Positions 1 through 26,473 of a stretch of 26,473 nt of DNA are shown in pieces; positions within the stretch are counted from its first letter, which is position 1; each line of letters starts with the position of its first letter. Below the pieces are notes generated by a model. It saw nothing but the letters and a program-made list of their open reading frames with translations. It had not been told where the DNA came from and did no database searches. The DNA comes from a virus. The DNA lies in IMG/VR virus record IMGVR_UViG_3300038954_000113, positions 1 to 26,473 of that record. One strand, written 5' to 3'. Both the position numbers and the translations under genes were made by a program.

Positions 1-1465
1 TATATTTTGCATGGATCGAAATAGTCAAGCCTGTAGTCCACTCTTTCAGCTTATTGTAGACAGCAGCACCGGCTTTGGCAATATCCACTTCATCGACAAC
101 AGCTAATATTGCACCAGCAAGCTCCCCATTATACCCCTGCTCAGAAGTCAAAGCTCTGTCTGCCTTGACAACACCTTTTGTCACTAGCAATTTTAGCGAT
201 TCATGGAATGAAGATTTTCCGCTGTTCTGAGGGCCGTACATGAATAAGTAAGGGAGTTTACAGAACGGCTGTTGAAACATGCAGGCTACCCAAGCCTTTA
301 GATAGTCTCCACCGTTCTTGATTCCCCAAGACTTGCACCAGTCTAGGGATTTGATGTACTCATCCAGATCAACTCCGCAATGATCCATCAGCTTGTCCCA
401 AGTAGGGTGTACTGGAGTCTCATCCTCAGACAAATCAACAGGAGAGTAGACAAATTGTGCTGCGTCTCTATTCCACACACGACCTCCAGGGTACTCTGGT
501 CGAAATGGATCTCGAATAACTTTCCAAGATTTGAATACGGCACTTCCAAGTATCGGGTCTGGCTTGGCGTACCCCTCTGAAACCAGGAACGATTTAATGT
601 TTTCTCGCGGGTGTGCTGTCCACTCTTTCTGGTCGTCGTAAACTACCCACGAATCAAACTTGCTGTCTGCTTTCAGCGCTCTGATTTTGTCGTCCAGATC
701 AGTCCAAACCTGCTCTTCTTCAATAATCTTATCAGAAGTTTCAGCAGTATTCTTTAGAAGCTTCTCCCATCCGCGAGTAGTCTTTACGAATTTGGGGAAA
801 TCACTTTGATTATCACCTCTTTCCTTTGGAATTCTCAACACAATCTTATCTTTTGCGTTAAGAGATAATGAAGGAGTCCTGCCAATTGCTTTCTCAGGTA
901 CTTTATCCTTCGCTTCTAACATCTTTAGAGCTTGAGATAAGTCCTCCACACTATCAAATAGATAGCCTTGCTTCTCTTCAGTGCCTTCAAATCCGCCAGC
1001 AGCCAAGCATATCTGCTTCAAAGTGGCCGGAAAGTTGTAGGTTGTATGAGTCCACTTACCTTGCTTATCCCACAGCGGATGCTCCTCTACCCCCTCACCA
1101 AAACGATAAACATCCCAAGCACCGTTTGGCCTTGGTCGCATGAAGCAATTTCCGATAAGTATGAAATCTTCCAGCACGAAGCAGTGAGTCTCTGGTACTG
1201 TACAACAGAACACTTCCTCACGTCCAGCAGGTTCGACACTTACAACTCTCCAGTAATGATGCTGACGATTCGTCGTGCTTGCCCATTGCTCTCGATGCGG
1301 AGTCAACAGGAAGAAATCTTTCGATAGGTCGGCAGCCTTCAAGATAATTGTGTACACTGGACTGTCAGGTTTGTAAGAGGTTGTCCCGGTGCGTGATTCA
1401 GTTACCTTGGAAGTTTCCACACCGAGAATGTGCACACTTGACGTACATGCTCGACGCTTATCTTG
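1..1465 (-). CDS. Primase-helicase, C-terminal part: intein C-terminus plus SF3 helicase (partial at window edge, -1 frame relative to the N-terminal part)
   Basis: This reading frame is open from 1465 to the left edge and continues the protein encoded at 1402-3126 after a -1 frame change near 1429. It first encodes the end of an intein (block F TVPETHCFVLEDF, then ILIGN followed by Cys at 1147). The C-extein begins CFMRPRPNGAWDVYRFG. Further on is a superfamily 3 helicase core. Walker A GPQNSGKSS lies near 209-236 and Walker B ILAVVDEVD near 90-116. They are followed by NKLKEWTTGLTISIHAKY, resembling the conserved region after Walker B in D5/P4-type phage helicases. The role would be hexameric unwinding at the fork, joined to the primase. 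There is no ATG with a Shine-Dalgarno site at the head of this frame, so it is best read as the broken or frameshifted rest of one gene. The true C-terminus lies outside the window. Confidence 0.85.
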
Positions 1466-2112
1466 TCAGTAGACCGAATGATACACGACCCCCTATCAGA
1501 CACGCAACCATCAGCAGCGAAGTATCCAGCCAGCCAACCGTACAAGTACGCCTTGTCATAGTGCAAAGGAACCAGTGACTTGAAGTGGTATGGAAGATTC
1601 CATACTTCCACTCCGCCGACAGATCGGTTGATTGGTCGTTGCGGGTGCTCAGCGAAATACTTCAACAGTTCGGCGTCTTTGGCACCAAACAAACTCAGTG
1701 AAGATGTGTTTCGCTCACCTCCATTAGTACCATCACCCCACACCAGCCCGTGTTGAATACCAACAACGCTTGGTGTATGATTGCACTGAGGCTTCGTCTG
1801 CACTAAGATGCGGCCTTTGGTCAAGTTCTTCGTCTCGACTTCCTCACGGTCACCGAAGTTTACTTTGGTCTTTCTATACCCATCACTTCGATACTTTGTG
1901 ACATACCAACGATGATCGCCAGTCGCTCGAATGTTCTTTCGTTGGTTCCGGTTCTCAATAGTTACATTAAATACTTCCTGCTCACCATACGACTTGAAAG
2001 GCGCGTTCACCCACTTGCCACGGGAGGTGATGATTTCTACATTATTTCCCGCTAATTCACCAATTGGTTTTACACCTTCTCTAGTGATTACCTTCGTATC
2101 AGCGCAAAGGCA
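1148..2112 (-). other. Intein with LAGLIDADG homing endonuclease domain, frameshifted
   Basis: The intein runs from Cys (codon 2112-2110, CLCADTKV, block A) to Asn (codon 1150-1148, ILIGN, block G), followed by Cys of the C-extein. Block B is seen as RATGDHRWYV with the TxxH pattern. Block F is TVPETHCFVLEDF. Two endonuclease motifs are visible: GIQHGLVWGDGT and LYGWLAGYFAADG. The span is 965 bp, one base short of 966 (322 codons), which matches the single frame break near 1429. The penultimate residue is Gly instead of the usual His, a variant tolerated in some inteins. Removing the intein joins GKPN to CFMRPRPNG, a continuous primase-helicase linker. The insertion point is between the primase and SF3 domains. 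Confidence 0.88.
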
Positions 2113-3126
2113 ATTCGGTTTACCTGGATCTGTATCAAGCGAGTTTGTATCAAACAAACCTCGCATTGGTGTGCCTCGCTCAGCCCACTCGTCAAACACT
2201 TGCTTAAGTCCAGTGGTGTGGCCCTGCCACAAGTAGTGGTCCTGCACCCACAAGGACGTATGACCAGTATTCTCTAAGTCCTCCAATATTTTCAGGTGCG
2301 TCTCATCAAGAGGGGTACGGGCATAAGCTTGAGTCATTTCATCAAGCTCATCGCCTTCGGTTGTACCATCGGGGGTCCATCCTTGGACCCTCACTTTGGA
2401 TCTGCCACCAGAGACAACTTCAATATGATCTCGCCAGTTCGGCGGAACAAGAGAGGATGGCAGAGGTTCTGTCGCCGGTTTAATTTGCTCAAAACCTCTG
2501 TTGTTGCTGTCGGCGTCAATATGATGTATCCACATCACACTGCCGAAGCAATCAACATCGGCATCTAAGTCCATCTTCATATACCTGCTAAGCAGGGGGA
2601 GAAGAGACCTAGCGATGGCTGAATGCTCATTATGATTATGGGTTTCTGGTGGGTCATCAAACCACACATAGATATGTCGGCCAGCGCCACGAGTTGATCG
2701 GTTAATTTCCAGCCAAGGGATGGTGAGCTTATCTAGCTCTTCGATCTTTTCTTGTGTGAGGGCGTTTGCAGCGTGGTGAAGAATTGAATCAAAGTCAAAA
2801 CCCACACCAATCGATCTGCGATTAACCCAATCCCACCACGTAGTGCCGATTGATTTCAGCCTATTCTCAATCACATATTTAATAGGCGGGTCACTATATG
2901 ATGGGTCAGACATCGCATTGTAAGGCCACCTCTGAGGGCCGAACACTTCCCCATCCTGTTCGTACATCTTACTGTCAGGGAGCGGGTTGCCCATCTTCTT
3001 ACATAATATCTGAGTCTCGAATCTTCGTGGATTCTCTCCCCATTTTCCAATTAGCTCCAGATTATTGTGCTGATGCAATAGCACATTCTCGTAATACTTT
3101 TTGTATGCCTCTGTTACAGTAGTCAT
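1402..3126 (-). CDS. Primase-helicase, N-terminal part: AEP-type primase domain plus intein N-terminal half
   Basis: I place the start at the ATG at 3126 because GGAGGAGG lies 2 bases upstream; an open extension to 3192 runs through the promoter and is not used. Numbered from this Met, the primase-polymerase-like (archaeo-eukaryotic primase) domain covers about residues 85-240. It shows GFDFDS (metal-binding DxD type, about 109-114), STRGAGRHIYVWF (about 144-156) and DCFGSVMWIHH (about 202-212). From Cys339 the protein turns into an intein (CLCADTKVITREG). The frame stops at 1402, inside the endonuclease domain, with residues unlike the family. The helicase half continues in the -1 frame (1-1465). 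The gene is transcribed leftward from the promoter at 3157-3188. Expected role: primer synthesis and fork unwinding as one polypeptide. As written, this frame alone would give a helicase-less product. Confidence 0.85.
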   Translation of the reverse strand: MTTVTEAYKKYYENVLLHQHNNLELIGKWGENPRRFETQILCKKMGNPLPDSKMYEQDGEVFGPQRWPYNAMSDPSYSDPPIKYVIENRLKSIGTTWWDWVNRRSIGVGFDFDSILHHAANALTQEKIEELDKLTIPWLEINRSTRGAGRHIYVWFDDPPETHNHNEHSAIARSLLPLLSRYMKMDLDADVDCFGSVMWIHHIDADSNNRGFEQIKPATEPLPSSLVPPNWRDHIEVVSGGRSKVRVQGWTPDGTTEGDELDEMTQAYARTPLDETHLKILEDLENTGHTSLWVQDHYLWQGHTTGLKQVFDEWAERGTPMRGLFDTNSLDTDPGKPNCLCADTKVITREGVKPIGELAGNNVEIITSRGKWVNAPFKSYGEQEVFNVTIENRNQRKNIRATGDHRWYVTKYRSDGYRKTKVNFGDREEVETKNLTKGRILVQTKPQCNHTPSVVGIQHGLVWGDGTNGGERNTSSLSLFGAKDAELLKYFAEHPQRPINRSVGGVEVWNLPYHFKSLVPLHYDKAYLYGWLAGYFAADGCVSDRGSCIIRSTDKISVEHVRQVCTFSVWKLPR

Positions 3127-3156
3127 ATCCTCCTCCATCTTGAAGTTGTCTATAGT

Positions 3157-3188
3157 ATTATACTGCACAAAACTCAGAAAAGTGTCAA
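3157..3188 (-). promoter_or_regulatory. Leftward promoter of the primase-helicase gene
   Basis: On the minus strand TTGACA (3188-3183) is followed by a perfect TATAAT (3162-3157). The spacer is 20 bp, longer than the 17-bp sigma70 optimum. The -10 and initiation region, from TGCAG through ATAGACAA (3167-3146), is identical over 22 bp to the rightward promoter near 3655-3676. Transcription would start about 20-25 bases before the Shine-Dalgarno site of the primase. Confidence 0.65.
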
Positions 3189-3354
3189 ACAATTTTGCAA
3201 ACCCCTCAAAGAAAGGGGCGGAAAGTGGTTTTCAAACTCCTGCCTGCAGAAATTTCCAGAAAAATATGTTTCGTCGTAACTCCTTACCCCGTAAGGACTT
3301 AGCTTGCCCTGCCACCAGGCGGAGGTATAAACTCAAACTCCGTCGTCATTATGA

Positions 3355-3409
3355 GGGGTAAGTAACACTACAGAGTGGTGCATACTACCCACCAAGTGTT
3401 ACACACCCC
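3355..3409. repeat. Nested inverted repeat at the centre of the large dyad
   Basis: GTAACACT (3362-3369) pairs with AGTGTTAC (3395-3402). Outside a 2-base internal loop, GGGGT (3355-3359) pairs with ACCCC (3405-3409). The centre of this palindrome is within about 5 bp of the centre of the 3291-3483 inverted repeat, so the two form one nested symmetric structure. Confidence 0.8.
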
Positions 3410-3420
3410 CCCAAAAGGCC

Positions 3421-3446
3421 GCAGGAGTTTTGAGCCAAACTCCTGC
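3421..3446. repeat. Perfect 10-bp hairpin made of two opposed iterons
   Basis: GCAGGAGTTT (3421-3430) and AAACTCCTGC (3437-3446) are perfect reverse complements around the 6-base loop TGAGCC. The hairpin abuts the right arm of the large inverted repeat. No T-run follows it, so it is unlikely to be an ordinary intrinsic terminator. Confidence 0.85.
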
Positions 3447-3515
3447 TACCTCCGCCTGGTGGCAGGGCAAGCTAAGTTCTTACAGAGAAAGGACTTATGT
3501 AAAATGAAAATGAGC

Positions 3516-3614
3516 AGGCAGGAGGCAGGAGTTAAACAAAAAGTCCTAAGAGAAATGTTGCAAAATGCAAGATTTGCTATGGGAAGGTCTTGAGAAAACT
3601 CCTGCCTCCTGCCT
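3516..3614. repeat. Inverted repeat with 18-bp perfect arms
   Basis: AGGCAGGAGGCAGGAGTT (3516-3533) is the exact reverse complement of 3597-3614. The arms contain the iteron core plus an extra internal CCTGCCT repeat. The spacer of 63 bp is AT-rich and holds no gene. The right arm ends about 20 bp before the -35 region of the rightward promoter. Confidence 0.88.
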
Positions 3615-3633
3615 CCAAAATAATTTTGCCGGT

Positions 3634-3665
3634 TTGCTACATTTTGCGATTTCATGCAGTATAAT
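3634..3665 (+). promoter_or_regulatory. Rightward promoter of the ParB-like gene
   Basis: TATAAT (3660-3665) sits in a core, TGCAG through ATAGACAA (3655-3676), identical to that of the leftward promoter. A TTGCTA (3634-3639) stands at the same 20-bp distance as TTGACA in the leftward copy. The transcript would begin shortly before the GAGAGG ribosome site at 3678-3682 and read the gene at 3688. Confidence 0.65.
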
Positions 3666-3687
3666 ACTATAGACAAGAGAGGTGACT

Positions 3688-4620
3688 ATGAGCGACCAAA
3701 CAGAATTGAAGATCAGAGAGATCCAGAAGCCAAGACTAGCGTTGCGGCCAGTCCGTCGCCAAGCCGCTGAGTACGTGGAGTTGGTGAATTCGATTAGGAA
3801 AGACGGTGTCCTGCAACCGATTTTGGTTCGGCCAAAAGATGATGGTTACGAACTAGTAGATGGCTGGCACCGGCTTGAAGCTGGTAAAGAAGCTGGCTTG
3901 TCTATGATTCCTGTAGTAATAAAGGAGATGTCTGACAGGGAAGTTTTGGTGACTCAGGTAAAGTGCAACTCGATCCGACCTGTCACTAATAGATTTGAGT
4001 ACGCAAAACGCTTAAAACTATTGATGGAAGAGGGGTATACTCTCAACCAACTTTCGGTTTTGATCGACAAATCCCCTGAATGGATCAGAGACCAGTTGCA
4101 GCTTAACCGATTAGATGAGTCTCTACGGTCCTATATGACCAACAATGAGATCCCGATGAAGTCGGCTCTTGCACTGTCAAATCTTCCTGCAGAGCTACAG
4201 CACAAGTTTATTGATGATGCTCTGAAGATGCCAGCCAAAGAGTTCGAAGCCCGAGCAAAATCTGCTCTTCGAGACTTCAAGGCTTACATGATTGACAGGA
4301 GACAAGAGGAAATAAAGAGAGGTGGTTTGGAACCTCGTTTAAGAGGTCAAGCAGTTTTGCGAAAAGAAGCATTTGACTTAGAGCGAGGTCGTGATATAAT
4401 TGAAAGAGATGAGCTTGAGACAGCAGAGGAAGGCTGGGAAGCCTGCATGGCTTGGCTATTCCGATTGGACAAAGATGACATAGAATCTAGAAAGAAAGGA
4501 GAAGCATTAAAAGAGCGTGACAAAATAAGGTATAACAACGAAGAATGGCGTAAAGTGAATCAGAAAATTTTAGAAAAGTATTTAGAAAAGTATTCGGAGA
4601 AACCTAACAATGTCGAATAA
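3688..4620 (+). CDS. ParB/Srx-fold nuclease-like DNA-binding protein
   Basis: 310 residues; ATG chosen because GAGAGG lies 5 bases upstream. The N-terminal third has the ParB-type signature: DGVLQPILVRPKDDGYELVDGWHRLEAGKEAG. G-W-H-R replaces the common G-E-R-R/H-R box. A helix-turn-helix-like stretch follows (GYTLNQLSVLIDKSPEWIRD, about residues 113-132), which in ParB relatives recognises DNA. The C-terminal third is highly charged and helical (ALRDFKAYMIDRRQEEIKR onward), a possible oligomerisation or partner-binding region. No ParA partner is visible nearby. The gene is the first one downstream of the repeat-rich divergent region, so it may bind those repeats in replication or control; that is inference. 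Confidence 0.75.
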   Translation: MSDQTELKIREIQKPRLALRPVRRQAAEYVELVNSIRKDGVLQPILVRPKDDGYELVDGWHRLEAGKEAGLSMIPVVIKEMSDREVLVTQVKCNSIRPVTNRFEYAKRLKLLMEEGYTLNQLSVLIDKSPEWIRDQLQLNRLDESLRSYMTNNEIPMKSALALSNLPAELQHKFIDDALKMPAKEFEARAKSALRDFKAYMIDRRQEEIKRGGLEPRLRGQAVLRKEAFDLERGRDIIERDELETAEEGWEACMAWLFRLDKDDIESRKKGEALKERDKIRYNNEEWRKVNQKILEKYLEKYSEKPNNVE

Positions 4621-5302
4621 TGAACTTTCCTTGCTCAATGCTAGTAATCTTCCTTCCGTGAATAATGAGGCTCTTGAGGCTCTTGATGATGTGGCGAAAG
4701 CATCTGACTTCTTGCCGCGTATTCAGCTTGTCACGAAAGGCAAGTATGTTGATACTGGTAAGATTCCCCCTGGTCGCTGGGGCGTTCCTCAGACTGGTGG
4801 AGAGGATATTGAAGACCTTGGCGATTCAATTGATGTTATTCCTTTGGCGGTTCGCCCAAAGGCCCTTGATATTAGTGACCGAGAAGCAATTGTAACGTCT
4901 TACGATAATAAGTCCGAGGAATTCCTGCGAATTAAGCAGGCACCGAAGAATAGCGGTTGCATGTGGGGTCCGTCCTTCCTCGTTCTCGAACGATCTACTG
5001 GCCGATTGCATGAGTTGTTCTTTGGGAACAAGTCTGGTCGCAACGAGGCTGGTAAGCTTAAGCCGTTCCTGCCTTCTAATGGAAACGGGCCGCAACCCGC
5101 AACACTCGGGATTCGATATAAGCAGACCAGCGATTACGGCTGGCATGTCCCGGTTGTGAAGAAGTGCTCGGAGCCTTTCGATGAAGACGCTGTTAAGGTG
5201 TCGAATGAAGAGCTTCGGACGGAGATTGATAAGTTCCTCAACCCGAAAGAAGAGGAAGTGGAAGTGGTTGAGGAAGAGAAGAAGACTCGTCGCGCTCGAT
5301 AG
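4610..5302 (+). CDS. Phage protein, possible single-stranded DNA-binding or recombination accessory protein
   Basis: 230 residues, starting 11 bases before the end of the ParB-like gene, so the two are probably translationally coupled (GGAG about 9 bases upstream). The central part (FLPRIQLVTKGKYVDTGKIPPGRWGV to about residue 190) looks like a beta-rich globular domain with many Gly and aromatic residues. The C-terminus is strongly acidic (EEEVEVVEEE) before a short basic end, KKTRRAR. Acidic tails are common in phage ssDNA-binding proteins. I do not recognise a diagnostic motif, so this role is a guess from tail composition and replication context. A strong terminator follows 11 bases after the stop. 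Confidence 0.6.
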   Translation: MSNNELSLLNASNLPSVNNEALEALDDVAKASDFLPRIQLVTKGKYVDTGKIPPGRWGVPQTGGEDIEDLGDSIDVIPLAVRPKALDISDREAIVTSYDNKSEEFLRIKQAPKNSGCMWGPSFLVLERSTGRLHELFFGNKSGRNEAGKLKPFLPSNGNGPQPATLGIRYKQTSDYGWHVPVVKKCSEPFDEDAVKVSNEELRTEIDKFLNPKEEEVEVVEEEKKTRRAR

Positions 5303-5312
5303 TTTTAACTGG

Positions 5313-5346
5313 ACTCGGCGGGTTAATAGCCCGCCGAGTTTATTTT
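5313..5346 (+). terminator. Intrinsic terminator after the ParB-like operon
   Basis: Perfect 10-bp stem ACTCGGCGGG (5313-5322) and CCCGCCGAGT (5330-5339) with a 7-base loop, followed by TTTATTTTA. The GC-rich stem and T-rich tail fit a rho-independent terminator. It ends directly at the ATG of the next gene, so that gene must be read by readthrough or from an unseen promoter. Confidence 0.88.
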
Positions 5347-5595
5347 ATGAATATTAAAAAAACTTTAGATTGGTGTGGAAATAATGAAATTAGTATCAAT
5401 ATTTCTAATGAAGATGGCTTACTGGTTATCACCGCAAGAGGCGGAAACATCTTCTCTGAAATACCAATCGGAGATGAGGTTAATGTCTCATCGGTTGGAG
5501 AGGCTGTCGTCCATGCTTGCTACAATGTTGAGCAAGGAACCAAGTTCCACCAACGCTTTGGAGCATTCCCTAAAATTGGAAAAGGAGATTCTTGA
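5347..5595 (+). CDS. Small hypothetical protein
   Basis: 82 residues, MNIKKTLDWCGNNEISIN onward; not recognised. The middle has alternating beta-like segments (ISINISNEDGLLVITARGG) and a short helical region (VGEAVVHACYNVEQG). The ATG directly follows the terminator T-run and has no clear Shine-Dalgarno site, so expression may be weak or depend on readthrough. It overlaps the next gene, in another frame, at its end. Confidence 0.6.
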   Translation: MNIKKTLDWCGNNEISINISNEDGLLVITARGGNIFSEIPIGDEVNVSSVGEAVVHACYNVEQGTKFHQRFGAFPKIGKGDS

Positions 5596-5803
5596 AGAAA
5601 GGAAAAAGGGCGAGAAAGCAATCACAGATCGTTATCAGCTTGACCTCCTTCCACACAGGGTGTATGGTGTCGGGGTTACAAATGATGGGGTCTCGTGGGT
5701 TGCCAAGGCCGAGCTTGCAGATGGAGTTAGTATTGTTGGAAGGGGTAGTTGCCCTTCTAAAGCAATTAAAGATTTTGACGAACAGTGGATGGGCTTGAAA
5801 TGA
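5513..5803 (+). CDS. Small hypothetical protein with a compact alpha/beta domain
   Basis: About 96 residues if started at the ATG at 5513, which has GGAGAGG about 9 bases upstream. The ATG at 5525 is an alternative, and the frame is open from 5375. The first part overlaps the preceding gene by about 80 bases. The C-terminal half reads YGVGVTNDGVSWVAKAELADG then VGRGSCPSKAIKDFDEQWMGL. This is a strand-strand-strand-helix pattern like many small HicB-type or dsRNA-binding-like folds, but no function can be assigned. The stop overlaps the next ATG (ATGA). The domain in the non-overlapping part makes this frame more credible than the competing one at 5592. Confidence 0.55.
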   Translation: MLATMLSKEPSSTNALEHSLKLEKEILEERKKGEKAITDRYQLDLLPHRVYGVGVTNDGVSWVAKAELADGVSIVGRGSCPSKAIKDFDEQWMGLK

Positions 5804-6312
5804 GCGGTGTAGCACTCGTTCAGTTTTCACATGTTGATCTCCCTAAACTGTTGAAACTCAGCAGGCAGTCAATGGACAGAAATTTGGCTGCCTCTGCTGA
5901 TTCTTCAGGTCACAACCCACCTTTGCACCATATGCTATGTGTGGCTTCAATAAAGAATCAAGATTGCAAAAGCCCGAATGATGTAACACCTTACCTGGAA
6001 ATGTTTTCCGCTGGATTTCTTATCGCTGCTGATGTAAGGGATTGGACTGAGATACTTGAGGTGGCTTCAATCCCTAGTGTTATTTCTCATACAGTTGATA
6101 GGGATATAGACCTTGGATTTCTTTCTGCTGATCTGAATAAATGGTCCTCTGCCTTGTTGAGAGGTTGCCAGAAAGAAACTAGCAAGGAAGTTCGGAACGT
6201 CTTCAACAAAATTTATAATGAGTTCAAGAAGCTCGGAATCGCCGGTGCGTTCAAATTCAGAGAAAAAGATAATGTGAAAGATCAAACTTTTCTTTTAGAA
6301 TATAAGCCTTAA
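5800..6312 (+). CDS. Hypothetical protein
   Basis: 170 residues from the ATG at 5800, which overlaps the previous stop (ATGA); an in-frame ATG at 5785 is also possible. Not recognised. It looks soluble and mostly helical, with no signal peptide, membrane span or metal motif. A charged C-terminal helix (ETSKEVRNVFNKIYNEFKKL) is present. The gene ends just before the promoter at 6318, so it probably closes this transcription unit. Confidence 0.7.
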   Translation: MSGVALVQFSHVDLPKLLKLSRQSMDRNLAASADSSGHNPPLHHMLCVASIKNQDCKSPNDVTPYLEMFSAGFLIAADVRDWTEILEVASIPSVISHTVDRDIDLGFLSADLNKWSSALLRGCQKETSKEVRNVFNKIYNEFKKLGIAGAFKFREKDNVKDQTFLLEYKP

Positions 6313-6317
6313 GTTGC

Positions 6318-6345
6318 TTTACATATCTTTTATATGTGGTATAAT
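6318..6345 (+). promoter_or_regulatory. Promoter for the SF2 helicase operon
   Basis: TTTACA (6318-6323), 16-bp spacer, TATAAT (6340-6345) preceded by TGG, which makes an extended -10. It shares the 16-bp spacing and the TGGTATA element with the promoters at 13941 and 23091. The transcript would carry GAGGG just before the ATG at 6373. Confidence 0.75.
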
Positions 6346-6372
6346 TAAGATAGAAAGCAACGAGGGAATAAA

Positions 6373-8229
6373 ATGCCAGAACAAATCAAACTGCTTAAAG
6401 AAACTTCAAAAGGCCGACTGGTGAAAGTGCCAGCAACCATCGAAAGAGATGGTGATCGCATCTACTTTCTCAAGTCTCCTTTTGCCTTGAAGGATGAGAT
6501 CAAGGCAATGAAAGGGAGCAAGTGGCACCAATTTGTGCCGGATGACGGGAGGAAGATGTGGTCGGTAGATGACTGCACCCGCAATAAGTTCCAGTTGGAA
6601 TTTATGATGGGTGGTGACCCTTATGCTAATTGGGACCGACCTCTTCAACATTGGAATTACTCTCGGCCTTTGTACGATCACCAGAGGTTGATGGCTGACC
6701 ACTGCCTTACCTACCATTACAAAATTCTTGCTGCCGAGATGGGTGTTGGTAAGACACTTTCAGCTATTGAGGTGATGGAAAATAGCGGCCTCCATGACTG
6801 GTGGTGGGTTGGTCCGAAGTCAGCATTAGCTGCTGTTGAACGTGAGTTCAAGAAGTGGGGTTTGAAGGTGATGCCTCGACTCATGACCTATGATCGACTG
6901 AGAATTGAGATGGGTCAATGGGGCGGCGGTACTGCTCCAGAAGGCGTCATATTTGATGAATCAAGCCGACTCAAATCAGCCACAGCAAACCGCACCAAAG
7001 CTGCCATGCACTTGGCAGACTCAATTCGAGAAGAGCACGGAGACAAGGGTTTCGTCATTCTTATGTCTGGAACGCCTTCTCCTAAGAGTCCAGTAGATTG
7101 GTGGGCACAGTGCGAAGTATGCTACCCTGGTTTTCTTCGAGAAGGCTCGGCAAAATCGTTTGAGCGGCGTATGGCTGTGTTTGAATCCATTGAAACTCAG
7201 TCTGGTAAAATCTCCAAGCGCAAGACTTGGAAAGATGATGAGAACAAGTGCGATGTCTGCGGTGAGTATGAAGATCATCCAGAGCATGAATTCGATGACA
7301 TATTTGGTGACGGTGGTGATCACCATTTCGTTCCGAGTAAGAATGAAGTGGCTTATTTATATGAACGGTTAGATGGTCTTGTTCTTCCGCTGGCAAAGAA
7401 AGATTGCCTCGATATACCAGATAAGATTTACCGCACTGTTGAACTGGAGCCGACCAGCACGATTAAACGTGTAGCGAAGACTCTTGCGAAGACTGCCGAG
7501 ACCGCTATTCAAGGTATTACTTGGCTTCGCGAATTGTCAGATGGCTTCCAGTATCGAGAACGTCAAGAAGGAATGAAGATTTGCCCTGTATGCAAAGGCG
7601 AAGGCAAGTGCGAGCAGTGGCAGTATGATGATGTTCTTGATCCGGTTAAGGAAATGTCAACTTGTGAAACTTGTGGAGGGAGCGGCGATATTCCCAACAT
7701 GGTTCGGGAATCGAAGAAAGTTCCTTGCCCGAAAGATAAAGCGATTATCTCTCTTCTTGATGAGAATGAAGAGCAAGGCCGAATCGTAATCTTCGCTGGT
7801 TTCCAAGGTTCAATTGACAGGGTTGTTGACGTTTGCCATAAGCAACAATGGGACGTTGTTAAAGTCGATGGCCGTGGCTGGAAGATCCTCCCTTGTGGTG
7901 AGGAGACAATCCCCAAATCAGTCAAGCCTTTGGATTACTGGGGAGACACGGAACGTCGAAGAGTAGCGTTTGTGGCCCACCCGGAATCAGGAGGTATGGG
8001 ATTGACTTTGACTGAATCTCGAATGGCTGTGTTCTATTCGAATGATTACAAGCCAGAGTCTCGTATTCAGGCAGAAGACCGGATTCACCGCCCTGGTATT
8101 GATGAGAATAAAGGAGCCACAATTGTTGATTTGTTCCATCTTGGAACTGACAGGAAAGTTCTTAATGTTTTACGTGATAACCGAAGATTAGAACAGATGA
8201 CTCTAGGCGAGGTTAGGGAATCGTTATGA
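6373..8229 (+). CDS. SNF2-like superfamily 2 DNA helicase with zinc-binding insertions
   Basis: 618 residues; GAGGG lies 6 bases before the ATG. Helicase motifs in order: Walker A MGVGKT (about 123-128), motif II as DESS (195-198) in place of the usual DEAH, motif III MSGTPSPKS (231-239), motif V ESGGMGLTLT (538-547) and motif VI QAEDRIHRPG (566-575). These are in the style of phage SNF2/UvsW-like DNA translocases. Between the two RecA-like lobes are two probable zinc sites: C293-x2-C296 with H302 and H305, and C404-P-V-C407-KGEG paired with C431-E-T-C434-GGSG, which copies the DnaJ cysteine-repeat style. Likely roles are branch migration, recombination-dependent replication or strand reannealing. 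First gene after its own promoter and coupled by ATGA to the next gene. Confidence 0.9.
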   Translation: MPEQIKLLKETSKGRLVKVPATIERDGDRIYFLKSPFALKDEIKAMKGSKWHQFVPDDGRKMWSVDDCTRNKFQLEFMMGGDPYANWDRPLQHWNYSRPLYDHQRLMADHCLTYHYKILAAEMGVGKTLSAIEVMENSGLHDWWWVGPKSALAAVEREFKKWGLKVMPRLMTYDRLRIEMGQWGGGTAPEGVIFDESSRLKSATANRTKAAMHLADSIREEHGDKGFVILMSGTPSPKSPVDWWAQCEVCYPGFLREGSAKSFERRMAVFESIETQSGKISKRKTWKDDENKCDVCGEYEDHPEHEFDDIFGDGGDHHFVPSKNEVAYLYERLDGLVLPLAKKDCLDIPDKIYRTVELEPTSTIKRVAKTLAKTAETAIQGITWLRELSDGFQYRERQEGMKICPVCKGEGKCEQWQYDDVLDPVKEMSTCETCGGSGDIPNMVRESKKVPCPKDKAIISLLDENEEQGRIVIFAGFQGSIDRVVDVCHKQQWDVVKVDGRGWKILPCGEETIPKSVKPLDYWGDTERRRVAFVAHPESGGMGLTLTESRMAVFYSNDYKPESRIQAEDRIHRPGIDENKGATIVDLFHLGTDRKVLNVLRDNRRLEQMTLGEVRESL

Positions 8230-8591
8230 AATATGTAGCAGCGATAGATGTAAAGTCACCAACAACTGTTTATCGAAATTCTGATCCTTCCTCTTACAAG
8301 AGGGGAGACCTGAAAACTTTATTTGAGGTTTTCGATTTTGACACAGAAGAAGGCGAATCAGTTGAAGTCACTGTTTTGCTTGATGAAGATAATCGAATGT
8401 ACGACTTCATGCTGAATGGTGAATCCGCTGGCTACTATTTCATCAAAGTGGTTTGTTCTCTGTTTGCAGACTTTCATCTTCCTGTGCTGGCTTACCTTGG
8501 CTATGACAGCAAAACCACTCTCGATCAGGTTATGAAGAAAACAGGAGACATCTATATTCTGCCAGCATTCGGAGATTTATCATGCATGTAG
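8226..8591 (+). CDS. Hypothetical protein
   Basis: 121 residues, beginning in a 4-base overlap with the helicase stop. Not recognised. The sequence is acidic and probably a soluble alpha/beta protein (VEVTVLLDEDNRMYDFMLNG). A hydrophobic helix (YYFIKVVCSLFADFHLPVLA) is too polar to be a clear membrane span. The end overlaps the next small gene by 10 bases. Confidence 0.7.
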   Translation: MKYVAAIDVKSPTTVYRNSDPSSYKRGDLKTLFEVFDFDTEEGESVEVTVLLDEDNRMYDFMLNGESAGYYFIKVVCSLFADFHLPVLAYLGYDSKTTLDQVMKKTGDIYILPAFGDLSCM

Positions 8592-8734
8592 ATGAGTTAA
8601 ATAATGAGCTTGTAATGCTTCCTATAGATTCAGAAGTGTTTGTTGAAGTTGATGGTACTCTCTATTCAATTGAATCCATTGAAGACGACTCTCAGGGAGT
8701 TTCAATCAAGATAAATAAGGAAGAACAATGCTAG
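8582..8734 (+). CDS. Very small hypothetical protein
   Basis: 50 residues, MHVDELNNELVMLPIDSEVF through INKEEQC; not recognised. It fills exactly the gap between its neighbours, overlapping the upstream gene by 10 bases and the methyltransferase gene by 7, which supports it as real and translationally coupled. The composition is acidic with alternating beta-type residues (VFVEVDGTLYSIESI). No further function can be read. Confidence 0.7.
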   Translation: MHVDELNNELVMLPIDSEVFVEVDGTLYSIESIEDDSQGVSIKINKEEQC

Positions 8735-9837
8735 ATAACTACTGTTATTCTTGCTTCTCAAATTCAATCAGGCCATTCCTAGATATGGGTGACCAACCTA
8801 TGTCTCTCGTTTCACTTAAGAGAGACCCACAGGAGTCCAAGAACCTCCCCACTCATAAAATATACATCTACAATTGTGCTGAGTGCGGCCACTATTTCAA
8901 CGCTGCTTTCAACCCGAATAATGTGGATTACTCTGGTGCTGGTTGCGTAATGTGGAATAAAGGGTCTCTATGGCAAGACCATATCTCGCATATTACCGAG
9001 TTGCTTAATGGCCTGCAAGTATATGGGTTTGTTGAGATTGGGGCTGGTGACGGTAGATTCTTAGCCGATCTGAAAGATGTTGAAAAACTAGCTATTGATC
9101 CGTGCGAAGCTGTAGAGAATTGCAAGTATCTAGGGATAGATTACAAGAGAAAGATGTTCTCTCCACAGGATCTCCCTGAAGGTCGCCGGTGTGTAATTAT
9201 GCGCCACCTTCTGGAGCACATGACGTTTCCGAAGGACTTCGTTTTTGATATTCGAAGCAAGTTAACTGCTGGAAGTTACCTTGCGATTGAAGTACCCTGC
9301 ATTGAGAATGCGGTAAGGGACTCTCGGATTGAAGACTGGACTTATGAGCATCCTCAACATTTCACAAAGGACTCCTTAACCAAGTTAGTTGAAAGTTGTG
9401 GGTTCCAAGTGTCGTACTGTGAAAAACATTACGGAGACGAAGTTCTAGTCCTTATTGCTGAAGCATGCCTTAGAGTTAAAGATAGGTGTTCTGAATATTT
9501 GGAAGAAAATATTGAACGGACATCTGAGTGGCTTAATCAGAACAATGACGATGTTGCATACTGGGGCGGTGCTGGCAAAAGCGCGATGTTCCTTCGCAAA
9601 ATGAAAGTGCCTGAAAATGCGTTAGTTGTAGACAGCGATGAAAGAAAGTGGGGTTGTTATGTGCCAGGAACAGGGGTAAAGATTCAATCTCCTTTGATCT
9701 TAGCCATGCACCCGAGACCTTTTATTGTTGCGACAACTTCCTGGCGAGCAGAAGACATTAAGAAAGAAGTCACTGCTTGTAATATTAAACACGACTCCAT
9801 TTACAAGTTCTACCAAGGCATGTTAACAAAGGTTTAA
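8728..9837 (+). CDS. SAM-dependent C-methyltransferase, sugar-modifying type
   Basis: 369 residues. Three parts match the NDP-hexose C-methyltransferase architecture. An N-terminal zinc-binding domain has Cys6-x2-Cys9 and Cys50-x2-Cys53 with the DMGDQP motif. A Rossmann SAM-binding core has FVEIGAGDGRFL (motif I, about 101-112) and RHLLEHM (159-165). The C-terminal domain contains AYWGGAGKSAMFL, typical of the last domain in this family. Known relatives transfer methyl to C3 of keto-deoxysugars attached to nucleotide carriers. The gene lies 1 base upstream of a glycosyltransferase, so the two may build or finish one sugar decoration. The substrate is unknown. Confidence 0.85.
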   Translation: MLDNYCYSCFSNSIRPFLDMGDQPMSLVSLKRDPQESKNLPTHKIYIYNCAECGHYFNAAFNPNNVDYSGAGCVMWNKGSLWQDHISHITELLNGLQVYGFVEIGAGDGRFLADLKDVEKLAIDPCEAVENCKYLGIDYKRKMFSPQDLPEGRRCVIMRHLLEHMTFPKDFVFDIRSKLTAGSYLAIEVPCIENAVRDSRIEDWTYEHPQHFTKDSLTKLVESCGFQVSYCEKHYGDEVLVLIAEACLRVKDRCSEYLEENIERTSEWLNQNNDDVAYWGGAGKSAMFLRKMKVPENALVVDSDERKWGCYVPGTGVKIQSPLILAMHPRPFIVATTSWRAEDIKKEVTACNIKHDSIYKFYQGMLTKV

Positions 9838-9838
9838 T

Positions 9839-11704
9839 ATGAGCACGAAGAAGCGTCAAAAACAATTGAAAAAGCAAAAGCAGAGGAAAGCTTTACGCTA
9901 TAAGAAAGAGCCTTTAATAAAGCACCCTTCCAACCCTATGGAGAACATTCCAGAGATAAATTATAAAGGGTGGGTGGATGCAATTAAGAATAGGGACGAA
10001 AGCGTATGGGAAGCAATAATTGAATACTTGCTGTTCTTTGAACATCATCATTATAAAGCTTTTGGTGCTCAAGCAGTTAAGTCAATGACGGAGTTCGCTC
10101 AACTTGTATACACTGCTATGTTGGACGAAGGTTTCACGCCTAACAGGCAAATGGCGTTTAAGCTAATTCAGACTTCCCACTTATTTCATCATATTGTTGC
10201 GATCACCGGCTTCCGCTCAAATGATGGGGCATTGAAAGGATCGCTTCTTCAGGAAAATAATGTGGCTAAAGTATTGTTCTTGCAAAACCCTCGTTGCGAG
10301 TTGCAAGTGAAACAAGCCGATTTATTTGCTGTTGACCCGTTCTTAACATCTGTTTGGTTCAACACTTATATTCTTGGTATCAGTTCTCCAACCCGCCTGC
10401 TACAAGAAAACCTTTACAAGCATTTCCGAGACATGGATGAGCGTTGGATTCCTCCTCATCATGCATTGTCTGGTATTTACTTCTCTTGCACCTACCATTG
10501 CCCTGATCATGTCCGGCATGTGAAGTCAATCATGAATGCTCGAATCAAAGAGAAAGGACTACCTGAGTTTAATAACAATCCGTCACCCGATTCGATAGCC
10601 ATTGTAACGAACAAATGGCATCGCAACCACGCTGTCTATAAGTCGGCTTCTCCCTTAGTCGAGCAGCTTGTGGGTAAGTATAAACTCACCTTGGTGTGGA
10701 CAGCACCAAAGGATCGGATGCCAGACACAATAGTGACTGACTACTTTGACAAGGTAGTTAACTGCCACTTTGAACGAGATGGCAAGCTTATCATTCCAGA
10801 CGAGTTGAAGAACAACGATTTTCAGCTTGTCTACTTCCCAGACATCGGCATGACTGACGAATCAATCTGGTTGTCGAACGCTCGGATGGCTCCGATTCAA
10901 GCCGTTGGGTACGGTCATCCAGATACAACTGGTGACAACAACGAGATTGATTACTACATTTGTGGTCAAGTGGAGAAGGAAGCCGATCAAGCTTACTCGG
11001 AAACGCGGGTTTGCATCCCTGGTTTGGCTCAAGAGCCAGCTTGGCCTACAGCAGAACGGAAGCATAATTACATTGATGATGGAGTAGTGCGGGTTAATTG
11101 TGTTTGGGGGCCGGACAAGTATAACCACTCGCTTCTCATGCTTCTAAATCAAATTAACAAGTCTGTGTGGGGAGCCAAGCCCGACTCTAAGCACGAATTC
11201 CATCTGTTTGCTAGCCCTGGTATTAATAGGTACGCAGCCCTCCCATCGTTTTGTGAAGAGATTCGTAGGATGCTGCCGAATGCCGTGTTGCATTCTGAGC
11301 AAGAATATTATGACTACATGGAAAACGCAGAGCAACATGATTTTGCTCTTAACTCGTTCCCATTTGGATGTTACAATGTATTGGTGGAATCCCTTTATAT
11401 GGGACTTCCATTCATAACACTGGTGGGTAACAGGTTCTACAATCGTGCAGGTGCTTGGCTTAACGACCAAGTTGATATGGGGTGCAACAATTGCGATAAT
11501 CCGCAGGAATATGTCAACAAGTCGGCTCAACTTATCCTGTTCCCTGACAAACTTAAAGGGCAACGAGAGCACCTAGCCAGTATTGATCTGAAGGAAAAGC
11601 TATTCTCGTTGAAAGGAACACATTTTCTAGAAGCAATTGAGCATATTATCGCCAACCATCCTTTTGAAGAAACTAAACTTATTGGAGAAGAAGATGCTGA
11701 ATGA
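9839..11704 (+). CDS. GT41-family glycosyltransferase (HMW1C/OGT-like)
   Basis: 621 residues. After a very basic start (STKKRQKQLKKQKQRKALR) comes a helical region. Two GT-B lobes follow, with NARMAPIQAVGYGHPDTTGD and then EIDYYICG. His360 is in the GHPxTT box typical of HMW1C-type N-glycosyltransferases. VWGPDKYNHSLL is a likely nucleotide-phosphate-binding Lys segment. FALNSFPFGCYNVLVESLYM followed by GLPFITLVGNRFYNRAG matches the C-terminal donor-binding region of O-GlcNAc transferase-like enzymes. Such enzymes transfer a sugar from UDP-hexose to Asn or Ser/Thr of cytoplasmic proteins. No signal peptide is seen, so it should act in the cytoplasm, on phage or host proteins. The end overlaps the next gene. 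Confidence 0.85.
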   Translation: MSTKKRQKQLKKQKQRKALRYKKEPLIKHPSNPMENIPEINYKGWVDAIKNRDESVWEAIIEYLLFFEHHHYKAFGAQAVKSMTEFAQLVYTAMLDEGFTPNRQMAFKLIQTSHLFHHIVAITGFRSNDGALKGSLLQENNVAKVLFLQNPRCELQVKQADLFAVDPFLTSVWFNTYILGISSPTRLLQENLYKHFRDMDERWIPPHHALSGIYFSCTYHCPDHVRHVKSIMNARIKEKGLPEFNNNPSPDSIAIVTNKWHRNHAVYKSASPLVEQLVGKYKLTLVWTAPKDRMPDTIVTDYFDKVVNCHFERDGKLIIPDELKNNDFQLVYFPDIGMTDESIWLSNARMAPIQAVGYGHPDTTGDNNEIDYYICGQVEKEADQAYSETRVCIPGLAQEPAWPTAERKHNYIDDGVVRVNCVWGPDKYNHSLLMLLNQINKSVWGAKPDSKHEFHLFASPGINRYAALPSFCEEIRRMLPNAVLHSEQEYYDYMENAEQHDFALNSFPFGCYNVLVESLYMGLPFITLVGNRFYNRAGAWLNDQVDMGCNNCDNPQEYVNKSAQLILFPDKLKGQREHLASIDLKEKLFSLKGTHFLEAIEHIIANHPFEETKLIGEEDAE

Positions 11705-12941
11705 AACCACTGTGAAGAATATAAAGAGTGATATTGAAAAAGGAAATCTCACTCAGAAGCAAATTGGTGAGAAGTATAACATCAGCCGGTCTATGGTCAG
11801 CGACATTGCTTGCGGTCGGAGTTACAACGCTGTGCCAGCAACAGTAGACGATGAAATTATCAAGCTGAAGGCTGAGGTGGCTCATCTTCGAGAAGAAAAG
11901 AACCTTGCTAACAAGCGACTAAAGCACGCTGTCAAGAACAAAGGATTGTTTCAAGCCATCACGGACGAAATGGAAACCAGGATCAACCCATTCACACCTT
12001 TGCCGACAGCACGAGGAAAGGTAAAACCCACAAAGAACCAGACAGTAGAACATCTAGTAATGCACCTGTCTGATGGTCACCATGATCAGGTAGTCACGTA
12101 TGATGATACTGGTGGGTTGGAAAAGTACAACTTTCCGATTAGTGTATGCCGAGCGGAACGCTATGTTGACACAATCATCAAGTGGACTCAGCAAACCCTA
12201 GCGCCTCAGTTTCGCTTTCCTTCTCTAACTGTGCTTTCCTATGGTGATCACACTAGTGGAGAGATTCACGGTGCGGCACAGCGAAGCTATTTCAAAAACA
12301 TGTTTCGCAATTGTCAAGCAATTGGACAGCTTCATGCTTTGATGTTTCGAGACTTGGCTCCTTACTTTGATCAGGTCAACGTAATCTCTGTTCCTGGTAA
12401 CCACGGAAGACGAAGCACGAAGAAGGATTATCACGGTGCTCACGATAACTGGGATTATCTGATTGCTAAGTTCGCTCAGTTGTACTGTGGCAATGTCGGT
12501 AACATAAATTTCCAAATTCCTAACTCTTTTTCTTGCAATGTTGAGATTGATGGGGTAGGATTTAATATAGCACACGGCGATGATGTCCGATCAAATCTCG
12601 GGATTCCCTGGTATGGACTGGAACGAAGACGTTATAGGATGATGGCCCTGGATAATGTTCGAGACGGTGTCCCGATTCGCTATTATTGCTGTGGTCACTT
12701 TCACCGTCCAGGTAACACTACTGATGTAAACGGCGAGATGATTATGAACGGGGCTTGGCCTGCTAGTGATGCTTTTGCTTACAACGCGTGTGCTGGCTAT
12801 ACTACACCTTCACAATTGATCCATGGGGTAAACAGGAAATATGGAATTACATGGCGGCTTCCCGTGATGCTCAAATCAGAATATGAACATAACGGACCTA
12901 AACGATATTTTATTGATGAAATGGAGAGTATTCAAGTATGA
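11694..12941 (+). CDS. Metallophosphoesterase with N-terminal helix-turn-helix
   Basis: 415 residues; the ATG at 11694 is preceded by GGAGAAGA and overlaps the glycosyltransferase gene by 11 bases. Residues 19-40 (LTQKQIGEKYNISRSMVSDI) form a helix-turn-helix. A coiled region follows (AEVAHLREEKNLANKRLKHA), then the calcineurin-like phosphoesterase core. Metal ligands are visible in order: LSDGHH (D127, H129), YGDHTSG (D185), PGNHG (N236, H237), AHGDD and CCGHFHRPG. Relatives are phage phosphodiesterases or nucleases acting on DNA or nucleotides. The DNA-binding head suggests a nucleic-acid substrate or target site; that is inference. Confidence 0.85.
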   Translation: MLNETTVKNIKSDIEKGNLTQKQIGEKYNISRSMVSDIACGRSYNAVPATVDDEIIKLKAEVAHLREEKNLANKRLKHAVKNKGLFQAITDEMETRINPFTPLPTARGKVKPTKNQTVEHLVMHLSDGHHDQVVTYDDTGGLEKYNFPISVCRAERYVDTIIKWTQQTLAPQFRFPSLTVLSYGDHTSGEIHGAAQRSYFKNMFRNCQAIGQLHALMFRDLAPYFDQVNVISVPGNHGRRSTKKDYHGAHDNWDYLIAKFAQLYCGNVGNINFQIPNSFSCNVEIDGVGFNIAHGDDVRSNLGIPWYGLERRRYRMMALDNVRDGVPIRYYCCGHFHRPGNTTDVNGEMIMNGAWPASDAFAYNACAGYTTPSQLIHGVNRKYGITWRLPVMLKSEYEHNGPKRYFIDEMESIQV

Positions 12942-13168
12942 AGAAAGATGACAACGCTGTTACTGTTGCTGCTGCTATTATGTTGGTTTTACTTTCAGTT
13001 GTTTTTAGCATGGCAGTTTATGCTGTCGGTGCGGTGATTCTAGCCTATTTGTGGAATTCTTTCGCTGTGCCTAATTGGGATGTTGTTGCACTGACTTGGC
13101 TTCAGTCCTTCCTGATTATCATTGGTTTGAGGTTCTTAGTCGGGTGTTTAATCCCAAGGAGTATTTAA
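12938..13168 (+). CDS. Small membrane protein with two predicted spans
   Basis: 76 residues, ATGA-coupled to the phosphoesterase. The sequence has two hydrophobic segments: AAAIMLVLLSVVFSMAVYAV running into GAVILAYLW, and LTWLQSFLIIIGLRFLVGCLI. The N-terminus, MKKDDNAVT, is charged. It could be a holin-like or phage membrane-anchor protein, but holin identity cannot be shown from sequence alone. Its stop shares bases with the next start (TAATG). Confidence 0.7.
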   Translation: MKKDDNAVTVAAAIMLVLLSVVFSMAVYAVGAVILAYLWNSFAVPNWDVVALTWLQSFLIIIGLRFLVGCLIPRSI

Positions 13169-13893
13169 TGGGTGATACGATTAACACAGTTTTGAATAAT
13201 GCTACGACATTTAACACCAGTGACGATGCTCGCGGGCCGGATCGTCACGCCTACAATGAGTTGCTTCAATTGAAGAGCAATGACATTGCTCTCGCATCTC
13301 CGTATGCCAAGGCATCTCATGTGGCGACGATCCCGGCCCACACGGACACTATTAATTCCGGCAACTTCACCATTACATTGAATTTCCCGAATTACAATGT
13401 GGCTGTGACGACTGGTAATATTTCCTACGACGCCAATCAAGCAACTATTCAAAGTGCTGTTGACACGGCTTTGAGTGGAGAAACAGTTGTAGCTAGTTAC
13501 AATTCTGGCGATGTTGATGTTTCTCTTACCGGGAACTTGACTGCCAACGATGCCACTTTGACTGCCAATGGAAGCACTGTAAATGGTGCTTACATGAAGG
13601 TCAGCACGGCTAATGTTGATTTGTCTGCTGACAATTTGGCTACTCCTGTAGTAGCCACAGCAGGGACAATGGACCGTGCTGCTGAGGCTTTGCTTTTCCA
13701 GTATGATGTGGTGCGCCCGACTGGCGATCTCCCTTATCAGGGGCAGGTGGCAAACGAGAATGACTACGAGACTGGCGACAACCCTTGGTCTCTTAGCCCT
13801 GGCTTGATAAATGTACTAGTTGACGAGATTATTATGAACGAAAACGATATAATTGGACTGGCTGTGTTTGAATCAGCCAAGATGGTTCAATAA
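13168..13893 (+). CDS. Probable virion structural or decoration protein
   Basis: 241 residues; the start is fixed by AAGGAG 6 bases upstream, one of the strongest ribosome sites here. The protein is Ala/Thr/Asn/Val-rich and low in Lys and Cys. It contains a beta domain: NFTITLNFPNYNVAVTTGNI, then SYDANQATIQSAVDTALSG, then VDVSLTGNL. This is the strand-turn-helix pattern (ITxNIxYxAxxAxIQxAVxxAL) repeated in many phage tail and capsid-associated proteins. The C-terminal part (RPTGDLPYQGQVANENDYET) looks like an adhesion or assembly segment. The gene stands alone among replication genes and ends in a strong terminator, which fits high expression. The exact role (decoration, fibre or neck) is unknown. 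Confidence 0.6.
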   Translation: MGDTINTVLNNATTFNTSDDARGPDRHAYNELLQLKSNDIALASPYAKASHVATIPAHTDTINSGNFTITLNFPNYNVAVTTGNISYDANQATIQSAVDTALSGETVVASYNSGDVDVSLTGNLTANDATLTANGSTVNGAYMKVSTANVDLSADNLATPVVATAGTMDRAAEALLFQYDVVRPTGDLPYQGQVANENDYETGDNPWSLSPGLINVLVDEIIMNENDIIGLAVFESAKMVQ

Positions 13894-13900
13894 TTTACCT

Positions 13901-13937
13901 TAGCGGTAGTGTTTTCTAACACTACCGCTATTTTTAT
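13901..13937 (+). terminator. Strong intrinsic terminator
   Basis: Perfect 13-bp stem TAGCGGTAGTGTT (13901-13913) and AACACTACCGCTA (13918-13930) with a TTCT tetraloop and a TTTTTAT tail. It lies 7 bases after the structural gene's stop and 3 bases before the next promoter, so it cleanly separates two transcription units. Confidence 0.95.
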
Positions 13938-13940
13938 GTC

Positions 13941-13968
13941 TTGACTTAACCTGATTTGATGGTATACT
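13941..13968 (+). promoter_or_regulatory. Promoter of the DNA polymerase operon
   Basis: TTGACT (13941-13946), 16-bp spacer, TATACT (13963-13968) preceded by TGG (extended -10). AGTAG follows at the expected initiation site, as in the promoters at 17569 and 23091. It starts right after the terminator at 13901-13937. Confidence 0.85.
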
Positions 13969-14006
13969 TTAGTAGGGTTAACAACGAGAACATTTGGATT
14001 GAAATC

Positions 14007-14321
14007 ATGAGGCAATATGACAAGAATAACCCGCTAGGACTGAAGATTGGCGATGAAGTAAAAGTAGAAGCAATATCTCGTCTTGAGTATTCTTTTTCCG
14101 GTGAAAAAGAAGTTAATAAAGCGAAGCTCTACAACCCTGTAGCCATGCGGGTGACAGGGGTGCTGAAGAAAGCTATAGGGTATGTTAAGAGTGAGCCTGT
14201 CACACTAGGTATCAGACCTAGAAACAACTTCATAGCCACAAAATACTTGACTTTCTACACTTGCAAAAGTACAATTAAAGACAAAGACATATTAGTTGAC
14301 CCGGAGGACATTCGAACATGA
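14007..14321 (+). CDS. Hypothetical protein
   Basis: 104 residues from the ATG at 14007. The frame is open further upstream, but that part overlaps the promoter at 13941-13968, so the later start is preferred; its Shine-Dalgarno site is weak. Not recognised. It looks like a small beta-rich protein (GLKIGDEVKVEAISRLEYSF and later MRVTGVLKKAIGYVKSEPVT), perhaps OB- or SH3-like. It overlaps the next gene by ATGA. Confidence 0.65.
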   Translation: MRQYDKNNPLGLKIGDEVKVEAISRLEYSFSGEKEVNKAKLYNPVAMRVTGVLKKAIGYVKSEPVTLGIRPRNNFIATKYLTFYTCKSTIKDKDILVDPEDIRT

Positions 14322-14677
14322 AACTTTACAATATCACTCACAACAAACAAAAACATCGAGATAAAAAGATGGAGGAAAGCACTCGCCTGCTAAATGAACT
14401 TAAAAAGGAATTATATCATTTCAAACAGATTGATCTAAGATGGTTGATTGTTTGCAACAGCTCTCATACTTTGCGTTTTTGTTATCGTTTTTCAGTGAAA
14501 AACTATCTTGTGTTTGAAGCAAAAGCAACAGAAGAAGGTGTGAATTTATCATGTGGCGATAATTGGGCGCGAGTCGATGCGGGAACTTATAATTCGGCAG
14601 AGTCTTTGTACTGTATGGCTTCCGACATAATAAGTCGGTTTGCAACAGAACATAAGATCAGCATCAAAGGAGTCTGA
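14318..14677 (+). CDS. Hypothetical protein
   Basis: 119 residues, coupled by ATGA to the preceding gene. A basic helical N-terminus (KQKHRDKKMEESTRLLNELK) is followed by a mixed region with Cys and aromatic residues (LRWLIVCNSSHTLRFCYRFS). No recognised motif. It ends overlapping the start of the next gene; AAAGGAG for that gene lies inside its last codons. Confidence 0.65.
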   Translation: MKLYNITHNKQKHRDKKMEESTRLLNELKKELYHFKQIDLRWLIVCNSSHTLRFCYRFSVKNYLVFEAKATEEGVNLSCGDNWARVDAGTYNSAESLYCMASDIISRFATEHKISIKGV

Positions 14678-14931
14678 TGATGTTGATTGAAATTTCCTTG
14701 GTTATTATTATTGTTATTCTTATTTCATTTCTCCGTTTATTATCTTCATACTGTGGTGAGATGGAGCGTGAATGGCGATCAACATACTTAGATATGAAAA
14801 GGGAACGTGATGACAATGATTGTCGAGCGAAGCAACTTAACTATAGATTAGGAGAAATTAAAAAGGACAAAGCAACTCTTTCTTCTTCAATCGAAAACCT
14901 ACAGAATGAAAACGAGTCGCTTAAAGACTAG
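14677..14931 (+). CDS. Membrane-anchored coiled-coil protein, possible i-spanin-like
   Basis: 84 residues from 14677 (the next ATG at 14680 is better spaced from AAGGAG). One N-terminal membrane span (IEISLVIIIVILISFLRLLS) is followed by a long charged coiled coil (WRSTYLDMKRERDDN through SSSIENLQNENESLKD). This layout matches inner-membrane spanins, but also many phage anchors, and it is not next to other lysis genes. The coding pattern appears to continue past the stop: the -1 frame is open from 14932 to a TGA that overlaps the polymerase start. A C-terminal frame change is therefore possible. Confidence 0.6.
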   Translation: MMLIEISLVIIIVILISFLRLLSSYCGEMEREWRSTYLDMKRERDDNDCRAKQLNYRLGEIKKDKATLSSSIENLQNENESLKD

Positions 14932-15007
14932 TTGGAGGAAGAAAAGATATTTCTGGCGAGCTTCGAGAAAGTGTTGAAGACGCGATCAATGTGTTAAAGG
15001 CTATCCA

Positions 15008-17572
15008 ATGAGATTTCGCAAGAACGCTTATTATATTGACACTGAAACCTGCGGCCTGCACGGATTAGCTGTCCTGATTCAGTGGGCTTACGAGGATGGA
15101 GACATACATCTTCATAATGTCTGGGATGTGCCAGTAAGCCACACAGTCAAACTTATTGAAGATTTCTGTGAAGGCACTTGTGTATTCTTCAACGCGGCCT
15201 TCGATTGGTTTCACCTGTGTAAGATTTATACAATGTGGCGACTGTTGCCGCAAGACGCTATACCTAGTGACTTGCCAGAAAAAGTTTTGACGGAGGCTGA
15301 ACGAGATGCGAGAGATGGCCCTTGCCTGAAACCGAAGAGCACAGTAGATTTGATGCTGCACTCTCGCAAAGGCCAGTATCAAACATTAATGTCTCGGCAC
15401 GATGTAAAGATTCCCAAGGTGCCGACTGCTCTTGCTGAGCCTCTTAGAAATCATTTGGAAGAGTTGATCGAGCTTGATGGAATTCTGTTCGCTGGTAAAA
15501 AGAATCCGAACGCACCGAAGTGGAGTGTATACGACAGAGTAAAAAGAGGAAAGGAGGATCAAGTAGACCCGAACTTCAAGGACGTTGTGTTGAAGTTCAA
15601 GCCTGCTCGCGGGTTGAAATTCCTAGCAGAGCATTGTCTCGGCTTAAACACTGAGTTTAACTCATTCAAGGAAGTTTATCCAGAAAGACCTAGAAAGATT
15701 GTCGAGCTTGGGTACGCGCCGTTTGCCTTGGCTGTCTCATCGCCTGATATTGAGTGGAAGGCTTGGGAGAAGTCGGGAAAGTTACAAGGTCAAGCTTGGC
15801 CCGCTTTAATACATTATGACATTGAACATTGGAGAACAAATGAAGAAGCACGAAGATATGCAAGAGATGACGTTAAATACACCCGCCTGCTCGACGAAAA
15901 CTTTGGATTCCCAGAGAAAGACGATAACGACTCGGTGCTCGCCTGCATGGTGGCAGCAGTCAGGTGGCATGGATTTGAAATCGATGCTGACGCGATCACC
16001 GAACTACACGCAAAATCCGAAGGGGTGCTTGCGTCATCCCCAGTAAATATTGACCGGCCTTCTGAGGTCAAGAACTATATTAGAGAGGTGATGGACGACA
16101 GCGAAGCCACCTTGATTGACAGTAGCACGAAGAAAGCTCACCTGGAAAAGATCAGGGCTGACCATGTTGTTTCGCCTGATGATGTTGATCCAGAGCTTGG
16201 TGGTGAGCTTTGTGTTAGGTGCTTCGGTGAGGGTAAGGAAGGCGGTGTGGACTGCCCACGGTGTGAAGGCCGTGGCTATCTGCTTGAGGGTCCAACGCTG
16301 GCGTCGAAGCGTGCCGATGAAATTCTCAAGTGCAAGGCAGCGGCGAAAGAGAAAGACCTGTACGTAAAATTGCTGAAAGCTGGCAGGTTCCACGCTGCGT
16401 TTAAGGTGATTGGCACTTTGTCTAGCCGAATGGCAGGCGGTGAAGGTCTGAATGCTCAAGGAATTAAAGGTAGTGAAGAAGTTCGATCCGCATTCCCTCT
16501 GAAATGGGAAGGAATGGAATTATGCGGCGGTGACTTTGATGGTTTTGAAGTTACATTAGCTGATGCTGTGTTTAAGGATGAGAAGCTTCACAATGACCTT
16601 CTGGCGGGTAAGTCAATCCACACGATGATGGCTAAACAGATTTATCCTGACAAGACTGAGGATGAAATCAAAGCCAGTAAAAACTATAAAGATGGCGGTG
16701 ATGTTGACATGTATACTCGCGGCAAGCAGGCTGTGTTTGCCACGTTATACGGCGGCGATGCAAACACCATCAACAAGAAACTGTCAATTAAAAAGAAGAT
16801 CGCTGATGCTGCGTTTGACGGGTTTCAGAACGAATACCCTGGTATTAAGCGAACGAGAGAAAAGATTGCTGAAGATTTCCAGGCGTTGGAACAGCATGGT
16901 GAGATTGGAACAGGTAGGATTAGCTATAAGGAACCAGCAGAATATGTTGAAACATTTCTTGGGTTTCGTCGGTACTTTACTCTGGAAAACAAGATCGCCA
17001 AAGCTCTGTATGATTTGGCGAGCGACTTACCCAAACCGTGGAGAAAGTTAGGCTTTACTGTTGTACGGCGAGACAGGGAGCAAACACCCGCAGGAGCCGT
17101 GTCATCAGCACTCTATGGTGCTGCTTTCCAGATACAGGCTAGCACCATACGAGCGGCCAACAACCACCTTATCCAGTCTCCTGGTGCAATGATCACCAAA
17201 GCCTTACAGAGGAAGATATGGGACTTGCAACCGCACGGTATTAATGAGTGGGTGGTTGCACCTATCAACGTCCATGACGAAGTGTTATCGGTGACTAAGC
17301 CAGAAATGGTGGAAGAGGTAACAAAGGTTGTTGTGGGTGTAGTTGAGTCCTTCCGCGACAGAGTGCCTTTGATTGGCATGGATTGGGTGAGAAGCATGGA
17401 GAACTGGGCAGGGAAGAAAGGAGGCGGTGAGAATCTGGAAGTCCATATCGGGCCGCACGGAATCACTGGTTTCCGCGACGAGTGTTATGTTGAGCCGATG
17501 TCGATTGACGAATTGAAAGAGCTTGATGAGGAGGAGGAAGTAGAAATCACAGATTTAGACGATTTAATTTGA
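15008..17572 (+). CDS. Family A DNA polymerase with 3'-5' exonuclease domain and zinc-binding insert
   Basis: 854 residues. The N-terminal DEDD exonuclease shows IDTET (D11, E13) and FNAAFD (N62, D66). The polymerase domain follows. GRFHAAFKVIGTLSSRM resembles the thumb/palm entry region; motif A is GGDFDGFEVTLAD with Asp near 509; motif B is RGKQAVFATLYGG (K573, Y581); motif C is NVHDEV (H756, D757, E758). Between the domains lies a DnaJ-style insert with C402-x2-C405-FGEG and C416-x2-C419-EGRG. The end is acidic (ELDEEEEVEITDLDD). Motif A lacks the standard DYSQIE but keeps Asp and Glu. Replicative polymerase of the phage; transcribed from 13941. Confidence 0.95.
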   Translation: MRFRKNAYYIDTETCGLHGLAVLIQWAYEDGDIHLHNVWDVPVSHTVKLIEDFCEGTCVFFNAAFDWFHLCKIYTMWRLLPQDAIPSDLPEKVLTEAERDARDGPCLKPKSTVDLMLHSRKGQYQTLMSRHDVKIPKVPTALAEPLRNHLEELIELDGILFAGKKNPNAPKWSVYDRVKRGKEDQVDPNFKDVVLKFKPARGLKFLAEHCLGLNTEFNSFKEVYPERPRKIVELGYAPFALAVSSPDIEWKAWEKSGKLQGQAWPALIHYDIEHWRTNEEARRYARDDVKYTRLLDENFGFPEKDDNDSVLACMVAAVRWHGFEIDADAITELHAKSEGVLASSPVNIDRPSEVKNYIREVMDDSEATLIDSSTKKAHLEKIRADHVVSPDDVDPELGGELCVRCFGEGKEGGVDCPRCEGRGYLLEGPTLASKRADEILKCKAAAKEKDLYVKLLKAGRFHAAFKVIGTLSSRMAGGEGLNAQGIKGSEEVRSAFPLKWEGMELCGGDFDGFEVTLADAVFKDEKLHNDLLAGKSIHTMMAKQIYPDKTEDEIKASKNYKDGGDVDMYTRGKQAVFATLYGGDANTINKKLSIKKKIADAAFDGFQNEYPGIKRTREKIAEDFQALEQHGEIGTGRISYKEPAEYVETFLGFRRYFTLENKIAKALYDLASDLPKPWRKLGFTVVRRDREQTPAGAVSSALYGAAFQIQASTIRAANNHLIQSPGAMITKALQRKIWDLQPHGINEWVVAPINVHDEVLSVTKPEMVEEVTKVVVGVVESFRDRVPLIGMDWVRSMENWAGKKGGGENLEVHIGPHGITGFRDECYVEPMSIDELKELDEEEEVEITDLDDLI

Positions 17573-17596
17573 CACGTTCTGTATTCGGTGTATACT
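17569..17596 (+). promoter_or_regulatory. Promoter downstream of the polymerase gene
   Basis: TTGACA (17569-17574, overlapping the polymerase stop codon), 16-bp spacer, TATACT (17591-17596), then AAGTAG at the expected start. It belongs to the same promoter family as those at 13941 and 23091. GGAAAG precedes the ATG at 17619. Confidence 0.82.
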
Positions 17597-17618
17597 ATAA
17601 GTAGAAAAGGAAAGACAA

Positions 17619-17876
17619 ATGAAGACAGAAAAGATCAGGAAAGAGCTTCGGCGGCAACTGGACTTTCTTTGTGACCGCCATGAAGAACTGATGCTTAAAG
17701 CAAGCGAGCTTAATCTAAAGCTGATTGAGTTTGAAAGAATGAATACAATTCGAAACGCTAAAGCAGCGGATCGAAGTTTCAAAGAACTGGAAAGAGCAAT
17801 GGGAGATAGTTACCGAGCGCTCAGACTAGTTTATGAAGAAGTAGCAATGTTAAATGCTGATTTGCGGATAGAGTAA
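17619..17876 (+). CDS. Small coiled-coil protein
   Basis: 85 residues, almost wholly helical and highly charged, with heptad-like Leu spacing (IRKELRRQLDFLCDRHEELM then LKASELNLKLIEFERM). No enzyme motif. AAAGGAAAG lies upstream of the ATG. It is the first gene after the promoter at 17569, and its TAA shares bases with the next ATG. Function unknown. Confidence 0.7.
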   Translation: MKTEKIRKELRRQLDFLCDRHEELMLKASELNLKLIEFERMNTIRNAKAADRSFKELERAMGDSYRALRLVYEEVAMLNADLRIE

Positions 17877-17962
17877 TGGAAATTGCCGCGCTGATTCTTG
17901 GGATGATTGTTGTTAAATTGCTTTCGATTCGGGAGAATAAAAATGACTTGACAGATGAATAA
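17876..17962 (+). CDS. Tiny membrane peptide
   Basis: 28 residues, MEIAALILGMIVVKLLSIRE followed by NKNDLTDE. One short hydrophobic span (about residues 3-17) and a polar tail. The TAATG junction with the coiled-coil gene supports coupled translation. Its last codons contain the -35 box of the promoter at 17948. Not recognised. Confidence 0.5.
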   Translation: MEIAALILGMIVVKLLSIRENKNDLTDE

Positions 17963-17976
17963 CTAAATAGTATAAT
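17948..17976 (+). promoter_or_regulatory. Consensus sigma70-type promoter of the tRNA region
   Basis: Exact TTGACA (17948-17953), 17-bp spacer, exact TATAAT (17971-17976). This is the best sigma70 match in the window. The transcript would run through the leader hairpins, the tRNA-Asn and the genes after it. Confidence 0.88.
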
Positions 17977-18041
17977 TAAAAAAATGAAGATTTAGATGAT
18001 ATTAGATTATTGCAAACAAACAAAAGATAAGGAGCGGGAAA

Positions 18042-18084
18042 ATGATTTCGGCCTAGGCAACTAGGCAGGGCGGTGAACCCGCCC
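18042..18084 (+). promoter_or_regulatory. Leader with four-codon reading frame and two hairpins before tRNA-Asn
   Basis: AAGGAG (18029-18034) stands 7 bases before ATG ATT TCG GCC TAG (18042-18056). This is a well-placed ribosome site for a peptide of only four residues. The stop codon lies inside hairpin 1: GCCTAG (18051-18056), GCAA tetraloop, CTAGGC (18061-18066). Hairpin 2 is GGGCGG (18068-18073) with CCGCCC (18079-18084). The tRNA begins 5 bases later. It could be a leader-peptide attenuator or a processing signal; neither is proved. Confidence 0.5.
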
Positions 18085-18088
18085 ATAA

Positions 18089-18160
18089 TGCGGAGTAGCT
18101 CAACGGTAGAGCGCTCGACTGTTAATCGAGTGGTTGCTGGTTCAAGTCCAGCCTCCGCAG
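18089..18160 (+). tRNA. tRNA-Asn (GTT anticodon)
   Basis: 72-base cloverleaf. Acceptor TGCGGAG/CTCCGCA with discriminator G, D-stem GCTC/GAGC, anticodon stem CTCGA/TCGAG with loop CTGTTAA (anticodon GTT), and T-arm GCTGG TTCAAGT CCAGC. All stems pair fully. CCA is not encoded, so it must be added by a nucleotidyltransferase. Confidence 0.95.
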
Positions 18161-18198
18161 CTAATTGTGTAGAAGTTTACAACATTTTGGAGATTATT

Positions 18199-18441
18199 AT
18201 GGCAGAAATTGAACTTGAAGTCAGGTGTGAAGGCTGTGGCGATATTCTTAACGCCTATGTTTCTACAACACAGTCAGCAGTGGAGATTGAAGTTGACCTT
18301 TGCAGACGCTGTCTTGATGATCAGAAGGGGTCATCTTGCACAGAGGCATACGAAGAAGGGTATGGAGAAGGGTACGAAGAAGGGTATTCTGAAGGGTACG
18401 ATGAAGGCTATAGACTAGCAATGGTGGAAAACCAAGCGTGA
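18199..18441 (+). CDS. Small zinc-ribbon-like protein with EGY tetrapeptide repeats
   Basis: 80 residues from the ATG at 18199, chosen because the frame further upstream runs through the tRNA-Asn gene and GGAG lies 9 bases before this ATG. Cys10-x2-Cys13 and Cys35-x2-Cys38 could bind one zinc ion. Residues 52-71 are five xEGY repeats (EEGYGEGYEEGYSEGYDEGY), acidic and aromatic. No homologue comes to mind. It sits between the tRNA-Asn and the tRNA-like RNA on the same transcript. Confidence 0.75.
   Translation: MAEIELEVRCEGCGDILNAYVSTTQSAVEIEVDLCRRCLDDQKGSSCTEAYEEGYGEGYEEGYSEGYDEGYRLAMVENQA
18352..18411 (+). repeat. Five tandem 12-bp coding repeats (xEGY)
   Basis: Five imperfect copies of a 12-base unit of the form GAAGAAGGGTAT, each encoding x-E-G-Y, inside the zinc-ribbon-like gene. 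The copies differ mainly at the first codon and at third positions. Copy number could vary by slippage. Confidence 0.85.
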
Positions 18442-18459
18442 AAGAAAACCAGTTAACAT

Positions 18460-18605
18460 GCTGTCATGGTGTAATGGAGAGGGGCGGAAGGCGACGGCCT
18501 TCCTAAACTGAACGGTCTGGCGTGTGTACGGCGTCTAAACACGTAAAGGATCGAGCACGCCTCGACGCTTTCGGGGTGGTCCAGGTTCAATTCCTGGTGA
18601 CAGCG
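18460..18605 (+). ncRNA. tRNA-like RNA with about 76-base insertion in the D-loop
   Basis: The two ends form a tRNA. Acceptor GCTGTCA (18460-18466) pairs with TGACAGC (18598-18604). D-arm TGGTGTAATGG (18467-18477) finds its partner CAC at 18556-18558. Anticodon-like stem CCTCG/CGGGG (18560-18576) has loop ACGCTTT, and the T-arm is CCAGG TTCAATT CCTGG. Between AATGG and AGCAC lie about 76 extra bases (18478-18553), with a perfect 7-bp hairpin GGAAGGC-GACG-GCCTTCC and a second stem CGTGT/ACACG around a 13-base loop. The anticodon loop is abnormal: it lacks T at position 33 and a purine at 37. Nominal anticodon GCT. It may be an interrupted, degenerate or repurposed tRNA. The insertion is too short for a group I intron. 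Confidence 0.6.
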
Positions 18606-18621
18606 CTTACAGGAGTTAGCT

Positions 18622-19044
18622 ATGAATAAAGAACAGTTTGAAAGATTGCCTAAGTATGCTCAACAGCGAATCAAGGAGCTTGAGGGTGAGAATGCCTGGA
18701 TGCATTCAGCACTGGACTCGATGATAAATTCTCAGGTTGAAAGTAAGATTTGGACCGAGGAATTCGACAGGACTAATATAAGTGGGCCTCTTATTAAAAG
18801 ATTCTTCCATGCTGATAACTTGACAATTGAACACAAAGGAGTATGTTTAAGTATTGACGGTTTGCACAATGATGATGAAGATATTAGACTGTCTTGGTGC
18901 CCTGCTGGCGGCAGGTATTTGACAGGCACGATTGCTTTTGTGCCTATAGCTCACCAGCAGGCAAAACTATCTAACTTAGTATATGATGAGTATGAAATGA
19001 CAAGTCTTCAACGTAGTAAGGAACGGCATGTACCTAGCGATTGA
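18622..19044 (+). CDS. Hypothetical phage protein
   Basis: 140 residues with GGAG before the ATG. The N-terminus (MNKEQFERLPKYAQQRIKEL then EGENAWMHSAL) is an amphipathic helix of a type common at the start of small phage proteins. The middle is beta-rich (NLTIEHKGVCLSIDGLHNDD). No catalytic motif is visible. It overlaps the exonuclease gene by 17 bases. Confidence 0.7.
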   Translation: MNKEQFERLPKYAQQRIKELEGENAWMHSALDSMINSQVESKIWTEEFDRTNISGPLIKRFFHADNLTIEHKGVCLSIDGLHNDDEDIRLSWCPAGGRYLTGTIAFVPIAHQQAKLSNLVYDEYEMTSLQRSKERHVPSD

Positions 19045-19567
19045 TATTGAGACAACTGGACTGAACCCACAAAGAGACCAGATTCTAGAGATCGCTGCGG
19101 TTCTGGATGACAGAAGCCAGCGGGTAATTGATTGCCCTACCTTTCATTGTGTGATGGCGCATGATAGAATTGAAGGGTCACCAGGAGCTTTGGCTATGAA
19201 TGCTGGTCTCATACAAAAGATAAGTGAGGGAGAAGGCAGCAGGCTTTCATCGGCGTTCAATAAACTGCATATGTTTCTTCTGAAACATTGGGAAGAGGGG
19301 ACGAAGTACATCCCTGTAGGGAACAATGTTGGAAGTTTCGATATGCAGTTTCTTAAGGAAGCTGTTGGTTTTCCGACTTATATGTTTCACTACAGGTGCC
19401 TTGACATTAACTCTCTTTATGCTAATGAGGACGGTGTAGGGAATCACAAAAGTATTCAAAAGGATGTTGCAGAACGATTTGATATTCCCGGTAAGACGCA
19501 TCAGGCGTTGTACGACGCTCGATTAGCACTGGCATTAGCCAGGGAAAAGTTTTGGAGCACGCGATGA
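19028..19567 (+). CDS. DnaQ-like 3'-5' exonuclease (DEDDh)
   Basis: 179 residues; AAGGA lies 6 bases before the ATG. Exo I is IDIETTGL (D6, E8), Exo II is GNNVGSFDMQFL (D105), and Exo III is THQALYDARLA (H158, D163). All four DEDDh residues and the catalytic His are present. The length is that of a single exonuclease domain (RNase T or DnaQ epsilon size). It removes 3' nucleotides from DNA or RNA and could proofread or recycle nucleotides alongside the polymerase, whose own exonuclease is also intact. Confidence 0.92.
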   Translation: MYLAIDIETTGLNPQRDQILEIAAVLDDRSQRVIDCPTFHCVMAHDRIEGSPGALAMNAGLIQKISEGEGSRLSSAFNKLHMFLLKHWEEGTKYIPVGNNVGSFDMQFLKEAVGFPTYMFHYRCLDINSLYANEDGVGNHKSIQKDVAERFDIPGKTHQALYDARLALALAREKFWSTR

Positions 19568-19797
19568 GAAGCAAATATATCTACATCATCAGGTACAAAG
19601 GCGATGTTATCAGCGCCCACACCGTGTTAAAAGAAGCAGAAGAGTGGATCAGGCTTAGTGCCTGGAAACCTTCTGAAATCACTGTTCATCGTATTAGGGA
19701 CGGTCTAGGAGCGGTCAACAGCCCGTTCGTTGGAAGGAAATACAAAAGTCAAGATGAACTTAACTTGAAGAATTTATTTGGAGAAGATTATGTGTAG
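19564..19797 (+). CDS. Small hypothetical protein
   Basis: 77 residues from the ATG at 19564, which overlaps the exonuclease stop (ATGA). A beta-beta-alpha start (KYIYIIRYKGDVISAHTVLK followed by EAEEWIRL) is followed by a basic loop and an acidic end. Not recognised. The end overlaps the next small gene by 8 bases. Confidence 0.65.
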   Translation: MRSKYIYIIRYKGDVISAHTVLKEAEEWIRLSAWKPSEITVHRIRDGLGAVNSPFVGRKYKSQDELNLKNLFGEDYV

Positions 19798-19939
19798 TGA
19801 GAGTGAACGACAAGATAATATCACCGCCTTTACTATGGCGTTGATTGCCGCAATCACTGTGAGTATTGTTGCATCTATGGTTGTGTTTACTACAGTTGTT
19901 AGTTACGCTGTGTATTGTGCAGCAAGGAGTTTGATGTGA
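19790..19939 (+). CDS. Small single-span membrane protein
   Basis: 49 residues: a polar start (MCSESERQDNIT) and one long hydrophobic stretch (AFTMALIAAITVSIVASMVV onward). GGAGAAG precedes the ATG. Overlaps at both ends (8 bases upstream, 4 downstream) support it as real. Function unknown; holin-like proteins can look like this but so can many others. Confidence 0.65.
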   Translation: MCSESERQDNITAFTMALIAAITVSIVASMVVFTTVVSYAVYCAARSLM

Positions 19940-20088
19940 AACTTAAAGACCTTACCCGCCAGCAACTATTGGCTCTTGGGAAGCAGAAAACAGACATTGA
20001 CTTTCGGCTTCTCGTGACGTATAATAAAGAAGAGTTGGCAGAGCTTTTGTCAACAGTTCCTAATGTTTTAACACCGGAGGAGAAGTAA
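19936..20088 (+). CDS. Small hypothetical protein (GTG start)
   Basis: 50 residues, MKLKDLTRQQLLALGKQKTD through NVLTPEEK. The GTG is preceded by AAGGAG at 7 bases, a strong site that decides the start, and overlaps the previous stop. The sequence looks like a short helical protein of the kind that binds another protein. Not recognised. Confidence 0.65.
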   Translation: MKLKDLTRQQLLALGKQKTDIDFRLLVTYNKEELAELLSTVPNVLTPEEK

Positions 20089-20089
20089 A

Positions 20090-20410
20090 GTGAAGAATTT
20101 GATTGTTTTTGCAGTTTTTGCCAGCGTGTCTTGCCTTGCCTATCAATGCTATAGCTGGGAGGGTTTTGCACCAGCCAACAGTGCCATGAATATTCGTCGG
20201 CACCATCGACCGGCGAGCAATGTGGTTGTATCCCGAAACGACTCTGCTAACCCTTATTATCGGGCAAACCCTTACTATAAGCCTGATCCGGTCAGCAGTG
20301 GTCCGAAGATGATTCGAAACCCGTTCTTTTATGGTGAGAAGGCTTCGCACCCTAAGCCTCTTTCCACAATCGTTATTCACGACGATGGTGACCTTGGAGA
20401 TTGGAAATGA
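20090..20410 (+). CDS. Secreted or membrane-anchored Asn/Pro/Tyr-rich protein (GTG start)
   Basis: 106 residues; GGAGG lies upstream of the GTG. The N-terminus (MKNLIVFAVFASVSCLAYQC) is a likely signal peptide, possibly a weak lipoprotein signal (Cys15 or Cys20 in a poor lipobox). The mature part has the short repeat NPYYRANPYYKPDP and no enzyme motif. An o-spanin-like or periplasmic role is possible but unsupported. ATGA-coupled to the next gene. Confidence 0.6.
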   Translation: MKNLIVFAVFASVSCLAYQCYSWEGFAPANSAMNIRRHHRPASNVVVSRNDSANPYYRANPYYKPDPVSSGPKMIRNPFFYGEKASHPKPLSTIVIHDDGDLGDWK

Positions 20411-20613
20411 ATTTGAAAGAGTTTAAGCATGCTATTGATAGGGCTACCTCATGTGTTCAAGATGAAGAAGAGATAGAAGTTTTCTTTTCTGGCCCTGGTG
20501 AAAATCTTGAACTTGTGGAAATTATTGTTGAAGGTTCAATGAGTGTGGAAAAAGGCAACTTAACCAGCGGGTTGTCTGATCAATCTGTGACTTTCGGTTT
20601 TAAGTGCGTCTAA
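20407..20613 (+). CDS. Small hypothetical protein
   Basis: 68 residues from the ATG at 20407 overlapping the previous stop. Acidic, with a helix (LKEFKHAIDRATSCV) and a beta region (LELVEIIVEGSMSV). Not recognised. It ends 1 base before the nuclease gene. Confidence 0.6.
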   Translation: MNLKEFKHAIDRATSCVQDEEEIEVFFSGPGENLELVEIIVEGSMSVEKGNLTSGLSDQSVTFGFKCV

Positions 20614-20614
20614 C

Positions 20615-21025
20615 ATGAAACCTAAGAAGTTCCGAAGCAAGGACGGGCCGGAAGCCAAGATTCAAAGGAGCTTCATTGAGTTCCTTGAGATGCGAGGTTG
20701 GCATGTAGAAAGGATGATCGGTAACCAGCTTCAGAAAGGTATACCGGACATTTACATCATGCACCCGAAGCATGGTGACAGGTGGATTGACCTGAAGAAT
20801 CCTAAAGGCTACGAGTTCACCCGCGCACAGCGGGTGAAGTGGCCTATATGGGAAAAGTTTGGCGTAGGGATATGGATCATAGCTGGCTGCAGTGAAGAGG
20901 AATACGATAAGCTGTTTCAGCCGCCTAACTGGCGAGACTATTGGAAGAGTAAATACGATGAAGAAGCAGCAGAATTAGAGCAAGACTTAAAGGATTTATT
21001 TGATGAGTATGAAGATTTTTCTTGA
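20615..21025 (+). CDS. VRR-NUC / PD-(D/E)XK family nuclease
   Basis: 136 residues. E13 in the first helix, GIPDIYIM (D45) and RWIDLKNP (D59, K61) give the E...PD...(D/E)XK pattern of VRR-NUC nucleases, with the helix TRAQRVKWPIWEKFG behind it. Phage members cut branched or damaged DNA, such as Holliday-type junctions. The C-terminus is an acidic tail (DLKDLFDEYEDFS). It overlaps the nucleotidase gene. Expected job: processing recombination or replication intermediates with the helicase at 6373. Confidence 0.88.
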   Translation: MKPKKFRSKDGPEAKIQRSFIEFLEMRGWHVERMIGNQLQKGIPDIYIMHPKHGDRWIDLKNPKGYEFTRAQRVKWPIWEKFGVGIWIIAGCSEEEYDKLFQPPNWRDYWKSKYDEEAAELEQDLKDLFDEYEDFS

Positions 21026-21593
21026 TCTTGATGGAGTTGTCGTGAACTTCGTCGGGCCAGCAATGGCATACAATGGTGCTTGGGTTGATGAAAGCAACTT
21101 TCCAGATGGTTGTGGGTGGGATGTTGTTAAGGCAGTAAACATTATTAGAAGTGAGAAAGGTCTTCCCGAACTGGACAAGAGAGTGTTTTGGAATTCCTTT
21201 GGTTATGATTTCTGGCGAAATCTTCCGCTCTACCCTGGGGCAAAAGCATTCGTGCAAGCTTTGAGAGCGCATGGAGAAGTGTATTTCGCTACAAGCCCTA
21301 CTCTAAGCAGTTCATGTGTGGCGGCAAAGTTTGATCACATTTGCCACGAGTTTCCAGAATTGAAACGTAAAATCATCATATCGGCAGATAAATCGGTTCT
21401 TGCCAATGGAAATTCTCTTTTGATTGATGACCGGGACCGTAATTGCGAAAAGTTCAGGGAAGCCGGTGGCGAAGCAATCTTGGTCCCTCGTCCTTGGAAT
21501 GATAAAGGGTACCACCCTGACCCACTAGGATTCACTATGTCAATGTTCTTATCAATTGAGGAGTGTTTAATTGCATTTAAAACCCGGAAGTAA
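21003..21593 (+). CDS. HAD-family 5'(3')-deoxyribonucleotidase-like phosphatase
   Basis: 196 residues from the ATG at 21003 (AAGGA 8 bases upstream). Motif I is FLDLDGVV (nucleophile D8 and acid D10), motif II VYFATSP, motif III Lys in the KRKIIISADKS region, and motif IV LLIDDRDRN. This is the arrangement of the NT5C-type nucleotidases, which dephosphorylate dNMPs. In phages they adjust nucleotide pools. It overlaps neighbours on both sides. Confidence 0.85.
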   Translation: MSMKIFLDLDGVVVNFVGPAMAYNGAWVDESNFPDGCGWDVVKAVNIIRSEKGLPELDKRVFWNSFGYDFWRNLPLYPGAKAFVQALRAHGEVYFATSPTLSSSCVAAKFDHICHEFPELKRKIIISADKSVLANGNSLLIDDRDRNCEKFREAGGEAILVPRPWNDKGYHPDPLGFTMSMFLSIEECLIAFKTRK

Positions 21594-22032
21594 ATATGGG
21601 TGTGTGTATGCTAGTTTAGCTATGCTGCTGGATGAAGACCGCAAAAGAATTCACAAGGAATTTTATCCAGAAGGTGCCAAGTATTTCAAAGGTCTCTGGT
21701 CAAAATATCCGAAAGTGCCTTCTAAACCAGAGATAATCGATTGGATTTGGCGGCGTAATCGAATAGCTTTAGTTGAGTTTGTCCGTGATCCACAAATGAA
21801 ACCATCAGTGGAAGCACCTGCTGTTTCTGTTTACACTGATTCTGAAAAAGTGTTTCGTGATCAATTAAAATACGGTGCTGGATTGCTTGAGGGTTTCACC
21901 AAGCTCGGCCACATGTGTGCGTGGGATGGCGAACGAATCTTTGACCCTCGTGGTTATGTCTACAGTTATGAAAAAGCTGACAAATATGGTTTTGAAGTGA
22001 CAAGTTTCTTAATGGCGGTCCAATGTCAATAA
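21571..22032 (+). CDS. Papain-like / peptidase C39-like fold protein (TTG start)
   Basis: 153 residues. The start is TTG with GAGGAG about 7 bases upstream. C11 in GSKYGCVYASLAMLL resembles the DCGPACLAMLL active-site helix of C39 peptidases. H114 in LGHMCAWDGERIFDPRG, with D126, would complete a Cys-His-Asp triad. No transporter or signal peptide is linked. It could be a cysteine protease, amidase or an inactive relative. Function inferred from motif shape only. Confidence 0.55.
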   Translation: MHLKPGSKYGCVYASLAMLLDEDRKRIHKEFYPEGAKYFKGLWSKYPKVPSKPEIIDWIWRRNRIALVEFVRDPQMKPSVEAPAVSVYTDSEKVFRDQLKYGAGLLEGFTKLGHMCAWDGERIFDPRGYVYSYEKADKYGFEVTSFLMAVQCQ

Positions 22033-22670
22033 TAATGTTAACATCAGAACAGTGGAAAACCAGAGACTTCGACCATCCTATGCTCAATGAGAGTATCACG
22101 TTTGGCGAGGCAGAAGAAGTTTTCCGCAAATTCAAAGAAGGAGATATTGACGAGGAAGATTACTTCTTCGACATGTGTAAATATGCTAAGAGGGAAATAG
22201 GCAAACTTCTTTACAATTGGCCTGAGACTGAGCGATTTCAGGATGATTTGGTAAGTGTGGCTTTCAAATCACTGTGGGAATCCAGAGACAAAACCACAAT
22301 TAAATCAGTAGTCAATAAATTGCAGAGGGATCTAAGCTACTACTTAAACGATAACAAATGTTTAGTTACGCCTAAGACCCGACAGCAATGGTATCTAAAA
22401 AGCCAAGGCAAGGATCTTATGCAACCTACCTGCAACACTATTGGTTTTTTGTTCGATGAAGACCAGCCAAGTGAGCCAGCAGACATTTGGAAAGGAGAGG
22501 CTTATGAATATTTGATGAATCATACGGAAACAGAGGTAGATGAAGCGATTCTTGACAGTGCTAACTGGGGAATGAAGACAAAGGATCTGGCTGAGAAACT
22601 TGGCGTTTCCCGGTCGAATATACAAAGAAGGAAGAAAAGACTACTAGATATTTATTTGAGAGGTGAGTAA
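22023..22670 (+). CDS. Sigma-factor-like protein with C-terminal helix-turn-helix
   Basis: 215 residues (ATG at 22035 also possible). A helical block, YAKREIGKLLYNW then RFQDDLVSVAFKSLWES, resembles sigma70 region 2 (DLVQEAFLALW style). The end, MKTKDLAEKLGVSRSNIQRR, is a clear helix-turn-helix like sigma region 4. The middle is divergent. It may redirect host RNA polymerase to late or middle promoters, or be a plain DNA-binding regulator. The sequence cannot decide. Confidence 0.55.
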   Translation: MSIIMLTSEQWKTRDFDHPMLNESITFGEAEEVFRKFKEGDIDEEDYFFDMCKYAKREIGKLLYNWPETERFQDDLVSVAFKSLWESRDKTTIKSVVNKLQRDLSYYLNDNKCLVTPKTRQQWYLKSQGKDLMQPTCNTIGFLFDEDQPSEPADIWKGEAYEYLMNHTETEVDEAILDSANWGMKTKDLAEKLGVSRSNIQRRKKRLLDIYLRGE

Positions 22671-23161
22671 TGAAGGGTTTCCATGCTACAGTCTGTTTGT
22701 TGTTGATCGGTGTTTGCGCTTTCTCGGCTCATTATGCTTGGGACACTGAGCGCCGTGCAAAGATTTGGCAAGATAAGGTTGAGTCTGCAGAAGTTATTCA
22801 GAATTGGAATGAACGCTATTATTACGTGGCTAGGCAGTCTGAGAAAATTGTGCAAACTGTGCAGACATTAGCAGAGCAGAACAAAGCATTTTGTGTCCGT
22901 GAAGCTGAGATGCTCCGTGTCGTGAATGAGTATGAGCAAGAAAACATGCGGCTGAAGAAGTCATTAAAGGAATCAGTGCGACATGTTCAAGATTTGCAGG
23001 AAAAACTAGACAACCAGTACATTAGGATTCAAGCACTTCAAAATAAATTGAACTATCTTGAAAAACTTCTGGATAAGCAAGATAAAGATGTTGACATGAA
23101 GACTATGTATGGTATACTTAAAGTAGTAAACCAAGCTTACAGTTTGCTGGAGGTTCTATGA
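22670..23161 (+). CDS. Membrane-anchored long coiled-coil protein
   Basis: 163 residues. One N-terminal span or signal anchor (FHATVCLLLIGVCAFSAHYA) is followed by about 120 residues of coiled coil (AEMLRVVNEYEQENMRLKKS, LQEKLDNQYIRIQALQNKLN, YLEKLLDKQ). The layout recalls inner-membrane spanins or tail-assembly anchors. The gene contains the promoter at 23091-23118 near its end. TAATG junction upstream and ATGA downstream. Confidence 0.65.
   Translation: MKGFHATVCLLLIGVCAFSAHYAWDTERRAKIWQDKVESAEVIQNWNERYYYVARQSEKIVQTVQTLAEQNKAFCVREAEMLRVVNEYEQENMRLKKSLKESVRHVQDLQEKLDNQYIRIQALQNKLNYLEKLLDKQDKDVDMKTMYGILKVVNQAYSLLEVL
23091..23118 (+). promoter_or_regulatory. Internal promoter for the ligase operon
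   Basis: TTGACA (23091-23096), 16-bp spacer, TGG then TATACT (23113-23118), and AAGTAG at the start point. It matches the promoter at 13941 closely, although it lies inside a coding gene. It would add transcription of the genes from 23158, including the ligase. Confidence 0.75.
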
Positions 23162-23538
23162 TAACCGAGATCCCATCTCTGTCACGATTGCTTGACACTC
23201 GATTAGAAGTTGAGGTGGTAGATGGCGAGGTAACCAACATTGACAATCTTCTCAGTGTAACGGTATCGATCCCTACGGAGACTTTCACAGAACTAACTGG
23301 AAAGGAAATCGAGAACCTTTACTTGAGAAAGATGATTGACGGTCTGGCGCACAAGATAAATTCACTGGGGAATGTGAAGACGAAAGCCATCCCTATCCCA
23401 CAGGAAGAGAACGCTTGGCTATGTACTAAAGGGCGTATCCCAGTTCTTTTGCGTATTGTTCGCCGCCCTTCGCCAGACCGCCACCAAATATTAATACATG
23501 CTTTAGTCCAACCGGAGAACGAAAATGTCGCGTCGTGA
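23158..23538 (+). CDS. Hypothetical protein
   Basis: 126 residues; GGAGG is 5 bases before the ATG, which overlaps the previous stop. A soluble alpha/beta protein with an N-terminal beta region (RLEVEVVDGEVTNIDNLLSV) and a C-terminal one (RIPVLLRIVRRPSPDRHQIL). Not recognised. It overlaps the ligase by 14 bases. Confidence 0.65.
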   Translation: MITEIPSLSRLLDTRLEVEVVDGEVTNIDNLLSVTVSIPTETFTELTGKEIENLYLRKMIDGLAHKINSLGNVKTKAIPIPQEENAWLCTKGRIPVLLRIVRRPSPDRHQILIHALVQPENENVAS

Positions 23539-24616
23539 GTTTCTACAATTAGCAAAGAAGTTCCGCCCTGGGAAAGACAGTCCAGCAGGCATGTGGGTAA
23601 GCGAAAAGCTTGATGGATGCCGAGTGTTTTGGGACGGTGGTATCTCCCGTGGCCTGCCGACATTTGAGGTTCCTTGGGCCAATGTCATAAACCCTAAGAC
23701 TGGTATGCCTAAAGATAAGGTAAAACCATATTCAACAGGGCTTTGGAGTAGGTATGGAAACCCGATTATGGCACCCGATTGGTGGTTGAATCGGCTTCCG
23801 TCAATGTTCCTTGACGGTGAGTTGTATGCTGGCAGGGGCAGCTTCCAGACTCTCCGATCAATCGTTTCCAGGGATGAACCTGAAGAAGATCGGTGGCGAG
23901 ACGTAGTATTTGCTGCGTTCGGATCTCCCTCAATCTCTAAAGTGTTTCAATCTGGAGAGATCAAAAATACACAGTTCCACTTGCATTTACATGAACAAAG
24001 AATAAAAAACTTTATGCAAGAACGTAGGGAGCTTGGACTTCTTGAAGACTTCACCGTGTTAGAAGGTTATGTGACTTTTGAAGATGAGATCAATCTTCTT
24101 CAGAACGCCTTGGTTGGAGGAGAGACTTGCTACCTCCATCAACATACAATCTTACCTGATAATAAAAGTGAAGCCGAACGCCAGCTAGAAAGGCTTTTGG
24201 ACGTTGTGATGAATTCAGGTGGAGAAGGTGTGATGCTTAGGAAACCCAACTCAATTTGGGTTCCAAAGCGGTCCTCAAATCTTCTCAAACTGAAACCTTT
24301 CAATGACGACCAAGCCAAGATTGTTGGTTTTGTGTCGGGCAGAGAGACTGACAAAGGCTCCAAACTGCGAGGTTTAATCGGTGCTGTTGTCACTGATTAC
24401 AATGGAAAGAAGCTTGAGCTTAGCGGATTTACCGACTCAGAGCGAGAGTTTGCGACAGAGTATATGCGGGAGTTTGCTTACAATAACCCTGGTGTTATGA
24501 TGCCTACGAACTTCCAAGGCAAACACTTCAAGGTTGGCGACACAATTGAATTTCGCTATCGTGAATTGAGTGATGAAGGAATCCCAAAGGAGGCTCGTTA
24601 TTCGAGGAAGGCGTGA
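23525..24616 (+). CDS. ATP-dependent DNA ligase
   Basis: 363 residues; GGAG 7 bases upstream. Nucleotidyltransferase motifs: I SEKLDGCR (K28 takes the AMP), III LDGELYAGR (about 96-104), IV GGEGVMLRKP (about 233-242) and V NLLKLKPF. An OB-type C-terminal domain follows (IVGFVSGRETDKGSKLRGLI and KVGDTIEFRYRE). It seals nicks using ATP, joining Okazaki fragments and recombination products. The size matches compact phage ligases without extra domains. Confidence 0.95.
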   Translation: MSRREFLQLAKKFRPGKDSPAGMWVSEKLDGCRVFWDGGISRGLPTFEVPWANVINPKTGMPKDKVKPYSTGLWSRYGNPIMAPDWWLNRLPSMFLDGELYAGRGSFQTLRSIVSRDEPEEDRWRDVVFAAFGSPSISKVFQSGEIKNTQFHLHLHEQRIKNFMQERRELGLLEDFTVLEGYVTFEDEINLLQNALVGGETCYLHQHTILPDNKSEAERQLERLLDVVMNSGGEGVMLRKPNSIWVPKRSSNLLKLKPFNDDQAKIVGFVSGRETDKGSKLRGLIGAVVTDYNGKKLELSGFTDSEREFATEYMREFAYNNPGVMMPTNFQGKHFKVGDTIEFRYRELSDEGIPKEARYSRKA

Positions 24617-24774
24617 CTTCTAAACCTGTGGTCTGGGACAAATCGATTGTGAAAACTAAGAACGGCTTTAAGGTCGTTCTTAGAGAGGACGGGGAAACAA
24701 TAGAAATAAAGGCCAGCACATTTGAAAAAGCCAAATCAATAGTAGCTTTCTTCCCTCCTGAAGCCTTTGAATAG
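24613..24774 (+). CDS. Small hypothetical protein (GTG start)
   Basis: 53 residues, MTSKPVVWDKSIVKTKNGFK through VAFFPPEAFE. The GTG overlaps the ligase stop (GTGA), with GAGGAAGG upstream. It looks like a compact beta-sheet protein (FKVVLREDGETIEIKA). Not recognised. The hairpin at 24759-24780 covers its last codons. Confidence 0.6.
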   Translation: MTSKPVVWDKSIVKTKNGFKVVLREDGETIEIKASTFEKAKSIVAFFPPEAFE

Positions 24775-24780
24775 GCTTCA
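24759..24780 (+). other. Hairpin at the end of the ligase operon
   Basis: TGAAGCCT (24759-24766) pairs with AGGCTTCA (24773-24780) around a 6-base loop that holds the start of the stop codon. No T-run follows, so a rho-independent terminator is unlikely. A weak attenuation or mRNA-stability role is possible. Confidence 0.5.
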
Positions 24781-24794
24781 AAGGATAAGGTGTA

Positions 24795-25043
24795 ATGAGG
24801 AAAAATGAGAAAAAAGTTAAAGATAAAAGCATATACAAGAAAGGGTTCCGAGGCTACTTGGCTGTCGTCACTTTCTTTCAGGACACTCCTGAAAGAGATA
24901 AAGACAGGTCAATAAATAGAATGTTCGAAGGCGATATGGACGCCTTTGTTGAAGCCCAATCTTATCTCCGAAGATTTCCTCCCGATGTTTGGGACGGGTT
25001 CGATATGTTTGACGGACGTTATGTAGAAGTTGATGAAAGATGA
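24795..25043 (+). CDS. Small hypothetical protein
   Basis: 82 residues with AAGGTG upstream of the ATG. A very basic start (RKNEKKVKDKSIYKKG) precedes a mixed domain rich in Phe, Asp and Arg (FFQDTPERDKDRSINRMF). Not recognised. ATGA-coupled to the next membrane protein. Confidence 0.6.
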   Translation: MRKNEKKVKDKSIYKKGFRGYLAVVTFFQDTPERDKDRSINRMFEGDMDAFVEAQSYLRRFPPDVWDGFDMFDGRYVEVDER

Positions 25044-25303
25044 AAACACTTTTAATTACTTGGGTTTGGTTGGTAACGTCGATAGATATTTGGTGTTGCC
25101 AATGGTTAACAGTTGACAGTGAGCTTAACCCACTAGCAAAATTAATCATGATTCATGCTGGTGTGTTTGGTATGGTAGCTTGCAAAGTGTTTGGAACCTT
25201 CGTCGCAACAGAACTTCTCCGAAGACTTCCGTTGTTTTACTCTTATATAATTTCAGCGTTAATGTTACTTCTCCTGTTGTTTCTGGCAGGTATAATTAGT
25301 TAG
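25040..25303 (+). CDS. Membrane protein with about three spans
   Basis: 87 residues with hydrophobic segments LLITWVWLVTSIDIWCC, MIHAGVFGMVACKVFGTFVA and YIISALMLLLLLFLAGI. The ELNPLA motif after the first span resembles small phage/bacterial DUF5658-type membrane proteins. No known function. Ends 8 bases before the PhoH gene, whose AGGAG lies in the gap. Confidence 0.65.
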   Translation: MKTLLITWVWLVTSIDIWCCQWLTVDSELNPLAKLIMIHAGVFGMVACKVFGTFVATELLRRLPLFYSYIISALMLLLLLFLAGIIS

Positions 25304-25311
25304 GAGCTAGT

Positions 25312-26001
25312 ATGAGTCGCCGCCGACAATCTGATAGGAATAATAAAGCTAACTCTGGATTCAAACCAAAGAATCTTGTGGCAAAATCAGAAAATCAGAA
25401 ATACTACATTAAGGCGATCAAAGAAAATCAAATCATCATGGTGCATGGGCCAGCAGGAAGCGGCAAAACCCACATTGCTGCAGCCTCGGCAGTCAAGATG
25501 CTCAGCAAGGGAAGCGTTGGGCGGATCTGCATTTGCCGCCCTGTTGTTGGCGTAGGTAAAGACATTGGCTACCTTCCAGGCACAATGGAAGAGAAGGTCG
25601 GTCCTTATCTCACACCTCTGTTCGATGAGCTTTGTGTTTACCTTGAGAGGAATAAACTCCGCGAGTTCCTGCAAGAAGGTACGATTGAAATCGTACCTCT
25701 TAGCATGATGCGAGGACGCACTTTCGACAATTCATTCGTGATCTTAGACGAAGCTCAGAATGCCACTCTGGCAGAATTGCGTATGCTGTTGACTCGGATC
25801 GGTGATAATGCTAAAATGGTTCTGGCGGGTGATCTTGAACAATCTGACTTGCACCCTGAAGATCAAGGAGCGTTTAAGCTTGCAGTGAAGCACCTTCGAC
25901 ACATTGAAGATGTGGCAACAATAAAACTGATGTGCGAAGACATTGTTCGAAACCCGATCATTTCTGAGATTGAGGAACTTCTTCCGAAGATGATGGTATG
26001 A
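25312..26001 (+). CDS. phoH: PhoH-like P-loop ATPase
   Basis: 229 residues; AGGAG is 5 bases before the ATG. Walker A is HGPAGSGKTH (about 45-54), Walker B is VILDEAQN (143-150), and the PhoH signature GYLPGTMEEKVGPY lies between (86-99). Further conserved segments are MMRGRTFDNSFVILDEAQN and AGDLEQSD. PhoH is widespread in phages, especially marine ones; its task is uncertain but it likely acts as an RNA-related ATPase. ATGA-coupled to the sulfotransferase. Confidence 0.95.
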   Translation: MSRRRQSDRNNKANSGFKPKNLVAKSENQKYYIKAIKENQIIMVHGPAGSGKTHIAAASAVKMLSKGSVGRICICRPVVGVGKDIGYLPGTMEEKVGPYLTPLFDELCVYLERNKLREFLQEGTIEIVPLSMMRGRTFDNSFVILDEAQNATLAELRMLLTRIGDNAKMVLAGDLEQSDLHPEDQGAFKLAVKHLRHIEDVATIKLMCEDIVRNPIISEIEELLPKMMV

Positions 26002-26473
26002 GCAAACTATTCCGAGAGTTTACCTACGAAGGCCGAACTGTAAAACAAACTCATCTTGACTTGTTCGAGTGGCTTGCAGGTCGGCCCGACGGGAATGTAA
26101 AAAATCTAAAGACATTCGTTATATTCTGCACCCCTCGTTGCGGAAGCACTCTTTTCTCTGACACTCTTTCCAGAACAGGTTTGATCGGGTGGTGCGAAGA
26201 GTGGTTCAATTATGAATACTTCGCAGCATTTCAGCGAGTGATGGGGTTACAGCAGACTAGCTTCCCAGTGTATTATGACTTTGTCAAGCGGAAATCAGTT
26301 GAAGATACAGGTGTGTTTTCTCTGAAATGTCACATAGGTCAACTGGCGGCGATGAATAAGGATTTTGAATTCACTTTTAATGACATTGCGGCTGATTACA
26401 GCATATACCTGTATCGAAAAGACAAAGTGGCGCAGGCCGTATCTTTGTCGAAGGCCATAGCTACAGACAAGTT
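25998..26473 (+). CDS. Stf0-like sulfotransferase (partial, runs off the window)
   Basis: 158 codons seen; the 3' end lies outside. FVIFCTPRCGSTLFSDTL is the 5'-PSB loop of PAPS-dependent sulfotransferases (P-R-x-G-S-T-L). GLIGWCEEWFNYEYF and YLYRKDKVAQAVSLSKA, the 3'-phosphate-binding region, match the Stf0 type, whose known member sulfates trehalose in mycobacteria. It would add sulfate to a sugar or surface molecule. The acceptor is unknown. No signal peptide. Confidence 0.8.
   Translation, partial: MSKLFREFTYEGRTVKQTHLDLFEWLAGRPDGNVKNLKTFVIFCTPRCGSTLFSDTLSRTGLIGWCEEWFNYEYFAAFQRVMGLQQTSFPVYYDFVKRKSVEDTGVFSLKCHIGQLAAMNKDFEFTFNDIAADYSIYLYRKDKVAQAVSLSKAIATDK

Follow-up and report, generated by a model that had tools for sequence, protein, structure and literature searches.

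The origins of phages that use archaeo-eukaryotic primase (AEP)-SF3 helicases are, to our knowledge, barely known, and we know of no demonstrated binding partner for the stem-loop of pRN1. The locus considered here, a repeat-rich non-coding gap between a primase-helicase gene and a ParB-like gene, raises the question of whether such a gap is a start site of replication, a partition site, or a pair of promoters. It lies in a window that spans the full length (26,473 bp; 55.6% A+T) of an IMG/VR virus record, a phage fragment encoding a primase-helicase, a ParB-like protein, an SNF2-type helicase, a family A DNA polymerase, and PhoH. Judging from the sequence, the gap is probably a bidirectional replication origin between divergent promoters, with a core (3516 to 3614) that would be read by the AEP primase-SF3 helicase.

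Repeats and promoter-like elements in the gap

A first-pass annotation of the locus had described about 460 non-coding bases (3193 to 3654) holding a 37-bp inverted repeat, a smaller palindrome centered on the same point, a 10-bp hairpin, an 18-bp inverted repeat, and five copies of AAACTCCTGC. All of these features were found, with small corrections (Table 1). The region is indeed non-coding, but the true gap, which runs from one start codon to the other (3127 to 3687), is wider than had been noted. The 37-bp repeat (3291-3327/3447-3483) pairs at 36 of 37 positions, the co-centered palindrome is represented by two nested inverted repeats (3335-3358/3407-3430 and 3355-3369/3395-3409), the hairpin has arms at 3421-3430 and 3437-3446, and the 18-bp repeat is perfect. 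The count of AAACTCCTGC was nearly right: four copies are exact (3234, plus strand; 3421, minus; 3437, plus; 3596, plus), but the fifth (3525, minus) has one mismatch. A better repeat unit is CTCCTGCC, which has five copies in the gap and none elsewhere in the window.

The inverted repeats are not due to chance, since shuffled sequences score far lower, the folding energy is extreme, and strong repeats are confined to this locus. The best inverted-repeat score of the gap is 36, versus at most 9 in 8 shuffles; its single-strand DNA fold reaches -108.8 kcal/mol, versus -55 +/- 4.8 for shuffles (z, -11.3); and the only two inverted repeats in the window with a score of at least 16 and a span of at most 420 both fall in the gap. 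Rfam matched only a tRNA (a tRNA-Asn gene lies at 18089-18161), and no intrinsic terminators were found between 3000 and 3800.

The first reading overlooked a 22-bp perfect outer inverted repeat (3146-3167/3655-3676), in which two copies of TGCAGTATAATACTATAGACAA point outward and stand a few bases away from the start codons: ATG at 3126 on the minus strand, preceded by GGAGGAGG, for the primase-helicase, and ATG at 3688, preceded by GAGAGGTG, for the ParB-like protein. By eye, these elements read as TTGNNA-N20-TATAAT, a spacing taken from the sequence, and a sigma-70 scan did not call them at standard spacing. Among the relatives, the two elements are identical or nearly so within each phage, essentially unique in the genomes searched, and different between phages; their identity might stem from gene conversion of the arms or from a regulator common to both. 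The gap is also a divergent promoter region, an aspect that the first-pass annotation had downplayed.

Table 1. Features of the gap and its flanks (window coordinates)
Feature	Position	Strand	Description
AEP primase/SF3 helicase gene	1..3126	-	Candidate initiator; intein-split, truncated by window edge
Whole non-coding gap	3127..3687	.	561 bases, primase-helicase start to ParB-like start; from sequence
Outer promoter-like element, toward primase gene	3146..3167	-	TGCAGTATAATACTATAGACAA; identical to partner
Lone word	3237..3244	+	CTCCTGCC
Large inverted repeat, left arm	3277..3327	+	51 nt, 90%; inner 37 nt 36/37
Nested inverted repeat	3335-3358/3407-3430		75% paired
Nested inner arms	3355..3369 with 3395..3409	+	87%
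10-bp hairpin	3421..3446	+	GCAGGAGTTT-6-AAACTCCTGC
Large inverted repeat, right arm	3447..3497	+	51 nt, 90%; terminates in GGACTTA
Origin core (putative), left word pair	3516..3533	-	AGGCAGGAGGCAGGAGTT, two CTCCTGCC on minus strand
Core spacer	3534..3596	.	63 bp, 65% A+T; contains CTATGGGAAGG at 3577-3587
Origin core (putative), right word pair	3597..3614	+	AACTCCTGCCTCCTGCCT
Outer promoter-like element, toward ParB-like gene	3655..3676	+	Identical to left copy
ParB-like gene	3688..4620	+	ParB_N + HTH_ParB; syntenic partner

Flanking genes and conservation of the layout

The gene to the left of the gap joins an archaeo-eukaryotic primase to a helicase of the DUF5906/SF3 type; full-length relatives of its product (alignment A1) share the AEP signature FDFD and STxGxGxH together with a Walker A helicase of family DUF5906. 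A profile search with the primase matched the C-terminal region (CTR) of the NrS-1 primase (6k9c/6k9e; E = 2.7e-8). The AlphaFold2 model of the primase of relative G001 is of moderate confidence (mean pLDDT, 71; pTM, 0.42), with unreliable long-range domain placement; a fold search with it returned the NrS-1 CTR first (E = 2.6e-11), followed by AsfvPrimPol, SaPI PriRep1 with double-stranded DNA, and poxvirus D5/E5. Going by profile and predicted fold, the nearest solved relative of the helicase part is the primase-polymerase of phage NrS-1. The window primase is interrupted by an intein that begins CLCADTKV, contains the LAGLIDADG-like stretch GWLAGYFAADG, and ends FILIGN ahead of CFMRP. Because the frames of the two primase ORFs (1402-3138 and 2-1435) differ, the intein carries a frameshift or an assembly error; an open version is present in G002, and the intein is absent from G001, G012, G010, and G004. 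On the other side of the gap, the ParB-like protein has an N-terminal PF02195 domain (1.2e-16) and an HTH domain, PF17762 (1.9e-7). The larger genomes G005 and G007 (L034, L035, L040-L043) carry several additional ParB-like genes at a great distance from this region.

Relatives were collected with the polymerase as the query, which gave 12, and then as 13 records with the primase and ParB-like genes back to back; a wider scan yielded 87 primase loci. All of these contigs are metagenomic, and most are fragments. A DNA-level search of phage records for relatives of the window found none, the short-pattern method with ParB as the query found none in viral contigs, and a search of phages and plasmids with the G001 primase found no cultured relative; the distant G006 primase gave short helicase-domain matches only in the same search. 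Seven primase relatives sit in metagenome-assembled genomes (MAGs), most of them labeled Planctomycetota, which hints at a host. Three (L211-L213) are on long contigs (60 to 444 kb) of Planctomycetota MAGs and could be prophages or a lead to the host.

The ParB-like gene lies divergently upstream of the primase in 69 of the 87 loci, and many of the loci without the divergent pair end at contig edges; the primase-SF3 helicase adjoins the gap in all relatives that carry it. Conservation of the repeats had been set beforehand as a test. The architecture is kept in dozens of relatives and the sequence is not: the gap DNA can be aligned in short stretches only, and yet the best inverted repeat beats every shuffle in all but a few of 70 distinct gaps (about 150 to 1300 bp). 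In six records, every strong inverted repeat of the record falls in the primase/ParB-like gap. In the compact gaps of some relatives (about 160 to 230 bp), the inverted repeat falls on the promoter pair, and thus the conserved symmetry there could be promoter related. Compact gaps L154-L169 and L179 have a small central palindrome, for example, TTTCCCAGAAATGTTGGGAAA or TTTCAGGAATTGCTGAAA, the two arms of which apparently covary from phage to phage. Motifs resembling ACTTAC and CTATAGGG occur near the core in many gaps but not in the majority, and so were not taken as defining.

Paired words, duplicated cores, and GC skew

In the nearer relatives, the recurrent element of the gap is a core in which a tandem pair of words is followed by a spacer and then by the same word pair in inverted orientation. 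The spacer measures 62 to 76 bp in 16 cores with different words, which were picked by eye. A mechanical count of inverted 8-mer pairs found them 60 to 90 bp apart in 14 to 15 of the 16 nearest gaps, versus about 2 expected, and at 30 to 70 bp in the distant, more compact gaps. The spacers are 57 to 74% A+T, only moderately above the genome (window value given above). The word itself varies: it is CTCCTGCC in the window, of CTCCG types in G001, G002, L132, L133, and L139, CTCCCC in G010, L135, and L141, ATCCACTC in G004, L142, L143, and L148, ATCCGC in G012/G003, and ACTCACTC in G014. It is virtually confined to the gap in G000, G001, G002, and G014, where the counts inside and outside the gap are 5 and 0 for CTCCTGCC, 7 and 0 for AAACTCCG, 6 and 0 for CGGAGGTA, and 13 and 0 for ACTCACTC.

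Two relatives have a second complete core more than 40 kb away, G012 at 332-475 and G004 at about 2742-2837, the latter in the opposite orientation. These second cores sit in stretches without primase or ParB genes, and the core is therefore unlikely to be only an operator of that operon. Degenerate repeats of the form CATAATCGG-tACgACCGG were seen near contig ends in G012 (L078; 1-1100) and G004 (L088; about 2200-3700), where the stretches are apparently non-coding and enclose the second core, and also in G001 (L067; 1-2000) and G010 (68 to 76 kb). G012 (L078) additionally has at 1757 a third near copy of its divergent promoter element, with 3 mismatches, shortly upstream of an ORF (1789-2283) and on the same side as its second core.

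A change in GC skew at the gap had been proposed as a check. The raw skew minimum of the window (3456) was rejected as origin evidence: gene orientation turns there too, and the minimum is gone after correction. For the correction, skew was taken at third codon positions of non-overlapping long ORFs, gene-strand means were removed, and the remainder was summed along the genome. The corrected cumulative minimum falls at the gene boundary that flanks the gap in G001 (1 of 49 boundaries), G010 (1 of 91), and G003/G012 (1 of 122; 81), that is, in 3 independent relatives of 12, and elsewhere in the others; 0.21 such coincidences would be expected for 12 independent genomes, and the probability of 3 or more is ~0.001. 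Permutation gave no significance for the skew range of G001 (P = 0.70) or of G010 (P = 0.30), in which the location alone is informative; the amplitude is significant only in G003/G012 and in G004, and the minimum of G004 lies elsewhere. The strand-corrected skew thus turns at the gap in three relatives, but not in the window itself, and this turning point, although weak in amplitude, supports a bidirectional origin, short of proof.

Candidate initiator, alternatives, and known origins

Which protein would read the word can be approached by comparing relatives. The C-terminal domains of SaPI Rep and Cch2 bind iterons (PMC7581432). In the primases of the present group, an invariant GN near the C terminus falls in a beta-hairpin predicted by the AlphaFold2 model of G001, and the residues before it are (K/R)xNQ in the CTCCG phages, GNV in the CTCCC phages, mostly GGQ in the ATCCA phages, and KNV in the ATCCG phages. 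The three CTCCC phages form no well-supported clade in trees of the remaining primase or of ParB. The primase wing appears to track the word class, an association drawn from 8 to 17 sequences that is a lead, not a demonstration: 2 of 910 primase columns are strictly diagnostic of the word, one of them within the C-terminal hairpin, and ParB also has two. Mean domain identity, compared between same-word and different-word phages, did not separate the primase and ParB as the word reader.

A working model can be outlined as follows. The AEP primase-SF3 helicase would bind the words through its C-terminal winged-helix domain, and two of its rings would assemble face to face across the core. The rings would open the core spacer, possibly aided by the large inverted repeat (3277 to 3497), which could form a cruciform; the primase-helicase would then prime both forks, and the phage family A polymerase would extend the primers. 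The identical divergent promoters may tie expression of the replication operons to the same site.

The first-pass annotation had judged the symmetry and iterons typical of origins or partition sites rather than of simple promoters. The origin half of this judgment is supported by an architecture conserved in dozens of relatives and by the skew that turns at the gap in three; promoters are nevertheless present. On a rival account, the gap is a divergent promoter/operator only, its symmetry arising from a shared promoter and the sites of an autoregulator such as the ParB-like protein, with no replication start. In favor of this account are the two identical promoter-like elements, unique in each genome and diverging between phages, and the compact relatives, in which the inverted repeat amounts to hardly more than the promoter pair. 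We consider this account unlikely, since the core, with its fixed 62- to 76-bp spacing, sits between the promoters, and a mere operator would leave unexplained both the second core far from the operon in two relatives and the turn of skew at the gap. The promoter/operator and origin readings are themselves compatible.

It is improbable that the gap is instead a partition (centromere) site for the ParB-like protein. The repeats are clustered, and a ParB_N + HTH_ParB gene adjoins the gap in nearly all relatives, as a ParB-like gene does the repeats of ParABS loci; unlike at those loci, no ParA and no palindromic parS-like site were found here. The word lacks palindromic symmetry, there is no one dyad that most gaps share (a shared ParB dyad is weak and split among groups), and a ParA of the AAA_31 family (PF13614) was found in 0 of the 12 records, which may be incomplete, and in 14 of 14 control genomes. 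A T7-style origin, in which transcription from a promoter followed by an A+T-rich stretch primes replication, is highly improbable. The ParB-sense strand of the gaps is enriched in TATAGGG/ATAGGGG (15 of 65 gaps, versus about 2), a motif reminiscent of how T7 promoters begin, but a putatively self-priming AEP primase adjoins the gap, and the single-subunit RNA polymerase (PF00940), which the same search detects in T7, occurs in 0 of the 12 possibly incomplete records. Because of that possible incompleteness, the absence of ParA and of the RNA polymerase is moderate evidence.

If the gap is an origin, as we favor, its closest parallels are found among elements with related initiators. The initiator of SaPI and SCCmec Cch2 is a self-loading helicase or primase-helicase of the SF3/D5 type, whose C-terminal domain recognizes short repeats located close to the gene that encodes it; two hexamers have been proposed at these origins (PMC7581432). 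Here too the candidate initiator gene adjoins the repeats, PriRep1 is among the fold matches, and short repeated words flank a more A+T-rich stretch. However, the SaPI/Cch2 origin lies downstream of the helicase gene, whereas the gap lies upstream, between divergent promoters and beside a ParB-like gene, and its tandem words recur in inverted form on the far side of a fixed spacer, with a large nested inverted repeat in addition. In pRN1, whose ORF904 joins an AEP primase, an SF3 helicase, and a winged helix, a large stem-loop is needed for replication (PMC4234260). As in pRN1 and in the stem-loop proposed for phage BIP-1, the large inverted repeat is kept in structure, not in sequence; the pRN1 stem-loop, however, is downstream of the gene and lacks iterons. 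By analogy, the gap would work like the SaPI/Cch2 and pRN1 origins while being a member of neither class as defined, because it precedes the gene and has iterons as well as a large stem-loop. In NrS-1, an 8-nt recognition sequence that occurs twice in the middle of the genome, on opposite strands, has been suggested as the origin (PMC7102993), and the motif TTTGGTTA acts as a primer template site (PMC8718748). The gap differs in having multicopy tandem words with fixed spacing rather than TTTGGTTA twice, and the window phage also has a family A polymerase, whereas in NrS-1 the primase-polymerase doubles as the replicative polymerase. The P4 alpha initiator likewise joins primase, helicase, and winged-helix binding of repeats (reviewed in PMC4234260), but its primase is of the Toprim type, in contrast to the AEP primase of the candidate here.

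We tentatively suggest, as a conjecture that may well prove wrong, that these gaps form a deeply conserved class of origins in which spacing and symmetry stay fixed, while closely related phages have repeatedly exchanged the word along with the primase-helicase wing. If this is true, the exchanged word and wing would provide every phage with an origin of its own, a kind of incompatibility code, and some genomes carry a further copy of the core away from the operon. The layout of the gap is compact and recurs in dozens of natural variants, which makes initiator-word specificity readable by comparing relatives, and it provides a sequence signature for locating origins in a phage group that has no cultured member in the collections searched.

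Follow-up and report, generated by a model that had tools for sequence, protein, structure and literature searches.

The window, a 26-kb virus fragment (26,473 nt) from an uncultured phage, encodes a family A DNA polymerase, a ParB-like protein, a DNA ligase, and PhoH. A canonical tRNA-Asn(GTT) gene at positions 18089 to 18161 (plus strand) is recognized by ARAGORN and by Rfam with 74.1 bits. The element described here lies 300 nt downstream of this gene on the same strand and takes up the greater part of the 180 nt separating two small ORFs in a dense gene array. Upstream of both the tRNA-Asn and the element, a sigma-70-type promoter, TTGACA-17-TATAAT, is predicted at 17948 to 17976 (plus strand) from a consensus match only, with 12 of 12 consensus bases. 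The stretch from this promoter on to position 18700 is free of terminator-like sites, and the tRNA-Asn and the element are probably part of the same transcript. Elsewhere in the window, a 596-aa ORF (1402 to 3192, minus strand) without a Pfam match shows an intein-like start, CLCADTKVITREGVKPIGEL, inside an apparent replication protein.

The element contains a complete tRNA body at 18460 to 18604 (plus strand) in the canonical register, as seen both in the sequence and in the tRNA-constrained fold. The 5' strand of the acceptor stem, GCTGTCA (18460 to 18466), forms seven of seven pairs with 18598 to 18604 and is followed by T8 and G9. The D-stem is built from GTGT (18469 to 18472) and GCAC (18555 to 18558), with one U-G pair, in agreement with the tRNA-model alignment and the folds. 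An alternative D-stem between GTGT and ACAC (18539 to 18542) was set aside, as the pairing with GCAC yields the canonical anticodon register. The D-loop starts with AATGG (18473 to 18477), in which sequence and model alignment place A14, A15, G18, and G19, and continues into a 76-base insertion between G19 and A21 (18478 to 18553; model alignment and folds). This brings the D-loop in the tRNA-model alignment to 82 nt, which is not a normal tRNA size. A21 is in place after the insert, and G26 separates the D-stem from the anticodon stem. The anticodon-like arm CCTCG-ACGCTTT-CGGGG (18560 to 18576) has five pairs between 18560-18564 and 18572-18576, one of them U-G, and a 7-nt loop. A variable region of 4 nt, TGGT, leads to the T-arm CCAGG-TTCAATT-CCTGG (18581 to 18597) with five of five pairs and a canonical T-loop. 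The 3' strand of the acceptor, TGACAGC, ends at 18604 and is followed by the discriminator G at 18605; CCA is not encoded at the 3' end. All 21 stem pairs are intact, and every core residue for tertiary contacts is retained: U8, A14, R15 (A15), G18, G19, A21, Y48 (U48), and the T-loop. The acceptor, D-, anticodon, and T-stems in cloverleaf register, together with these core residues, are those of a canonical tRNA. The original prediction had placed the coordinates and stems correctly, almost to the base, as judged by sequence, Rfam alignment, and fold.

The insert contains two predicted structures. A 7-bp hairpin, GGAAGGC-GACG-GCCTTCC (18486 to 18503, plus strand), is present in the free-energy minimum as well as in the tRNA-constrained fold. 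The second stem (18513 to 18553, plus strand), likewise predicted in both folds, consists of two parts: CGGTCT/GGATCG (18513-18518/18548-18553) encloses GCGTGT/ACACGT (18520-18525/18539-18544) around a 13-nt loop. The 7-bp hairpin and further stem anticipated for the insert are thus found in the sequence and in both folds. By itself, the insert is modestly more stable than its shuffles (z about -2). A near-motif, GGGCGGAAGG, resembling the Ro60-binding motif occurs within it. A kissing interaction between GGCGT of the second insert loop and ACGCT of the anticodon loop was considered and rejected, being no better than chance (P of 0.14 to 0.20). With 76 nt, the insert falls short of the size of a group I intron. 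A scan of the element stretch against Rfam gave no ribozyme or intron family match at an E value of <5, which leaves the earlier suggestion of self-cleavage within the insert without support.

The element was missed by ARAGORN and by the Rfam scan of the whole window. A local scan of a 186-nt stretch shows a match of the entire element to the Rfam tRNA model RF00005 with 33.2 bits (E = 1.2e-5; gathering score, 29). A perfect acceptor combined with a perfect T-arm over a length of 60 to 260 nt is expected about 0.8 times by chance in the window and 12 related loci together. Given these two stems, a D-stem and an anticodon arm in the canonical register, the latter defined as 5 bp with a 7-nt loop at the spacing of canonical tRNAs, were obtained in 0.15% of the simulations (P = 0.0015). 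Folding of the element as a whole is more favorable than that of its dinucleotide shuffles, with z values from -3.3 to -3.6. The free-energy minimum (-60.0 kcal/mol) is a different fold, and the tRNA-like fold (-54.1 kcal/mol) lies ∼6 kcal/mol above it. The observation of a real tRNA-like structure is confirmed.

In the anticodon loop, ACGCTTT, U33 is missing, and position 37, where canonical tRNAs have a purine, is occupied by U, a pyrimidine. The five-pair arm with a rule-breaking loop had been foreseen correctly. After removal of the insert, ARAGORN labels the body Ser-GCT, and this body is without the long variable arm expected of tRNA-Ser. Removal of the insert leaves no good decoder, because the loop is still ACGCTTT without U33 and without a purine at 37; an interrupted tRNA, one of the readings first offered for the locus, is disfavored on this ground. 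The same features, together with the missing variable arm, weaken an intron reading. Judged by its sequence, the element does not decode, the usable anticodon having been lost.

Relatives of the element were sought in contigs gathered via the polymerase, 12 at first and then 77. In this phage group, the polymerase often has a tRNA-Asn nearby. No similar insert was found in 4.1 Mb of fetched loci. The insert search of phage records returned just tRNA-like 3' parts and a chance 19-mer match, a pattern scan gave no relative with the same insert, and the neighbor proteins of the element led to no further relatives. L134, with 76% polymerase identity the closest contig that reaches past the tRNA-Asn, contains ordinary ORFs there, and the element is absent for 0.7 kb. 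Most matches of one pattern scan were discarded as tandem tRNAs or failures of the acceptor test. Among the phage records, fetched loci, and relatives searched, the insert has no ortholog and is a singleton. A 145-column model of the element applied to 42 relatives gave one better match, an 84-nt tRNA-like stretch at G037:38783-38866 (minus strand; in L431) with 47.9 bits. This stretch shows a duplicated D-arm-like segment, GTGTAAACAGCAC ... GTGTAAGCAGCAC, and lacks U33 when read in the model's register. It is a weak lead, because the model also scores the ordinary tRNA-Asn at 35.2 bits and ARAGORN reads the stretch as tRNA-Cys(gca). Homology of the element to RNAs of L305, L306, and L307 did not reach significance: short blocks are shared with L305 and L306 from the D-arm to the T-arm, and 14 to 27 of 300 shuffles do as well.

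Several relatives carry RNAs of tRNA format with altered interiors. One set contains a stem, CTTGCCC-loop-GGGCCGAAG and TTATC, between the D-arm and an anticodon-like hairpin, and is referred to here as tRNA-format Y RNAs. These are found at L143:270-388 and 399-527, L177:1581-1704 and 4029-4174, L216:1157-1276, L237:3507-3628, L243:169-295 (minus strand), L247:2559-2681 (minus strand), L252:2307-2456 (minus strand), and L258:8121-8242. The alignment of these 10 sequences shows no variation in GCCGA and TTAT, and at 21 of the 27 consensus pairs both partners have changed with the pairing preserved. The full tRNA body is present; relatives do use it to carry other RNA domains. Several of the RNAs adjoin a phage Ro60/TROVE gene, and the L143 copies directly precede a Ro60-like ORF. 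The copies in L143 and L177 went unreported by ARAGORN. We take the GCCGAA/TTATC stem to be the Ro60-binding site, from what is known of Y RNAs and from stretches next to the L143 copies that look like canonical Y RNA. Ro60/TROVE is encoded in 5 of 28 related records, and the six strongest matches of a Y-RNA model in related records all fall within four of these five; the model was built partly from sequences of four of the same contigs, so that for those copies the match itself arises by construction, which does not apply to their location in Ro60-encoding records. Relatives without Ro60 hold other tRNA-format RNAs with odd interiors.

YrlA RNAs consist of a large stem formed by their own 5' and 3' ends and a tRNA-like domain (PMC8394870), and TROVE proteins with a tRNA-like partner are known in phages (PMC7824862). 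The tRNA-format Y RNAs can be regarded as a circular permutation of YrlA, because their ends lie at the acceptor and the putative Ro60 stem is closed by a loop. No report of a permuted Y RNA form was found in the literature searched, which lay outside the primary work on tRNA mimicry by bacterial Y RNAs. These RNAs are possibly more novel than the element itself. Like YrlA (RF02553), the tRNA-format Y RNAs (e.g., L143:270-388 and L177:4029-4174) share with the element the use of the tRNA acceptor, D-, and T-arms as the body of a graft, and they are of similar length (119 to 150 nt) and from the same phage group. Their graft is situated between the D-arm and the anticodon arm and includes the near-invariant GCCGAA and TTAT blocks, whereas that of the element sits in the D-loop and is without these blocks.

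Large D-loop inserts also occur in unrelated viral contigs. A scan of all viral contigs for D-loop inserts of 40 to 70 nt, with the acceptor not part of the pattern, includes among the matches listed D-loop-inserted tRNAs with six to seven of seven acceptor pairs and an excised body recognized as tRNA. These are of the Ile type in L338 near 7288 (minus strand) and L407 near 5829 (plus strand); of the Lys type in L372 near 1009 (plus strand), L388 near 9432 (plus strand), and L389 near 1172 (minus strand); of the Phe type in L398 near 7808 (plus strand); and of the Ser type in L402 near 3823 (minus strand). The inserts in these listed cases measure 44 to 61 nt, and at most of the listed loci ARAGORN finds no other tRNA. 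The Lys cases L372 and L388 have in common a long helix closing the insert, with differing base pairs. Large D-loop inserts are thus a recurrent feature of viral tRNA genes that ARAGORN overlooks. As in the element, the insert is located between G19 and the 3' strand of the D-stem. Several of these tRNAs keep U33 and a plausible anticodon, unlike the element, and the inserts are unrelated in sequence.

Among characterized RNAs, T4 species 1 RNA (rnaC, 139 nt) is an annotated small stable RNA from a tRNA region with a length similar to that of the element. Its 3' end comprises a T-arm and an acceptor-like stem of 7 bp; the element, too, is a candidate small RNA neighboring a tRNA with a tRNA-like 3' domain of T-arm and acceptor. 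A leader of 46 nt precedes the tRNA-like part of species 1 RNA, which is confined to the 93 nt at the 3' end, in contrast to the full cloverleaf with a D-loop insert of the element. Species 1 RNA has a weak Rfam likeness to tRNA-Sec (17.5 bits) and no sequence similarity to the element. tmRNA likewise combines tRNA-like ends with a large internal domain, but the element is far shorter and keeps the D-stem and anticodon arm; ARAGORN did not detect it as a tmRNA.

The element is somewhat more probably than not a tRNA-derived non-coding RNA in which the tRNA body would serve maturation and stability and the D-loop domain would be presented to a partner. It would be transcribed together with the tRNA-Asn from the promoter at 17948, excised by the host's RNase P and its enzymes for tRNA 3' processing, and then provided with CCA. 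The RNA may fold into a tRNA-like L whose elbow bears the 76-nt two-hairpin domain. The tRNA body could ensure maturation, protect against nucleases, and possibly be bound by proteins that handle tRNAs; the D-loop domain, together with the remodeled anticodon arm, may bind a partner, most likely a protein. The original interpretation is supported in part: a scaffold or new small RNA is the best of its options, given the intact core, the unusable anticodon loop, and the covarying grafted tRNA-format RNAs of relatives. The chief alternative, given that no ortholog of the insert was found, is a decaying phage tRNA gene that has lost its anticodon loop, taken up 76 bases in the D-loop, and is drifting without function. 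The nonconforming anticodon loop and the weak stability of the insert relative to shuffles agree with such decay, but uniform drift would be expected to strike the stems too, and three conserved anticodon-loop positions are changed while 0 of 21 stem pairs is broken and the tertiary-contact residues are all kept. Drift alone accounts poorly for this loss of three loop rules without any broken stem pair; a non-coding RNA is favored, and decay is an unlikely explanation, though one to be taken seriously. Two overlapping decayed tRNAs, raised with the original prediction, are disfavored, as one acceptor, D-stem, and anticodon arm fit a single canonical register.

The retention of the tRNA core beside an unusable anticodon would also suit a decoy that, during infection, sequesters the host's nucleases against tRNA or its tRNA-modifying enzymes, with the insert adding only bulk or protection. 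A decoy for anticodon nucleases should, however, retain the anticodon sequence that they read, and this reading is improbable. Of slight probability is a strongly diverged tRNA-format Y RNA whose insert would bind phage or host Ro60 (Rsr). The overall plan and length, the near-motif in the insert, and a 23.6-bit match to a model from the relatives' tRNA-format Y RNAs point in this direction, but that match rests on the acceptor and T-arm only, and graft site and sequence blocks differ as described. Moreover, the Ro60-binding motif (GNCGAA ... TTAT) in a stem was not found in the element, Rfam gives no YrlA match to it, and a TROVE gene is absent from the 26-kb fragment and from the contigs of the closest relatives. 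A working tRNA for AGC-type codons, with the insert removed by splicing or accommodated as a long D-loop, would account for the ARAGORN call of the excised body and has parallels in the viral tRNAs with D-loop inserts and better anticodon loops. It is nevertheless very unlikely given U at 37, the lack of U33 and of a long variable arm, and the absence of known intron or ribozyme families from the insert in Rfam.

More generally, and tentatively, phages may repeatedly make modular non-coding RNAs from tRNA genes by placing protein-binding grafts in the D-loop or at the junction of the D- and anticodon arms; the element would be a D-loop-grafted member and the tRNA-format Y RNAs the case with a known partner. 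As tRNA genes with large D-loop inserts escape ARAGORN and default Rfam scans, a set of phage small RNAs may go unrecorded. If these are stable RNAs, they would show new non-coding RNAs arising through domain grafting onto tRNAs and suggest a concrete way in which Y RNAs that mimic tRNAs could have arisen.

Other unusual tRNA-like or structured stretches were observed. L010:10250-10320 and L012:9960-10035, in the tRNA regions of close relatives, resemble structured RNAs and share a GTGGTGAA...TTTACC...AACAACACAGCC element. At L012:10344-10412 and 10450-10520, also in the tRNA region, a GAGG...CCTC stem unit is repeated in tandem. Rfam scans of L010 and of L003, which has the same tRNA layout as L012, gave no match for these structured stretches. 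L305:97-201 and L306:99-206 (both minus strand) are a homologous pair of tRNA-like RNAs in two related phages, with a short D-loop without GG and a longer stem containing CGAGCAC in place of the anticodon arm. L066:2383-2518 is tRNA-Gln-like and contains ∼60 extra anticodon-loop bases bounded by an 8-bp inverted repeat, AGAGTGTG/CACACTCT.
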